Below are positions 1-64,000 of a stretch of 64,000 bases of DNA, piece by piece. Both the position numbers and the translations under genes were made by a program. Position 1 is the stretch's first letter. Each line of letters begins with the position of its first letter. The notes under the pieces were generated by a model, which ran no database searches, was not told where the DNA came from, and saw only the letters and a program-made list of their open reading frames with translations. This DNA is from Cytophagaceae bacterium ABcell3 (GTDB lineage Bacteria; Bacteroidota; Bacteroidia; Cytophagales; Cytophagaceae): contig CP133159.1 in the NCBI GenBank assembly GCA_030913385.1, positions 2,068,584 to 2,132,583 on the forward strand, in the 5' to 3' direction.

Positions 1-2
1 AA

Positions 3-965
3 GAAGATGTTGAAACAGTCGATAATGTGCGTCTGAAGAATATCTTTAAGTCAGGTGAACTATATGGGGCAGATGTGCATGAAAAAGTATATGAATTTGC
101 CAGACAGGCTAAATTATTGGCCGCACAAAAAGATTTTGATGTTATCCACTGTCATGACTGGATGACTATTCCAGCGGGTTTGGAAGTACAAGCAATGACT
201 GGAAAGCCTCTTGTGCTGCATGTACACTCCTTAGAATATGATCGTGCCGGCGCACATAGTAGGAGTTGGGTATATGAAATTGAAAGGCTAGGAATGCATT
301 CTGCCGATATGGTCATTCCTGTAAGCTATTATACTGGCAGTATTGCCCAGCATCATTATGGCGTTGACCCTGCCAAGATTGTTGCTATACATAATGGTAC
401 TGACCCGGTGGTGCCATTTAAAGCAGAAAAGCATTTTCCTGAAGACCTTGTATTGTTTCTCGGAAGAATTACTGAACAAAAAGGGCCTGAATTTTTTCTG
501 GAAGTAGCAGATCAGGTTGTTAAAACCAATCCCAATGTACGCTTTGTGATGGCAGGAACAGGGGACAGGTTGAAAAGCTTAATAGAAGGAGGTGCCTATA
601 GGCAGATAGGGCATAAGTTTCATTTTACAGGTTTCCTCAACAAAGAAAAGGTTCATAATCTTTACGCTATGAGCGATGTGTATTGCATGCCATCTGTTTC
701 TGAACCTTTTGGATTGTCGGCTCTGGAAGCGGCTCAGTTTGGAGTGCCTTGTGTTATTTCTAAGCAGTCTGGAGTAGCAGAAGTATTAAACGGGTCTCTG
801 AAAGCTGATTTTTGGGATGTGAAAAAAATGGGCGAGCATATTAGCTCTTTGTTGGAAGATAAGTCCTTGAAAGAAAGTTTGATTAAAGAAGCAAATAAAA
901 ACTTGTTAGATTGTACATGGGAAAAAGCAGCTGAAAAGGTGAGGCATGTTTATGATTATGTATAA
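3..965 (+). CDS. Glycosyltransferase, GT4/starch-synthase-like (5' partial)
   Basis: The reading frame is open from base 3, so the gene starts before the window and the GTG at 27 is not its true start. The visible N-terminal part has HCHDWMTIPAGL, a motif seen in starch/glycogen synthase-like GT-B enzymes. The C-terminal half is a GT4-type nucleotide-sugar-binding domain with FLGRITEQKG and EPFGLSALEAAQFG, including the E-x7-E pair that contacts the sugar donor. By family it transfers a sugar from a nucleotide sugar to a growing glycan in the cytoplasm. Glycogen synthase-like or surface-polysaccharide roles are both possible, and the acceptor cannot be told. A strong terminator follows at 1001. 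Confidence 0.85.
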   Translation, partial: EDVETVDNVRLKNIFKSGELYGADVHEKVYEFARQAKLLAAQKDFDVIHCHDWMTIPAGLEVQAMTGKPLVLHVHSLEYDRAGAHSRSWVYEIERLGMHSADMVIPVSYYTGSIAQHHYGVDPAKIVAIHNGTDPVVPFKAEKHFPEDLVLFLGRITEQKGPEFFLEVADQVVKTNPNVRFVMAGTGDRLKSLIEGGAYRQIGHKFHFTGFLNKEKVHNLYAMSDVYCMPSVSEPFGLSALEAAQFGVPCVISKQSGVAEVLNGSLKADFWDVKKMGEHISSLLEDKSLKESLIKEANKNLLDCTWEKAAEKVRHVYDYV

Positions 966-1000
966 AGTTGTAAATGGCATCTAGGGACTCATATACCGGT

Positions 1001-1030
1001 AAAAGGCAGCTTTTGAAGTTGCCTTTTTTT
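1001..1030 (+). terminator. Rho-independent terminator
   Basis: Ten-base stem (aaaaggcagc paired with gttgcctttt, one G-T pair) with a short loop, running into a T-run. It closes the glycosyltransferase transcript ending at 965. Confidence 0.8.
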
Positions 1031-1123
1031 ATTTCTAATTAGATTCTCAATAACCTTGATTAACCGTACTTTTCTCCTTTAACCATAGCCATTGATTTGT
1101 TACTTTTTTAAATGAGATTTCTA

Positions 1124-1137
1124 ATGATAAAAATCAT
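1124..1137. promoter_or_regulatory. Candidate CRP/FNR-type operator (ATGAT-N4-ATCAT)
   Basis: A perfect inverted repeat of two 5-base arms around aaaa, 71 bases before the start of the FixL-like kinase. The core TGAT-N4-ATCA is that of the FNR/FixK consensus; the outermost bases are A/T instead of T/A. The operon it precedes ends in a CRP/FNR-type regulator, so autoregulation is plausible. The sequence is short and AT-rich, and a chance match is possible. Confidence 0.4.
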
Positions 1138-1208
1138 GTTTTGACTTAAGATTTATTTTAGCTTTTTTTGGTTCTTAAGTAGAAGTTTGTAGTAACGTAA
1201 ATATTATA

Positions 1209-2741
1209 ATGAGCAAGAATACACCCGGTGGCTCTCACGCCAAACAGCTAAAAGCAATTTTTGATAGTGTAATTGATGGGATTATTACTATAGATCATAA
1301 GGGGATTATTCAAACTGTTAACCCTGCGACACTAGAAATTTTTGGATACTCTGAGTCAGAACTTATTGGGCAGAATGTAAAAATGCTTATGCCTGAACCT
1401 GATCGCTCTAAGCATGACCAGTATATTCATAACTATGAAAAGACAGGAGAAGCTAAAATAATTGGTAAAGGGAGGGAGGTTAAAGGAAAGAAAAAAGATG
1501 GCACTTTGTTCCCATTTTTGTTAAGTATCAGTGAAACTGAAATTGATGGAGAGAAAATTTACACAGGAATTATTCATGATATCAGTAAGTTAAAAATGGC
1601 TGAAGAGGCTTTGGTCGAGAGCGAGCATAAAATCACTTCTATTATCAATGCTGCTGTTGATGGAGTTATTACTATCAATACACGAGGGATTATAGAAATG
1701 GTCAATCCTTCCGCTGCCCGTATTTTTGGATATGAGCAGGATGAACTTTTAGGTAAAAGTATTAATATGCTTATGCCTGAGCCTGATAGGAGTCATCATG
1801 ACGCCTATGTTAATAATTATCTAAAAACCGGACATCATAGGATTATTGGTATAGGGAGAGAGGTAACAGGACTGAGGAAAGATGGCACAACTTTCCCTTT
1901 CTTTTTAAGTATTAGTGAGGTGAAACTGAAGGATAGGGTCATATTTACAGGTTTTGTGCATGATATCACAGAGCAAAAAATGGCTGAAGAACAGTTGAGA
2001 CGCTATGCTGCCGAACTTGAACGTAGTAACTCCGAACTTCAGGATTTTGCTTATGTATCCTCTCACGACCTTCAGGAGCCTTTGAGAAAAATACAGGCCT
2101 TTGGTGATCGGCTGAAGTCTAAAGATAGTGACAAACTTAGCGAGCAAGGGAAAGATTATTTGAACAGGATGCTCAACGCAGCCTTTCGGATGCAACGTTT
2201 AATTAATGATTTACTCAACTTTTCAAGGATTACTACCAAGGCAGAGTCATATTCTGCGGTAGACCTTAACAAGATTTTTAAAGAAGTTAAATCTGACCTT
2301 GTTATCAGTATTGAAAAAAATCAGGCTGAGGTCACTGCCGAGGACCTGCCTACCATAGAAGCCGATGAAACACAAATGAGGCAGCTTTTTCAAAACTTGA
2401 TCGCTAATGCTATTAAGTTTAGAAAGGATGACGAAGCACCTCGTGTCAAAGTATATGCAAAGCATGTGCAGAGAAAACCACATTTAACAGGTACCCCGGG
2501 CGATGAACTGGCTGAAATTTATTTTGAAGACAACGGTATTGGTTTTGATACCAAGTATTTAGAGAAAATTTTTAATATTTTTCAGCGCTTAGAGGGGCAA
2601 AAATATGAAGGTTCAGGCATTGGACTATCTGTGTGTAGAAAAATTGCGATGAGGCACGGTGGTGATATCACAGCTCAAAGTAAACCTGGAGTAGGAACTA
2701 CTTTTATAGTTTCTCTCTCACTTAGACAACCAAAAAGTTGA
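1209..2741 (+). CDS. Sensor histidine kinase with two FixL-type haem PAS domains
   Basis: Soluble 510-residue kinase with no membrane segment. Order: PAS1 (about 13-128), PAS2 (about 140-256), a short coiled coil, HisKA with phosphoacceptor His286 (SSHDLQEPL) and an HATPase_c domain (N-box NLIANAIKF, DNGIGFD, GSGIGLSV). Both PAS domains carry the FixL signature MPEPDRSxHD. His69 and His197 occupy the place of the haem-ligating His200 of Bradyrhizobium FixL, and Arg89 and Arg217, exactly 20 residues on, that of the O2-gating Arg220. Oxygen or another diatomic gas is therefore the likely signal. It is first in an operon with three further signalling genes. Confidence 0.88.
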   Translation: MSKNTPGGSHAKQLKAIFDSVIDGIITIDHKGIIQTVNPATLEIFGYSESELIGQNVKMLMPEPDRSKHDQYIHNYEKTGEAKIIGKGREVKGKKKDGTLFPFLLSISETEIDGEKIYTGIIHDISKLKMAEEALVESEHKITSIINAAVDGVITINTRGIIEMVNPSAARIFGYEQDELLGKSINMLMPEPDRSHHDAYVNNYLKTGHHRIIGIGREVTGLRKDGTTFPFFLSISEVKLKDRVIFTGFVHDITEQKMAEEQLRRYAAELERSNSELQDFAYVSSHDLQEPLRKIQAFGDRLKSKDSDKLSEQGKDYLNRMLNAAFRMQRLINDLLNFSRITTKAESYSAVDLNKIFKEVKSDLVISIEKNQAEVTAEDLPTIEADETQMRQLFQNLIANAIKFRKDDEAPRVKVYAKHVQRKPHLTGTPGDELAEIYFEDNGIGFDTKYLEKIFNIFQRLEGQKYEGSGIGLSVCRKIAMRHGGDITAQSKPGVGTTFIVSLSLRQPKS

Positions 2742-2769
2742 AAAATTCGCTATAAAATCTTAATTACGC

Positions 2770-3237
2770 ATGAATAATTTAAATAACTCCATTGTGATAC
2801 TTATAGCCGACGATGATGCTGAAGACCGGATGTTGATTAAAGATGCTTTGGATGAAAGCAGATTGGTCAATAGTCTTCAGTTTGTTGAAGATGGTGAGCA
2901 ACTTATGGACTACTTGCTGAACCGCGGAAAGTTTTCAGACAAAGAAAAGTATCCTAAACCAGGTTTGATCATGTTAGATCTTAACATGCCTCGCAAAGAT
3001 GGTAGGGAAGCCCTTAAGGAAATTAAGGAACACCCTGACTTGCGTAAAATACCTGTTGTGATCCTTACTACCTCTAAAGCCGAGGAAGATATTTTAAAAA
3101 CTTATGATATCGGAGTTAGCTCTTTTATCACTAAACCGGTCACTTTTTCTTCTCTAGTAGAGATTATGAGAACGCTGAGCAAGTATTGGTTTGAGATTGT
3201 CGAATTGCCAAAGAATAAGAAAAACTCAGGTTCTTAA
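2770..3237 (+). CDS. Single-domain response regulator (Rcp1-like CheY family)
   Basis: A lone receiver domain of 155 residues. It has the acidic pocket ADDDAED near residue 14, phosphoacceptor Asp70 in LDLNMPRKDG, the TTS switch residues and the conserved lysine in FITKP. The loop between helix 2 and strand 3 is long, as in Rcp1-type regulators that partner phytochrome- and PAS-kinases. There is no output domain, so it probably shuttles phosphate or acts by binding. It lies 28 bases after the FixL-like kinase and 7 bases before the receiver-kinase hybrid, which makes it a likely intermediate between them. Confidence 0.9.
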   Translation: MNNLNNSIVILIADDDAEDRMLIKDALDESRLVNSLQFVEDGEQLMDYLLNRGKFSDKEKYPKPGLIMLDLNMPRKDGREALKEIKEHPDLRKIPVVILTTSKAEEDILKTYDIGVSSFITKPVTFSSLVEIMRTLSKYWFEIVELPKNKKNSGS

Positions 3238-3244
3238 ATAAAAT

Positions 3245-4480
3245 ATGACAATGCCTTATAAGGATAAAGTAAATATACTCCTCGTGGATGATGATGAGGA
3301 AGATTTTATTATTACCAGAGATATAGTTGGCGAAATTCCCAATCGGAACTATTTAATGAAATGGGAGCCTTCTTATGACAAGGCACTTGAGTCTATAATT
3401 AATAGAGAACACGATGTTTATTTGATAGACTACCGTTTAGGAGCGCGCACCGGGCTTGAGCTTATTAAAGAGGCTACAAGCAAAAGAGCGTACGCTCCTC
3501 TTATCCTCCTGACCGGACAAGGCGATGTGGAGGTAGATGTGCAAGCAATGCGGGCAGGTGCGGCAGACTATCTGATCAAAGGGAATTTGAACCCTCATTA
3601 CCTAGAGCGGGCCATCAGGTATAGCTTACAACATGCGTATAACCTTGGCCAAATCCGAAAGCTGAACTTTGAGTTAGAAGCAAGGGTTGAGGAGCGGACA
3701 AAAGAGTTGGAAAAAACAGTGCGGAAACTAGAGTTCTCGAATAATAGTTTAAAGGTCGCTCAAATTGAACTTAGCAAAGCTCTAGAAAAAGAAAAAGAGC
3801 TTAATGAGCTGAAGTCTCGATTTGTTACTATTGCATCTCATGAATTTCGTACGCCACTGAGTACTATTCTTTCTTCGGTTTCACTGGTATCAAAATACAC
3901 CGACCCTGCCGATGAAGACAAACGCTTAAAGCATATTAACCGTATTAAGAGTTCGGTAAACAATCTTAAAGGTATTTTAGATGACTTTTTGTCCATTAGT
4001 AGGTTAGAGGAAGGGAATATTTATAATAATCCAGTAGAAACCGACTTGAAAGATTTTATGGAAGAGGTTGCTGAAGAGATGCGGTCTGTTGCTAAATCTG
4101 GGCAGGAAATCATTTGTCATTTTTCAGGAGAAACTCGCTTAATCAATCTAGATAGGCAAATCTTGAAAAATATTATCATAAATTTACTTAGTAATGCCAT
4201 TAAGTATTCTCCTGCTGGAAAAGCTGTTGATTTTACTATAAGCACTACCAAAAAGGAAATTTCCTTAACGGTGAAAGATCAAGGTATTGGGATTCCTGAA
4301 AAGGATCAGCCACACCTCTTTTCTCGTTTTTTTAGGGCCAACAACTGTGGAAATGTGCAAGGAACTGGGTTGGGATTAAATATAGTTAAGAAGTATATTG
4401 ATATATTAAATGGCAGCATTGAATATACCAGTCAGGAGAATGTTGGCACTACTTTTTTTGTACGAATACCTTTAAAATGA
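3245..4480 (+). CDS. Receiver-histidine kinase hybrid (REC-HisKA-HATPase)
   Basis: 411 residues: an N-terminal receiver (VDDDEED at 14-20, phosphoacceptor Asp62 in LIDYRLG, Lys112), a charged coiled coil (about 135-190), HisKA with His199 (ASHEFRTPL) and an HATPase_c domain (NLLSNAIKY, DQGIGIP, GTGLGLNI). There is no membrane segment or sensor domain, so its input must be phosphorylation of its own receiver. This is the layout of a relay kinase. It stands between a lone receiver (2770) and a receiver-CRP regulator (4491), 10 bases ahead of the latter. The start could be ATG 3245 or ATG 3251. Confidence 0.9.
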   Translation: MTMPYKDKVNILLVDDDEEDFIITRDIVGEIPNRNYLMKWEPSYDKALESIINREHDVYLIDYRLGARTGLELIKEATSKRAYAPLILLTGQGDVEVDVQAMRAGAADYLIKGNLNPHYLERAIRYSLQHAYNLGQIRKLNFELEARVEERTKELEKTVRKLEFSNNSLKVAQIELSKALEKEKELNELKSRFVTIASHEFRTPLSTILSSVSLVSKYTDPADEDKRLKHINRIKSSVNNLKGILDDFLSISRLEEGNIYNNPVETDLKDFMEEVAEEMRSVAKSGQEIICHFSGETRLINLDRQILKNIIINLLSNAIKYSPAGKAVDFTISTTKKEISLTVKDQGIGIPEKDQPHLFSRFFRANNCGNVQGTGLGLNIVKKYIDILNGSIEYTSQENVGTTFFVRIPLK

Positions 4481-4490
4481 TTAAGTTTTT

Positions 4491-5552
4491 ATGAAAAAGA
4501 TACTTCTAATTGAAGATAATCCTGATATCAGGGAAAATACAGCGGAGATCTTGTCTCTTGCAAACTTTGATGTGCTTACTGCTGAAAATGGTAAAATAGG
4601 TGTTGATTTGGCTAAAAAAGAAATGCCTGATTTGATTATATGCGATATTATGATGCCAGAACTCGATGGGTTTGGTGTACTGCATATGCTTGCCAAGAAC
4701 CCTGCTACTGCCGGCATACCATTTATTTTCCTTACTGCGAAATCTGAAAGAGAAGATTTTAGAAAAGGTATGAATCTGGGTGCAGATGACTACCTTACCA
4801 AACCTTTTGATGACCTAGAACTGCTAGACGCTATTGAAATTCGTTTGAAAAAGAATGAGATTATAAAAACAGAATTTTCTAAAAGTGCTGAAGGCCTAGA
4901 CGAGTTCATGAACGAAGCGAGAGGCTTTGAAGGGTTGAACAAGATGCTGGCTGATGAGAAGAAAACCATTACTTATAAAAAGAAACACAATATTTTCTCT
5001 GAAGGAAGTTACCCTAATGCCATTTATTTTATTAATAAAGGCAAAGTAAAAACTTTTAAAAGCAATGAAGACGGCAGAGAGTATATTACTGGTCTTTATA
5101 AAGAAGGTGACTTTATAGGCTATACGGATCTTTTGGAGGAAAACTATTATTCTGAATCTGCTGAAACCTTAGAGGAAACCGAACTGGTGGTTATCCCAAA
5201 GCAGGACTTTTTCTCTTTGGTACATCAGAATAGGGATGTTTCTGCTAAATTTATTAAAATGCTTGCTAATAACCTTATAGAGAAGGAAGAGAGGCTCTTG
5301 AAGCTTGCTTATAACTCAGTAAGAAAACGTGTGGCTGAATCTCTAATTATGCTTAGGGATAGGTATAAAAAAGAATCTGATAGCCAGTTTAAAATGGCGG
5401 TTTCCAGAGAAGATCTTTCCAATATTGTAGGGGCTTCAAAAGAAACTGTTATTAGAACCCTAGCCGATTTTAAGGAAGAGAAGTTGGTAGATTTGTCTGG
5501 TAGTACAATAACACTACTGGATGAGGGCAAACTTGAAAAAATGAGGAACTAG
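4491..5552 (+). CDS. Receiver-CRP/FNR family transcription regulator
   Basis: 353 residues with three parts: a receiver (phosphoacceptor Asp52 in ICDIMMPELDG, Lys104 in LTKPF), a cyclic-nucleotide-binding-type beta-roll (about 150-265) and a CRP-type winged helix (about 275-350). The recognition helix reads SKETVIR; Glu318 and Arg322 match the residues by which CRP and FNR contact TGA half-sites. The only cysteine seen is Cys51, so there is no FNR-type iron-sulphur cluster. Control is probably by phosphorylation. Functionally it resembles a fusion of FixJ input with FixK output. Last gene of the operon, followed by a terminator. Confidence 0.88.
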   Translation: MKKILLIEDNPDIRENTAEILSLANFDVLTAENGKIGVDLAKKEMPDLIICDIMMPELDGFGVLHMLAKNPATAGIPFIFLTAKSEREDFRKGMNLGADDYLTKPFDDLELLDAIEIRLKKNEIIKTEFSKSAEGLDEFMNEARGFEGLNKMLADEKKTITYKKKHNIFSEGSYPNAIYFINKGKVKTFKSNEDGREYITGLYKEGDFIGYTDLLEENYYSESAETLEETELVVIPKQDFFSLVHQNRDVSAKFIKMLANNLIEKEERLLKLAYNSVRKRVAESLIMLRDRYKKESDSQFKMAVSREDLSNIVGASKETVIRTLADFKEEKLVDLSGSTITLLDEGKLEKMRN

Positions 5553-5590
5553 CTATAGCTGTTTTAGCTGGTATACCAGTATAATAATAA

Positions 5591-5621
5591 AAAAGACTGC
5601 TAATTTTAGCAGTCTTTTTTT
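5591..5621. terminator. Bidirectional terminator between convergent genes
   Basis: aaaagactgct and agcagtctttt form an 11-base stem around a short loop with A- and T-runs on both sides, so it can end transcription from either strand. It lies between the receiver-CRP gene and the convergent lipoprotein gene. Confidence 0.8.
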
Positions 5622-5640
5622 ATTATAACGGTCTGTAAAA

Positions 5641-6267
5641 TCAATTGACCTTTGTTTCTTCTTGTTTTTGGGCAATAGTCCATGAAATTTGGTTTGAGTT
5701 CATGTTCCAGGTCATAGTTACTATGTATAGCTCAGAGTCCCAATGGCAAGCCCTGGTAAACCTGTTATGCTCTTCAACTTTATCCTCTATAGCAGGACCA
5801 TACCTTAAGCTGTAAAAGTTTTGTAGATCTATATATAGCTCTTCTCCTTTTTCAAAATCAGTCTCTGTCAGCGTGTATGTCAACTTGTTCAACGAATCTG
5901 AAGAAAAATTGAATACTATAGAACCTTTGCGGTCAATAATGTTGATTGGGAGTGTAGCTGTAGACAGCGCTTTTGATTTGTCTAGTTCTGATATTTCGGT
6001 TTCAGAAAACAAGGTTTGTACATCTGTATAGCTAGACCCCAAAGGTACTTGTTCTGTTAGGGCTAACTTGTTTTTATCTTCGTTGGATATTGCGTTAAAA
6101 AACAACTCTTTGCTAGGTGCTTCATCTGCGTCGGAGGTGTTTTCTACACTATCGGGAGACTGGGCAACTATGTCTGTCTCTTTGATAGGGTGCTCCTGAA
6201 CAGCTTCATCACAAGACCAAAGTAATAGGACACACGCTGCAAGTATATAATATGTTAAGTTTTTCAT
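5641..6267 (-). CDS. Hypothetical lipoprotein
   Basis: 208 residues starting with a lipoprotein signal peptide (MKNLTYYILAACVLLLWSC; cleavage before the Cys of LLWSC). The next 40 residues are acidic and low in complexity, as in a surface-lipoprotein linker. The rest is a soluble domain of mixed character that I do not recognise. A placement in the periplasm or on the outer membrane is inferred from the lipobox alone. It lies 93 bases downstream of priA on the same strand and may share its transcript. Confidence 0.75.
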   Translation of the reverse strand: MKNLTYYILAACVLLLWSCDEAVQEHPIKETDIVAQSPDSVENTSDADEAPSKELFFNAISNEDKNKLALTEQVPLGSSYTDVQTLFSETEISELDKSKALSTATLPINIIDRKGSIVFNFSSDSLNKLTYTLTETDFEKGEELYIDLQNFYSLRYGPAIEDKVEEHNRFTRACHWDSELYIVTMTWNMNSNQISWTIAQKQEETKVN

Positions 6268-6360
6268 GATTGTTTTACCTGTCTGATCTTTAACACAAAA
6301 AACTGCTTTTTAATTTAAATATTTAAAAAAAGTTAAAATCTGAAATACGCATATTTCAGA

Positions 6361-8841
6361 TTAAACCGGGTCTACATCAAAGATTACTTGTATTTGACGA
6401 AACGTTTTTTCGTTCAGAAGGTTTACGGTTTCTTTTTTGATAAGTTGCTTTGCGTATGGAATGTCCACTTTATTTTTTTCGAGTTTCAAAAGTATATTTA
6501 TGAGATAGTAGTTTCTTATTTTGCTAATAATGGGCCACTCAGGGCCAAGTACTCTATGATTGCCTAAGTTGGGTCTCAAAAGGTTTACCAGTTTATAAGC
6601 AGCACGTTCGGCTAGGTTTCTATCTGTATGCCTAATGGTTATCTTAATTATTCTTGAAAACGGAGGATATAAAAAAGTTTCGCGTTCTGCAAGCTCTTCT
6701 TTAAAAAGGCCGGTGTAGTCATTGTCTATCACTTTCTTTAAAATGCGGTGTTGGGGATCACTGGACTGAATGATTACTTTACCCCGCTTGTCTCTACGTC
6801 CGGCGCGGCCACTGACCTGTACCAGCAGTTGAAAGGTTTTTTCAAAAGACCTGAAATCTGGAAAGTTAAGCATTTGATCCGCATCCATAATGGCTACGGT
6901 GCTTACATTTCCAAAATCAAAGCCTTTGCTGACCATTTGCGTTCCTATTAATATATCCGTTTCCTTAGATTCAAAAGCTTTGATAATTTTTTCATAACCG
7001 TTTTTGCTTCGAACAGTGTCTGTATCCATACGGCTAATTTTGGCGTTAGGAAGTAGTAATGATAAGTCTTGCTCTATTTTTTCTGTGCCAAATCCGGTTG
7101 TGGCTATTCTTGTCGATCCGCAAGCATGGCACTCTTTGGCTACTTCTTCTCTATATCCACAGTAGTGACAGCGTAGGTTGTTGGAGTGCATGTGGTAGGT
7201 AAGGCTGACGTCGCAATTGGTACACTTAAAGACATGCGCACACTCTTCGCACGTCAAGTAGGGCGAGAAACCTCGACGGTTTCGGAAGATAATAGCCTGC
7301 TCTTTATTTTTTAAGCACTCTTCTAGTGCCCCTAAAACCATAGGAGAAAAATCGTTGTGCATCTCCTTGAACTTTTTAGCCCTTCTGGTATCAGAAATAA
7401 TGATTTCAGGAAGCGGGGTGTCTCCAAACCGTTTGTTTAGGGTCACCAGTCCACGGCGTCCGGTGAGGCATAGATGGTAAGATTCTATAGATGGGGTAGC
7501 TGACGCTAATAAAGTTTTGGCTCCATGCATTTTGGCTAGGACTAAAGCTGTGTCCCGTGCATGGTATCTTGGGGCAGGTTCTTGTTGTTTGTATGAAGTT
7601 TCGTGCTCCTCGTCTACTATGATTAATCCTAAATTGTCAAAAGGAAGAAATATTGAAGATCGCACGCCTATTACAAATGAAAAACGACCACTGATGATCC
7701 CTTTCCATGTTTCAACCCTTTCATTGACCGAAAACTTTGAATGGTATATGCCCATTTTGTCCCCAAATACTTTTTTTAGTCTTACAACCATTTGGGTAGT
7801 CAGTGCGATTTCTGGTAGCAAATACAGCACTTGCATGCCACTTTGCAATGCTTGAGTTATAAGGTGTATGAAAATTTCCGTTTTGCCACTGCCTGTTATG
7901 CCATGCAATAAAACGGTTTCTTGGTTTTGAAAAAGCTTCATGATCTCCTGTCTCGCGGATTCCTGATGCTCTGATAAAACGGGAAGATCCTGTTTTTCTT
8001 TACTTATTTTGCCAAACCTGGACACAACCTCCTCAAATTCTTCAAATATTTCTTTTTTTACCAGGGTGCGTATGGTGGAGTCCGCGCCTGTTACTTCCAC
8101 TAGTCTTTTCTTTTCGAGTCCTTCAGAGTTTTTCTGAATTGGCACTTGTTTAAGGTAATGAAGAAGAACGTCAGTCTGCTGAGGCTTTTTTTCTAAGGTT
8201 AGAAATAAGTTTTGCAGGTTTTTCTGATCTTCGTATAGCGGTGAAAGTTTTATTTTTTTGATGGTTTTGGGCGTAAACTTTTCCTTTACTTCCTCAAAAA
8301 CAACGATTTTTTCTTTTGCCAACAAAGACTTTATGTGTGGGAAAATATTTTTGATACCGGCCATTTTCGCCAATTCATCAAAAGTGATCTCAAGCTTTAT
8401 TTGAAGAATGCCTATAATATTTTCTTCAGTGTCTGAAAAAGGGTAGTCTCCACTATAAGAACTGTTTAGTTGAATCCATGATTGGCTGTGTACTTTGAGT
8501 CCAGAAGGCAGCGCTGCATTTAACACTTCACCTGGTGTGCTCAGGTAATAGTCTTGCATCCAATGTAGCATGCGCAGCTGAAAAGAATTCATGGTGGGCT
8601 CATCATCTAAAACCTCCATTATATCTTTCGTCTCATATACTTGAGGAGGGTTGTTGTGTATATGCGCTACAACAGCAGTTACAATTTTCTTTTTTCCAAA
8701 CCTCACTATGACCCTAAATCCTGGGTGTACCAATCCTTTTAGATGATCTGGAATACTATAGGTATATAAATTAGGTACGGGAGCCGGTACTATTAAATCC
8801 GCATATAACTCTGCTTCTTTCTGTTGCAGCGGGTTGCTCAT
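6361..8841 (-). CDS. priA: Primosomal protein N' (replication restart helicase PriA)
   Basis: PriA is a 3'-5' DNA helicase that reloads the replisome at stalled forks. The 826 residues show the N-terminal DNA-binding domain, Walker A GITGSGKT (314-321), the DEEH box (410-413), helicase motif SATPS and eight cysteines at 531, 534, 540, 543, 558, 561, 571 and 574 that form the two zinc sites typical of PriA. The length is ordinary for the phylum. The start is the ATG in front of SNPLQQKEAEL. Confidence 0.97.
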   Translation of the reverse strand: MSNPLQQKEAELYADLIVPAPVPNLYTYSIPDHLKGLVHPGFRVIVRFGKKKIVTAVVAHIHNNPPQVYETKDIMEVLDDEPTMNSFQLRMLHWMQDYYLSTPGEVLNAALPSGLKVHSQSWIQLNSSYSGDYPFSDTEENIIGILQIKLEITFDELAKMAGIKNIFPHIKSLLAKEKIVVFEEVKEKFTPKTIKKIKLSPLYEDQKNLQNLFLTLEKKPQQTDVLLHYLKQVPIQKNSEGLEKKRLVEVTGADSTIRTLVKKEIFEEFEEVVSRFGKISKEKQDLPVLSEHQESARQEIMKLFQNQETVLLHGITGSGKTEIFIHLITQALQSGMQVLYLLPEIALTTQMVVRLKKVFGDKMGIYHSKFSVNERVETWKGIISGRFSFVIGVRSSIFLPFDNLGLIIVDEEHETSYKQQEPAPRYHARDTALVLAKMHGAKTLLASATPSIESYHLCLTGRRGLVTLNKRFGDTPLPEIIISDTRRAKKFKEMHNDFSPMVLGALEECLKNKEQAIIFRNRRGFSPYLTCEECAHVFKCTNCDVSLTYHMHSNNLRCHYCGYREEVAKECHACGSTRIATTGFGTEKIEQDLSLLLPNAKISRMDTDTVRSKNGYEKIIKAFESKETDILIGTQMVSKGFDFGNVSTVAIMDADQMLNFPDFRSFEKTFQLLVQVSGRAGRRDKRGKVIIQSSDPQHRILKKVIDNDYTGLFKEELAERETFLYPPFSRIIKITIRHTDRNLAERAAYKLVNLLRPNLGNHRVLGPEWPIISKIRNYYLINILLKLEKNKVDIPYAKQLIKKETVNLLNEKTFRQIQVIFDVDPV

Positions 8842-8952
8842 GTTTTTTAAACTGTTTTATAAAACCCTCAATCAATATAAGTGCTAGGGTGGCAAGGGAT
8901 ATAAAATCACCGCATCTGGATTGCAACTATGCTAGAGTTGAAAAACAGGTGA

Positions 8953-8978
8953 AGCGACTGATTTGAAGTTGTTTTGCC
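8953..8978 (+). repeat. 26-base dispersed repeat, copy 1
   Basis: aagcgactgatttgaagttg followed by ttttgc. The same 26 bases, with a single C/T difference, occur in inverse orientation at 31625-31650 in another intergenic region. Function unknown. Confidence 0.7.
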
Positions 8979-9059
8979 ACATTAAAAAAGGCCTACTAGT
9001 TTAATTGGGCTTTAAGGTAACAATAAAAAGTAATTTATCATTAAAAAAAACCTAAACAA

Positions 9060-9082
9060 AAAGCCTCCTTCGGGAGTGCTTT
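9060..9082 (+). other. Hairpin with UUCG tetraloop
   Basis: aaagc-ctcc pairs with ggag-gcttt around a ttcg loop closed by C-G, with one bulged T. There is no T-run on the plus strand; read on the minus strand it is followed by a short T-run. It could be a leader structure of the polysaccharide operon or a barrier to leftward transcription. Confidence 0.5.
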
Positions 9083-9241
9083 ATAAATAAAGAATCTATT
9101 TGGAAAAGAAGTTACCAACGATTTTAAAGAACATCAACAATTATGTATGGCCAAGGTTATAATAATATAGTGCTTATAGAGGAAATACCCTCTTGTGGGG
9201 TGAAAGAATACATAACATACAGACAGTAAGAGAGAAGAGAT

Positions 9242-9637
9242 ATGGAAAAGGGATATAATGATATTACTGTGTTGGCAATTGATGATATTAATTCTACGCT
9301 TGCAATTATAGAATATACATTAAATAAGAAGTATAATGTAAAAACCATGGGTACTGGAACAGAGGCCTTGGAGTGGATGAACGAAGGAAACCTGCCAGAC
9401 CTTATCATTTGTGACCTTCACATGCCCGAAATGGAAGGGGTAGATTTCATAAAGCACATCAGAGCAAGTGGTTTTTTTAAAGACATTCCTTTGTTGGTTC
9501 TTTCGAGCAATGAACTAAGCTCGGTAAGAATTAAATGTTTGAAAGCGGGGGCTGATGATTTTATGGTGAAGCCTTTTAATCCGGAAGAACTTGAAGCAAG
9601 GGTTGATAACCTGTTAAGAAGAACAATTAAAGTCTGA
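9242..9637 (+). CDS. Single-domain response regulator
   Basis: 131-residue CheY-like receiver: acidic pair in AIDDINS (14-15), phosphoacceptor Asp58 in ICDLHMPEMEG, switch serine in LVLSSNE, lysine in FMVKPF. There is no output domain. It is the first gene of the polysaccharide operon and ends 6 bases before a sugar transferase that carries a degenerate receiver. This suggests that phosphorylation controls polysaccharide synthesis at the protein level. No kinase is encoded next to it. Confidence 0.9.
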   Translation: MEKGYNDITVLAIDDINSTLAIIEYTLNKKYNVKTMGTGTEALEWMNEGNLPDLIICDLHMPEMEGVDFIKHIRASGFFKDIPLLVLSSNELSSVRIKCLKAGADDFMVKPFNPEELEARVDNLLRRTIKV

Positions 9638-9643
9638 TGAGGT

Positions 9644-11008
9644 ATGAAAAAGTCAACATATACTGATAGTAAAGTAGATGTTGGGCAGGGTTCTTTAAGA
9701 AGAAGCCTGCCTGACCATAAAATAGCCCTTATTGATAATGATCAAAAAAGGGTGGAGAACTTTTTGAAGAAGACCTCAGAAAGTTTTGAGGTCTTTGTGT
9801 TTGATAACGGCTTTAAACTATACAATTGGATACAAAAGGGTGGAGTGGTAAATGCAGTGGTTTCGTCTGGCAAATTTAACAGCCCTAATGGGATGTCGCT
9901 TTTGCAACACCTGCGAAATGCCCCAGAGTCTGCGCACTTGCCGTTTGTTTTCCTTGTTCCGGATATCGATAACGAGAGAAGGTTAAAACTGCTCAAAGCG
10001 CGCGTAAATGAAATCTTTACGTATGATTTTTCAGGCGAAGACTTTAAGCTGAGGGTTAGTTTCCTTATAAAAAATGCCTTATCAGATAAAAAGAAGCGTG
10101 CGGCACTCAATGGGTTACAGGAGTACAAAATGCCTTTTGTAAAACGTGCTTTCGATGTGGTGTTTGCTTCTGTGGCTTTACTTTTCTTGTCTCCTTTTTT
10201 CTTTTTACTAGGGGTTGCTATAAAGCTGGAAAGTAGAGGGCCAATCTTTTATGCAGCTAAAAGGGCTGGTACTGGTTATAAAATCTTTGACTTTTATAAG
10301 TTTAGGTCTATGCGCAAAGATGCTGATGCCTTGCTAAAGGATATGTCGCACCTAAACCAATATAAAAAGTCTAATGCTTCAGCACCTGTTTACGAAGATG
10401 GCGGGAAACCGGCTGTGATCCCAAACACTGTTATGGAGAACCCTGTTGATTCGAAATTTGCCAAAGTAAGTAATTATATACAGAACCAGTATAACACCAT
10501 GGATGCCAAAGGTCAGTCTTTGCCTGCCCTGTGTGATGAATGTCGGGAGCGTGGGGTGGCCTGTCGTAGCGTGCTGATGTTGGACGACAAAATTGTATGT
10601 GAAAAGCTCCACCTAAAGGAGAAAAAAGAACGTGCCGCAGGAGAAACTTTCCTCAAAATCAAGGACGACCCAAGGGTTACCAAGATTGGTAAGTTTATCA
10701 GAAATACCAGTATTGATGAACTGCCTCAGTTATTTAATGTACTCAAAGGCGATATGTCCATAGTGGGCAACAGGCCTTTGCCTTTGTATGAAGCAGAAAA
10801 AATTACTGTAGACCAATTTACCCTTAGGTTTATGGCTCCTGCTGGAATTACAGGCTTGTGGCAGGTAACTAAAAGAGGAACTTCTGAAATGTCTGAGGAG
10901 GAAAGAATGCAATTGGATAACGACTATGCCAAAAACTACAGTTTTTGGAGAGACATAAAAATAATACTTAAAACTATTCCGGCACTCTTGCAGAAAGAGA
11001 ATGTCTAA
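9644..11008 (+). CDS. Initiating sugar-phosphate transferase with N-terminal pseudo-receiver
   Basis: The C-terminal part is a bacterial sugar transferase (WcaJ/PglC type) that moves a sugar phosphate from a nucleotide sugar to undecaprenyl phosphate, the first step of polysaccharide repeat synthesis. Visible are the membrane hairpin (about 168-192), KFRSM (219-223), DDPRVTKIG, SIDELPQLFNVLKGDMS, GNRP and GITGLWQV. Residues about 24-145 form a receiver-like domain whose phosphoacceptor site reads VVSSGKF (Asp lost) and whose lysine site is FTYDF. About 100 residues are inserted between KFRSM and DDPR, with Cys297, 300, 307 and 319, a possible metal site. 454 residues. Confidence 0.9.
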   Translation: MKKSTYTDSKVDVGQGSLRRSLPDHKIALIDNDQKRVENFLKKTSESFEVFVFDNGFKLYNWIQKGGVVNAVVSSGKFNSPNGMSLLQHLRNAPESAHLPFVFLVPDIDNERRLKLLKARVNEIFTYDFSGEDFKLRVSFLIKNALSDKKKRAALNGLQEYKMPFVKRAFDVVFASVALLFLSPFFFLLGVAIKLESRGPIFYAAKRAGTGYKIFDFYKFRSMRKDADALLKDMSHLNQYKKSNASAPVYEDGGKPAVIPNTVMENPVDSKFAKVSNYIQNQYNTMDAKGQSLPALCDECRERGVACRSVLMLDDKIVCEKLHLKEKKERAAGETFLKIKDDPRVTKIGKFIRNTSIDELPQLFNVLKGDMSIVGNRPLPLYEAEKITVDQFTLRFMAPAGITGLWQVTKRGTSEMSEEERMQLDNDYAKNYSFWRDIKIILKTIPALLQKENV

Positions 11009-11025
11009 AGGGAAAATTTATACTT

Positions 11026-11814
11026 ATGCCATATATGAAATTTTTATTTAGCAATAAGCAACTTTTAGGATTGGCAGCTGCCTGTTTTATGGCTTTTTTG
11101 TCTGAAGAGGCTATAGGGCAGGACGAGCCACAAACAGAAGACGAACTTGATATATTACGGTCTCCTATGGGACAAGACCTTGAAGAGGAATTGATCCCAC
11201 TAGGAGATATTATTGGAATAGCTATGGAAAACTCGCCTTTTCTAACATTTGAAGAGGCGCAAATAAGAAGCCATAAAGAACAAGTAACCATTGCCAAAAG
11301 GGACTTTCATAGAAATTTAGCATTAATGGGTAATTATGCTACTGGTAACCAAAGGTTCATTATTGATGGTGCACAAGGTGCCGGTATGCAAAGTAACCTT
11401 TTGGACGGTTATAGGATAAGCCTTAACCTGCAAATTCCTTTAAGTGATTTCACAACCAGGAAACAGCAGATTAGGGTTAGTCAAGCTGAATTGGATGCGG
11501 CCAGGTCCAGAATGGGACAGGCAGAGATTGAGCTTAAAAGGCAGGTGGTAGAGGAGTACAATGCGCTCCTTTCCGCCCAAAAAGTACTGCGGATTGTCAG
11601 CACGAACAAAGAGAATTCCAGTATTATGCAGGAAATGGCTGAACGTCAGTTTAGGGACGGGGTTATTACTGTAGAAGAACTGGCCAGGGTAAATGAAATT
11701 GCAACGAATGCTGAAATTAACTTTGAAGAAATGAAAAGGAATTTCAATACCCTGTACATGCAGTTCGAAAATTTAGTTGGTGTACCAATAACTACTTTAA
11801 TGAGAGAGCGATGA
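11026..11814 (+). CDS. TolC-like outer-membrane protein, half length
   Basis: An outer-membrane efflux family protein with a signal peptide ending near AIGQ. The 262 residues hold about one TolC repeat: a long coiled coil, a strand segment (GYRISLNLQIPLS), a second coiled coil and the typical end LENLVGVP. TolC proteins usually have about 450 residues and two repeats. The operon has no Wza-like exporter, so this protein may form the outer-membrane exit, possibly with more subunits per channel (inference). The start could be ATG 11026 or ATG 11035. Its stop overlaps the next start by four bases. Confidence 0.8.
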   Translation: MPYMKFLFSNKQLLGLAAACFMAFLSEEAIGQDEPQTEDELDILRSPMGQDLEEELIPLGDIIGIAMENSPFLTFEEAQIRSHKEQVTIAKRDFHRNLALMGNYATGNQRFIIDGAQGAGMQSNLLDGYRISLNLQIPLSDFTTRKQQIRVSQAELDAARSRMGQAEIELKRQVVEEYNALLSAQKVLRIVSTNKENSSIMQEMAERQFRDGVITVEELARVNEIATNAEINFEEMKRNFNTLYMQFENLVGVPITTLMRER

Positions 11815-14039
11815 ATCTGAAGGATGTTATAAGGATAATTAGAAGGAATCTCTGGATGCTTATCTTGTTTCCGGTTATGCTGGCGGTGTTGGTTAACCAT
11901 TTCACCAAACAGCAACCTAGGGAATATACTTCCAGTGTTCTTATCTATACAGGTGTAGGTAGTGGGTTTAAAATAACAACTGACGATAAACCGCACTTTG
12001 ACCATAATGCGGTCAACAACACTTTTGACAATTTGGTAGTGACCTTGCATTCAAGGGAAACCATAGAAGAGGTGGCGTTGAGGTTGTTGGCTACGCATTT
12101 GATGCTTAATGAACCTGACCCTTTTTATATTTCAAATGACAATTTCGAGCGCTTGCAGGAGATTTTTCCGGAAGACGAGCGGAAAAAAATTGTTGTTGAA
12201 AATTCCAGGGAGAAAACGCTTGCTAATCTGCGGAGTAACTTCCATAGCACGAAGGATAACAAGGTAAAAGCTGTGCTCGATTCTGATGACGAAATTTATA
12301 GCATAGATTACCTAAAGGAAATTATTGAGTCGGAAAGAAAAGAGTTCAGCGATATGTTGGACATATGGATTACTACTAACGATCCAGGAGTTAGCTATAC
12401 GACTTTAAATATATTGACAGACATATTCCTTGATAAGTATCAAGACCTAAAGCTTAAAGAAATAAGAAATGTGGTCTCATACTTTACGGACCAGGTGGAA
12501 ATTAAGAAAAACCGCCTTAAGTATGCCGAGGATAAATTAAGAAAATTTGGGGTCGACAATAAAATAGTGAACTATGAGGAGCAGGCTAAATCTGTCTCCG
12601 CTGCCAGAGAAGAGCTGAATGCAGCTATTCAGAAGGAAGAAATGGTTTACTCTTCTGCAGAGGCGTCAGTTAAAAAGCTTGATGAAAAAATAGATCTTAG
12701 AAAGGGGCTGCTGGAAACTAATGAAAAAATTTCAACCAAGCGAAAAGAGCTTTCTGAGGTCAATTATCAAATAGCCAATTCAGGTTTGTATAATGATGAT
12801 GATGAAAAGAAATCCAACTTGGATAAGAAGGCTAAAAAGCTGAAAAATGAAATCCAAGGCTTGGTAAACGACCTATATGTGCTTAACAACAGTCAAGAAG
12901 GATTGCCTAAAGATGGTATGCTGGAGCAATGGCTAGAGCAAATACTCATCATGGACGAAAGTAAGGCCAGGCTTCTTGTGCTGAACAAGAAAATCAAGGA
13001 GTATGATGACCGCTTAAACGCTCTAGCTCCTTTAAAGGCTACGCTTAATGGACTGGAGCGGGAGGTAGATATCGCTGAGGAAGATTATCTGCAGGCCCTG
13101 AAAGCTTTGAATACAAACAAAGAGAGGCAGCAGAATATAGAGATGGCTACAAATGCCAGGGTGGTAGACAAAGCTTATTTTCCGGTAAAGCCCGACTCTT
13201 CTAAAAGGATGATGGTCGTATTGGCTTCTTTCTTTGGAGGTATAACTTTGATAGGGTCTGTTTTGGTAGGGCGAGAACTGCTGGACAACCGCATTATTAC
13301 CCCAAGAAAAGCTGAGAAACAGACAGGTCTGACTTTGGCTGGTGTGGTGCCTTTTCTGCCTAGTAACAGAAAATCTCAATACCTGTCTTATGCCGAGGAA
13401 AGCCTCATGGATCAGACTTTGAGCTCGGTTATGTTGGGTTTACAGGAAACTGCCCCTGATAAAGCACAAAAAACAATTATGATATGCAGTACCCGGGCTG
13501 GTGAAGGAAAAACCAGGAGTACACTTAAGTTTGCTAATAAGCTTTCAGAAATAGATGGACCTGTTTTGTTACTGCATCCTGAAGAAGAGGATGGTGAAGG
13601 GGACTTGATGAATGAAAACCGTCAAGTGGACATTACGACCCTTGACCTGAGAACATACAAACAGGGTAAAGATTTTATAAGGAGTGCTGACCCAGCCGCT
13701 TACGCAGGTGTCAATAAAGAGGACAGGGAAAAGTATCGCTATTTAATTATAGAGGTACCTCCATTGGTAGAAAATCAATTGCCTTTGTCCATTATAAAAG
13801 GTGCAGATCTGACCTTGCTTGTAGTGGATGCAAGTAGAGAATGGACAGATACGGACAATTATATCAATGGACTGTTGAAAAAAGCGTCTGGTAAAGATCC
13901 GATGCTTCTTTTAAACAAAGTTCCAGCTGAACGCCTGGAAGAAATTCTTGGAGGAATTCCTCGCAGGCACAGAAAGACTAAAAAAGTGAAGAAAATCAAG
14001 CCTGGGAAGAACGAAGAAGTAAGAAAGGAGAGACTATGA
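11811..14039 (+). CDS. Wzc-like polysaccharide co-polymerase
   Basis: 742 residues. An N-terminal Wzz-type domain has a first membrane helix (about 12-28), a long periplasmic coiled coil and a second membrane helix (about 465-485). A cytosolic MinD/CpsD-like ATPase domain follows, with Walker A STRAGEGKT near 560 and a Walker B-like LIIEVPPL. Such proteins set chain length and couple synthesis to export. The tail after the ATPase is basic (RRHRKTKKVKKIK) and has no tyrosine cluster, so classical BY-kinase autophosphorylation on a C-terminal tail is unlikely. It overlaps both neighbours by four bases, which indicates translational coupling. Confidence 0.88.
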   Translation: MNLKDVIRIIRRNLWMLILFPVMLAVLVNHFTKQQPREYTSSVLIYTGVGSGFKITTDDKPHFDHNAVNNTFDNLVVTLHSRETIEEVALRLLATHLMLNEPDPFYISNDNFERLQEIFPEDERKKIVVENSREKTLANLRSNFHSTKDNKVKAVLDSDDEIYSIDYLKEIIESERKEFSDMLDIWITTNDPGVSYTTLNILTDIFLDKYQDLKLKEIRNVVSYFTDQVEIKKNRLKYAEDKLRKFGVDNKIVNYEEQAKSVSAAREELNAAIQKEEMVYSSAEASVKKLDEKIDLRKGLLETNEKISTKRKELSEVNYQIANSGLYNDDDEKKSNLDKKAKKLKNEIQGLVNDLYVLNNSQEGLPKDGMLEQWLEQILIMDESKARLLVLNKKIKEYDDRLNALAPLKATLNGLEREVDIAEEDYLQALKALNTNKERQQNIEMATNARVVDKAYFPVKPDSSKRMMVVLASFFGGITLIGSVLVGRELLDNRIITPRKAEKQTGLTLAGVVPFLPSNRKSQYLSYAEESLMDQTLSSVMLGLQETAPDKAQKTIMICSTRAGEGKTRSTLKFANKLSEIDGPVLLLHPEEEDGEGDLMNENRQVDITTLDLRTYKQGKDFIRSADPAAYAGVNKEDREKYRYLIIEVPPLVENQLPLSIIKGADLTLLVVDASREWTDTDNYINGLLKKASGKDPMLLLNKVPAERLEEILGGIPRRHRKTKKVKKIKPGKNEEVRKERL

Positions 14040-15265
14040 TCAAAGGTGAATCTTTTATTTGTCTGGCCCTAAATACTTGGGATAGCGATCATATGAACAC
14101 GCTCGTTCAGATCATGGGGCCGATGAGTAAATATAATAAAGTGTTGTATGTTGACTATCAGTTTACTATAAAAGACCTTGTTGTCGCTATGTACGGCAAC
14201 AAGGGTATTCCAGTAAGGAAAATAGCAGGTTGGGATGACCGGTTGTCGGTCGTTAAGACTAAATATGGGTCTGAAGTGTATGTGCTTAATGTACCACCAG
14301 TGCTGCCGGTCAACTGGTTGAAGAACTATAGTATTCATGATCAGATGCTGAGGGTAAATGCGGAAATCGTTCGTAGAAGTGTGGTTAAGGCTTCTGAAAG
14401 GCTAGGCATCAATGACCCAATAGTGGTTTCTGGTTATAATCCTTTTTACGGGCTCGCAACTGCGGGAAGCTTTAATGAAAAGCTGAATGTGTATTACTGT
14501 TATGACGAAATAAAAGGTGACCAAAGATATAAATATCATGGCACTAGGATTGAAGAGCAGTATTTGTCAAAAGCCGACCTGGTGGTGACTACATCTGATG
14601 CTTTGTATCAATCGAAAGCAAGTTGCTGTAAGTCCTGTTATGTAATAAAAAACGGGGTGGATTTTGAGCTTTTTCATAAAGCTTCCGGTGGAGTAAATCA
14701 TGGAAGTGAGCGTAAAGTTGTGGCATATACGGGCAGCATAGATGAGCGATTCCATACAGAGGTCATGGTGCATGCTATTGAGCATATGCCTGATGTCGAT
14801 TTTACTTTTGTAGGCAGGATCACAAACTTTTCGGCAGCGGCAGCTATGTCTCGATATCCTAATGTTAATATTTTAGGTAGCCGTGCGCCAGAAGAAGTCC
14901 CTACTTTTCTGAAAAAGGCGGATGTTGGGGTTATCCCGTACCTGAAAAATGAAGTCACTAGCGGTGTTTACCCTCTCAAGATCAATGAATATTTGGCCGC
15001 TGGGAAACCTGTGGTAATGACAAAGTTTGCCGAATTGAATGAATTTGAGGGCTTGGTGAGTTTTGTCGAAAGCAAAGAAGAGTTCTTGCGTGCTTTAAAA
15101 TTTGAACTAGAGAGCGATAACAACGAAAAACAAGCGCAGAGGATAGATACTGCCAGGAAAAACTCCTGGGAACATAGGGTGGAAGAGTTTTCCACTGTTC
15201 TGATTGAAACTTTGACTGAAAAAGAAAAATTGACAACTAGGGAAGGAAATCTGCTCAGCAGGTGA
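14036..15265 (+). CDS. Glycosyltransferase family 4
   Basis: 409 residues with a GT-B fold: an N-terminal Rossmann part (KYNKVLYVDY, VVSGYNPFYG) and a C-terminal donor-binding half with AYTGSIDERF and YPLKINEYLAAGKPVV. It resembles the group that includes teichuronic-acid enzyme TuaH. It should add one sugar to the lipid-linked repeat unit on the cytosolic side. The start ATG overlaps the stop of the Wzc-like gene. Donor and acceptor are unknown. Confidence 0.88.
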   Translation: MIKGESFICLALNTWDSDHMNTLVQIMGPMSKYNKVLYVDYQFTIKDLVVAMYGNKGIPVRKIAGWDDRLSVVKTKYGSEVYVLNVPPVLPVNWLKNYSIHDQMLRVNAEIVRRSVVKASERLGINDPIVVSGYNPFYGLATAGSFNEKLNVYYCYDEIKGDQRYKYHGTRIEEQYLSKADLVVTTSDALYQSKASCCKSCYVIKNGVDFELFHKASGGVNHGSERKVVAYTGSIDERFHTEVMVHAIEHMPDVDFTFVGRITNFSAAAAMSRYPNVNILGSRAPEEVPTFLKKADVGVIPYLKNEVTSGVYPLKINEYLAAGKPVVMTKFAELNEFEGLVSFVESKEEFLRALKFELESDNNEKQAQRIDTARKNSWEHRVEEFSTVLIETLTEKEKLTTREGNLLSR

Positions 15266-15278
15266 AAAAAGAGCGCTT

Positions 15279-16628
15279 ATGGTTAGGGATTTGCTGAACA
15301 AGGTTTTTCAGAACAACAATTTCTTGTCGCTTCTGGGAAATGCTTCTGCAGCTTTGTTGGGATTTATCAGCTTTGGTGTACTGGCTCGAAGTTTGGATAA
15401 AGGGGACTTTGGTAATTGGGTACTTTTTATAACCATTGCCACTTTGTTTGAATTGCTGAGGACCGGCTTTGTGCAAACACCTTTGATTAAGTTTTCCTCT
15501 GGTACCGAGGAAAGCAAAAAGAATGTGGTGCACGGAACATCTTGGCTGTTTGGTACTATTGTTACATTTTTACTAGGAGCTGTTACTTTACTTGTTTGGG
15601 CGCTCTTTGGGTCTTTTATTGATAATCAAGGAGTGATTTTCTTTCTACAGTGGTTTTGGTTGTTGAATATTGTAACGCTTCCTTACAACCTTGCTACGTG
15701 GGTCTTGCAGGTAGAGATGAGGTTTAACCGGATCTTGTATATTCGGTTGATGGTGCTAAGTGTATTTTTGGTACTGTTGGGTGTCAATGCATATTACGAG
15801 TATGGTTTGTACTTTGTCCTTTATAGTTACCTGACGGCGCATGGACTTACCAGTGTCATATGCCTGGCGCTTGGTTGGACAAACATCAGTTCGGTTCGGT
15901 TTTTCTCCAAGAGTTTACTTAAAGAACTTTTTCATTTTGGGAAGTTTAGTATGGGTACAATGTTGGGGGCAAATCTGCTGAGAAGTTCAGATACTTTACT
16001 CATTGGTGCTTTCCTTGGCCCTTCGGCTGTTGCTATTTATAGTATACCGCTTCGGCTAATGGAGGTTATGGAAATTCCTCTACGTAGCTTTATGGCAACT
16101 GCTTTGCCTACCTTGTCTGCCCATATCAATAATAATGACCGAAAGGGGTTTAGGAAATATTTTGAGAAAAGCGCTGGCATGCTGACAGTTTCTTTCATTC
16201 CACTTGGGCTTGCATGTGTATTGTTTGCAGAGCCTATGGTGTGGTTGCTGGGAGGTGAGCAGTATCTTGAATCTGCAACTATTTTACGCGTATTTGGACT
16301 ATTTGCCTTTATCATGCCACTAGATAAGTATAGCGGTGTGTCGCTTGATGTATTGAACAAGCCCGTGCTGAACTTTTGGAAAGTGGTCGTTATGCTTTCT
16401 GTAAATATCATTGGTGATGTATTGGCTATCATGTTTCTAGGAAAGCTTTGGGCTGTAGCGGCGGTTTCATTCCTTACCTTTTTTAGTGGGCTGGTTTTTG
16501 GGGTAATCTTCCTCAAAAAACTTCAAGAGTTTTCTATTAGAGACGCTGTTGTTACTGGTTTTAATGAATGTAAAAGTTTACCGGCAAAACTAATTTCTAA
16601 ATTTAAAACTGTGCCTGATGGATCTTAA
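15279..16628 (+). CDS. Polysaccharide flippase (Wzx-like, MATE/MVF clan)
   Basis: 449 residues, almost entirely hydrophobic helices (about 12-14), with the opening pattern of Wzx/RfbX proteins (LLGNASAALLGFISFGVLAR) and the mid-protein segment FHFGKFSMGTMLGANLLRSSDTLLIG typical of the family in broken form. It moves the undecaprenyl-linked repeat unit to the periplasmic face. It overlaps the polymerase gene by 11 bases. Confidence 0.88.
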   Translation: MVRDLLNKVFQNNNFLSLLGNASAALLGFISFGVLARSLDKGDFGNWVLFITIATLFELLRTGFVQTPLIKFSSGTEESKKNVVHGTSWLFGTIVTFLLGAVTLLVWALFGSFIDNQGVIFFLQWFWLLNIVTLPYNLATWVLQVEMRFNRILYIRLMVLSVFLVLLGVNAYYEYGLYFVLYSYLTAHGLTSVICLALGWTNISSVRFFSKSLLKELFHFGKFSMGTMLGANLLRSSDTLLIGAFLGPSAVAIYSIPLRLMEVMEIPLRSFMATALPTLSAHINNNDRKGFRKYFEKSAGMLTVSFIPLGLACVLFAEPMVWLLGGEQYLESATILRVFGLFAFIMPLDKYSGVSLDVLNKPVLNFWKVVVMLSVNIIGDVLAIMFLGKLWAVAAVSFLTFFSGLVFGVIFLKKLQEFSIRDAVVTGFNECKSLPAKLISKFKTVPDGS

Positions 16629-18075
16629 ACTAAACAATAGTAGGCTTGGGGTTGGCATTAAACGGTTGATCGTGTTTTCGTTCATGGTGGCAGCAACTGT
16701 TGCGGCAGCTTATATGGTCACCGAAGGTGGCATAATGGCAGCCGGCGCATTATTTGCGCTGCCTCTAGGGGCACTCCTTGTTTTGTCTATTTTCCTTAAA
16801 CCTGCTGTTGGTATGGTTTTGGTCATGCTGTTAGGGATATATATCATCGGTCCTACAAGGTATATATCTGGTGTGCCTTTAGGTTTGAGTATTGATGTCA
16901 TGTTGTTGTTGACATTTTTAGCCACTATTTTTAAAGTTCAACAGGAAGATAAAAAGTGGCTGAACAATAGCTTGTTTATACTGCTTGTGATTTGGGTGGT
17001 ATATATAATTTTTCAGGTTATGAATCCTGAGGCTGTTAGTTATGCGGCTTGGTTTTATGCCTCTCGATCCTTGGCATTGTATTGGGTTTTGGTCGTTGCC
17101 CTTACATTTTTGATGTTTAGGGAAGAAAAGCATTTCAATACTTTCATTACCGTGTGGATGTGGGGAGGTATCATCAGTGGGCTATATGGGGCTAAACAAT
17201 TACACTTGGGATTGGACTCGGCAGAGCTTGCTTGGCTGGAAGCCGGTGCTGATGAGACACACTTGCTTTTTGGTAAGCTTAGGGTGTTTTCGTTCTTTTC
17301 AGATGCAGGTCAGTTTGGTGCTTTTCAGGCTTATACCATGGTCGTTGCCGCTATCTTGGCATTGAAAACTGATAAATTTTGGCGTAGGATATTGTTTTGG
17401 GCCACCGCCGGTATATGCTTTTACGGTATGCTGATTTCTGGTACAAGAGGGGCTAACTTTGTGTTGATGATAGGCTTTTTGGTCTATGTTCTTATGACTA
17501 AAAAATTTAAGATACTTACGGTGGGGCTTATCCTGTTAGGTGCTTTTTTCTGCATGTTGAAATTTACTTACATAGGGCAGGGTAACTATAATATACAGCG
17601 GATGAGAAGCTCCCTAGACCCAGACGACCCTTCTTTTCAGGTGCGTCTTGAGAACCAAAGAAAACTTAAAGCTTATATGGAATCGAGGCCTTTTGGCGGA
17701 GGTGTTGGTACTGCGGGCTATTGGGGTTTGAGGTTTAGCCCAGGTACATTGTTGGCAGAAACTCCAACAGATAGTTTTTATGTACGTGTTTGGGTTGAAA
17801 CGGGTGTGGTAGGCCTTGTCTTGCTGTTAGGAATTTTAATTTTCGTATTCATACTTACTTTTATTAAAGCTTGGAATATCCGAGACCCCATTATACGGCA
17901 AAAGATGATGGCTATATATGCAGGAGCTCTTGGGGTGGCGGTGGCTAGCTATGGAAACCAAGTCATCGGACAGATTCCTACGCTTGTGTTTTTCTTCATG
18001 AGCTTGTCATATTTGTATATAATGCCTGATTGGGAGAAAAAAAAGCAGAAAATAGGGAAGTCTGATAAACTGTAA
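16618..18075 (+). CDS. O-antigen ligase/polymerase family protein (Wzy-like)
   Basis: 485 residues with about 11-12 membrane helices and a large periplasmic loop. GTRGANFVL and, before the last helices, GVGTAGYWG and ETPTDSFYVRVWVETG match the Wzy_C/O-antigen ligase pattern (PHNxxL-like site replaced by PTDSFY). In this operon it most likely polymerises repeat units in the periplasm; WaaL-type ligation is the alternative. The start lies inside the flippase gene. Confidence 0.85.
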   Translation: MDLKLNNSRLGVGIKRLIVFSFMVAATVAAAYMVTEGGIMAAGALFALPLGALLVLSIFLKPAVGMVLVMLLGIYIIGPTRYISGVPLGLSIDVMLLLTFLATIFKVQQEDKKWLNNSLFILLVIWVVYIIFQVMNPEAVSYAAWFYASRSLALYWVLVVALTFLMFREEKHFNTFITVWMWGGIISGLYGAKQLHLGLDSAELAWLEAGADETHLLFGKLRVFSFFSDAGQFGAFQAYTMVVAAILALKTDKFWRRILFWATAGICFYGMLISGTRGANFVLMIGFLVYVLMTKKFKILTVGLILLGAFFCMLKFTYIGQGNYNIQRMRSSLDPDDPSFQVRLENQRKLKAYMESRPFGGGVGTAGYWGLRFSPGTLLAETPTDSFYVRVWVETGVVGLVLLLGILIFVFILTFIKAWNIRDPIIRQKMMAIYAGALGVAVASYGNQVIGQIPTLVFFFMSLSYLYIMPDWEKKKQKIGKSDKL

Positions 18076-18115
18076 GGCTATTCAACAGTTGATTATATAT
18101 AAGGAGAATGAAAAG

Positions 18116-19036
18116 ATGGAGATGGAAAAGTATGTTGAATTCCCTAAAGTGTCAATCATTACGATCAATTTTAACGGGGCTTCCGTTACATGCGATCTGA
18201 TTGAATCGTTGAGAAATGTTACTTATCCTAATTTTGAAGTAATTGTTGTAGATAATGCTTCTCAGGAAAATCCAGATATAATTAAAGAAAGATACCCTGA
18301 AGTGGTATTGATCAAAAATAAAGAAAACCTGGGTTTTGCCGGAGGAAACAATGCAGGTTTCCGTGCTGCAAGTGGGAAGTATTTTATGCTTCTGAACAAT
18401 GATACAGAGGTTCATCCTGAATTTCTTCATCCACTTGTTGCCCGTTTGGAATCTGACCCTTTGGCAGGGGCTGTTAGCTCTAAGCTTATTTATCATAACA
18501 CTGATGGCATTATTCAATATGCTGGAAGTAGTATGATAAACCCTTACACGGGACGCAGTAGTTTTCTTGGCCAAAAGGAAAAAGACCAAGGACAGTATGA
18601 TGTGTGTTGTCAAACACATTATGCTCATGGTGCCGCTATGATGGTTCCGCGGAGGGTGGTCGAGGAGGTTGGTCTCATGGCTGACTTGTATTTTCTATAT
18701 TATGAGGAGCTTGATTTTTGCGAGAGAATCAAGGAGGCAGGGTACGCTATTTGGTACATAGGTACCTCTGTGGTTTATCATAAAGAATCTATGTCTGTAG
18801 GCAAGCAAAATCCAATTAAGACATATTATATGACCAGGAACAGGCTTGTGTACATGCGTAGAAATGTTAGGGGCATTAAACTGTTTATAAGTATGCTATA
18901 CTTTACAGTTATAGCCATGCCTAAGCATACCTTGTCTCATTTGGCTGCACGGAGAAAAGATTTGCTTAAAGCATTTTATAGAGGTGTAGCATGGAATTTG
19001 ACAAATCATAAGATTTTTGGTAATCCAAAAATATAA
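18116..19036 (+). CDS. Glycosyltransferase family 2 (rhamnosyltransferase-like)
   Basis: A GT-A fold enzyme of 306 residues: SIITINFNGA, the donor-binding Asp in VIVVDNAS, NLGFAGGNNAGF, and the metal-binding site written NNDTEV instead of DxD. This signature is that of the WbbL/rhamnosyltransferase group. I chose ATG 18116 because AAGGAG at 18101 stands nine bases upstream; a longer reading from TTG 18089 would include that site. There is no strong C-terminal membrane segment except a hydrophobic stretch near SMLYFTVIAMP. Confidence 0.87.
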   Translation: MEMEKYVEFPKVSIITINFNGASVTCDLIESLRNVTYPNFEVIVVDNASQENPDIIKERYPEVVLIKNKENLGFAGGNNAGFRAASGKYFMLLNNDTEVHPEFLHPLVARLESDPLAGAVSSKLIYHNTDGIIQYAGSSMINPYTGRSSFLGQKEKDQGQYDVCCQTHYAHGAAMMVPRRVVEEVGLMADLYFLYYEELDFCERIKEAGYAIWYIGTSVVYHKESMSVGKQNPIKTYYMTRNRLVYMRRNVRGIKLFISMLYFTVIAMPKHTLSHLAARRKDLLKAFYRGVAWNLTNHKIFGNPKI

Positions 19037-19054
19037 ATAAGGAAGAGGAGAGAG

Positions 19055-20254
19055 ATGGTGGTTGATATATTGTTGAATTTAATGTTTGCCTGGCTGGGCG
19101 TTATGGTTGTATATGGTTTAGTGTATTCAATAGCCGGCCGGGCTCGGGAGTTTCCTGAAATTTCCAAAGCTACATACAATAGGAAGTTTGCGGTCTTCAT
19201 TCCTTCTTACAAAGAGGATGAGGTGATTTTAAGTTCTGCCGAACATGCGTTGAAACAAAGCTATCCGGCAGAAGACTATGATGTGGTAGTCATTGCTGAC
19301 AGTCTCAAGCCAGAGACCGTAGGAAAGCTCAAGAATATGCCTATAAAGGTCATAGAAGTTAGCTTTGATTTGAGCACTAAAGCACGGTCTTTGAATAAGG
19401 CGCTAGCTGACCTACCTGAGGTTTATGACTATGCCTTGGTACTTGATGCTGACAACTTGATGGAAAGGGATTTTCTGGTAAAGTTTAATAATGCCTTCTG
19501 TCATACCAATGCAATGGCTATCCAAGGGCATCGAGTGGCGAAAAACTTGAATACCAATTTCGCTATTTTGGATGCAGTTAGTGAGGAGGTTAATAATCAT
19601 ATTTATAGAAAAGGTCACCGGGCTTTGGGGCTTTCATCTGGACTGATCGGATCTGGTATGGCATTTGACTATGCTTATTTTAAGCAGGTAATGAAGTCTA
19701 TAGATGCCATAGGTGGGTTTGACAAAGAACTGGAGGTGCTTTTGAACAGAGACAGGGTCAAGATTCATTATCTGGAATCTGCCTTGGTGTATGATGAAAA
19801 AGTTGAAAACCCTGAGGTGTTTAAGAACCAACGAAGAAGATGGATGTCTGCTCAGATTATCTTCTTGAAGAAGTATTTTCTTGAGGGGGTTAGACATTTA
19901 TTCTCAAAAGGTAATATTGACTTCTTTGACAAAGTATTTCAATTTACCTTGTTGCCGAGGGTCATGTTGTTGTTTTCAGTTATCGGCTTAAGTGTGGTAG
20001 CTTTCTTTCTGAATATATTTATTGGCTACAGCATGGCACCCGGTACTTTGTTTTGGCTTGGGTTGGCCGGATTAAATGTTCTGAGTATTTTCTTGGCCAT
20101 ACCGGACAAGTTTTATAACAAGCAGACCTTCAGGGCTGCACTGCATGTGCCTAAAGCGGTAGTACTTATGTTTATGAACTTGTTTAAACTTAAAGGAGCA
20201 GATAAAAAGTTCATTCATACACCGCATTCGGGTAGTGCTGATAATAATGTATAA
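19055..20254 (+). CDS. Processive-type GT2 glycosyltransferase, membrane bound
   Basis: 399 residues with an N-terminal membrane helix (about 5-25), a GT-A domain (FIPSYKED, Asp82 in IADS, DAD at 131-133, GFDKELE, QRRRW at 259-263) and two or three C-terminal membrane helices (about 300-345). The D, DxD, D, Q-x2-RW pattern is that of processive synthases such as cellulose and hyaluronan synthase. It may extend a homopolymer or act in the same export line as the Wzx/Wzy genes upstream. Last gene before the operon terminator. Confidence 0.87.
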   Translation: MVVDILLNLMFAWLGVMVVYGLVYSIAGRAREFPEISKATYNRKFAVFIPSYKEDEVILSSAEHALKQSYPAEDYDVVVIADSLKPETVGKLKNMPIKVIEVSFDLSTKARSLNKALADLPEVYDYALVLDADNLMERDFLVKFNNAFCHTNAMAIQGHRVAKNLNTNFAILDAVSEEVNNHIYRKGHRALGLSSGLIGSGMAFDYAYFKQVMKSIDAIGGFDKELEVLLNRDRVKIHYLESALVYDEKVENPEVFKNQRRRWMSAQIIFLKKYFLEGVRHLFSKGNIDFFDKVFQFTLLPRVMLLFSVIGLSVVAFFLNIFIGYSMAPGTLFWLGLAGLNVLSIFLAIPDKFYNKQTFRAALHVPKAVVLMFMNLFKLKGADKKFIHTPHSGSADNNV

Positions 20255-20274
20255 AATTACAGGAATATAATAGT

Positions 20275-20306
20275 AAAAGCCAGGGTATTGAATGCTCTGG
20301 CTTTTT
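20275..20306 (+). terminator. Rho-independent terminator of the polysaccharide operon
   Basis: aaaagccag pairs with ctggctttt, followed by a T-rich stretch. Confidence 0.75.
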
Positions 20307-20354
20307 GCTTTTAACTTAAATTCTGCATTAGAAAGTTCTAATACATATTTCAGG

Positions 20355-21242
20355 TTAAAAGTATAAAGGATGTAAGCTAGTGCCATGACGGTTAAACTGA
20401 ATGGCAGGGAAAGGGATTTTGATAACCTTTAGCGGGTAAGCCAATACCTTTAGCCATTTTTTTCTGGTTTTGACATGTTCTAAGTCAAAATCCAGAGAAA
20501 GGAAGTATTGTCGGTAAGGATTAAAACCGACTGCTTGACTTTCGTAAATTGTCCCATATTGCATTTCGGTTCCACTATACCCGAGCGATAGGTTAAGCCA
20601 TGCTGGAAATATATTGCCTTCAGGTAAAAAAGAGTGGATATTAATCGAAAGCCAATAGGTTTGGCCATTATAATCTTTCAATGCCTGCTCTGCTAAAGTG
20701 CCTCCTAACGCTTCTGGTCTTGTGGCTGCAAATGGCGTACGGTGAAAAGAAAATTTCATCTGTATTCTAGGTTCATCCCACAGTAAATACTGACCTAACA
20801 ATAATGCAGACCCACTGGCATTGGCCACCATATCTCCCCATGAGGCGCCATAATTGGGAGAAAAACCATCAAATATTTCAATAGGGGTGAGTAAAATCAA
20901 GCCTGATAGACCGCCATACCAGATCGCTTTCTTTTTCTCTACCCCAGACCACATCAATGACTTGACTGCAAATTGGCTTATGTGAAAAGCTGAATAAGCA
21001 TGGCCAACCTTGTCCATTTGTAACCAATGATGGTTGTCATTGTAAAAGTGAAAGGAGGAATAGCTGTCATACCATGTTGAACTTAACCATGCCATACTGC
21101 CCGCATATGCTAGACCTGTGCCTGTTACTAGGGGAATAAACCTCTTTTTGTTCAGCACAGTGGTGTCAGACAACGGTTCCGCTGATAAATGAATATTAAC
21201 GAGTAGAAGTATGGAGGTTATTAAGGTTAAAAAGCGTTTCAC
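20355..21242 (-). CDS. DUF2279 family (YfiM-like) envelope protein
   Basis: 295 residues with a signal peptide ending around LSAEP. The family core is MDKVGHAYSAFHISQF, followed by hydrophobic stretches around GGLSGLILLTPIEIFDGFSPNYGASWGDM, the region typical of DUF2279 (given here only to locate it, about residues 112-140). The C-terminal half is rich in alternating hydrophobic residues and may form a beta structure in the outer membrane. Function of the family is unknown. It converges on the polysaccharide operon. Confidence 0.75.
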   Translation of the reverse strand: MKRFLTLITSILLLVNIHLSAEPLSDTTVLNKKRFIPLVTGTGLAYAGSMAWLSSTWYDSYSSFHFYNDNHHWLQMDKVGHAYSAFHISQFAVKSLMWSGVEKKKAIWYGGLSGLILLTPIEIFDGFSPNYGASWGDMVANASGSALLLGQYLLWDEPRIQMKFSFHRTPFAATRPEALGGTLAEQALKDYNGQTYWLSINIHSFLPEGNIFPAWLNLSLGYSGTEMQYGTIYESQAVGFNPYRQYFLSLDFDLEHVKTRKKWLKVLAYPLKVIKIPFPAIQFNRHGTSLHPLYF

Positions 21243-21354
21243 ACCCTAAAGTTAAATTTCTTTTGCTTAAAATTTCAACTTTCGGATGGGCAAAATATTG
21301 CCTATGGGCAAACTTTAACAGTTTGTGTCTCTAAAGGTATATAAAATGACATAA

Positions 21355-21651
21355 TTAAGAATAGGCGTGATGCCCAGTCGTGAAAAGCAAAATTGAACTA
21401 ATTATAATGACAATGATCCATGAAATCAAAAAGGTTTTGAAAGCGAGCGATGGTACAGGTTTCTTTCCTGTGTACCAAAATATTACCATCATTATGGTTG
21501 TGATGACCACAGGAGATAATATTTGGCTAAAAAAAGGATTTAAGAAAGTAAGAAGTCTTAAGTCTGCATCAGAAATCTTTACTTGGGCCAAAGATATGAT
21601 GGCAGTCAAAACGATTAAAACTATGTAGTGGTTATAATAGCCTTTTAACAT
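21355..21651 (-). CDS. Small hypothetical membrane protein
   Basis: 98 residues with three predicted membrane helices (about 8-24, 40-60 and 72-92) separated by short charged loops. I do not recognise the family. It is preferred over the overlapping plus-strand frame because hydrophobic segments and charges follow the pattern of a real membrane protein. It lies 112 bases upstream of the DUF2279 gene on the same strand. Confidence 0.55.
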   Translation of the reverse strand: MLKGYYNHYIVLIVLTAIISLAQVKISDADLRLLTFLNPFFSQILSPVVITTIMMVIFWYTGKKPVPSLAFKTFLISWIIVIIISSILLFTTGHHAYS

Positions 21652-21798
21652 AATTGTTCCGGTTACTTTATATATAAATAATGTAACCGGAACTAAAATG
21701 TTTGAAATAACAAAGCTAGCAGCTAGATGTATTCTCAGTCCCTAGAGGGTGATTTTTAACGCTGCTCTGCGTGATGTAAGCTTGGTAAGGCTTTGCTG

Positions 21799-22113
21799 TT
21801 ATGATGCTTTGACTTTTTCAGCAACAGGCTTAAAAAGTTTGATCGAGAAAATACCTCCTATATAGGTATAGGAAAAATCTTCTGATGTGATAAAGCTTTC
21901 AGGAACACGTACGGTTCTTAAAAAAGTTACTTTATCTGTCGATGAATTTTTCCTTGAGGTAATAGTGAGCTTTTTGTCATTTAATGACACACTGACTTCT
22001 TGATTTTTAAAGGCTGGCGCAGGAATATCAATCCTATAGCAGTTTTTCAATTCAAGTAGGTTGGCGGCAGGAAAAGCAAAAGCTATATCCTGAGATTGAC
22101 TTACATCTTTCAT
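21799..22113 (-). CDS. Hsp20/alpha-crystallin-like protein
   Basis: 104 residues that look like a bare alpha-crystallin/CS fold: IDIPAPAFKNQEVSVSLNDKKLTIT matches strands 3-5 of small heat-shock proteins, and the later GGIFSIKLFKPV replaces the usual G-V-L-x-I-x-x-P pattern. The N-terminal arm and the C-terminal I-x-I tail are short or absent, so large-oligomer chaperone behaviour is uncertain. Divergent from the TonB receptor gene. Confidence 0.7.
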   Translation of the reverse strand: MKDVSQSQDIAFAFPAANLLELKNCYRIDIPAPAFKNQEVSVSLNDKKLTITSRKNSSTDKVTFLRTVRVPESFITSEDFSYTYIGGIFSIKLFKPVAEKVKAS

Positions 22114-22483
22114 AATTTACTGGTTAGTTTAATTTCAAGTATTTAAGCAGGCTATTAACTGGTATCGATAATATAATGTTTGAAAAAACATTTATTTATT
22201 CTAAAGCTTTTTTCTGACCCAAACCACTTTTGTGTCAGCATGTCTTGAACGCTTTCCGCTGCGCAATAGAAATGGATATTTCAGGTTTAACTTTTTGGAA
22301 TATACAGCATAGCACAGGCACTTTGTCAGCACCAGTGATTGGGGAGGGCATAGCTAAGGTTATTTGCTTCTTTTAACGGAATTTCGTGTCTATAGGTTAC
22401 ATTTGTCTGGGAGTTTCATATTTCTGATTATCAACTAGTTTTTTCTATTAGCTCTTTTTCTTAAAAGTTTTTCCTTAAGTTTC

Positions 22484-22502
22484 AATGCAACTTTATTGCA
22501 TT
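22484..22502. promoter_or_regulatory. Inverted repeat overlapping the -33 box (candidate metal-repressor operator)
   Basis: AATGCAA-cttta-TTGCATT, a perfect 7-5-7 repeat of 19 bases. Its right arm contains the TTG of the -33 element of the receptor promoter, so a bound protein would block RNA polymerase. Because the operon looks zinc-related, a Fur/Zur-type repressor is a reasonable guess; the sequence is not a textbook Zur box. Confidence 0.5.
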
Positions 22503-22526
22503 TAATTAACTGCTGATGTAGCTTTG
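22496..22526 (+). promoter_or_regulatory. Bacteroidota-type promoter of the TonB receptor operon
   Basis: TTG (22496-22498), 20 bases, TAGCTTTG (22519-22526), matching the phylum consensus TTTG-N19-20-TAnnTTTG. Transcription would start near 22533, giving a leader of under 20 bases. Confidence 0.65.
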
Positions 22527-22550
22527 TAGTCCTATTTGGAAGAGAATTGA

Positions 22551-24902
22551 ATGTCTATATATATAAAGCAGAAGCTTAAGGATACTAGTAAATGGCCGGT
22601 TGTATTTTTAAGCATTTTGTTATTGTCTATAAGTGGGCTTAGTGCACAGGAGAAAGTTGATTGCGTTCACTCCTTGAGTGGGCAGATTTCAGATGGAGAA
22701 ACGGGACTTCCTCTGGCATATGCTGAGGTGATTTTGGAGAACGCTGTGATTGAGTCAGCCTATACAGATGATAATGGAACTTATGAATTCAAGAAGCTAT
22801 GCCCTGGTACTACTTATTTAGTAAAAGTATCTTTTTTAGGCTATAAGCCTATAGAGGTGTCGGTAACCATTGACGATGATCAGGAGCGGAATTTTATCCT
22901 TCATGAAGAGGTGTGCGAATTGCCCTCTGTGGTGGTAGAAGGTTCTAAAGCTCCTAATATAGAGCCATTACCGGAAGTGTCTTTGTCTGGTAAGGAGCTG
23001 AGGGAAACCCGGGGTAAGTCGCTAGGGGAGGCGGTTAGCCGTATACCTGGGGTTTATGCTATGCAAACAGGGCCGACTATATTTAAACCTGTTGTACAAG
23101 GTTTGCATAGTAACAGGATTTTGATCCTCAACAATGGGGTGAGGCAGGAAGGGCAGCAGTGGGGGTATGAGCATGCACCTGAAATAGATCCTTATGTAGC
23201 CTCGCGGATTACTGTGATAAAAGGGGCTAACAGTGTAAGATATGGATCTGATGCAATTGGAGGTGTGATTTTGGTCGAACCTCCACCTTTGCGTAAAGAA
23301 CCTGGTGTGTCGGGAGAGGTAAACTTAGCAGGGTTTAGCAATAATAGAATGGGGGCAGCCTCTGCTACTTTAGACTTTGCGCCTGCTTTTATTAAAGGAT
23401 TGAGCGGGAGGGTTCAAGGGACTATAAGGAATGCAGGAAATGTACGGGCGCCTGATTACTATATTGATAATACAGGGTTAAGGGAGTATAGTTACTCATG
23501 GGCGGCAGAATATCAAAAGAAAAGGTTTGGAGTAGAGGCTTATTATAGCAGGTATAAAACTACGCTAGGGGTGTATAGGGGAGCGCATATAGGCAACCTC
23601 ACAGACCTGAATCACGCCATTGCCAGTGATGTGCCTTTGGTTACGGCTGGATTTACTCGTGAAATTCAGAGGCCTTATCAGGATATTGACCATGAGCTGT
23701 TTAAGGCGTCTGCTTGGGTAAATACCTTTGCAGGTAAACTGTTGTTTGATTACGGTAGGCAATTTAATGACAGATCGGAGTTTGATACGCATATTTTAAG
23801 TTTAGGACCTGAAGTACCGCAACTTAGATTTAAAATAACAACCCATACTTCTAACTTGGTGCTTGAACACAAGCCGTTGGGCAGAATTAAGGGACAAATT
23901 GGTTTTAGTGGTATTGCTCAGGAAAATACGTGGAGAGGGAGTTTTTTTATTCCGAATTTTAAAAGCTATGCGGGCGGGCTGTTTATCATTGAAAGGTGGA
24001 AAAGTAAAAGGTTGGAATTGGAAGCAGGGGCGCGGTATGATATGAAAACAATGACTGTTTTCTTGAGGGAAAGGGAGGATATTGTTACTGATGACTTCCT
24101 GTTCGGGAATTTTTCAGGGAATATAGGAGCCATTTACAGGCTTTCTGCCAACTGGAAACTCAGGGGAAACTTTGGGACGGCGTTTAGACCGCCAGCGGTC
24201 AATGAACTATATAGTGATGGGGTGCATCATGGTACTGCTTCTTATGAAATAGGCGATAAGAACCTGAGGCCGGAAATGGCTTATAATGCCACGGTTTCTG
24301 CTAAGTTTGCCTACGAGAGGGTATATGGAGAGGTAAGTGTGTTTAATAATTTTATGCATAATTTTATCTATCTCTCTCCATCAGAACGACCTACAGTGAC
24401 GATTAGAGGGGCTTTCCCTACTTTTCATTACAGACAGGTCAATGCCATGTTTACAGGAACGGATATTGCCATCAATGATTCTATTGGGAGCAACTTTGTT
24501 GTGAGCTCTAGGTTCTCTTTCGTTCGTGGATATAACTTAACGGAGGACGACTACTTGATCTGGATCCCTCCTGTTAGATGGGAGAATGGAATTAGGTATT
24601 GGTTTAAAACGGGGCTGGGTTGGTTAAGGAATAGTTATGCAGAAGTAAGACATGTAGCTGTGGCCAGGCAGTTTATGGCGCCAGAAGACGGAGACTATGC
24701 GCCGCCTCCACCTGGGTATATGTTGGTGAATTTGGATATAGGTGGTACGGTTGTTTTGGGCAATACTCCAACGGAGGTTTCGCTAGGAGTTTACAACTTG
24801 TTTAACACAAGCTACAGGGACTATATGGATCGGTTTAGGTACTATGTAGATGCGATGGGAAGGAATGTGATGTTGAGGGTACGGGTACCCCTTAATTTTT
24901 AA
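22551..24902 (+). CDS. TonB-dependent receptor, probably for zinc
   Basis: 783 residues: signal peptide (ends near LSAQE), carboxypeptidase-like regulatory domain (about 40-120, HSLSGQISDGETG), plug domain (about 140-245, GVYAMQTGPT, VIKGANSVRYGSDAIGG) and a beta-barrel ending in the usual aromatic C-terminus (RVRVPLNF). Such receptors import ligands across the outer membrane with energy from TonB/ExbBD. The ligand is inferred from the next gene, which overlaps it by one base and encodes a lipoprotein with a dense histidine tract; this points to zinc or another divalent metal. Confidence 0.9.
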   Translation: MSIYIKQKLKDTSKWPVVFLSILLLSISGLSAQEKVDCVHSLSGQISDGETGLPLAYAEVILENAVIESAYTDDNGTYEFKKLCPGTTYLVKVSFLGYKPIEVSVTIDDDQERNFILHEEVCELPSVVVEGSKAPNIEPLPEVSLSGKELRETRGKSLGEAVSRIPGVYAMQTGPTIFKPVVQGLHSNRILILNNGVRQEGQQWGYEHAPEIDPYVASRITVIKGANSVRYGSDAIGGVILVEPPPLRKEPGVSGEVNLAGFSNNRMGAASATLDFAPAFIKGLSGRVQGTIRNAGNVRAPDYYIDNTGLREYSYSWAAEYQKKRFGVEAYYSRYKTTLGVYRGAHIGNLTDLNHAIASDVPLVTAGFTREIQRPYQDIDHELFKASAWVNTFAGKLLFDYGRQFNDRSEFDTHILSLGPEVPQLRFKITTHTSNLVLEHKPLGRIKGQIGFSGIAQENTWRGSFFIPNFKSYAGGLFIIERWKSKRLELEAGARYDMKTMTVFLREREDIVTDDFLFGNFSGNIGAIYRLSANWKLRGNFGTAFRPPAVNELYSDGVHHGTASYEIGDKNLRPEMAYNATVSAKFAYERVYGEVSVFNNFMHNFIYLSPSERPTVTIRGAFPTFHYRQVNAMFTGTDIAINDSIGSNFVVSSRFSFVRGYNLTEDDYLIWIPPVRWENGIRYWFKTGLGWLRNSYAEVRHVAVARQFMAPEDGDYAPPPPGYMLVNLDIGGTVVLGNTPTEVSLGVYNLFNTSYRDYMDRFRYYVDAMGRNVMLRVRVPLNF

Positions 24903-24946
24903 TGGTAAATAATTTAATGTACTTATATTTATTTAACACGAGAAAA

Positions 24947-25648
24947 ATGGAAAAACTTTTAAGAAAGTCTGTTCTTTTGCTATTGTCTGGTGCCGTGCTT
25001 TTTACCAGTTGCCGCAAAGATGATGATGATGTTCATGAGCCAGGTCATAGCCATGACCACCACCATGTGACCACCTTGAAAATGCGCTTTACTGCCGAAG
25101 GGTCTTCTGAAACACTGGAGTTTGTTTATGACGATTCAGGAAACTATCATGGAGGTCACGGACATGACGATCATGATGATCATGATGATCATGATGACCA
25201 CCACCATGACGACCATGACGACCACCATAATGGGCACGACCATAGAGTACAGCATGGTGATCACGATCATGACCATGACCATGATCATGGCCCTAAGCAC
25301 AAAGATCATATTAAGCTTCAGGCAGGAGTGAAGTATCACTGCGAAATTCAGGTACTAGATAAATCAAATCCTGATAAAGTAGAAGATCATACTGCTGAGA
25401 TTAAAAAAGAAGGGGCAGAGCACAAGTTTTTCTTTAAGATATCAGATGGTTTAAAGCTTAGCCATACTTATAATGACGAGGATAAAAATGGCGAACCGAT
25501 TGGTCTTAAAAATATTTTTAATACTGGAGACGCCAGCACTGGAACCCTTAAGGTGGTGTTGAAAGAGTACCATCATACCCACGATAAAGGTGATATTACT
25601 AAAGGTGAAACTGAAATAGAAGTTAGCTTCCCAGTTGAAATTAAGTAA
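24947..25648 (+). CDS. Histidine-rich lipoprotein, putative zinc binder
   Basis: 233 residues from ATG 24947, where a good signal peptide begins (MEKLLRKSVLLLLSGAVLFT, then Cys22). An in-frame ATG at 24902 would add 15 residues before it and is less likely. Residues 68-121 contain 22 histidines mixed with aspartates (HDDHDDHD type), plus HSHDHHH near 34-40. This suggests capture of zinc, copper or nickel at the outer membrane and hand-over to the receptor encoded just upstream. The remaining domain has strands but no family I recognise. Confidence 0.85.
   Translation: MEKLLRKSVLLLLSGAVLFTSCRKDDDDVHEPGHSHDHHHVTTLKMRFTAEGSSETLEFVYDDSGNYHGGHGHDDHDDHDDHDDHHHDDHDDHHNGHDHRVQHGDHDHDHDHDHGPKHKDHIKLQAGVKYHCEIQVLDKSNPDKVEDHTAEIKKEGAEHKFFFKISDGLKLSHTYNDEDKNGEPIGLKNIFNTGDASTGTLKVVLKEYHHTHDKGDITKGETEIEVSFPVEIK
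25156..25302 (+). repeat. Simple repeat encoding the His-Asp tract
   Basis: Imperfect repeats of catgatgat and catgaccac within the lipoprotein gene. The period is a multiple of three, so length changes would leave the frame intact and could vary the number of metal ligands. Confidence 0.7.
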
Positions 25649-25670
25649 TGGTGAATTAGTGATTCAGATA

Positions 25671-25707
25671 AAAAAAGGTCAGGGTTTTAATAACTCTGAC
25701 CTTTTTT
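25671..25707. terminator. Rho-independent terminator
   Basis: aaaaaggtcag pairs with ctgacctttttt around a loop of about 12 bases; A- and T-runs on both sides allow use from both strands. It separates the receptor operon from the convergent ispD. Confidence 0.8.
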
Positions 25708-25873
25708 AATAGAGTAAAGTTTGGATGTGTCTCGTTTTTACTTAGAGTCTGCAGAAAGAAGTAATAAAGATAAACAGCTTCAATATTGCGTACACAAGAA
25801 AAAGAGGTGATTGAACACTTCTTTTCCTTACCCTTATAAACATGCACAAGTATAAGTGCCTCCTACTTTTCTT

Positions 25874-26554
25874 TTAATAGCTTAACAAACATTCGGCTAT
25901 TACCAAATCATCAGGCGTTGTGATTTTTAAATTTAGGTAAGAGCCTTCTATAAGGTGTATTCTATTACTGGCGTGTTCCGCTACACTTGCATCATCAGTA
26001 AAGTGAGGTAACTCTGTGGTTTGATAAGAATCTCTAATAAGTGAAAGCTTAAATGTTTGTGGCGTTTGTATAAGCCTGTACATGCTCCTATCTACAGCTT
26101 CATTACTGTTTTTCTCTTTGATAAGCCTTATAGAGTCTTTTAAAGGAACAGAAGTTATTGCGCTTCCATAAATAGCGGCGTGTTCATAACTCCGTTCAAT
26201 GGTTTCAGGTGATATGCATGGCCTTACACCATCATGAATGGCTACCAGTGCCTCTTCCTCTTCTATTACTTTAAGCCCGTTTTTAACAGAGGCAAAACGC
26301 GACCTGCCACCTTCTGCAATTTGTACTTGGTGTTTAAACTGGTGTTTTTTTACCAGGCTTTTCCACGTTGCTATTTCCTGGAGTGGAAGTACAAGTACAA
26401 TAGTTGTTTGAGGGTCAGTTTCTATGAACTTCTCTATGGTATGCATGAGAATAGGTTTTCCAGCAACCTTAAGAAACTGCTTTGGCACAGACGAGTTCAT
26501 CCGTGTTCCACTTCCACCGGCAACAATAATGGCATATCTGTTCAGTATTTCCAT
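25874..26554 (-). CDS. ispD: 2-C-methyl-D-erythritol 4-phosphate cytidylyltransferase
   Basis: Third step of the non-mevalonate isoprenoid pathway: joins CTP and methylerythritol phosphate. 226 residues with the IspD nucleotide-binding loop VAGGSGTRMNSSVPKQF (residues about 10-26, Arg and Lys catalytic), HDGVRP, DRSxxxxxQTPQTF and the C-terminal DDASVAE and NLKITTPDDL. The ATG follows directly on a T-run that ends a large inverted-repeat structure (26558-26653), which may control its expression. Confidence 0.95.
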   Translation of the reverse strand: MEILNRYAIIVAGGSGTRMNSSVPKQFLKVAGKPILMHTIEKFIETDPQTTIVLVLPLQEIATWKSLVKKHQFKHQVQIAEGGRSRFASVKNGLKVIEEEEALVAIHDGVRPCISPETIERSYEHAAIYGSAITSVPLKDSIRLIKEKNSNEAVDRSMYRLIQTPQTFKLSLIRDSYQTTELPHFTDDASVAEHASNRIHLIEGSYLNLKITTPDDLVIAECLLSY

Positions 26555-26557
26555 AAA

Positions 26558-26653
26558 AAAAGCTTCAGACGTTTAACCCGGATTGTTGAAAAAAGTTTTT
26601 CATGCAATAGAAGTTTCCTTGCATATTTCCGGATTTAAATATCTGAAGCTTTT
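26558..26653 (-). promoter_or_regulatory. Nested inverted-repeat structure between queA and ispD
   Basis: Outer arms of 12 bases (26558-26569 with 26642-26653) enclose a 5-base pair of arms (26578-26582 with 26628-26632) and a 6-base pair (26602-26607 with 26619-26624), all perfect. Read on the minus strand, the structure ends in a T-run that touches the ispD start codon. It may be a terminator of queA or an attenuator-like leader of ispD. Confidence 0.55.
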
Positions 26654-26675
26654 GCCTAAAAAAGAAATACTTTCT

Positions 26676-27722
26676 TTATAGAATCAACATACAGTCACCA
26701 TAACTGTAGAACCTATATTTTTCTTCAATGGCTTTTCTATACGCTTCTTGTATGAGCTCATACCCTCCAAAAGCTGCTGCTAGCATATACAATGTAGACT
26801 CTGGCATATGGAAGTTGGTAAGCAGTGTATTTGCTATTTTGAAGTCGTAAGGCGGGAAGATGAATTTATCTGTCCACCCTTCATTAGGCTTTAATCTAGA
26901 GTTTGCTGAAGTTGAAGATTCTAACGCCCTTACCGACGTAGTGCCAATCGCACAGACCCGCTTTTTCTCATCGATGGCGGTGTTTACTTTATTGGCTGTT
27001 TCTTCAGGAATCAGATAGTTCTCCGAATCCATTTTATGTTTGGTCAAATCTTCTACATCTACAGGCCTAAAGGTGCCAAGTCCCACATGTAAGGTAATTG
27101 GGGCAATGTCAATACCTTTTATTTCAAGGCGCTTCATTACCTGTTTTGTAAAGTGCAACCCTGCGGTAGGGGCAGCTACAGCACCAGTATGTTCTGCATA
27201 AATGGTTTGATACCTTTCCCTGTCTTCTGGCTCAGCCTTTCGCTTTATGTATTTAGGCAAAGGTGTTTCGCCCAACGATTCAATGGTTTTGTAAAACTCT
27301 TCGTCGGTGCCGTCAAATAAAAATCTTATGGTACGTCCTCTTGAAGTTGTATTGTCAATTACTTCAGCTTCAAGTTCTCCGTCACCAAAAAATAATTTGT
27401 TCCCTACCCTTATCTTCCTTGCAGGATCTACCAGTACATCCCACAGGTGAGATTCATTGTTTAGCTCACGAAGTAGGAAAACTTCGATTTTAGCGCCTGT
27501 TTTGTCTTTTTTACCAAATAGGCGTGCTGGAAATACTTTGGTATTGTTGACGACCATTACGTCGCCATCATCAAAATAATCAAGGATATCTTTGAAAACT
27601 TTGTGCTCAATGGTGCCGTTAGCTCTGTTGACAACCATCATCCTTGCTTCGTCCCGGTTTTCTGAAGGATAAAGGGCCAGTAATTCAGGAGGAAGCGAAA
27701 AACGAAATTCTGAAAGTTTCAT
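26676..27722 (-). CDS. queA: S-adenosylmethionine:tRNA ribosyltransferase-isomerase
   Basis: Makes epoxyqueuosine in tRNA by transferring the ribosyl part of S-adenosylmethionine to 7-aminomethyl-7-deazaguanine at the wobble position. 348 residues, normal length. Family segments seen: [64 protein letters not shown] and [13 protein letters not shown]. It lies between recA and ispD, all on the minus strand. Confidence 0.96.
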
Positions 27723-27759
27723 ATTTGATTTAGTAGTATTACGGTACTAGATTAACTGT

Positions 27760-27797
27760 ATTCCCCAAAGGGGGGAATTTTAAGGTCTGCAAAAGTA
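27760..27797 (-). promoter_or_regulatory. Candidate queA promoter and leader hairpin
   Basis: On the minus strand TACTTTTG (27797 down to 27790) fits the TAnnTTTG box; no clear -33 TTG is present. Just downstream attcccc and ggggaat (27760-27778) form a 7-base stem in the leader. No preQ1 riboswitch pattern could be made out. Confidence 0.35.
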
Positions 27798-27875
27798 ATA
27801 ACTGTTTTATTTAAAAGGGTATAACATGTAATAAATAAGCTCAAAAAAAGCAGTCTTTGATCTCTTGCATAAGTA

Positions 27876-27917
27876 AAGGAGGCATTTTATCAACAATTGC
27901 TCATAAAATACCTCCTT
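27876..27917 (-). other. Long hairpin downstream of recA
   Basis: Fifteen-base arms with one mismatch (27876-27890 with 27903-27917) around a 12-base loop. It lacks a T-run on either side, so it may protect the recA mRNA 3' end or act as a weak terminator. Confidence 0.5.
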
Positions 27918-27994
27918 ATTATAGTTTACCTGCCAAATGTCAGAAGTTTTTCTTGGGCTGCCTTTTTATATATAATACGAAAAAAGTTGCTGAT

Positions 27995-29038
27995 TTATTT
28001 TACTTCTTCGGCTTCTGGGGCTTCTTTTTCTGCCGGTGCTATTTCTCCTTTTACTTTTGCGCGGATTTTGGCTTCGACCTCTTCTGTCAACTCTGGATTG
28101 TCTAACAAGATCTGACGTACAGTGTCACGTCCCTGACCAAGCTTGCTACCTTCATACGAGAACCAAGAGCCAGACTTTTGGATAACGTTCAGCTCAACGC
28201 CAAGGTCTATTATTTCGCCTACTTTAGAAATACCTTCACCATACATAATGTCAAACTCTACAACTTTAAACGGAGGAGCAACTTTGTTCTTTACAACCTT
28301 TACTTTCGTTCTGTTACCAGTAATATTGTCAGGACTTTCTTTGATTTGCCCTATTCTCCTGATATCAAGACGTACGGAAGAGTAGAATTTTAAAGCATTA
28401 CCACCGGTAGTAGTTTCCGGGTTGCCAAACATTACGCCTATTTTGTCACGCAACTGGTTAATAAATATACAGCAACAACCTGTTTTGTTGATGGTACCGG
28501 TCAGCTTTCTCAATGCTTGAGACATTAGCCTTGCCTGAAGACCCATTTTACTGTCTCCCATTTCTCCTTCTAATTCGCCCTTAGGTACAAGTGCAGCTAC
28601 TGAATCTATAACGATAATGTCAAGTGCGCCAGACCTGATCAGGTGTTCTGCTATCTCTAAAGCTTGTTCTCCATTGTCAGGTTGGGATATAAGGAGGTTT
28701 TCTGTGTCAATGCCCAACTTCTCTGCATAGCTTTTGTCAAAGGCATGTTCTGCATCTATAATAGCAGCAAGCCCTCCCGATTTTTGGGCTTCTGCTATGC
28801 AGTGCATGGCAAGTGTGGTTTTACCTGATGATTCAGGGCCATATACCTCAACTATTCTACCTCTAGGCAAACCGCCTATTCCTAACGCTAAATCCAGACC
28901 CAGAGAACCTGTAGGGATAGCTGGCACGTCTACAACCCGTTCGTCGCTGAGTTTCATTACAGTACCTTTTCCATAGGCTTTTTCCAGCTTGTCTATAGTC
29001 AGTTGCAGGGCCTTTAGTTTTTCTGAGTTGCTGTTCAT
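27995..29038 (-). CDS. recA: Recombinase A
   Basis: Forms the filament for homologous recombination and triggers the DNA-damage response. From ATG 29038 the protein has 347 residues ([11 protein letters not shown]); an open frame continues upstream to 29092, but the added 18 residues do not fit RecA. Walker A GPESSGKT is at 67-74; further markers are [50 protein letters not shown] and GGNALKFY. The C-terminal tail is acidic, as usual. Confidence 0.97.
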
Positions 29039-29092
29039 ATTTGTAGAGTTGTTTTTTATTGTGAAAATAATATTTATACCCGGATTATGCAA

Positions 29093-29458
29093 TAGGGACT
29101 TTTATGTGTGGCAAAAGTACAAAATTTAACCCGCTTTTAATTTTGCTATTGGTTTTAAGTTGTTTTTGCAAGACAAATAAGACCCTCGATAGCTTAGTTT
29201 GCTGTTTGTTGAATAACCGTCCACTTTTCTTTTAAGCAAATCTTCTATGCTTATCGCTACCGTCCTGTTTCTTTAATAATTTATTCAAAGGTACGGAGCC
29301 ATCACGCAGCCTATCTGCGTTGCGTTTTTTTTTGGCTTGTTTTTTGTTTTTTATTTGTAAATGATTTTTTAGTAAGGTAAAAAAGAGGAAAGAAGCATAA
29401 GCTTAAAATAATAGATTCAGTTCTTTTACTGGACAGGGAACGTTTTTCCTTTTGCTTT
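29093..29458. other. Intergenic region upstream of recA
   Basis: 366 bases between divergent recA and the aminopeptidase gene. On the minus strand TACTTTTG (29119 down to 29112) is a probable -7 box for recA, 74 bases before its ATG, without a good -33 TTG. I found no clear LexA-type palindrome and no promoter for the rightward gene. Confidence 0.45.
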
Positions 29459-30517
29459 TTGTTTAAAATTGACAATAACAGGACCGTGATAAAAAAGATC
29501 GTTAAAGTTTTGCTCCTGCTGGTAGTTGTACTATTGGCTGTTTTTTATGAATCTGTATGGTATGGACTGAACCAGGCCAGGGGGCAGATGAATATTCTGT
29601 TCAGTGCTAAACCTATAGAGGAGTTCCTTTCCGACGAGCATTATCCTGATTCACTCAAAAACAAGATATTGCTTGTCCAAGAGCTTAGGGAATTTTCTTT
29701 CGATTCTTTGGGGTTAAAACGAAATGCTAATTATACCACACTGTTTGACCAGCAAGGAAAACCTATTTTATGGATCGTTACTGCCAGTGAACCTTATGAA
29801 CTTAAAGCGAAGGAATGGTGCTTCCCTATACTTGGGTGCTTTTCATATAAAGGGTTCTTTGAATATGAAAAAGCCGTGAAAGAGGCCGATAAGCTTAAGG
29901 CGAAAGGAATGGATGTGTCAATAGATGAAGTAGAAGGCTGGTCGACCTTAGGTTGGTTTAAAGACCCTATATTAAGCAATATGCTTAACCGCTCTGTTGG
30001 AAACCTGGCCAACCTGATTATTCACGAGCTTACACATGGCACCCTTTACGTAAAGAATAACGTAGAATATAATGAAAACTTAGCAAGTTTTGTAGGCGAC
30101 CAGGGTGCATTGATTTTCCTTGAACAGAAATATGGCGTGGACAGCAAAGAGTATGAGCAGTACCTGAATGGCAAGGAGATGCATGAGGCTTATTCCCAAC
30201 GGGTACTAAGGAATGGCGAGCGGTTGGATAGTTTGTATAACTCTTTTTCGGCAGACTTGGAAATAGGGGAAAAAGAACGTTTGAAGCAAGCGCTCCTGAA
30301 AGACATTAGAGGTGACCTACAAGAGTTTTTTGATAGCTATAAAAAAGTTAACCCTAGGTTTTACGCCAAGGTTGAAAAGTTAAACAATACTTATTTTCTT
30401 GATTATCGTAGATATAGGCAAAAGCAGGACATGTTCGAACAAGAGTTTCGTGAAAAATTTGATTCGGATTTTAAACGCTATATGGAATACTTAAAGGATA
30501 CATATCCTTCGTTATAA
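29459..30517 (+). CDS. Putative membrane-anchored aminopeptidase (Aminopep family)
   Basis: 352 residues matching the putative aminopeptidase family PF10023. An N-terminal membrane helix (about 12-30) is followed by YGLNQARGQMNIL, typical of the family, and the zinc-peptidase motif HELTH (LIIHELTHGTLY). The next metal ligand is probably the Glu of NENLASF. No ATG lies near the start; the frame is open back to the stop at 29378, and TTG 29459 is the best candidate. The active site would face the periplasm. Its substrate is not known. Confidence 0.82.
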   Translation: MFKIDNNRTVIKKIVKVLLLLVVVLLAVFYESVWYGLNQARGQMNILFSAKPIEEFLSDEHYPDSLKNKILLVQELREFSFDSLGLKRNANYTTLFDQQGKPILWIVTASEPYELKAKEWCFPILGCFSYKGFFEYEKAVKEADKLKAKGMDVSIDEVEGWSTLGWFKDPILSNMLNRSVGNLANLIIHELTHGTLYVKNNVEYNENLASFVGDQGALIFLEQKYGVDSKEYEQYLNGKEMHEAYSQRVLRNGERLDSLYNSFSADLEIGEKERLKQALLKDIRGDLQEFFDSYKKVNPRFYAKVEKLNNTYFLDYRRYRQKQDMFEQEFREKFDSDFKRYMEYLKDTYPSL

Positions 30518-30565
30518 GCAAAAAAGTTTCCTTTTGCCTTAGGTTAGATATGAAAAACAATTAGT

Positions 30566-31390
30566 ATGAAAAGACTGTTTTTGCTTCCGGGACTTTTGTT
30601 CATTCTTATGTCATTTACAGTAACTTCAGACCTGCCTGAAAATACTTTTGACTATCAAGATGTAGAGCAAAAGAATTTTGCTCAGGGGGAGGTGCTTAAG
30701 TATAAAGTGCATTATGGTATTATAAAGGCCGGAGAGGCCACTATGGAACTCTCTCCTAAACTTTATAAAGTCAACGACAGGGTTTGCTACAAAGCCACAG
30801 TTTTTGGGAGGTCTACCGGTGCTTTTGATCTCATGTTGCGCATTAGAGATACCTGGGGCTCTTATATCGATTCAGACGCTTTGGTTCCACAGCGGTCTTT
30901 TAGAAATATTGAAGAAGGAAAGTATCGCTACAAAGAAACTGTAAATTATGACCATGCGGGTAAGCGTGTTGAGATAGAGGCGGATAAAAAAGGAACTATT
31001 GTACATGATACGCTGGAAATTAAACCTAGTGTCCAGGATATGGTCAGTGGGTATTACTATTTAAGGACGCTGGATTTTGACAGTTATGAAACCGGTGACA
31101 CTTTGACTGTAGATGCTTTTTTTGAGGATAAGCTTTACGACTTTAAACTGAAATATATGGGCAAAGGCGAAGTGTCTACTAAGTTTGGAAAGGTAGATGG
31201 TATTTTGCTAACACCTATTATGCCGGACAACGACCTGTTTAAGGGCGGGGAAAGTATCAAGTTTTGGGTTACCGATGATAAGAACAGGATTCCGATTAAA
31301 ATTGAAGCTGAATTGTTTTTGGGTTCCGTGGCTATGGACCTGGAAAAATATGAAGGACTCCGCCACCCGGTAAATTTCAGAAAAAAATAA
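30566..31390 (+). CDS. DUF3108 domain protein, exported
   Basis: 274 residues with a signal peptide (MKRLFLLPGLLFILMSFTV). The mature part is predicted all-beta and matches DUF3108 (GEVLKYKVHYGIIKAGEATMEL near the start, given as its location about residues 41-62; FWVTDDKNRIPIKIEA near the end). The family is widespread in the envelope of Bacteroidota and Proteobacteria; function unknown. It follows the aminopeptidase gene by 48 bases and probably shares its transcript. Confidence 0.8.
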   Translation: MKRLFLLPGLLFILMSFTVTSDLPENTFDYQDVEQKNFAQGEVLKYKVHYGIIKAGEATMELSPKLYKVNDRVCYKATVFGRSTGAFDLMLRIRDTWGSYIDSDALVPQRSFRNIEEGKYRYKETVNYDHAGKRVEIEADKKGTIVHDTLEIKPSVQDMVSGYYYLRTLDFDSYETGDTLTVDAFFEDKLYDFKLKYMGKGEVSTKFGKVDGILLTPIMPDNDLFKGGESIKFWVTDDKNRIPIKIEAELFLGSVAMDLEKYEGLRHPVNFRKK

Positions 31391-31424
31391 CCCTTCTACC
31401 CAGAGGCGGTCAATAAATGCATTC

Positions 31425-31480
31425 TATCAGCTAGTCACTTTTCGTTCAGTGAATGGATTACGGTTAGCTGATATTTTTTT
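31425..31480 (+). terminator. Rho-independent terminator with inner stem
   Basis: tatcagcta (31425-31433) pairs with tagctgata (31465-31473) and is followed by seven T. The loop contains a second 5-base stem, tcact with agtga. Confidence 0.7.
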
Positions 31481-31624
31481 ACCCTCTATTGCTTGTTTCT
31501 TTTATGAAACCATACGCTTATATTTAATAAATTTACTGCAATCTCTTTTCTTCTAAATCGTTTTTATCAGGTAACTTTGTGTACGGTTAAACCTGAAATG
31601 TACAATAGGGCTTTGTATTACGTA

Positions 31625-31650
31625 GCAAAACAACTTCAAATCAATCGCTT
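31625..31650 (-). repeat. 26-base dispersed repeat, copy 2 (inverse)
   Basis: Read on the minus strand it equals 8953-8978 except for one base. Both copies lie in intergenic DNA. Confidence 0.7.
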
Positions 31651-31867
31651 TGCTCACATTTGTGTCTTGACCATAGCTTTTGCTATGCTGGAATTGCGTT
31701 GTTAATGCCTTCTGTCCAGATGTCACAAGTGTTATTGTATAATTCGGGTAGAGAAGATTATGCTTTTTTTTAGTTTATTTACTAAAAAATAAAGAAGGTG
31801 CTTGTGGGGACTTTATTATAGTGTCATAAATTTACAGTGAATTAGAAAATCTTATTACTTTTACCAT

Positions 31868-33217
31868 ATGAGTTTCATTGATCTTAAAAGGACATTAGCT
31901 GTTATTGCCTTTTTTGTTTTGCCGACGGTTGTTTTGGCTAAAGGAATAACAATTGAAGGAAGTTTCAAAAATGTAGGTAGTGCTTCTTTTATTTACCTTT
32001 ATCAATATGTTGGGCCGGAAATCTTGAAAAAAGATTCCGTTGCGCACAAAGCCGGTAGTTTCAAATTTAAAATCAAAGAAGGATTAGACCGCGGGTTATA
32101 TAGAATAGGTGTGTCTGAAGAGAAATCCTTGACTTTGGTCATGGGGAGTGAATCATTTTCTTTGATCGCAGATTTGGAAAACTTGTCTCAGTCCCCAGAA
32201 ATTTCCGGCTCTAAAGAAAATCAAGCTTTTTATGAGTACAGGGAGTTTAATGAATTTTACAACCAGCAGGTACAGGAGCTTCAGGATAGGGCGCAGGAGC
32301 TTAGTGGCGCAAAATCTTCCGATCCTGATACATATAATGCTGAAATGTCTAAGTTGCAGGTAAAGTTAGACTCGCTTAACAGTGCCCAAAGAAGCGAATA
32401 TCAACGCTTGGTCAATGATAACAAAGATTTACTTATAGGGAAAATCATCGGTCTTTTTGTTCAAGACCCTAATGTGACAAAAGATAACTTTTTTACAAAG
32501 TCTTTCTTTGAAGATCCTGAGTTAGCCAGAGGGGATATGATTCTTTCAAAGGTGTCTAACTACTTACAGCGGTTTTCAGACCCTAAACTTGATGCGTGGA
32601 AAAGATCTTTTTCCGAACTACTAAACATAGCCCCTAAAGATTCACCAGGTCGAGAAGCCTTATACATCTCATTGGTTAGGTTAGTATTGCCTTACGATCA
32701 AGGCTATGCCCGTCAATTGGCTGAGGGATATGCCAAAGAATACCCTTCTTCTTTAGTTGCGCCAACCCTGTTGGCTTCTATTCCTTCAGGGCCTCCTGCT
32801 AAAGGAGATATAGCTCCTGACATCGTGTTGGACGATCCTGATGGCAATACCCTAAAACTTTCCCAACTAAAGGGGCAGGTAGTCTTACTGGACTTTTGGG
32901 CTTCTTGGTGTGGACCATGCAGAATGGAAAACCCTAATGTTGTCAAGGCGTACAATAAATATAAGAATAAAGGTTTTACAGTGTTCAGCGTATCTCTTGA
33001 TACAGATAAGCAAAAGTGGCTTAAAGCTATAGAGAAAGATAACTTAAGCTGGGATACTCATGTATCTGATCTTCAGGGATGGCAATCTGAACCTGCCAAA
33101 CTTTACCAAGTTAAAGGTATTCCTGCTACTTACCTTATTGGAAGAGATGGGAAGATTGAGGCTGTAAACCTGAGAGGGGAGAGCCTTGAGAAAATGTTAG
33201 AGGAAATGTTAAACTAA
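31868..33217 (+). CDS. Exported thiol-disulphide oxidoreductase (DUF4369-TlpA type)
   Basis: 449 residues: signal peptide (to about VLAKG), DUF4369 domain (about 25-125), a helical middle with a coiled coil (about 130-310) and a TlpA/AhpC-TSA thioredoxin domain with WCGPC at 347-351 and cis-proline segment KGIPATYLI. Such proteins reduce or transfer disulphides in the periplasm, for instance in cytochrome c maturation. It ends five bases before a two-component pair and could be co-transcribed with it. Confidence 0.9.
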   Translation: MSFIDLKRTLAVIAFFVLPTVVLAKGITIEGSFKNVGSASFIYLYQYVGPEILKKDSVAHKAGSFKFKIKEGLDRGLYRIGVSEEKSLTLVMGSESFSLIADLENLSQSPEISGSKENQAFYEYREFNEFYNQQVQELQDRAQELSGAKSSDPDTYNAEMSKLQVKLDSLNSAQRSEYQRLVNDNKDLLIGKIIGLFVQDPNVTKDNFFTKSFFEDPELARGDMILSKVSNYLQRFSDPKLDAWKRSFSELLNIAPKDSPGREALYISLVRLVLPYDQGYARQLAEGYAKEYPSSLVAPTLLASIPSGPPAKGDIAPDIVLDDPDGNTLKLSQLKGQVVLLDFWASWCGPCRMENPNVVKAYNKYKNKGFTVFSVSLDTDKQKWLKAIEKDNLSWDTHVSDLQGWQSEPAKLYQVKGIPATYLIGRDGKIEAVNLRGESLEKMLEEMLN

Positions 33218-33221
33218 GACT

Positions 33222-33911
33222 ATGGGTAATTCGCAGCAAAAGATTCTAATTGTTGATGATGAACCTGATATTGTAGAGCTGCTTCAATACAACCTCAATA
33301 AGGAAGGCTATGATGTAAAATCCGCTTCAAACGGGGTGGATGCCATTAAGCTCGCCAAAGAGTTTCAGCCTAACCTTATCCTAATGGACATAATGATGCC
33401 GCAGATGGACGGCATTAGCACGGTATCTCAAATGAGGGATCTAGAAGTACTCAAGGACACTTATATCATTTTCCTTACTTCCCGCTCTGAAGAATATTCC
33501 GAAATTGCCGCTTTTGAGGCAGGAGCTAATGATTTCATTACAAAACCCATTAAACCTCGTGCGTTGATGAGTCGAATATCTGCTTATTTTAAAAGAGATA
33601 GCCAGGTTGTTAAGGATAACAATGTAGTATCTGAAGGAGATTTGACTATTGACAGGGGGAGTTACACTGTAATGAAAGGTGATCAAAAAGTGGTGCTGCC
33701 CAAAAAGGAATTTGAATTGTTGTTTTTTTTAGCCTCTAACCCCGGTACCGTTTACTCCCGCGATGAACTTCTCAAAAAAATTTGGGGCGCTGACGTTTAT
33801 GTGGTAGCCAGGACCGTAGATGTACATATTAGAAAAGTCCGCGAAAAGCTGGGAGATAATTGCATTCACACAGTCAAGGGTATTGGATATAAATTTTCAC
33901 CTGACTTCTGA
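33222..33911 (+). CDS. OmpR/PhoB-family response regulator
   Basis: 229 residues: a receiver with phosphoacceptor Asp56 in ILMDIMMPQMDG, switch Thr/Ser in FLTSRSE and lysine in FITKPIKP, then an OmpR-type winged helix (LPKKEFELL, SRDELLKKIWG, RTVDVHIRKVREKLG, TVKGIGYKF). It should bind direct repeats at promoters after phosphorylation. The cognate kinase gene starts two bases downstream. PhoB-like by sequence, but phosphate response is not shown by the context. Confidence 0.93.
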   Translation: MGNSQQKILIVDDEPDIVELLQYNLNKEGYDVKSASNGVDAIKLAKEFQPNLILMDIMMPQMDGISTVSQMRDLEVLKDTYIIFLTSRSEEYSEIAAFEAGANDFITKPIKPRALMSRISAYFKRDSQVVKDNNVVSEGDLTIDRGSYTVMKGDQKVVLPKKEFELLFFLASNPGTVYSRDELLKKIWGADVYVVARTVDVHIRKVREKLGDNCIHTVKGIGYKFSPDF

Positions 33912-33913
33912 AT

Positions 33914-34984
33914 ATGTTTTTTAACTCCAAAGTGTTGGCTTTTCTAATCGCCTTGGGTGCAACACTAAGTTTTATTTTTTTCCTTTCTATTTTCCCCGGC
34001 CTGCTCCAAGAGTCTGTATGGCTACTTGTCGTTACATTTCTGCTTTCTTTTATTTCTGCTTTCCTGGTGCTTAAATATGTTATTTTTAGAGAAATTGAAA
34101 AAATTCATTCCCTGCTCGAAAACATTCAAAGGAAAGAATATGATCTTGATATAGGGGCTAATATTAAAGACGATAACCCTTTAGGCTTGTTAAAGAAAGA
34201 AATTGCAGAGTTTGCCGAGACAAAACAGAAAGAAATAAATGAACTCAAAAAATTAGAGACTTTCCGTAGAGAGTTTTTGGCAGACGTTTCCCATGAGTTG
34301 AAAACACCTATATTTGCAGCACAAGGTTTTGTCCATACCTTGTTGGACGGAGCTGTCGAAGATTTAAGTGTTAGGGACAACTTTTTGAACAAAGCCGTAC
34401 GCAGTCTAGATGGGCTGAACATTTTGGTAGAGGATCTAATAACTATATCCCAATTGGAAAGTGGGGATATTAAAATGAATTTCACGCATTTTGATATCCA
34501 TAAGCTAACAGAAGAGGTTTATGATCAATTGGAGGACACTGCCATGAAGCGGGGAACGAAACTTAAGTTCTACAAGTTCTCGCCTAAATCTTGTTACGTA
34601 TATGCAGATAAGAACAGAATCAGGCAGGTGCTCACCAATCTCATTGTGAATGCCGTAAAATATGGGAAAGACAAAGGTACCGTATCGGTTTCTTTTGCTG
34701 TGGAGAATAAAAATGTGTATACGTCCGTAAAGGACAATGGCCCGGGTATTGAACAATATCATTTGAACAGAATTTTCGAGCGCTTCTACAGGGTAGACAA
34801 AAGTCGCTCCAGAGAAAAAGGTGGAACAGGATTGGGGTTGGCCATTGTAAAACACATTTTGGAAGCTCATGATTCTAGAATCTATGTGTCCAGCAAAGTG
34901 GGCGAAGGGTCTATTTTCTCATTTAAACTCAAAAAAGGTAAAGTAATAAATCAAGAAAGGGATGAAGATGACGAAAAGGATTAA
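33914..34984 (+). CDS. PhoR-like membrane sensor histidine kinase
   Basis: 356 residues with two adjacent membrane helices (about 8-28 and 35-57), almost no periplasmic loop, a short linker, HisKA with His127 (ADVSHELKTPI), and HATPase_c (NLIVNAVKYG, DNGPGIE, GGTGLGLAIVKH). The tiny external part suggests sensing within the membrane or through a partner protein. It pairs with the regulator just upstream. It overlaps the next gene by 23 bases. Confidence 0.93.
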   Translation: MFFNSKVLAFLIALGATLSFIFFLSIFPGLLQESVWLLVVTFLLSFISAFLVLKYVIFREIEKIHSLLENIQRKEYDLDIGANIKDDNPLGLLKKEIAEFAETKQKEINELKKLETFRREFLADVSHELKTPIFAAQGFVHTLLDGAVEDLSVRDNFLNKAVRSLDGLNILVEDLITISQLESGDIKMNFTHFDIHKLTEEVYDQLEDTAMKRGTKLKFYKFSPKSCYVYADKNRIRQVLTNLIVNAVKYGKDKGTVSVSFAVENKNVYTSVKDNGPGIEQYHLNRIFERFYRVDKSRSREKGGTGLGLAIVKHILEAHDSRIYVSSKVGEGSIFSFKLKKGKVINQERDEDDEKD

Positions 34985-35687
34985 TTTTAAAGATATTATT
35001 CTTTTTGAGAACGAAGATTATATAGTAGTTAACAAGCCCCCATTTATTTCTACACTCGACGACCGTGGGCTGGGTACACAAAATATATTAAGTCTGGCCA
35101 AAGAGTATCACGCCGACAGTCAAGTTTGTCACCGTATTGACAAAGAGACATCAGGTATTTTGGTAATTGCCAAAAATGCTGAGGCTTACCGTAATCTTGC
35201 CATGCAGTTTGAACACAGACAGGTAGAAAAAGTATACCATGCGGTAGTAAATGGAGTACATGATTTTAAGGGTATTCTCGTAGACCTACCTATTTATACC
35301 TTGTCAAGGGGAGTGGTTAAGATAGACCGCTTGAGGGGCAAAGAAGCCCAAACCATCTTCAATACCATACGTGCGTTTAAAAAACATACGCTGGTAGAAT
35401 GTGTGCCAGTAACAGGTAGGATGCACCAAATCAGAGTCCATTTAGCGCAGTTGGAAGCTTCTATTGCCGGAGATGAACAATATGGGGGAGAGCCTGTTTA
35501 TTTATCGTCGCTTAAAAAGCATTTTAACTTAAAGAAAGATACAGAAGAGCGTCCGGTGGCCAACCGCTTTGCTTTACATGCTTGGTCTATTGAGTTCAGG
35601 CTGCCTAATGGGGACATACTTTATTATGAAGCCCCTTATCCCAAAGATTTTGAAGTACTGGTTCGCCAGTTGGGAAAGTACAGCTGA
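34962..35687 (+). CDS. RluA-family pseudouridine synthase
   Basis: 241 residues of the RluA/RluD family, which converts uridines of rRNA or tRNA to pseudouridine. The catalytic Asp60 lies in CHRIDKETSG; other family motifs are VVNKPP, EKVYHAVV and GRMHQIRVHLAQL. There is no S4 domain. The target base cannot be told. The start is ATG 34962 or ATG 34968, both inside the kinase gene, so translation is probably coupled. Confidence 0.9.
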   Translation: MKMTKRINFKDIILFENEDYIVVNKPPFISTLDDRGLGTQNILSLAKEYHADSQVCHRIDKETSGILVIAKNAEAYRNLAMQFEHRQVEKVYHAVVNGVHDFKGILVDLPIYTLSRGVVKIDRLRGKEAQTIFNTIRAFKKHTLVECVPVTGRMHQIRVHLAQLEASIAGDEQYGGEPVYLSSLKKHFNLKKDTEERPVANRFALHAWSIEFRLPNGDILYYEAPYPKDFEVLVRQLGKYS

Positions 35688-35797
35688 CCAATTCTGTAAG
35701 GTGTGAAAAATGAACTTAAATTTTTAAAGGATAATTAATAAAAAATATTTATTTTTGCACCTTGAAAAAAATGTAGCTGAAAATAGTATGGCTTCGG

Positions 35798-35828
35798 TTG
35801 CATTTTTATTGTCAAAGGATTATCTTTG
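35798..35828 (+). promoter_or_regulatory. Promoter of the rplM operon
   Basis: TTG (35798-35800), 20 bases, TATCTTTG (35821-35828), the phylum's consensus with the same spacing as at 22496. A second -7-like box, TATTTTTG, stands at 35750-35757. The leader of about 55 bases contains a tccc/ggga stem and a 7-base stem at 35860-35877. Confidence 0.65.
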
Positions 35829-35888
35829 TGTCCCTTTTCAGAGAGGGGAATGCAGAGTTATTTTATACTGATAAAATTAACCAAATAA

Positions 35889-36332
35889 ATGGACAGCGTA
35901 AGTTTTAAGACTGTTTCCGTCAACAAAGAGACAGCAAACAAAGAGTGGGTAGTAGTAGATGCAAAATCTGCTGTACTGGGAAGGTTGGCTAGTCGCGTGG
36001 CCGCCATTATAAGAGGTAAAAACAAGCCTTCTTATACGCCAAACGTCGATTGTGGTGATAATGTGATCGTTATCAATGCTGACAAAATCAAACTGACCGG
36101 AAAAAAATGGACAGACAAGGTTTATGTTAGGCACACAACTTATCCTGGTGGACAGAGATTTACAACCCCAAGACAGTTAAAGCAAAAGTCTTCAACATTA
36201 ATTATTGAAAAAGCTGTAAAAGGTATGCTTCCTAAGAACAGACTGGGCAGAGCTTTATTTAATAACCTTTATGTATACGAAGGCGCAGAGCATCCACATG
36301 CAGCCCAAACACCAAAAGAAATAAAATTATAA
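35889..36332 (+). CDS. rplM: Ribosomal protein L13
   Basis: 147 residues. [34 protein letters not shown] and [20 protein letters not shown] are characteristic of L13 of the large subunit. First gene of the unit rplM-rpsI-rpsB, 10 bases before rpsI. Confidence 0.97.
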
Positions 36333-36342
36333 TTCTTTATTA

Positions 36343-36729
36343 ATGGAAATAGTAAACACTATAGGAAGAAGAAAAACGGCTGTTGCCAGGGTATATCTTA
36401 AACCAGGTAGCGGTAAAGTTTTGGTAAATGATAGAGATATCAAGGAATATTTTGCTTCTGATATTCTAAACACAATTGTAAACCAGCCATTTGCAGTACT
36501 TTCAGAAGACGGAAAGTATGATGTACATGTAAATGTTAAAGGCGGCGGCGTAGGCGGCCAGGCTGAAGCTATTAGGATGGCTATATCAAGAGCCCTTGTT
36601 GAAGTTGACGCTTCAAACAGACCTGCTTTGAAAAAAGAAGGGTTCCTGACCAGAGATCCAAGAATGGTAGAAAGGAAGAAGTACGGTAGAAGAAAAGCTA
36701 GAAGGAAATTCCAGTTCAGCAAACGTTAA
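36343..36729 (+). CDS. rpsI: Ribosomal protein S9
   Basis: 128 residues with the S9 hallmarks [34 protein letters not shown] and the basic C-terminus ending KFQFSKR, which reaches toward the tRNA in the 30S P site. Co-transcribed with rplM and rpsB. Confidence 0.98.
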
Positions 36730-36750
36730 CATTTATATATACTATTTAGA

Positions 36751-37515
36751 ATGGCAAATATAGAATATAAAGACTTATTAAATGCAGGTGTACACTTTGG
36801 ACACTTGACTAGAAAGTGGGATCCGCGTATGGCTCCATATATCTTCATGGAGAAGAATGGAATTCATATCATAGATCTTAATAAAACTATTGCTTCTCTT
36901 GACGAAGCTTCCGCTGCTATTAAAAACATTGTTCGCTCGGGAAGAAAAGTCCTTTTTGTTGCGACCAAAAAACAAGCTAAGGAAATCGTTGCTGAAGAAG
37001 CAAGAAGGTTGAAAATGCCTTACGCTACTGAAAGATGGTTAGGTGGTATGCTTACCAACTTTGCTACAGTTAGAAAATCTCTGAAAAAAATGTCGTCAAT
37101 CGATAAGCTTATGAAAGATGAAGCTTATAAGAACTTGGCTAAAAGAGAAAGACTTACTATTACCCGTGAAAGAGAAAAGCTTGACAGGGTACTAGGTGGT
37201 ATTTCTGATCTTACAAGATTGCCGGCTGCTTTGTTTATTGTAGATGCTAAAAAAGAGCATATTGCTGTAAAAGAAGCTAAAAAACTTAATATCCCTGTTT
37301 TCGCTATCGTTGATACAAACAGTGACCCTACTAGTATTGACTTCCCAATACCTGGTAATGATGATGCTTACAAATCAGTAGCTATCCTTACTCAGGCTAT
37401 CGGTAAAGCAATCGAAGAAGGTCTTGCTGAAAGAAAGAAAGAGAAGGACGAAAAGGCGCTTCAGGAAGAAGAATCTCGTAAAAAAGAAGTTGACTCTAAA
37501 GGCGCTCAATCTTGA
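36751..37515 (+). CDS. rpsB: Ribosomal protein S2
   Basis: 254 residues: LLNAGVHFGHLTRKWDPRM, FVATKKQAK, RWLGGMLTNFATVRKSL and FAIVDTNSDPTSIDFPIPGNDD are S2 signatures (last two given for location, about residues 92 and 185). The C-terminal 30 residues are charged. A terminator follows at once, so tsf may have its own promoter. Confidence 0.98.
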   Translation: MANIEYKDLLNAGVHFGHLTRKWDPRMAPYIFMEKNGIHIIDLNKTIASLDEASAAIKNIVRSGRKVLFVATKKQAKEIVAEEARRLKMPYATERWLGGMLTNFATVRKSLKKMSSIDKLMKDEAYKNLAKRERLTITREREKLDRVLGGISDLTRLPAALFIVDAKKEHIAVKEAKKLNIPVFAIVDTNSDPTSIDFPIPGNDDAYKSVAILTQAIGKAIEEGLAERKKEKDEKALQEEESRKKEVDSKGAQS

Positions 37516-37854
37516 TTGATTGTTGAAGAGTAAACATTAATATAAATGAACAATGACTACTCTAAAATCATTGTTCATTTTTTTTTAAACCAGTATAAGC
37601 AATAGAACTCCTATAGGGGAAATAATGGAGCTTTAATTAAAGCTTTTTTACCTAAAGGTTTTTAAAAACCTATGGTCGTTGACAAGCAAGAATGTCACGC
37701 CGCTTATAAAGGTTCTATTGTTTGTTAGTTTTAAATACATCGTATTAATTTATTCACCCTATGCATGTAGTGGGATTTATTAATTGATAGGTGTATTGCA
37801 TTACTGTTTTTCACGAATCTCAACTTTTAAATTTATTATAAATAACTGATAACT
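37516..37854 (+). other. Structured gap between rpsB and tsf
   Basis: 339 bases with four palindromic elements: the terminator at 37545-37588; agctttaattaaagct (37629-37644) followed by five T; aggtttttaaaaacct (37656-37671); and a 9-base inverted pair, caatagaac (37600-37608) with gttctattg (37712-37720), that encloses the two inner ones. It may be a folded leader of tsf. No ORF is present. Confidence 0.55.
37545..37588 (+). terminator. Strong terminator after rpsB
   Basis: Perfect 12-base arms (aatgaacaatga with tcattgttcatt) around an 11-base loop, followed by a long T-run. Confidence 0.85.
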
Positions 37855-38688
37855 ATGGCCATTACTGCACAAGACGTTAACAAACTCAGGCAAATGACTG
37901 GCGCGGGTATGATGGACTGTAAAAAAGCCCTTACCGAAGCCAACGGAGATTTTGAAGCTGCTATTGACATCCTTAGAAAAAAAGGTCAGAAAGTTTCTGC
38001 AGCACGTTCTGACAAGGAAGCTTCTGAAGGTTCCGTGTTTGTAAAAACCAACGAAGACAGTACTGAAGGTGTAATCGTTGCTCTTAACTGCGAAACTGAT
38101 TTCGTAGCTAAAAACGAAGAATTCCAAAACCTTGGAAATGCACTTGTTGAAAAAGCGTTTTCTGAAAAGCCTGCTAACGTTGAAGAGCTTCTTACAATTT
38201 CTGTAGATGGAAGACCTCTGAAAGACCATATTACTGACTTGATCGGTAAAATTGGTGAAAAAGTAGAGGTGAGTGCTTATGAGCGCTTAAGCGGTGACAA
38301 AGTGGTTCCTTATATCCACTATGGCTCTAAACTTGGAGTACTTGTTTCTCTTAAAGGTGTTAACGGTGCTGATGTTACTGAAGTAGGTAAAGATGTGGCT
38401 ATGCAAATCGCTGCGATGAAACCTATTGCTGTAGACAAAGATGATGTAGATACTGAAGTGGTAAACCGTGAAATTGAAATAGGTAAAGACCAAGCAAGAG
38501 CAGAAGGTAAGCCTGAAGCTATGCTTGAAAAAATTGCTCTTGGTAAACTGAACAAGTTCTACAAAGAAAATACCTTGCTAAATCAGCAATTTGTTAAAGA
38601 TAATTCTAAAACTATCGCTCAAGTACTTAGTGAAGTTACTAAGGGGCTTACAGTTAAAGAATTTAAAAGAATTGCTATTGGCAGTTAA
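37855..38688 (+). CDS. tsf: Elongation factor Ts
   Basis: 277 residues; recycles EF-Tu from GDP to GTP. The N-terminal UBA-like domain has VNKLRQMTGAGMMDCKKAL and the core has the contact motif NCETDFVAKNEEF. The length fits the family. Terminator follows at 38710. Confidence 0.98.
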   Translation: MAITAQDVNKLRQMTGAGMMDCKKALTEANGDFEAAIDILRKKGQKVSAARSDKEASEGSVFVKTNEDSTEGVIVALNCETDFVAKNEEFQNLGNALVEKAFSEKPANVEELLTISVDGRPLKDHITDLIGKIGEKVEVSAYERLSGDKVVPYIHYGSKLGVLVSLKGVNGADVTEVGKDVAMQIAAMKPIAVDKDDVDTEVVNREIEIGKDQARAEGKPEAMLEKIALGKLNKFYKENTLLNQQFVKDNSKTIAQVLSEVTKGLTVKEFKRIAIGS

Positions 38689-38709
38689 TTTTGCTTTGAG
38701 CTTAAGAAT

Positions 38710-38743
38710 AAAAAAATCCCGTATTAACTGCGGGATTTTTTTT
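38710..38743. terminator. Bidirectional terminator after tsf
   Basis: aaaaatcccg pairs with cgggattttt; flanked by A- and T-runs. Separates tsf from the convergent leucine-rich-repeat gene. Confidence 0.8.
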
Positions 38744-38775
38744 GCCTTTTACCTTCTTATTACTCTTTGGGGCTT

Positions 38776-39648
38776 TTACTCAAAATATATTGTTGTGTTC
38801 GGAAGCAAGTTTATAATTTTTTCCTGCTCTTTTTTAGGGATATCATTTCCTACCAGTGTCAGTGTTCTAAGGTTTTTAAGGTTAGCAATTTCCACTGGTA
38901 ACTTTTCTAACTGGTTTAATGCCAAATCTAGGTTTTCTAATGAAGATAGCATAGCTATCGTTCTTGGTAAGTCAGTTAACCCGTTTTGGCGCAAGTTTAA
39001 TGTTTTCAAGTGTTTTAAATTACCAAATTCAGCTGGTAGCGATTTGATCCTGTTTTTGTTCAGGCTCAACTCTCTTAGGTTTGCTAATTCGCCAATGACT
39101 GGGGTTATGTTCTCTAATTTGTTTTTGCTTAAATCTAAAGAAACCAAGTTTGGCAACTTGCCAAAGTTGTCAGAAAGTGTCGTAATGTTGTTGTCGTTTA
39201 TGTCAAGCTTTACGAGAAATACCAATTTTTCTGCTCCTTCAGGCAAATCGCTTAGCTCTTTTTCTGAAAAGTCAGCGCAGTATACATTTTCAGGATCTTT
39301 TAATGCAGTACTTAAAGGGTAGCATTCTCCCATACATGCACGTTCTAGCTTTGCTGCAGACTCTAGTTTGCCTAAACGTAGGGCTTCTACAAAGTCTGCA
39401 CATAATTCTGTGCTCATAAAACCCATTTTTTTCCCTAATAGGTCTTTAGCATAGGCCCTATGGTAGTAGGCTTCTGCAAAGTCGGGTTTTAGGCTTATGG
39501 CATTGGTAAACTCACCAATGGCTGACATATAATCTTTTTTGTTCAAACTCGCTATACCGTTTTCATAGAAAGTCTGCGGGTCAGGTTGGGTGAAACCTGA
39601 CGTGACTATGAATAAGCACGTTAGTAGAATGGTAAAACAGCTACGCAT
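38776..39648 (-). CDS. Exported TPR and leucine-rich-repeat protein
   Basis: 290 residues: signal peptide (ends near SGFTQ), two tetratricopeptide-like repeats (about 25-95, FYENGIASLNKKDY, AYYHRAYAKDLLG), a short cysteine-bearing link (ACMGECYPL) and about six bacterial leucine-rich repeats of 23 residues (LVSLDLSKNKLENI, LRELSLNKNRIKSLP, LKTLNLRQNGLTDLP). Both repeat types bind proteins, so it is probably an envelope scaffold. No catalytic motif is visible. Confidence 0.85.
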   Translation of the reverse strand: MRSCFTILLTCLFIVTSGFTQPDPQTFYENGIASLNKKDYMSAIGEFTNAISLKPDFAEAYYHRAYAKDLLGKKMGFMSTELCADFVEALRLGKLESAAKLERACMGECYPLSTALKDPENVYCADFSEKELSDLPEGAEKLVFLVKLDINDNNITTLSDNFGKLPNLVSLDLSKNKLENITPVIGELANLRELSLNKNRIKSLPAEFGNLKHLKTLNLRQNGLTDLPRTIAMLSSLENLDLALNQLEKLPVEIANLKNLRTLTLVGNDIPKKEQEKIINLLPNTTIYFE

Positions 39649-40005
39649 AACATTAAGTTAATTTTTTGCTATTCTTTAAATCCGGGATTTTTATTGTGCA
39701 AAATATGCTCATTTTATCCGGCTACATAGCTTATAATACGTATTGGAAAAGCTCAGGTTGTTCGTTGGAAGGCTATATGTAAGGTTTTACTTGCAATTCT
39801 GTTGAAGTTTATTTTCTGGGACTAGCATGTTTTCTTCTAAAGTATTGTGTCTCTTAGAAGAAGTTTTAGCCGGCGGATAGTGGTGATTTACCTCGAAAAT
39901 TAAAAATATAAAAGTTAATGTACTATTAGATCAAACCCCCGGGACTCAAAAGGGGAGTCCCAGGAATTAATTGCTTCAAAAAGTCAGTCTGTTCAGCAAG
40001 AGCAA
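39649..40005. other. Intergenic region between pepP and the repeat-protein gene
   Basis: 357 bases, both flanking genes on the minus strand. A 7-base stem, gggactc (39941-39947) with gagtccc (39955-39961), lies near the pepP end and could be a weak terminator, though it has no T-run. Otherwise nothing is seen. Confidence 0.5.
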
Positions 40006-41295
40006 TTATTGGTTCATCAAGCTTTCTATTTCTTCAATTTCGATCGGGATGTTTTTCATTAAGTTTACAGGACCATCTTTGGTAATGAGGATATCATTCT
40101 CCAAACGTATGCCTATACCTTCTTCTCTAATATAGATGCCTGGTTCGCAAGTGAATACCATGCCAGATTCGAAAGGCCTGTTTCTTGCTCCCACATCGTG
40201 TACGTCTAAGCCTAAATAATGAGAGGTTCCGTGCATAAAGTATTTCTTATACAGCGGTTTATTTGGATCTTGTTTGGCTATATCTTCTTTGTTCAAAAGG
40301 CCCAGCCCGATGAGTTCTGACTCCATTAGTTTCCCCACCTCTTTATGGTAGTCTATTAGGTTGTTGCCTACCTCTAACATAGAAGTTGCTTTTTTCAACA
40401 CCCTGAGCACGGCCTCATAAACTTCTTTTTGTCTTGGAGAGAATTTACCGTTTACAGGAATGGTGCGGGTTAAGTCTGAAGCATAATTGGCGTATTCTGC
40501 ACCTATATCCATGAGTATAAGCTCACCGTCTTTACAGGTGCCTGAATTTTCTGTGTAGTGGAGAATACAGGCGTTTTTCCCAGAAGCAATAATAGGCGCA
40601 TACGCAGGTCCTCTGGAGCGGTTTCTGATAAACTCATGAAGGATTTCTGCTTCAATTTCGTATTCAGCTACGTTGGGTTTAACAAATTCCAGTACTCTTT
40701 TAAACGCCTTCTCTGTAATATTACAAGCTTTTTGAATCAGTGCGATTTCAAGCGGCGATTTTACTGCCCTAAGTTTATGCATAATTGGTGCCGAACGCTC
40801 ATAATTGTGGAGCGGAAAATTCTTTTTGCACCACTCTATAAATTTATCTTGTTTGGTGTCCAGTGTTTTTGATGCCCTACTATGTTCATTGGCATTTAAA
40901 TATATGTTTTTGCACTCTGGAATTATAACAGATACTATGCTCTCAAATTCCGAAGTCCAATAAACAGAAGAAATCCCAGATCTTTCTGAAACTTCCTTTT
41001 TGGTAAGTTTGTTTCCTTCCCATACTGCTATATGTTCATTGGTTTCTTTAACAAATAGCATTTCTTGGTAGTTGTGATTATAATAATCAGGACAAACCAC
41101 AAGAGTGGTTTCTTCTTGGTCTATCCCACTAAGGTAAAAAAGGTCACTGTTTTGCTTAAAAGGCATAGTGCCGTCAGCATTGGTGGGGAAAATATCATTG
41201 GAAACGAATATTGCTATAGATTCGGGTTTTAGAAATTCGGCATAGTTTTTTCTGTTACTTTTGAAAAGGTCTGAATTTATAATTTCGTATTTCAT
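40006..41295 (-). CDS. pepP: Xaa-Pro aminopeptidase (M24B)
   Basis: 429 residues. The AMP_N domain (about 5-130) precedes a pita-bread metallopeptidase domain with the two-metal ligands in MDIGAEYANYASDLTR (two Asp), HGTSHYLGLDVHD (His), CEPGIYI (Glu) and IRLENDIL (Glu). It removes an N-terminal residue in front of proline, in the cytoplasm. Its start lies only 42 bases from the start of the divergent subtilase gene. Confidence 0.94.
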   Translation of the reverse strand: MKYEIINSDLFKSNRKNYAEFLKPESIAIFVSNDIFPTNADGTMPFKQNSDLFYLSGIDQEETTLVVCPDYYNHNYQEMLFVKETNEHIAVWEGNKLTKKEVSERSGISSVYWTSEFESIVSVIIPECKNIYLNANEHSRASKTLDTKQDKFIEWCKKNFPLHNYERSAPIMHKLRAVKSPLEIALIQKACNITEKAFKRVLEFVKPNVAEYEIEAEILHEFIRNRSRGPAYAPIIASGKNACILHYTENSGTCKDGELILMDIGAEYANYASDLTRTIPVNGKFSPRQKEVYEAVLRVLKKATSMLEVGNNLIDYHKEVGKLMESELIGLGLLNKEDIAKQDPNKPLYKKYFMHGTSHYLGLDVHDVGARNRPFESGMVFTCEPGIYIREEGIGIRLENDILITKDGPVNLMKNIPIEIEEIESLMNQ

Positions 41296-41337
41296 AGAAT
41301 GTCAGGAAAGTTTATATATTGCATTAAATTCTAATTT

Positions 41338-43044
41338 ATGAAAAAAGTTATTCTGCTGTATAGTTTAATACTATGTTTTTATTCCTCCTCTGCTTTTTCA
41401 CAGGATAAATTCTGGATTGAATTCAAAGATAAAAATATAGAAAGTAAAGATTATAGGAAATATATTAGTGAAAAGACTGCCGAAAACCGCCGAAAAGCAG
41501 GGTTGCCGGTGTTTCAATACTCTGATGTGCCTGTAAACACTGCTTACCTTGACAGTTTGTCAGTATATGATATTCCTGTTCACGCCAAGTCTAAGTGGTT
41601 GAATTCCGTATCTTCTACACTTACCGCTGAGCAGTTAGAGCAGGTTAAGGGTTTTTCTTTTGTCGACACAATCTATGGAATTTCTTCTGACATTAAAATC
41701 GCTTCAACAAACCTTGATGCAGATCCAGCTTCCTATGCCATTGCCATGGAGCAGATGAATGCGGAAGCTTTTAGAAACAAAGGCCTGACCGGTAAAGGTG
41801 TAGACATTGGGGTAATTGATGCAGGTTTTTATAGAGCATATTCTGACAAGTCTTTGCTACATATAATGAATGAGGAGAAAATAGTAGCTCAAAGAGACTT
41901 TATCGACCCATCGAGAACGGATATTGTGACTCAGGCAGCTACAGATGCCGATTATCACGGCGCGATGGTTTTGAAGATGATAGCTGGTTATGATGAAAAA
42001 AATAATTTCCAGAGCGGTATGGCCATCAATGCCAATTATTATCTGGCTCGTACAGAAGACGGGGACAGAGAACATAGGGGAGAAGAGGACCAATGGATTC
42101 AAGCAATGGAGTGGATGGACAGCCTAGGGGTTAAGTTGATCAACACTTCTTTGGGTTATTCTACCAAAATGGATGATCCTGATGATAATTATAAACAAGA
42201 GGAAATGGACGGTAAGACCGCAAGAATCACCAGGGCTGCGCAAATTGCAGCTATGGAAAAAGGTGTTTTCCTTGTAGTTTCTGCCGGAAATGAAGGCAAT
42301 GCAGACTGGAGAATCATTTCGGCCCCGGCTGATGCAGAGGGGGTGCTTTCTGTAGGTGCTACTAAAAAGACTGTTTGGGGCAGGATCGGATATAGCAGTA
42401 TCGGACCTGATTTTTTGCCTTACATGAAACCTAATGTTTCTTGTTTCTCACCAAATGGAACTTCTTTTTCTGCGCCGGCCATTACGGGTTTTGTTGCCTG
42501 CCTTATGGAAGAAGCACCGGACATGAGCAGTCAGGACTTGAAAAAAATTGTTGAAAAAAGTGCGCACCTTTATCCTTATGGCAATAATCACATCGGGTAT
42601 GGAGTGCCTCTTGCTGATAGGGCGCTAACTTTACTGGAAAGTGATGATCATGACTTCGGTACTGTATCTGAAAAGTTTCTAAATGGAAAAGATAAGTACA
42701 AAATTAAAGCTAAGCGTAAGTATCTTAAGGACGCACTGGTATTCCATAAAAGCAATGGTCATGTGGTGGTAAAAGAGAAAATGCTCAAAGGCGGGAATAA
42801 GAAGAAAATGAGCGAGGCTGAAGAAATATACATAGAGCTTGGCCTTATCTCCGAAGATGACAGTAAAGAAACAGAAGGGATGAATGAGCGTCAGAAGCGT
42901 AGGTACGAAAGAAAGAAGAAGCGTAAAGCCAACCGCACTAAAAAAGTGATGCTTGATAAACCAGAAGGTGTGGAAAGAAGCACCATCGTTATAGATAATC
43001 AGGTAATAGAAGTCTTCTGGGACCAAAAAAAGAACACGAAGTAA
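41338..43044 (+). CDS. Subtilisin-like serine protease (S8)
   Basis: 568 residues with signal peptide (ends near FSQDK), a pro-region, and a catalytic domain with Asp161 (VIDAG), His207 (YHGAMV), Asn318 (SAGNEG) and Ser376 (NGTSFSAP). All four key residues are present. A tail of about 130 residues after the domain is highly charged, with a basic block (RQKRRYERKKKRKANRTKK) of unknown use. Secreted or periplasmic. Four bases separate it from the following glycosyltransferase gene. Confidence 0.9.
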   Translation: MKKVILLYSLILCFYSSSAFSQDKFWIEFKDKNIESKDYRKYISEKTAENRRKAGLPVFQYSDVPVNTAYLDSLSVYDIPVHAKSKWLNSVSSTLTAEQLEQVKGFSFVDTIYGISSDIKIASTNLDADPASYAIAMEQMNAEAFRNKGLTGKGVDIGVIDAGFYRAYSDKSLLHIMNEEKIVAQRDFIDPSRTDIVTQAATDADYHGAMVLKMIAGYDEKNNFQSGMAINANYYLARTEDGDREHRGEEDQWIQAMEWMDSLGVKLINTSLGYSTKMDDPDDNYKQEEMDGKTARITRAAQIAAMEKGVFLVVSAGNEGNADWRIISAPADAEGVLSVGATKKTVWGRIGYSSIGPDFLPYMKPNVSCFSPNGTSFSAPAITGFVACLMEEAPDMSSQDLKKIVEKSAHLYPYGNNHIGYGVPLADRALTLLESDDHDFGTVSEKFLNGKDKYKIKAKRKYLKDALVFHKSNGHVVVKEKMLKGGNKKKMSEAEEIYIELGLISEDDSKETEGMNERQKRRYERKKKRKANRTKKVMLDKPEGVERSTIVIDNQVIEVFWDQKKNTK

Positions 43045-43048
43045 CATA

Positions 43049-44179
43049 ATGAAAATAGCATTTGATGCCAAAAGGGCATTTAATAATGTTACCGGCTTGG
43101 GAAACTACAGCCGGTACATTATTAATGCCCTTCTTGAGTTTTATCCTCAGAAAGAATATTTGTTTTTTACACCCTCTCAAGGAATTAGTAAAGAAAGTGT
43201 CATTCGGCATCAGGGAAATTACAAGGTTTGCGGCCCTGAATCTTTTTTGCATAAGCAGGTCCCTGGTTTATGGAGGGCTTCCTTTGTCGTGGAGGACTTG
43301 AAGGAGTGTGAACCTGATATTTTTCACGGCTTGAGCAACGAGCTCCCCATAGGTATCAACAAGGTAAAGTTGGGCAAGGTGGTTACCGTGCATGATCTGA
43401 TATTCTTGAGGTTTCCTTCACTCTACAATAGCATTGATAGGTATATTTACCGAAAAAAATTCTTCAGCGCTTGCAAGGTTTCTGACAAGATTATAGCCAT
43501 TAGCCAGCAAACGAAAGAGGACCTAGTAGACTTTTTTCGCATTGGTGAAGAAAAGATTGAAATCAATTATCAGGATTGCTTAGCTGTTTTTCATGAAACT
43601 GTCGCACCGGAACAAATAGCTGAGGTTAAAAAAAAGTTTAACCTTCCTGAAAACTATGTGCTTTCAGTAGGAACCTTGGAGCCTCGAAAAAACCACCTGA
43701 ACATATTGAAAGCTTTAAGTATCTTAAAGGAGGCAGATCGCCCTTATGTGGTCATTGCCGGAAAGGCAACTGATTATAAAAAGGAACTTGAATCTTATAT
43801 AGCAGCGCACAACCTTGGAGACTATGTAAATATCGTTGAGTATGTGTCTTTTCGTTTTTTGCCTGCCCTTTACCAAGGTGCATCCTTATTTATTTACCCT
43901 TCCATTTTTGAGGGTTTTGGCATACCTTTACTGGAAGCATTGAACAGCAGGGTGCCTGTTATCAGTAGCAAAGGCTCATGCTTTTCCGAAGCAGGAGGGC
44001 CTGACTCTGTTTATACAGACCCTCAAAGCCCTGAAGAGTTGGCGGTTGCTATTCAAAATATCTTGACAGATGAAGGGAAGCAGCAGAAAATGAAAGAAAA
44101 CGGGTATGCTCATGCATTAAAATTTCGAAAGGAAAATACAATTCCTCAATTAGTAAAAATATATCAAAATCTACTTTAA
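43049..44179 (+). CDS. Glycosyltransferase family 4
   Basis: 376 residues, GT-B fold. N-terminal FDAKRAFNNVTGLGNYSRY and VTVHDLIFLRFP, C-terminal SVGTLEPRKNH, YPSIFEGFGIPLLEAL with the E-x7-E type donor site. It resembles mannosyltransferases of surface-polysaccharide loci, but no such locus is adjacent; it sits between two protease genes. Donor and acceptor unknown. Confidence 0.9.
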   Translation: MKIAFDAKRAFNNVTGLGNYSRYIINALLEFYPQKEYLFFTPSQGISKESVIRHQGNYKVCGPESFLHKQVPGLWRASFVVEDLKECEPDIFHGLSNELPIGINKVKLGKVVTVHDLIFLRFPSLYNSIDRYIYRKKFFSACKVSDKIIAISQQTKEDLVDFFRIGEEKIEINYQDCLAVFHETVAPEQIAEVKKKFNLPENYVLSVGTLEPRKNHLNILKALSILKEADRPYVVIAGKATDYKKELESYIAAHNLGDYVNIVEYVSFRFLPALYQGASLFIYPSIFEGFGIPLLEALNSRVPVISSKGSCFSEAGGPDSVYTDPQSPEELAVAIQNILTDEGKQQKMKENGYAHALKFRKENTIPQLVKIYQNLL

Positions 44180-44193
44180 GCGGAGATAGAAGG

Positions 44194-45426
44194 ATGGAGT
44201 ATGACATTGTGGAGCTCGGAAACGGGATCCGTATTGTGCACAGACAGGTTACACATACTAAGATTGCGCATTGTGGTTTTATCTTGGACGTAGGAAGCCG
44301 GGATGAATTAGAAGGGGAAGAAGGCCTTGCCCACTTTTGGGAACACATGGTTTTTAAAGGTACTGTTAAACGCAAAGCTCATCATATTATAAACAGGTTG
44401 GAAATTGTTGGGGGCGAATTAAATGCTTATACAACTAAAGAAAAAATCTGTTTCTATGCCTCTGTATTGGACAACCACTATGAAAAAGCCCTTGAGTTAT
44501 TAAAAGATATAACTTTTGACTCGGTTTTTCCGGCCAAAGAGATAGAAAAGGAAAAAGGGGTGATTTTGGAAGAAATGGCTATGTATCTTGATACACCAGA
44601 GGATGCTATTTTGGATGAATATGAAAGTTTACTTTTTGGTGGACATCCTTTAGGGGTAAATATTTTAGGCACGGAAGAGTCCGTCAAGTCTTTTAAGCAA
44701 GAGGATTTTCATAAGTTCGTTAAGCGAAACCTTAATACCAATAGGATTATTTTTTCCTCAGTGGGCAATTTTCCTATTTCCAAGGTTAAACGGATGGCGG
44801 AGAAGTACCTGAAAGACATCCCTGAATTTTCGGGTGTTCCTCAACGGAAAAAATTTGACCACTATAAACCTGGGCATGTGCAGGTGAACAAACCTTTGGC
44901 ACAGGCACATTGTATGATCGGCAATATTGCTTATGCCTTGCAGGACGAACGTCGATTGCCTTTTTTTATGCTTATCAATATTCTTGGCGGCCCAGGCATG
45001 AACGCCCGATTGAATATGTCTTTGAGGGAAAAGTATGGGTATGTATATAATATTGAGGCCTCATATACCCCCTTTACTGATACAGGCTTTTTTGGAATTT
45101 ATTTTGGGACAGAGCCCAAGCAACTTCAAAAAAGTATTGACCTTACTCTGAAAGAACTACGAAAAATGCGGGAGAAGCCATTAGGAAGGCTACAGTTGCA
45201 TAACTTTAAAGAACAACTAATGGGACAGCTAGCCATGGCCGAGGAAAGCAATATCAGTTTTATGCAAATGATGGGTAAGAGCTTGCTTGACCTAGGACAT
45301 ATAGAAAGTTTGGAAAATATCTTCAATAGAATAAGAAATGTGTCCGCTACCGACCTTCAAGAGCTGGCCAATGATGTTTTTGACCCTGATAAGCTTTCCA
45401 TGCTTACTTACAAACCTACTTCGTAG
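44194..45426 (+). CDS. M16-family zinc peptidase
   Basis: 410 residues of the insulinase/processing-peptidase family. The inverted zinc motif HxxEH appears as HFWEH (Trp where Leu is more common), with the distal Glu in EEMAMYLD, followed by the inactive C-terminal half of the clam-shell (GGPGMNARLNMSLREKYGYVY). No signal peptide is visible, so it probably acts in the cytoplasm. It follows the GT4 gene by 14 bases. Confidence 0.92.
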   Translation: MEYDIVELGNGIRIVHRQVTHTKIAHCGFILDVGSRDELEGEEGLAHFWEHMVFKGTVKRKAHHIINRLEIVGGELNAYTTKEKICFYASVLDNHYEKALELLKDITFDSVFPAKEIEKEKGVILEEMAMYLDTPEDAILDEYESLLFGGHPLGVNILGTEESVKSFKQEDFHKFVKRNLNTNRIIFSSVGNFPISKVKRMAEKYLKDIPEFSGVPQRKKFDHYKPGHVQVNKPLAQAHCMIGNIAYALQDERRLPFFMLINILGGPGMNARLNMSLREKYGYVYNIEASYTPFTDTGFFGIYFGTEPKQLQKSIDLTLKELRKMREKPLGRLQLHNFKEQLMGQLAMAEESNISFMQMMGKSLLDLGHIESLENIFNRIRNVSATDLQELANDVFDPDKLSMLTYKPTS

Positions 45427-45827
45427 CCATAAGACATAATTTGTCGTTACTGAGAACTGAACTGAATTCTTTTGGATGCTTGGGTAGCAAAAGGAGAGGC
45501 AAGTTATTTTTCTGTAAAAATGTCCCCCTTTGTTATAAAATTTGTGATTTTTATAGATCAGTTTGGGCAACTTTTTCAATTAGTATTCAGTACATAATAA
45601 CTATAGAGAAAAATAGATGGTGGTAAATTTAGATAAATATAAATATTATCTGTTTTTTTATTATTTTTATAGCATTTTTGAATCTGGAAAGTGGTATATT
45701 TTGGTAAAGCTTCTTACGTTCAGATGTAGCGGGACGATTGGTGGAAATTGTATATCAGGAACATTCACTGAGGTTTCACCTAACGGAGTTTAATGTTACT
45801 TGTGTTTTGGTTATAAGAGTTTTTTAG
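45427..45827. other. AT-rich intergenic region
   Basis: 401 bases without a gene. agataa (45631-45636) and ttatct (45646-45651), followed by a T-run to 45659, form a weak terminator-like stem. No consensus promoter for the following gene was found. Confidence 0.45.
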
Positions 45828-46454
45828 ATGCTTGATTTTGAGAAATATATAAAGGAGCATTCTTCAGGAGAACCTGAAGTTCTACAAAAGCTATCACGTG
45901 AGACATATGCAGATGTGCTTATGCCTAATATGCTTTCGGGGCATGTACAAGGTAGATTCTTGTCGCTTATATCGCATATGATCCAGCCGGAAAGAATTCT
46001 TGAAATTGGGACTTTTACAGGATATTCTGCCATATGTATGGCCGAAGGCTTAAAAGCCGGCGGGAAGCTTATTACCATAGACATCAATGAAGAACTAGAA
46101 GATCTGGTTCGGAGGTATGTTAAGGAAGCTAACATGGAAAACCAGATTGAACTGGTTTATGGACGTGCGGCTGAGGTTATTCCCAACCTTGATGAAGTTT
46201 TTGATATAGTTTTTATAGATGCAGATAAAGCAGGATATTCTTTATATTTTGATTTGGTTATTGACAAAGTGAGGAAGGGTGGCTTTATAATTGCTGATAA
46301 TGTATTATGGAAAGGCAAAGTGTTAGATCCTGAAGCAAAGGACAAAGATACCCGGGCATTGGCTTCATTTAACGATAAAGTTCAAAATGATCAAAGGGTG
46401 GACAATACAATAATCAATATAAGAGACGGTTTAATGATTATCAGAAAAAAATAG
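45828..46454 (+). CDS. Class I SAM-dependent O-methyltransferase
   Basis: 208 residues of the catechol/caffeoyl-CoA O-methyltransferase family: SAM-binding ILEIGTFTGYSAICMA, acidic residue in ITIDINEE, metal-binding FIDADKAGY and IADNVLWKGKV. It transfers a methyl group to a hydroxyl of a small aromatic compound or possibly of tRNA (TrmR-like members exist). The substrate is unknown. Five bases before the lytic transglycosylase gene. Confidence 0.9.
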   Translation: MLDFEKYIKEHSSGEPEVLQKLSRETYADVLMPNMLSGHVQGRFLSLISHMIQPERILEIGTFTGYSAICMAEGLKAGGKLITIDINEELEDLVRRYVKEANMENQIELVYGRAAEVIPNLDEVFDIVFIDADKAGYSLYFDLVIDKVRKGGFIIADNVLWKGKVLDPEAKDKDTRALASFNDKVQNDQRVDNTIINIRDGLMIIRKK

Positions 46455-46458
46455 ATCG

Positions 46459-48303
46459 ATGAAATATATTTTACTTCTCACCTTATTAGTTTGCTCCTTT
46501 TTAGGCTATGGCCAAGAGGTGTATATTCCTGAGCGAATGACATTTGCTAATATGGAGCTTACGCTGACCAGTCAGGTAAGAAAGGTATTAAAGTCAGAGG
46601 TAGAGGCGATCACACGGAATCCGAAGTATTTTAATATTAAAGTTGAGCGGGCAAATTTATATTTTCCGATCATTGAAAAGGTTTTCAAAGACGAAGATTT
46701 TCCTGATGATTTCAAATACCTTGCTTTGCAGGAAAGCAGCTTGATTTCTGATGCCGTTTCTTCTTCAAACGCAGTAGGCTATTGGCAATTTAAGAAAGAG
46801 GCTGCTCGGGAGGTTGGCCTAAGGATTGACAATGAGGTGGATGAGCGTATTAATATTGTATCTGCTACTAGAGGGGCTGCAAGGTATCTTAGGAAAAACA
46901 ATTCTATACTCGATAACTGGATTTATGCACTCCTTTCCTATAACCTAGGGCCAGGTGGCGTGAGATCGCATGTGGACAATAAGTATGTGGGGGCGCGGAA
47001 AATGACTATTGATAAAAACATGCACTGGTATGTTGTACGTTTTCTTGCGCATAAAATTGCTTATGAAAATGAAGTTGGAAAGGCTGAGCACCCAGAGCTA
47101 AAGCTCGTAAAGTATACTAAAGGCGCGAATATGAGCCTTAAGGAAATTGCCAAAGAAACCAATGTTGCTTTGGAAGATTTGGAAATGTACAACAAATGGA
47201 TTCTGAAGTCTAAAGTTCCTGATGATAAAGTTTATGCAGTAATTTTACCTGTAAAAAGGGATCCTTCAGACCTGCTTGCCTATCAGTCTGATGACGATGT
47301 TCATGAAGATGTAGTCATTGAGGATCCGGAGCATCAAATTCACCAACCTAAGGAAAGGGGCGGCTTTTTTCGCAGGCTTTTTTCTCGAAACCCTAAGCCT
47401 GAAAATGAGCACCAAACCATTGTCAATAACCTTAAAGCCATCAAAGCCAAAGAAGGGGAGTCTTTTGAACAACTTGCCGAAAGGGGTGGGGTTGGCTTAA
47501 TAGACATAATAAAATACAATGAATTGAGAAAAAGGGATGAGCCTGTTCCTGGCGAGTACTATTATCTGCAGCCTAAAAGAGGTAAAGCTTTAGTAATAAT
47601 GCATACTGTAGAGAAGGGGGAAACTATATGGGATGTGGCGCATAAATATGGAATAAGGACCAGGGCTATTAGGAAAAAGAACCGGATGGACAAATATGAG
47701 CCGCTTAAGCCTGGTAGGGTGCTGTGGTTAAGAAATAAAATGCCAAAAGATGCCCCTATACAGTTTGTTGATGAAAAGAAGAATTATCCAAATGGACAGG
47801 ATAAGCAACAGCGTGCACCTGAGGGCAATACCTATAAAGATGCACCATCTTATAATAGTCAGGTCAATAAGGTGCCTGAAGAGGTAGAAGAACCTTATAT
47901 GGATGAAGCGTATGAAGAAGAAATAGTAGACTACTATGATGACGAAGATGGATATGCACAAGATGGTTCTTCTTTTGTTGAAGGGTCTTATAAATATCAT
48001 TTAGTTGAGCCTGGCCAAACTGTTTATGCCTTGTCAAGAAAGTATAATGTGCCTGTAGATAGTATTATAGTCTGGAATGAGCTTGTTAATACAACCTTGA
48101 AAAGTGGGCAAAAGGTTATTGTCGGTAAGGTACTTGATATGGATGACGATGGCCCTATTACCAAAGTACATGTTGCGGAGCCTGGGGATACTATTTATAA
48201 AATTTCACGTTTATATGGTGTCTCTGTAACCGAAATACTTGAGTGGAACAATAAAGAAGATTTTAGTATTTCTGTGGGGGAAAAGATTACAATCAAAAAG
48301 TAA
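46459..48303 (+). CDS. LysM-containing lytic transglycosylase (MltD-like)
   Basis: 614 residues: signal peptide (ends near GYGQE), an SLT domain with catalytic Glu92 (ALQESSL) and GYWQFKKEAA, ALLSYNLGPGGVR, then LysM modules near residues 320-360, 380-425, 510-555 and 567-612 (the last two clear: EPGQTVYALSRKYNVP, EPGDTIYKISRLYGVS). Between them lies an acidic, Tyr-rich linker. It cleaves peptidoglycan with formation of anhydromuropeptides. No lipobox is seen. The stop codon is part of the terminator stem. Confidence 0.93.
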   Translation: MKYILLLTLLVCSFLGYGQEVYIPERMTFANMELTLTSQVRKVLKSEVEAITRNPKYFNIKVERANLYFPIIEKVFKDEDFPDDFKYLALQESSLISDAVSSSNAVGYWQFKKEAAREVGLRIDNEVDERINIVSATRGAARYLRKNNSILDNWIYALLSYNLGPGGVRSHVDNKYVGARKMTIDKNMHWYVVRFLAHKIAYENEVGKAEHPELKLVKYTKGANMSLKEIAKETNVALEDLEMYNKWILKSKVPDDKVYAVILPVKRDPSDLLAYQSDDDVHEDVVIEDPEHQIHQPKERGGFFRRLFSRNPKPENEHQTIVNNLKAIKAKEGESFEQLAERGGVGLIDIIKYNELRKRDEPVPGEYYYLQPKRGKALVIMHTVEKGETIWDVAHKYGIRTRAIRKKNRMDKYEPLKPGRVLWLRNKMPKDAPIQFVDEKKNYPNGQDKQQRAPEGNTYKDAPSYNSQVNKVPEEVEEPYMDEAYEEEIVDYYDDEDGYAQDGSSFVEGSYKYHLVEPGQTVYALSRKYNVPVDSIIVWNELVNTTLKSGQKVIVGKVLDMDDDGPITKVHVAEPGDTIYKISRLYGVSVTEILEWNNKEDFSISVGEKITIKK

Positions 48304-48327
48304 TTACCTCATTGGGTAATTTTTTTA
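48302..48327 (+). terminator. Rho-independent terminator
   Basis: aattacc and ggtaatt form a 7-base stem around a 6-base loop, followed by a T-run. The stop of the transglycosylase gene lies within it. Confidence 0.7.
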
Positions 48328-48372
48328 CAGGTCCGGTATTTTTTTTTTTGAAATTGAAAAAGAGAATTAAAT

Positions 48373-51300
48373 ATGGATTTTTTAGGTATCAGAACCATGC
48401 TAGAAGAGCTGATAGAGGATGTTGGCTTTCCTGTAGTTGTTACAGGTAAACAGCTACAGATTCTGATAGCTAATAAATCTGCAGAAAATGCGTTCCCGGT
48501 ACTAAAAGATTTGTATGAGCGACCAATAGCATCTCTTTTTCAGGGCTTGGGAATAAAGGTGGAAAACCTGACCCAACTTATAGATAAACCTGAACTTCTG
48601 GATATTGGGATTGAAAATTACTTTATTAAAGTCAGCCCTTTTCACTCTCAAGACTTTATAGGATATTTAATTAAGTTTAAGCCTTCTGTTCCAAAAGTCC
48701 ATGGTAAGTACAAAAAGCTGTTTGAGAATATCCGCGAAGGTATTGTAATTTTTGATGAAACTGGAAGGATTAAGGAGGCCAACCCTTCTGCATGTGAAAT
48801 ATATAATGCCTCAGCAGATTATCTTTCTACAATAAATGTTAAAAGCTTATTTCCCCACAAATCATCTAAAGAGGCTGATCAGATATGGGGGGAGTTTATG
48901 CGTACGGGCTTTTTAAGTGGCTTGTACAAATTTAAACCTATAGGCAGGGAAAAGCCGATTTATATAGAATTTGACGCTAGAACCAATTTTATTCCTGGTT
49001 TACACCTGGGTGTGTTTTCTGAGGTTACCGGGCAGAAACTTACAGAAAAAGCCCTGAAAGCATCTGAAGCTAACCTTAAAGCTGTCCTTAACAATAACAA
49101 CCAGTCACTGTTTTTACTTTCAGTCCACGGGTCCATTATTACCTTCAACAAAAGGGCTGATGAAGTATTTCGTGAGCAGAGGGGGAGAGGGCTTGCTATA
49201 GGGGAATCTGTCTTTGAAGGCATGAACGCTGAAACTATCAGTTATATCAAGCCTTTGTTCGACGAGGTGGTAAAAGGCAATGTTATGCAGCATGAGTTCC
49301 ATGCCACCTGGATTAATCCTGATCTTTGGATTGAAGTGTATGCCAACCCTGTTTATGATGCCTATGGCAATGTTGACAAAATCTGCTTGACTGCTAATGA
49401 TATCAGTTACAGGAAACGGTCTGAGATAAGCTTGAAAGAAAGTGAAGCGCGTTTTCGCTCTTTGGTGCAAAACTCCTCCGATGTCATCCTGGTTTTAGAA
49501 GAGTCCAGCCAGGTCACATACTGTAGTGAATCTGTGCAGAATGTCCTTGGGTTTGCTGAAGATCAGATCTTGGGCAAAAAGTTTACAAGTTTCGTTCATG
49601 CTTCAGATAAAAAAGGGTTGGAGGATATTATTTCCCATACCTTAAAGACTGAAAATAAAATTTTTATTAGTGAGTTTCGCTTTTTGAGCAATGAAGGTCA
49701 TTATCTTTATCTTGAGGCCACTTTTAATAACCAGTTTAATAATGAATTTATCAATGGCATTGTCATAAATGTTAGAGATGTCTCTTTTAAAAAAGCGCAA
49801 GAAGAGAATTTGCTATTGCTGGAACGGGCTATAGATAGTAGTAACAATGGTATTGTTATAACTGACCCCAATCTGCCAGACAATCCCATTGTTTATGCCA
49901 ATAAGGCTTTTGAAAAAATCACTGGGTACAGATATCAAGAGGTTGTAGGTAAAAACTGCCGCTTCCTTCAAAATAAAGAACGGAACCAGTTGGGGTTAGA
50001 TGTTTTGCGTAAGGCTGTTGCTGAGCAAAAGCAGGTTACGGTCATATTGAAGAACTATCGTAAAGATGGGACACTTTTTTGGAATGAACTGAGCGTATCG
50101 CCAGTAATCAATAGGAAGGGCGAGCTGGTTAATTTTATTGGAGTGCTGAATGATATTAGTGAAAGAAAAATAGCCGAAGACTCTTTGCTTGAAATTACAA
50201 AAGGTGTTTCAGGAAAAGATTTTTATGTTTTCTTGGCCGAACATTTGTCTGTAGTTCTTGATGTTCAGTCTGTTTTTATTGGCGAGTATTCCCAAAGTAA
50301 AATCCGTTCCAAGGTGTTGTTTCGCAATGGGGAAGTCCTTACAAATTTTGTACTGCCAGTAAACCACTCTTTGGGGCTCAAAGTACTCGAAGAGAACAGT
50401 GACTTATATTTGGAAGGAGTATCCGATCCGGTTCCGGAGTTAGAATTGCCTGAAGAAGATACCTTATATTATATGGGGGTTCCCTTGTCTGATTCGTCGG
50501 GTAAAAAAATCGGGGTATTGGAAATTCGGAATGCTACTCCATTTAGAAATTTATCTTTAGCAAAAAGCCTTTTAAATATCTTCTCAGTACGCGTTTCTGC
50601 TGAACTCGAAAGGGATGTATATATACATGCCTTGAAAAACAGCGAAAAAAAGTTCAGGATATTATCAGAAAATTCCCCTGACCTTATTTTTATAGTAGAC
50701 CTGTCCGAGAAGAAACCGCTTTATTTTAATAAGAGTACTTTTCTCGGGCATCCAGTCAACTGGTTTGAACTTAATAAAGACAAATATAACCTGATACATC
50801 CTTCTGATAAAGAAAGAGTCCTGAAGCATTGGAGCATTTTTGTGAAACAGGAGATCGCTGACAGTTCTTCTATCGAATATAGAGTCAAAAATCAAGAAGG
50901 TGGCTATGAATGGGTCGATAACCGACATTCTGTTATTAATGATGTAGAGGGACACCACAAAGTTATTTTGGTTACATTGGCTGTCAATACAGAACGTAAG
51001 AAAATGGAGGAGAACCTCCGAGAGAGCGAAGCCCGGTTAACGGCTTTGGTAGAGAATACCTCTGACATGATATGGTCTGTTGATAAAAGCTTGAACTTTA
51101 CCACATTGAACTCGGCTTTCCGTTTGTTTTTGAAGGTGCATTATAAGAAAGAGGTAAGCGTCGGCGATAACCTCAATGATGTTTTCCCGGAAGGTGTGAA
51201 AAGGGAGTGGCTAGCCATGCATTTTAAAGCATTAAGAGGAGAGCGGTTCTCTACGGAGTTTGTGAGTTTTCCTGGACAAAGCAATGAAACCTCTTATGAA

Positions 51301-52101
51301 ATTTCATACAACCCTATCTCAAGCCCAGGGGGAAGTGTGTCAGGGATCAGTGTTTTTGCTAGAGATATAACATTAAGGAAGTCTTCTGAAAAAGCTATTA
51401 TTAAAACCAATTTTGAACTCGATAGTTTTGTTTACCGTGCATCTCACGATCTTAGGGCGCCTTTGCGTTCGATGCTGGGGTTGTCCAATTTGGTGAAGAA
51501 TGAGGAGGATGCAGGGCAAAGAAACAACTACTTGGACCTCATTAATAAAAGCATAGAAAAATTAGATAATTTTATTGCAGACCTTACAAACTATTCCCGC
51601 AATAGTCGTCTGGATCTTTCATGTGAAGAAATTGATTTTAAAAGAATTTATGAGGAGTGTGTAGAAGAACTAAAGTTTATGGACAATATGGGAGATGTGC
51701 ATATGGAGTTCTCTCAAGAGGGAACAGTTCCTTTTTATTCTGATAAAATGCGTATTTCCATTATTTTTCATAATATTTTATCTAATGCTATTAAATATAA
51801 AAACCGGTATATATCGGATTCATTTTGTAAAGTACATGTAAAAGTGTCCGAAGCTTTTGCAGATATTACTATAAAAGACAATGGTATAGGTATTAAAGAA
51901 GATTACTTGTCCCGGGTTTTTGATATGTTTTTTAGGGCCTCGCACAGCTCTTATGGCTCAGGGCTTGGCTTGTATATCACAAAACAAGTAGTGGAAAAAC
52001 TAAATGGAAATATATCCGTAGAGTCTTCTCAAGGGGCAGGAACTAGCTTTTACATTAGGGTTCCTAACAATATAGCCAACAAGAAGGAAGTGGAACAGTA
52101 G
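48373..52101 (+). CDS. Multi-PAS histidine kinase with LOV and GAF domains
   Basis: 1242 residues, no membrane segment. Order: PAS-like N-terminus (about 1-105), PAS (113-222), PAS (235-347), PAS (357-475), LOV (480-600), GAF (605-747), PAS (760-876), PAS (885-1003), HisKA with His1025 (RASHDLRAPL) and HATPase_c. The LOV domain has GKNCRFLQ with the flavin-adduct Cys529, and Asn561 and Asn571 that hold the flavin ring. The usual Gln of the last strand (FIGVQ) is Leu592 here. Blue light is the likely cue for that domain; ligands of the others are unknown. Confidence 0.9.
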   Translation: MDFLGIRTMLEELIEDVGFPVVVTGKQLQILIANKSAENAFPVLKDLYERPIASLFQGLGIKVENLTQLIDKPELLDIGIENYFIKVSPFHSQDFIGYLIKFKPSVPKVHGKYKKLFENIREGIVIFDETGRIKEANPSACEIYNASADYLSTINVKSLFPHKSSKEADQIWGEFMRTGFLSGLYKFKPIGREKPIYIEFDARTNFIPGLHLGVFSEVTGQKLTEKALKASEANLKAVLNNNNQSLFLLSVHGSIITFNKRADEVFREQRGRGLAIGESVFEGMNAETISYIKPLFDEVVKGNVMQHEFHATWINPDLWIEVYANPVYDAYGNVDKICLTANDISYRKRSEISLKESEARFRSLVQNSSDVILVLEESSQVTYCSESVQNVLGFAEDQILGKKFTSFVHASDKKGLEDIISHTLKTENKIFISEFRFLSNEGHYLYLEATFNNQFNNEFINGIVINVRDVSFKKAQEENLLLLERAIDSSNNGIVITDPNLPDNPIVYANKAFEKITGYRYQEVVGKNCRFLQNKERNQLGLDVLRKAVAEQKQVTVILKNYRKDGTLFWNELSVSPVINRKGELVNFIGVLNDISERKIAEDSLLEITKGVSGKDFYVFLAEHLSVVLDVQSVFIGEYSQSKIRSKVLFRNGEVLTNFVLPVNHSLGLKVLEENSDLYLEGVSDPVPELELPEEDTLYYMGVPLSDSSGKKIGVLEIRNATPFRNLSLAKSLLNIFSVRVSAELERDVYIHALKNSEKKFRILSENSPDLIFIVDLSEKKPLYFNKSTFLGHPVNWFELNKDKYNLIHPSDKERVLKHWSIFVKQEIADSSSIEYRVKNQEGGYEWVDNRHSVINDVEGHHKVILVTLAVNTERKKMEENLRESEARLTALVENTSDMIWSVDKSLNFTTLNSAFRLFLKVHYKKEVSVGDNLNDVFPEGVKREWLAMHFKALRGERFSTEFVSFPGQSNETSYEISYNPISSPGGSVSGISVFARDITLRKSSEKAIIKTNFELDSFVYRASHDLRAPLRSMLGLSNLVKNEEDAGQRNNYLDLINKSIEKLDNFIADLTNYSRNSRLDLSCEEIDFKRIYEECVEELKFMDNMGDVHMEFSQEGTVPFYSDKMRISIIFHNILSNAIKYKNRYISDSFCKVHVKVSEAFADITIKDNGIGIKEDYLSRVFDMFFRASHSSYGSGLGLYITKQVVEKLNGNISVESSQGAGTSFYIRVPNNIANKKEVEQ

Positions 52102-52220
52102 AAAAACTGTTTATTGCTTTACTAATAGGGTTTTATTGCTTCTCTGGGTAATGCTGGCTTTGAAAACTAGAGAGAGGAACAGTCGCTTACCAGCTACCCG
52201 ATCATATTGCACTTATAAAC

Positions 52221-54458
52221 ATGAATGGCTATATATATTTCTCCTTTATAACTTTATTGCTATTGGGTATAGGAGGTTGGCTCGTCTTTCGCACCAAGAA
52301 TATTCGGAGTGTGATCGCTGCTTTTTTTGATGATTCTAATGACCCTCTTATTATTCTTGATGGAGCAAAAATCTTTTATGTCAACAAGCAGGCTGCGGAT
52401 TTCTTGGGTGTCGCTAACCATGCTAAGCTTCACGGGCTTGCTATAAATAGCATCTTATCAAAGAAATCAGTCGAAACTCTAAACCGAAATGCAAATTCTC
52501 CGGCTAACTTCAAATTAGAGTATCTAAAAAATAATGGAAAGGGTTTGAAAGAAAACACTACCTACATCAGTCAATGTACATACGGTAGCCGGCAATATAG
52601 GGTATTAAGAATCAAACTGGTGGAAGATTGCCTAGCTGATCATAAAGACATGCTAAAGCAGGTGATTAACTTGGTGCCCCATCAGATTTACCTGAAAGAC
52701 CATCAAGGTAAGTTTGTGTTTGTGAACCATGCTTTTGCTGAGAACTTTGCATTGACAGCAGAAGAGATGCCAGGAAAAACTGCTTTTGATATTTACCCCA
52801 ACGAGCAGGCCCAGAAAATAGCCGACGTTGAAATGGACGTGATGAAGCGGGGAAGGTTAAAATTTATTACTGAAGCCTTTCAGGAAAAAATGCCTGAAAA
52901 TATTACTCATATACATTCTGTAAAAGTTCCTTTTCTTTTTCAAGAGGAAAACCAGATAGGTATTCTAAATGTAAGTATTGATGTCTCTGACTTTAAAGCG
53001 GCAGAACAAAGCATTCGGTCTAGTGAACTTAAGTATAAAATGCTCATGGAGCAGGCATCTGATGGTATTTATTTGTATGATGTAGAGGGTAATATCCTTG
53101 ACGCAAACGCTAAGGCTTGTGAAATTTTTGGTTATGAACTAGCTGAATTTACAAAACTGACTATTCTGCAACTTGCTAGCGTCAGCGCTCGATCAGGTGA
53201 TACCGTATCAGCAGAATCTTTAACAAAAGCGCAGCCGGTTGTCAAAGAATGCATGTGCCGTCGGAAAGATGGTAGTGATGTTGTAGTCGAAATTAGTTCC
53301 AGCTTACTGGACGATGGACGGTACCAGGCCATAGTGCGGGACATTACCCAGAGAAAGAAGTTGGAAAAGGTATTGAAGGATAATGAGTATAAGTTTAGGA
53401 TGCTGATCGAAAACTCTTCTGATCTCGTTGCTATACTTTCCGAAGATTTACGGATCAAGTTTGTAGGAGACTCTTGTCAGAGAATTCTTGGTTACAAAGC
53501 TGATAGTATGTTAGGAAAAGTGGCCTTTGAGTTTGTCCATCCCAATGATATAGACATGGTGTCAAAGTCACTGGCCGATGTGCTGGCCAATCCGGGCGAG
53601 AACCAAGTATTAGATGGTGTGCGGCTGCGCAATAATAAAGGTTTATATCATTCCTTTGAAGTGGTAGGGGTGAACTTGTTGAAGGATGAAGTGGTGAATG
53701 GTATAATAGTTAATTGCCATGACATTACTAAGCGGGTGGAAAGTGAAAGGGAGTTGCTAACCATTAATCATGAATTAGATAGCTTTGTCTATAAAGCATC
53801 CCATGACTTAAAGGCTCCACTCAGATCGCTCACAGGCTTGGTGAAATTAGCACGACTTGAATCTTCTGAGCCTATATTAGATAAATACTTCGACATGATG
53901 CAGAATAGCATAGATGGACTTTCTGCATTTATAAAAGAATTAATTGAGTTTTCCCGGAACAGCAGGCCAGGTTTAGAGAGGGTGGAAATAAATTTTGAAA
54001 AAATGGTCGGTGAAGCTCTTAATAATCTTAAATTTGCCGAAAATGCTGAGAAGGTAAAAGTTCATAAGGATGTTAAAGTAAAAGGAAAATTCTACTCTGA
54101 CGATATGCGTATTAGTTCAGTAATTAGTAATTTGCTTTCTAATGCTTACAAATACCATAGATATGAAGACAATAATCCTTATATTAACATTCGAATTACA
54201 GCAGATGAAAATCGCGCTGAAATAATTATCGAAGATAACGGTCAAGGTATTGAAGTGATTTACCAAGACCGTGTGTTTGACATGTTTTTCCGTGCTTCTG
54301 AAGATAGTGATGGTTCAGGCCTTGGACTGTATATTGTAAAAAATAATGTTGCAAAACTTGGCGGAGAATTAGCACTTGAATCTATTGCCGGAAAAGGCAG
54401 TAAATTTATAGTACATATTCCTAATCTGATAAAAGACTTACAAAGTAAAAATGAGTGA
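52221..54458 (+). CDS. Membrane-anchored multi-PAS histidine kinase
   Basis: 745 residues with one N-terminal membrane helix (about 4-24), so the sensors lie in the cytoplasm. Four PAS-type domains follow (about 28-135, 140-262, 268-380, 390-505), then HisKA with His528 (KASHDLKAPL) and HATPase_c (NLLSNAYKY, DNGQGIE, GSGLGLYIVK). The HisKA is closely similar to that of the LOV kinase upstream, so they may share a partner. It overlaps the receiver gene downstream by eight bases. Confidence 0.9.
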   Translation: MNGYIYFSFITLLLLGIGGWLVFRTKNIRSVIAAFFDDSNDPLIILDGAKIFYVNKQAADFLGVANHAKLHGLAINSILSKKSVETLNRNANSPANFKLEYLKNNGKGLKENTTYISQCTYGSRQYRVLRIKLVEDCLADHKDMLKQVINLVPHQIYLKDHQGKFVFVNHAFAENFALTAEEMPGKTAFDIYPNEQAQKIADVEMDVMKRGRLKFITEAFQEKMPENITHIHSVKVPFLFQEENQIGILNVSIDVSDFKAAEQSIRSSELKYKMLMEQASDGIYLYDVEGNILDANAKACEIFGYELAEFTKLTILQLASVSARSGDTVSAESLTKAQPVVKECMCRRKDGSDVVVEISSSLLDDGRYQAIVRDITQRKKLEKVLKDNEYKFRMLIENSSDLVAILSEDLRIKFVGDSCQRILGYKADSMLGKVAFEFVHPNDIDMVSKSLADVLANPGENQVLDGVRLRNNKGLYHSFEVVGVNLLKDEVVNGIIVNCHDITKRVESERELLTINHELDSFVYKASHDLKAPLRSLTGLVKLARLESSEPILDKYFDMMQNSIDGLSAFIKELIEFSRNSRPGLERVEINFEKMVGEALNNLKFAENAEKVKVHKDVKVKGKFYSDDMRISSVISNLLSNAYKYHRYEDNNPYINIRITADENRAEIIIEDNGQGIEVIYQDRVFDMFFRASEDSDGSGLGLYIVKNNVAKLGGELALESIAGKGSKFIVHIPNLIKDLQSKNE

Positions 54459-54858
54459 AAGTAAAGTAGTCGAAAGCGTTATGCTTGTGGATGATAACGA
54501 TACTGATAATTTTATCCATAAGCGTGTGATTGAACTAACAGGGTTTTCGAATAATATTATTGTTAAGAATTCAGGGAAAAGTGCTTTGGAATATATAGAC
54601 CAACACAAAGACGACCTTAGTAAAATTCCAGCAGTGATTTTTCTGGATATCAATATGCCTATTGTAGACGGATTTGTCTTTCTTTTTGAATACGAAAACT
54701 TCCCCCAGGAGATCAAAGAAAAATGTCGCATTGTCATCCTTTCCAGTTCAGATAGTAAAAGGGATATCGATAGAATTGTCGACAATGAATACGTGATTAA
54801 TTTCATTACCAAACCGCTTTCTGAAGAAGCTTTAGATGAACTTAAAGGTATGTTGTAA
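54451..54858 (+). CDS. Single-domain response regulator
   Basis: 135-residue receiver: acidic pair in VDDNDTD (14-15), phosphoacceptor Asp66 in FLDINMPIVDG, switch SSS in ILSSSDS and lysine in FITKPLS. It has no output domain. Because its start overlaps the PAS kinase gene, it is the most likely acceptor for that kinase and perhaps for the LOV kinase. Confidence 0.9.
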   Translation: MSESKVVESVMLVDDNDTDNFIHKRVIELTGFSNNIIVKNSGKSALEYIDQHKDDLSKIPAVIFLDINMPIVDGFVFLFEYENFPQEIKEKCRIVILSSSDSKRDIDRIVDNEYVINFITKPLSEEALDELKGML

Positions 54859-54948
54859 TAGGTGGTATCTATAGAAATTGTGGCTTTTGTATCTTTCCAG
54901 TATCAATCTTTGTAAATAGTAATATTTTATATTATCGGTCTTTATTAG

Positions 54949-55953
54949 ATGAATAAGTACCATTCCCTTGTTTTAGTTTTGTTGATTGTATTGTCTTCTA
55001 TACCTTCCTATGGACAAGAAGATATTTTACCAGACCTTCCTGACCCAGTAGAACCTGCCACACCTCCAAGCCCTAGTTCCCCTGGTATTGAAATTCCAGA
55101 GCCTCCCACTGGCGAAGATACCGTAAAATACTGGCACTTTGGAGGGAACTCTTCTCTTACTTTTGCCCAAGTAGGATTAAGAAATTGGATAGGGGGAGGG
55201 CAAAGCTCTATAGCATTAAATACCATACAAACTCTTTTTCTAAATTATGAACGTGAAAGGTTCATGTGGAACAATAACCTTGAGCTGGGCTTTGGCCTTA
55301 TCAGGCAAGGTCAGGGAGAGGAAAGAACAGGTTTGCGAAAAAGTGATGACCGGTTGATTTTTATATCCAAATTTAGCCGTAGGGCCACTGGAAATTGGAT
55401 GTTTACTGGATTGCTAGATTTCAGGACCCAAATGGCTGCTGGATACAATTATGCAATGGTAGATGGACAAGAAACCAGAACCATGATATCGGATTTCCTT
55501 GCTCCCGGCTTTATTATTACCTCTCTAGGGTGGGAATACCGTAGAAGTCAAAACTTTTTTGTAGTGTTAGCCCCTGTAACCACCAAACAGACTTTGGTAA
55601 TACATGATAGGTTTGCAGAAGAAGGTAGGTTTGGGGTAGATCCTGGGCAGAATTTTAGAATTGAATATGGAGCGCTCTTTAATGCTAGGTTTAAAAGAGA
55701 AATTTTTGAGAACGTTACTGTTGATACCCGAATTAACCTTTTCGGAAACTATCAAAATATTACCAGTATTGATGTTAATTGGGAATTTTTGCTTCTTATG
55801 AAGATCAACGAGTATTTGGCTGCTAGCTTTTCTACCCACCTCCTTTATGATGACGACATTGATATCCCTAGAGAAGACGGCACCGTAGGACCCGCCACAC
55901 AATTAAGAACAGTGTTAAATATTGGTCTTACGTATAAGTTTGATAGAAATTAA
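54949..55953 (+). CDS. DUF3078 outer-membrane protein
   Basis: 334 residues: signal peptide (ends near SYGQE), a proline-rich linker (about 25-55, with PxP repeats), and a DUF3078 domain opening with NSSLTFAQVGLRNWIGGG. The remainder alternates polar and hydrophobic residues and ends in YKFDRN, which suits a small outer-membrane beta-barrel. The function of the family is unknown. It is the last ordinary gene before the repeat array. Confidence 0.82.
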   Translation: MNKYHSLVLVLLIVLSSIPSYGQEDILPDLPDPVEPATPPSPSSPGIEIPEPPTGEDTVKYWHFGGNSSLTFAQVGLRNWIGGGQSSIALNTIQTLFLNYERERFMWNNNLELGFGLIRQGQGEERTGLRKSDDRLIFISKFSRRATGNWMFTGLLDFRTQMAAGYNYAMVDGQETRTMISDFLAPGFIITSLGWEYRRSQNFFVVLAPVTTKQTLVIHDRFAEEGRFGVDPGQNFRIEYGALFNARFKREIFENVTVDTRINLFGNYQNITSIDVNWEFLLLMKINEYLAASFSTHLLYDDDIDIPREDGTVGPATQLRTVLNIGLTYKFDRN

Positions 55954-55968
55954 GATTTAGTAGGCTAC

Positions 55969-56206
55969 ATAGCTGTACCCCCGCACCTGGTGATTGTAGA
56001 GCCGATTTCCTATCGGCTAAACGTATTCCTGTAGTGGCGATTTTTTATGGGCATGGGTAAATTTTCGAATAAAAGATAATCCCCAAAACTAACAGCAAGT
56101 TTTATTTCACCTCCAAGTGTTTAACAAACCTTGGAGGTGTTCAACAGCGGCAATCTGTTTGCGGTAAGCTGTGTCTGTTGATTGTTTGTGGGGGAATGAT
56201 ACTAGA
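55969..56206 (+). repeat. Degenerate left edge of the repeat array
   Basis: Begins with atagctgtacccccgcacct, which recurs near 59938 within a unit, then departs from the unit and rejoins it at cggcaatctgttt (about 56148). It also holds two local hairpins: agccgat/atcggct near 56000 and a 10-base stem, 56108-56117 with 56130-56139. No gene is seen. Confidence 0.7.
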
Positions 56207-57252
56207 CCTGACGATGAGATTGCATCGTTGACTTATTAAATAACCGCATCATCAATATATCTTTAATAAACTTAATGAGCTAAAGTCACCTAAAGCTCAA
56301 TCTCCACTTTTTCTTACCTTTTTTGCTTGTCCAAAAAAGGTAACCAAAAAAAGACACTATGGCTGAAAGGCATATTGCCACGCACTAAACGCACAGTCCC
56401 TCCCTGCCAGAAAAATGCCTTAACTGACGATTCATTGTCAAAGGCAGTGTTGTATGGCGGCATTTTTAAAAATCCGGCACCCCACAAGCCGCAATATGCC
56501 CACACCAGCCATAGAGTCCCCGCCCGCCCTTAGTAGCTACCGGACTGCTGATTATGGAGTTATTCTTTTAGTCTACTTTTCGGCTTTTACCAGATTGGAG
56601 GTTACCGCTGGCTTTGGATCTAAATTTTTAGGATGGTGTTTTAAACTCTAAAATAAACACTATAGCTGTCTCCCCGCACCTGTTGCGGGGTCTGTTTGGG
56701 GTAAAGCAGGAATGTGAATTGCCAAATATTAGGCAGGTGCCAGTAAGCAGTGTAGGTTGATTGTTAGGGTGTCAAATACCAGACCTAACGACTAGATTGC
56801 TTCGTCGTTCCTCCTCGCAATGACGTTGGGGTAATTTGGTGATTGTGGGGGTGTTATTATCTTATAGGTTGTAATAACATCTATCCCTTAATCCTGTCTA
56901 TCCTTTCATCCTGCGAATCCCGGTTCAGACAGTTTAGTGCCAGTGTCTAACAGATTCCTCCTGCGTCGGAATGACAGGTTATATATCATTGCATCATCAT
57001 ATCATCCTTAAGTTTCCTATGAAAAAATGCCGCGGCAATCTGTTGGTGGTAAGCTGTGTTGGTTGATATGTTTGTGGGGGAATAATACCAAACCTGACGA
57101 TGAGATTGCTTCGTCGTGCCTCCTCACAATGACGTGGAGGGGTGAGTTGTAATAGAGGGTGTTATTATCTGGTTGATTGTAGAAACATCTTTCCTTTAAT
57201 CCTGTATATCCTTTCATCCTGCGAATCCCGGTTCAGACAGTATAATACTAGA
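56207..57252 (+). repeat. Tandem long-repeat unit 1 (1046 bases)
   Basis: Unit boundaries are set arbitrarily at cctgacgatgagattgcatc. Each unit contains a nearly invariant block (here about 56297-56535) that opens with a hairpin of taccttttttg and caaaaaaggta, then a more variable block of about 170 bases, a ccccgca/tgcgggg hairpin, and two related modules of about 150 bases, each with a REP-like site and tcctttcatcctgcgaatcc. Overlapping short ORFs on both strands of the first block are probably not genes. Confidence 0.9.
56795..56825 (+). repeat. REP-like site of the array (representative)
   Basis: gattgcttcgtcgttcctcc followed by tcgcaatgacg; the outer gattgc and gcaat are complementary. 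The same 31 bases occur at 57981, 59025, 62715 and 63781, and split by the IS element at 60068. A variant with gtgcctcctcacaatgacg occurs in the second module of each unit, for example at 57104. Confidence 0.85.
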
Positions 57253-58438
57253 CCTGACGATGAGATTGCATCGTTGACTTATTAAATAACCGCATCATCA
57301 ATATATCTTTAATAAACTTAATGAGCTAAAGTCACCTAAAGCTCAATCTCCACTTTTTCTTACCTTTTTTGCTTGTCCAAAAAAGGTAACCAAAAAAAGA
57401 CACTATGGCTGAAAGGCATATTGCCACGCACTAAACGCACAGTCCCTCCCTGCCAGAAAAATGCCTTAACTGACGATTCATTGTCAAAGGCAGTGTTGTA
57501 TGGCGGCATTTTTAAAAATCCGGCACCCCACAAGCCGCAATATGCCCACACCAGCCATAGAGTCCCCGCCCGCCCTTAGTAGCTACCGGACTGCTGATTA
57601 TGGAGTTATTCTTTTAGTCTACTTTTTGGATCTTACCAGATTGGAGGTTACCGCTGGCTTTGGGTGTTAGTTTTTTGGGATGGTGTTTTAAACGCTAAAA
57701 GCAAACACTAGCTGCCTCCCCGCACCTGTTGCGGGGGCTGTTGGGGTAAAGCAGGAATGTGAATTGCCAAATATTAGGCAGGTGCCAGCGTCTAACCTTA
57801 AGGTTTTAATTAGCAGATAAGCAAAAATTAACCGTCATTGCGAGGCACAAGGTAATGGTTGATAAAGATCTATGGATTGAAGTTATAAGCCATTAGTTTT
57901 CTTATGAAAAAATGCCGCGGCAATCTGTTTGGGTAAGCTGTGTTGGTTGATTGTTAGGGTGTTAATGTTAAACCTGACGAGATTGCTTCGTCGTTCCTCC
58001 TCGCAATGACGTTGGGGTAATTTGGTGATTGTGGGGGTGTTATTATCTTATAGGTTGTAATAACATCTATCCCTTAATCCTGTCTATCCTTTCATCCTGC
58101 GAATCCCGGTTCAGACAGTTTAGTGCCAGTGCCTAACAGATTCCTCCTGCGTCGGAATGACAGGTTATATATCATTGCATCATCATATCATCCTTAAGTT
58201 TCCTATGAAAAAATGCCGCGGCAATCTGTTGGTGGTAAGCTGTGTTGGTTGATATGTTTGTGGGGGAATAATACCAAACCTGACGATGAGATTGCTTCGT
58301 CGTGCCTCCTCACAATGACGTGGAGGGGTGAGTTGTAATAGAGGGTGTTATTATCTGGTTGATTGTAGAAACATCTTTCCTTTAATCCTGTATATCCTTT
58401 CATCCTGCGAATCCCGGTTCAGACAGTATAATACTAGA
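57253..58438 (+). repeat. Tandem long-repeat unit 2 (1186 bases)
   Basis: Follows the plan of unit 1 but differs in a segment of about 170 bases (about 57789-57975), where the sequence ttaattagcagataagcaaa appears; similar sequence is found at the very end of the window (near 63985). The rest is almost identical to the other units. Confidence 0.9.
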
Positions 58439-59482
58439 CCTGACGATGAGATTGCATCGTTGACTTATTAAATAACCGCATCATCAATATATCTTTAATA
58501 AACTTAATGAGCTAAAGTCACCTAAAGCTCAATCTCCACTTTTTCTTACCTTTTTTGCTTGTCCAAAAAAGGTAACCAAAAAAAGACACTATGGCTGAAA
58601 GGCATATTGCCACGCACTAAACGCACAGTCCCTCCCTGCCAGAAAAATGCCTTAACTGACGATTCATTGTCAAAGGCAGTGTTGTATGGCGGCATTTTTA
58701 AAAATCCGGCAGCCCACAAGCCGCAATATGCCCACACCAGCCATAGAGTCCCCGCCCGCCCTTAGTAGCTACCGGGCTGCTGGTTATGGAATTATTCTTT
58801 TCCTCTACTTTTCGGCTCTTACCAGTTTGGAGATTATCGCTGGCTTTGGATCTAAATTTTTAGGATGGTGTTTTAAACTCTAAAATAAACACTATAGCTG
58901 TCTCCCCGCACCTGTTGCGGGGTCTGTTTGGGGTATGGTAGGATGTAACTTACCAAATATTATACGGTGCCAGTAAGCAGTGTAGGTTGATTGTTAGGGT
59001 GTCAAATACCAGACCTAACGACTAGATTGCTTCGTCGTTCCTCCTCGCAATGACGTTGGGGTAATTTGGTGATTGTGGGGGTGTTATTATCTTATAGGTT
59101 GTAATAACATCTATCCCTTAATCCTGTCTATCCTTTCATCCTGCGAATCCCGGTTCAGACAGTTTAGTGCCAGTGCCTAACAGATTCCTCCTGCGTCGGA
59201 ATGACAGGTTATATATCATTGCATCATCATATCATCCTTAAGTTTCCTATGAAAAAATGCCGCGGCAATCTGTTGGTGGTAAGCTGTGTTGGTTGATATG
59301 TTTGTGGGGGAATAATACCAAACCTGACGATGAGATTGCTTCGTCGTGCCTCCTCACAATGACGTGGAGGGGTGAGTTGTAATAGAGGGTGTTATTATCT
59401 GGTTGATTGTAGAAACATCTTTCCTTTAATCCTGTATATCCTTTCATCCTGCGAATCCCGGTTCAGACAGTATAATACTAGA
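58439..59482 (+). repeat. Tandem long-repeat unit 3 (1044 bases)
   Basis: Same plan as unit 1. From this unit onward the invariant block carries ccggcagccc in place of ccggcacccc, which groups units 3-6 apart from 1-2. Confidence 0.9.
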
Positions 59483-60104
59483 CCTGACGATGAGATTGCA
59501 TCGTTGACTTATTAAATAACCGCATCATCAATATATCTTTAATAAACTTAATGAGCTAAAGTCACCTAAAGCTCAATCTCCACTTTTTCTTACCTTTTTT
59601 GCTTGTCCAAAAAAGGTAACCAAAAAAAGACACTATGGCTGAAAGGCATATTGCCACGCACTAAACGCACAGTCCCTCCCTGCCAGAAAAATGCCTTAAC
59701 TGACGATTCATTGTCAAAGGCAGTGTTGTATGGCGGCATTTTTAAAAATCCGGCAGCCCACAAGCCGCAATATGCCCACACCAGCCATAGAGTCCCCGCC
59801 CGCCCTTAGTAGCTACCGGGCTGCTGGTTAAGGAGTTAATCTTTTTGTCTACTTTTCGGCTCTTACCAGATTGGAGGTTATAGCTGGCTTTGGGTGTAGT
59901 TTTTTAGGATGGTGTTTTAACGCTAAAAGCAAACACTATAGCTGTACCCCCGCACCTGTTGCGGGGTCTGTTTGGGTATGGTAGGATGTAACTTACCAAA
60001 TATTATACGGTGCCAGTAAGCAGTGTAGGTTGATTGTTAGGGTGTCAAATACCAGACCTAACGACTAGATTGCTTCGTCGTTCCTCCTACCGATGACGTA
60101 TCTT

Positions 60105-61427
60105 TCAAACTTCCTCACAAACAGTAAGTTGGTATCCTAGGTTCTTTGCCGTTTTCATCAACCACTTTTCTCGCTGAATTTTCATTAGTTCTTCATATTT
60201 CTTTATTCCCCTTTCTGTATAGTCAAGCCCTTTAACCATTAACCGCCAATATAGAACAGCAAGTTTTCTAGCTGTTGCTTTCACAGCTACGCCAGGGCCT
60301 CGTTTGGCTTTTATTCTTCTGCCAAATGCGCCTAGTGCAATTTTTTTGCTCTCAATCAAACTTTGTGCAATCTGCCTGAAAATTTGCCCTGCTTTTGGCC
60401 TAAATTTCTTTTTTGCATTTTTTTTCATTTTCCCGGAATCATTCTGTCCGGGGGACAACCCTAGCCAAGATGTAAACTGTTTTTCCGAAGGCCACTTTTC
60501 TAGATCATACCCTACTTCAGCATAGAGTTGTAGCCATGTATAGTCCGTTATGCCAGGTAGGTCTGTAGCGTCTCTACCTGTAAATATTTTAATTAAATGG
60601 CCTCCCAGGTTATCTACCTGAGGTTTGTTGTGCCTGATCGGCTTACGGCCTTTTACTGACTCTATTTCGTCTTTGGCGTCTTTGTCCTGGTGGTACCTGT
60701 TACTTCTTTCCATCGCTTGCTGTATTTTTTTATCGCATTGGGAGATTTGCCCTTGGTAAAAAAGATACGCTTCGTAAGCTTGCTGTAAAGCAAATAGCCC
60801 AGCTTCTGTATAATGTCCCTCTAAAGCCTTCAATACCAAGTACCCTTTTTTTTCCTTGATACTTTTATGGCAAAGGCTTAATAGTTTGTGCTTGTCCCTT
60901 TCTCCTTCTATGATTGCTTCTATGACTCTCAGGCCACTCGCTCCCTGTATTTGGTTTATAACCTCTTTGAGGCGGATATTCATTTCGGTTAAAGCTTTTT
61001 GCATATGGTTGATGTGCATCGATGCTGTTCTGATATGGTCCTCCCGCAACCTCTGATATCTCCTGATTTCTTTAACTTGCTCATCAGGCACAAAACACCG
61101 GTTCAACAGTCCGTAACTATGCAACTGCTGTATCCACTGACAGTCTTTAACATCTGTTTTTCGGCCGGGAACCTGTCTGGTCTGTCTTCCATCCACCAAC
61201 CATACATCTAAACCGGCCTTTTCTAGTATCTCATATAAGATAACCCAGTAAACACCGGTAGCTTCCATCGCTACCGATTCGACGCCCTTTGACACCAGGT
61301 AATCACAGGCCAAACGAAATTCTTCTGTAAATGTACCAAAGGAGCGCACTTGCTCTCCTCCAACTGAGACAAAGATCTTCTTTGCCCCAATGTCTACTCC
61401 AGCAGCATTAGCTCTTAATTTTTCCAT
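60105..61427 (-). CDS. IS110-family transposase/recombinase
   Basis: 440 residues. The RuvC-like N-terminal domain shows the DEDD set: Asp12 (GVDIGAK), Glu55 (AMEATG), Asp92 and Asp95 (TDVKDC). A coiled coil follows (about 120-260), then the transposase_20 domain (LPGITDY, WLGLSPG) with Ser331 in NDSGK, the place of the nucleophilic serine of IS621. Recombinases of this kind are guided by a bridge RNA from the element's non-coding end. The frame is intact, so the element may be active. Confidence 0.93.
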   Translation of the reverse strand: MEKLRANAAGVDIGAKKIFVSVGGEQVRSFGTFTEEFRLACDYLVSKGVESVAMEATGVYWVILYEILEKAGLDVWLVDGRQTRQVPGRKTDVKDCQWIQQLHSYGLLNRCFVPDEQVKEIRRYQRLREDHIRTASMHINHMQKALTEMNIRLKEVINQIQGASGLRVIEAIIEGERDKHKLLSLCHKSIKEKKGYLVLKALEGHYTEAGLFALQQAYEAYLFYQGQISQCDKKIQQAMERSNRYHQDKDAKDEIESVKGRKPIRHNKPQVDNLGGHLIKIFTGRDATDLPGITDYTWLQLYAEVGYDLEKWPSEKQFTSWLGLSPGQNDSGKMKKNAKKKFRPKAGQIFRQIAQSLIESKKIALGAFGRRIKAKRGPGVAVKATARKLAVLYWRLMVKGLDYTERGIKKYEELMKIQREKWLMKTAKNLGYQLTVCEEV

Positions 61428-61669
61428 CGATCATATTAACTTTTAGTGATAAAATCCTGTACAGGAAGGAGATATCGCATGAAAGACTACCGAACGGACA
61501 TTTCCAATTAAAAGAAAGTACCAAAATTTGTGACTCCATCCTTCCCAACCATACTCGCAAGCAGGCAATAGCACTAAATGTAACGCGGCCATGGGTACAG
61601 GTTCTACAAAAATAAAAATAATACACGTCATCTTATTTTGTGTGTTTGGCAGAGCCAAAAATTAGGTCT
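61428..61669 (-). ncRNA. Candidate bridge RNA region of the IS110 element
   Basis: Upstream non-coding end, read on the minus strand. It starts with a tttggc-tct-gccaaa stem (61645-61659). TTGCGAG (61560 down to 61554) equals the last five bases of the left target plus core (target ATTGCG-AG). TCGGTAG (61493 down to 61487) equals the last five bases of the left donor plus core (donor ATCGGT-AG). Order target loop, then donor loop, is as in IS621. Right-hand guides could not be identified. A tcctgt/acagga palindrome (61455-61466) follows before the start codon. Confidence 0.6.
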
Positions 61670-62106
61670 CGCAATGACGTTGGGGTAATTTGGTGATTGT
61701 GGGGGTGTTATTATCTTATAGGTTGTAATAACATCTATCCCTTAATCCTGTCTATCCTTTCATCCTGCGAATCCCGGTTCAGACAGTTTAGTGCCAGTGT
61801 CTAACAGATTCCTCCTGCGTCGGAATGACAGGTTATATATCATTGCATCATCATATCATCCTTAAGTTTCCTATGAAAAAATGCCGCGGCAATCTGTTGG
61901 TGGTAAGCTGTGTTGGTTGATATGTTTGTGGGGGAATAATACCAAACCTGACGATGAGATTGCTTCGTCGTGCCTCCTCACAATGACGTGGAGGGGTGAG
62001 TTGTAATAGAGGGTGTTATTATCTGGTTGATTGTAGAAACATCTTTCCTTTAATCCTGTATATCCTTTCATCCTGCGAATCCCGGTTCAGACAGTATAAT
62101 ACTAGA

Positions 62107-63172
62107 CCTGACGATGAGATTGCATCGTTGACTTATTAAATAACCGCATCATCAATATATCTTTAATAAACTTAATGAGCTAAAGTCACCTAAAGCTCAA
62201 TCTCCACTTTTTCTTACCTTTTTTGCTTGTCCAAAAAAGGTAACCAAAAAAAGACACTATGGCTGAAAGGCATATTGCCACGCACTAAACGCACAGTCCC
62301 TCCCTGCCAGAAAAATGCCTTAACTGACGATTCATTGTCAAAGGCAGTGTTGTATGGCGGCATTTTTAAAAATCCGGCAGCCCACAAGCCGCAATATGCC
62401 CACACCAGCCATAGAGTCCCCGCCCGCCCTTAGTAGCTACCGGACTGCTGATTATTGAGTTGTTCTTTTTGTCTACTTTTCGGCTCTTACCAGTTTGGAG
62501 GTTATCGCTGTCTTTAGTTGTTAGTTTTTGAGCTCAATTAATAAAACTTTAGTAAGGTAGTTTTAAGCTCTAAAAATAAACACTATAGCTGTCTCCCCGC
62601 ACCTGTTGCGGGGTCTGTTTGGGTATGGTAGGATGTAACTTGCCAAATATTATACGGTGCCAGTAAGCAGTGTAGGTTGATTGTTAGGGTGTCAAATACC
62701 AGACCTAACGACTAGATTGCTTCGTCGTTCCTCCTCGCAATGACGTTGGGGTAATTTGGTGATTGTGGGGGTGTTATTATCTTATAGGTTGTAATAACAT
62801 CTATCCCTTAATCCTGTCTATCCTTTCATCCTGCGAATCCCGGTTCAGACAGTTTAGTGCCAGTGCCTAACAGATTCCTCCTGCGTCGGAATGACAGGTT
62901 ATATATCATTGCATCATCATATCATCCTTAAGTTTCCTATGAAAAAATGCCGCGGCAATCTGTTGGTGGTAAGCTGTGTTGGTTGATATGTTTGTGGGGG
63001 AATAATACCAAACCTGACGATGAGATTGCTTCGTCGTGCCTCCTCACAATGACGTGGAGGGGTGAGTTGTAATAGAGGGTGTTATTATCTGGTTGATTGT
63101 AGAAACATCTTTCCTTTAATCCTGTATATCCTTTCATCCTGCGAATCCCGGTTCAGACAGTATAATACTAGA
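62107..63172 (+). repeat. Tandem long-repeat unit 5 (1066 bases)
   Basis: Same plan; its variable block contains an added stretch (ttgagctcaattaataaaac, near 62527) shared only with unit 6. Confidence 0.9.
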
Positions 63173-64000
63173 CCTGACGATGAGATTGCATCGTTGACTT
63201 ATTAAATAACCGCATCATCAATATATCTTTAATAAACTTAATGAGCTAAAGTCACCTAAAGCTCAATCTCCACTTTTTCTTACCTTTTTTGCTTGTCCAA
63301 AAAAGGTAACCAAAAAAAGACACTATGGCTGAAAGGCATATTGCCACGCACTAAACGCACAGTCCCTCCCTGCCAGAAAAATGCCTTAACTGACGATTCA
63401 TTGTCAAAGGCAGTGTTGTATGGCGGCATTTTTAAAAATCCGGCAGCCCACAAGCCACAATATGCCCACACCAGCCATAGAGTCCCCGCCCGCCCTTAGT
63501 AGCTATCGGACTGCTGATTATGGAATTATTCTTTTTGTCTACTTTTCGGCTCTTACCAGTTTGGAGGTTATCGCTGTCTTTAGTTGTTAGTTTTTGAGCT
63601 CAATTAATAAAACTTTAGTAAGGTAGTTTTAAGCTCTAAAAATAAACACTATAGCTGTCTCCCCGCACCTGTTGCGGGGTCTGTTTGGGTATGGTAGGAT
63701 GTAACTTGCCAAATATTATACGGTGCCAGTAAGCAGTGTAGGTTGATTGTTAGGGTGTCAAATACCAGACCTAACGACTAGATTGCTTCGTCGTTCCTCC
63801 TCGCAATGACGTTGGGGTAATTTGGTGATTGTGGGGGTGTTATTATCTTATAGGTTGTAATAACATCTATCCCTTAATCCTGTCTATCCTTTCATCCTGC
63901 GAATCCCGGTTCAGACAGTTTAGTGCCAGTGTCTGACATATCCCTCGTGCCTCGGAATGACAGGTTATTATGAAGGTTGTAATTAGCAGATAACCAAAAA
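63173..64000 (+). repeat. Tandem long-repeat unit 6, incomplete at window end
   Basis: Follows unit 5 closely up to about 63930, then departs (gtctgacatatccctcgtgc) and ends in sequence resembling the odd segment of unit 2. The array may end here or continue in another form beyond the window. Confidence 0.85.

What the first reader, a model, noticed from the sequence alone, without database searches (positions are those of the whole stretch)
61428..61669. Bridge RNA of a new IS110 element, with guides that match its target and donor
Seen: on the transposase strand the target is ..CATTGCG-AG-GAGG.. and the donor junction (RE-core-LE of the excised circle) is ..CATCGGT-AG-ACCT... The upstream non-coding end contains TTGCGAG and, 67 bases further on, TCGGTAG. 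Each equals five flank bases plus the AG core of target and donor respectively, and the mismatch starts at the same position in both. Known: in IS621, the left guides of the target and donor loops carry the top-strand sequence up to and including the core, target loop first. Inferred: this is the bridge RNA and the element was inserted by it. The right-hand guides are not evident, which weakens the case.
Basis: partly seen in the sequence, partly recalled or inferred. Interest (0 to 1): 0.82.

Follow-up and report, generated by a model that had tools for sequence, protein, structure and literature searches.

The report
Rearranged bridge RNA of IS110 element
A jumping gene in this genome carries a small guide RNA that matches both the place it jumps to and its own end; comparison with about 90 relatives confirms this and shows the RNA is laid out differently from the known example, with an extra guide that matches a folded stretch of the element's own DNA.

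Summary
The element (window 61667-60089, minus strand, AG core) encodes an IS110 transposase. Both genomic copies sit in the same REP-like site, CGTCATTGCG-AG-GAGGAACGACG; 43 matching sites are intact. Across 94 related elements, the heptamer at the TTGCGAG position matches each element's own left flank (perfect 7/7 in 52; shuffles 3.6). The heptamer at the TCGGTAG position matches each element's own right end (71/90; shuffles 16). The fold (P1, target loop, donor loop, P4) is supported by covariation, and a covariance model finds it in relatives from other phyla. New here: (1) within each loop the order is reversed relative to IS621. (2) No top-strand right donor guide was found. Instead a ~7-nt segment (61532-61526) is identical to left-end DNA about 25-35 bp inside the element (z 16.6), next to a covarying DNA hairpin enclosed by covarying subterminal inverted repeats. 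This suggests donor recognition through two bottom-strand guides on a folded end. That step is inferred. No transcript or activity was measured, and six published IS110/IS1111 structures could not be compared.

The parts
60089..61667 (-). IS110 element without its flanking AG cores (left core 61669-61668, right core 60088-60087)
   Evidence: Ends fixed by two genomic copies and by intact copies of the target repeat
60105..61427 (-). IS110 transposase, 440 aa; IS110-type motifs read by eye (GVDIG, EATG, KTDVKD, and G--P----SG as GLSPGQNDSG)
   Evidence: PF01548 E 2e-19, PF02371 E 8e-11; NF033542 E 1.7e-64; weak match to the IS621 structure 8wt6; motifs read from the translation
61668..61674 (-). 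left target TTGCG plus core AG
60079..60087 (-). core base 2 plus right target, G-GAGGAACG
60087..60093 (-). left donor TCGGT plus core AG (right end of the element)
61645..61659 (.). subterminal left-end DNA hairpin TTTGGC-TCT-GCCAAA
   Evidence: Perfect stems conserved while the sequence changes in 64 relatives: mean 4.9 bp vs 3.4 shuffled, z 13.3; folds in the junction strand
61636..61642 (-). S, left-end DNA segment CACAAAA matched by the donor loop segment S'
61625..61632 (-). left subterminal inverted repeat GATGACGT
   Evidence: 8-bp complement of 60099-60092 in the circle junction; extension covaries, 2.40 of 4 vs 1.14+-0.12 shuffled
60092..60099 (-). right subterminal inverted repeat ACGTCATC
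   Evidence: as above
61607..61614 (-). candidate -7 box TATTTTTG (Bacteroidota TAnnTTTG type) of the bridge RNA promoter
   Evidence: 6 of 29 close relatives have it at this place, 0.7 expected; consensus from own knowledge; inferred
61456..61601 (-). bridge RNA as bounded by the closing helix P1 (61601-61595 with 61462-61456); true ends not known
   Evidence: P1 covariation z 13.4; minimum-energy fold; covariance model match 61605-61441, 131 bits, a training sequence
61547..61590 (-). target-binding loop: outer stem 61590-61587/61550-61547, inner hairpin 61576-61562
   Evidence: stem 96% paired in 28 sequences; z 5.8
61577..61585 (-). right target guide CGTTACATT, 5' side of the target loop, pairs with the top strand of core base 2 to +8 (5 Watson-Crick and 2 G-U of 9)
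   Evidence: z 5.1, 0/5000; six controls at most 1.2
61554..61560 (-). left target guide TTGCGAG
61464..61545 (-). donor-binding loop: outer stem GGAAGGA 61545-61539 / TCCTTCC 61470-61464
   Evidence: z 12.1
61526..61532 (-). S' segment CACAAAT, 5' side of the donor loop, complementary to the bottom strand of S (6 of 7)
   Evidence: z 16.6 for S' vs S bottom strand; 1.6 for S' vs the right donor top strand
61496..61522 (-). P4 hairpin between S' and the left donor guide
   Evidence: 97.6% paired in 28 sequences, up to 6 pair types per pair; z 10.4
61487..61493 (-). left donor guide TCGGTAG
   Evidence: z 12.8

Best explanation
The region is the bridge RNA gene of an active-looking IS110 element. 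The RNA (about 61603-61450) folds into a closing helix with two internal loops. The first (target) loop carries a right target guide followed by a left target guide, which pair with the top strand right of the AG core and the bottom strand left of it. This directs the transposase to the REP-like repeat CGTCATTGCG-AG-GAGGAACG. Strand exchange at AG then inserts the circle. Shown by comparison: fold, left guides, right target guide, S'-S identity, hairpin, inverted repeats. Inferred: transcription, RNA-protein complex, circle, actual S' pairing, DNA folding, chemistry.
For: Left guides track own target and donor in ~90 elements. Helices covary: P1 z 13.4, donor-loop stem 12.1, P4 10.4, target-loop stem 5.8; 122 double-changed cells vs 53 shuffled, slid structures lower. 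The window RNA folds to this shape unaided, though not more stably than shuffles (z -0.9). A covariance model finds the RNA in relatives not used to build it, including Verrucomicrobia and Cyanobacteriota, and only at the two element copies in this genome. Right target guide: z 5.1, controls <=1.2; one element with several copies has RTG GACTATCGT and sites GCGTAGTC, GCGCAGTC, GCGAAGTC. S'-S bottom strand z 16.6; matched case by case in a subclade. Left-end hairpin z 13.3 and inverted-repeat covariation; the junction strand folds with both stems, z -3.35.
Against: No RNA-seq, circle or transposition data. The window's own S' match is only 6 of 7 and its right target guide has 2 mismatches and 2 wobbles of 9. 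In the single-sequence fold four bases of the left target guide pair inside the loop; this pairing is not in the consensus used. The right flank of one multi-copy Verrucomicrobial element is not conserved, so right-side guiding may be weak or absent in some lineages. S is upstream of the candidate promoter, so it could be regulatory.
Confidence: 0.85

Rival explanations
1. The bridge RNA and its left guides are real, but the S'-S match is an autoregulatory site: the RNA-transposase complex binds S just upstream of the bridge RNA promoter and represses it. S does not take part in donor recognition.
For: S lies about 25-40 bp upstream of the candidate -7 box TATTTTTG. The S'-S identity alone does not show what the pairing is for.
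Against: S' sits in the donor loop, in the place that a right guide occupies in the target loop. S is flanked by a hairpin and an inverted repeat that only closes in the circle junction. The candidate promoter box is present in only 6 of 29 close relatives while S is far more widespread.
Confidence: 0.2
2. [quoted passage not shown]
For: The family is the same and both guide heptamers behave as IS621 left guides (PMC11208160, PMC11208158).
Against: The region 3' of the left target guide shows no match to the right target (z 0.9 and 0.0), nor does the region after the left donor guide (1.2); the region 5' of the left target guide does (5.1). The helices put the left guides on the 3' side. The S'-S identity covaries in 64 elements.
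Confidence: 0.04
3. The two heptamer matches are coincidence or shared ancestry with the target repeat.
For: The target is a very common repeat, so a 7-mer match by chance is possible for one element.
Against: Guides and flanks change together across 94 elements, including targets unlike the repeat: TTTGGCAG (L040), ACGCAAG (L070), GTCACAG (L089), AGCATAG (L106).
Confidence: 0.01

Closest known systems
IS621 bridge RNA (IS110 group; PMC11208160, PMC11208158)
   Same: RNA encoded in the non-coding left end; target loop before donor loop; left guides equal to the top strand up to and including a 2-bp core; right target guide pairs with the top strand
   Different: Right guide 5' and left guide 3' within each loop; AG core instead of CT; 440-aa transposase (IS621 chain 328 aa); long covarying subterminal repeats with an inner hairpin; no top-strand right donor guide detected, S' present instead; both loops enclosed by one closing helix, no separate 5' stem-loop recognised
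seekRNA of IS1111 elements (PMC11187229)
   Same: Top-strand complement precedes bottom-strand match in the RNA; subterminal inverted repeats enclose the donor junction
   Different: RNA region upstream, not downstream, of the transposase gene; transposase matches the IS110 models; repeats shorter, with the left repeat displaced inward by the hairpin and S (about 35 bp from the core instead of 7 bp)
seekRNA of ISEc21 (IS110 family; PMC11187229)
   Same: Upstream non-coding region gives an RNA that matches the target
   Different: ISEc21 has the bottom-strand match first and top-strand match second; here the order is the reverse

Membership tests
IS110 family transposase | RuvC-like DEDD domain plus Transposase_20 domain with SG motif | tested here: met
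   PF01548, PF02371, NF033542 above cut-off; motifs read by eye in the translation
IS110 group (as opposed to IS1111) | long non-coding end upstream of the transposase gene, short right end | tested here: met
   240 nt upstream, 16 nt between stop codon and right core
IS110 group (as opposed to IS1111) | no long subterminal inverted repeats (2-3 bp only) | tested here: not met
   8-bp repeat in the window; extension covaries in 53 relatives
IS1111 group | NCR downstream of tnp; 11-13 bp sTIR with 7-bp left and 3-bp right extensions | tested here: not met
   NCR upstream; 8-bp repeat, left repeat about 35 bp from the core
bridge RNA (general) | guides covarying with target and donor, both strands | tested here: met
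   target: both strands; donor: bottom strand only
bridge RNA (general) | RNA expressed and bound by the transposase | not testable with these tools
   needs small-RNA sequencing and co-purification
IS621-type bridge RNA | left guide 5' of right guide in each loop | tested here: not met
   right target guide is 5' of the left target guide
IS621-type bridge RNA | right donor guide pairing with the top strand next to the core | tested here: inconclusive
   no signal from S' (z 1.6) and only background-level signals elsewhere in the donor loop; weak guides could be missed

The most novel reading that the evidence does not exclude
In this large IS110 clade the bridge RNA reads its own element through two guides on the same (bottom) strand, one at the right end and core and one about 30 bp inside the left end, across a DNA hairpin held by subterminal inverted repeats. 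The donor would then be recognised as a folded DNA shape mirrored by the donor loop, unlike the top/bottom-strand scheme of IS621.
Probability: 0.45. Interest if true: 0.75.

Novelty: new variant of a known kind. Interest (0 to 1): 0.58.

Why it matters
Bridge RNAs are of wide interest as programmable recombinases, and detailed rules come mainly from IS621. Here a separate, widespread clade appears to use reversed guide order and an additional donor guide tied to a DNA hairpin. If confirmed, it changes which bases must be programmed, gives a clue to how IS110 and IS1111 layouts are related, and raises the testable question of whether the donor end is read as folded DNA.

Tried and rejected
Rfam: no match in the window. 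Right target guide sought 3' of the left guide and after the left donor guide: no signal. Right donor guide on the top strand of the left end: no signal above background. Ungapped local test of the right target guide was weak (z at most 2.7); anchored and gapped tests resolved it. The inner target hairpin is nearly invariant, so covariation says little about it. Folding energy of the window RNA alone does not separate it from shuffles (z -0.9). P1 and the donor-loop stem score poorly on the MAFFT alignment because the 3' part is misaligned (55% and 52% of cells paired); the alignment-free test was used instead. Viral contigs held only distant or partial relatives; phage records only two Wolbachia phage WO hits at ~40% identity. 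The idea that the left-end hairpin and S are part of the mature RNA was set aside because the candidate promoter lies after them; this is not proven.

Full report
What is there. The minus strand of window 61669-60087 holds one IS110 element. The transposase (440 aa, 61427-60105) matches PF01548, PF02371 and NF033542 and weakly the IS621 structure. The genome holds two full copies, one in the window and one at 2191014-2192651. Both read ...CGTCATTGCGAG|ACCTAATT at the left and ...ACGTCATCGGTAG|GAGGA at the right, with different sequence beyond the repeat. The target is a REP-like repeat with 43 sites matching GTCATTGCGAGGAGGNACGACGAAG still intact, several in the ~1.05-kb repeat array that the window copy interrupts. 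The shared dinucleotide AG is the core; neighbouring bases differ between target and donor.

The observation. For the general test, 79 relatives were fetched from one genome scan, and more from whole genomes. Taking the heptamer at the corresponding place in each relative, 52 of 94 match their own left flank perfectly and 81 at six or more positions; shuffling guides among elements gives 3.6+-1.9 and 16.6+-3.3. Because the left boundary was chosen as the best match, the shuffled control used the same search. Targets differ widely, from GTCATTCCGAG and GTCACCCTGAG to TTTGGCAG, GTCACAG, ACGCAAG and AGCATAG, and the guides follow. Position by position the signal covers exactly -5 to +2. The donor heptamer matches the element's own right end at >=7 of 8 in 71 of 90 versus 16.2+-3.5.

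The fold. Four helices are supported by longest-complement tests against shuffled partners: closing helix P1 z 13.4, donor-loop stem z 12.1, P4 z 10.4, target-loop stem z 5.8. On an alignment of 28 close relatives, 122 cells change on both sides versus 53 in shuffles, and slid structures score lower. P4 is paired in 97.6% of cells with up to six pair types per pair. The window sequence alone folds to the same plan, although its energy is not unusual. A covariance model finds the RNA in relatives from Verrucomicrobia, Cyanobacteriota and others not used to build it, and in this genome only at the two element copies.

Reversed guide order. In this fold the left guides lie on the 3' side of their loops. 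[quoted passage not shown] In the ungapped anchored test the signal peaks on a single diagonal. For the window element it is 5 Watson-Crick and 2 G-U pairs of 9. In a multi-copy element (locus L121 and its copies) the guide GACTATCGT faces GCGTAGTC, GCGCAGTC and GCGAAGTC. In IS621 the left guide comes first (PMC11208158). The order here is the one reported for IS1111 seekRNAs, and the reverse of ISEc21 (PMC11187229), although the RNA lies upstream of the gene as in the IS110 group.

An unexpected donor-loop segment. The 5' side of the donor loop (S', P4-10 to P4-4; window 61532-61526 CACAAAT) is a same-sense copy of left-end DNA 25-35 bp inside the element (S; window 61642-61636 CACAAAA). The identity covaries: best-8-mer z 10.6, anchored z 9.4, gapped z 16.6, against 1.6 for pairing with the top strand next to the core. 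In a subclade S' and S change together, e.g. GGCAAAAAGA, GGCATAATGAG, CACAATGTG, CACATAGTAT. S is preceded by a DNA hairpin whose arms change while pairing is kept (mean perfect stem 4.9 bp vs 3.4 shuffled, z 13.3; a control stretch outside the element gives z 1.4) and followed by a subterminal inverted repeat that pairs with the right end across the circle junction and covaries beyond its GTCA/GTTCA core (2.40 of 4 vs 1.14+-0.12). The window junction strand folds with an 8-bp outer and a 6-bp inner stem, z -3.35.

How it probably works. The left donor guide and S' would both pair with the bottom donor strand, on either side of the hairpin. The donor strand then has the order inverted repeat - S - hairpin - right donor/core/left donor - inverted repeat, and the donor loop has stem - S' - P4 - left donor guide - stem: the same order, with the two single-stranded sides complementary. 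A folded donor end read by a matching RNA loop is the simplest reading, but it is inference. The main alternative for S' is autoregulation, because S is just upstream of a candidate Bacteroidota promoter box TATTTTTG at 61614-61607; that box is present at this place in only 6 of 29 close relatives (0.7 expected).

Novelty. Membership in the IS110 family and in the bridge RNA class is clear except for expression and binding, which cannot be tested here. The layout departs from IS621 in guide order, donor guide and end structure, so this is a new variant of a known kind. The six predicted structures in Extended Data Fig. 10 of PMC11208160 may already include something similar; the figure is not held, so priority is uncertain.

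Noticed in passing
L084-L088, L094: In one Verrucomicrobial genome two IS110 elements appear to target each other's right ends: one has guide TGGAGAG and right end TCATGGGAAG, the other guide TGGGAAG and right end TCATGGAGAG, and junctions of both kinds occur.
   Followed up: partly
L073, L149, L152: Elements whose target and donor guides are alike sit in tandem, one copy inserted at the right end of another.
   Followed up: no
L034, L036, L045, L051, L112, L113: The second core base differs between the two junctions (AG on the left; A followed by C, A or T on the right), suggesting that only the A is strict and that mismatched cores can be resolved either way.
   Followed up: no
L169, L171, L172: More distant plasmid-borne relatives (37-39% identity) sit directly after CCTAAAAAAC or TTAAAAAAC inside what looks like IS3-family coding sequence; L169 and L171 also show a left-end hairpin.
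   Followed up: no
window 56800-63900: Direct repeats of about 1.05 kb each carry a CATTGCGAGGAGG site; the element interrupts one unit.
   Followed up: no
own genome 2125383-2248557: Of 43 intact target repeats most are clustered within about 125 kb and in one orientation, with a smaller group near 4.04-4.07 Mb mostly in the other orientation.
   Followed up: no
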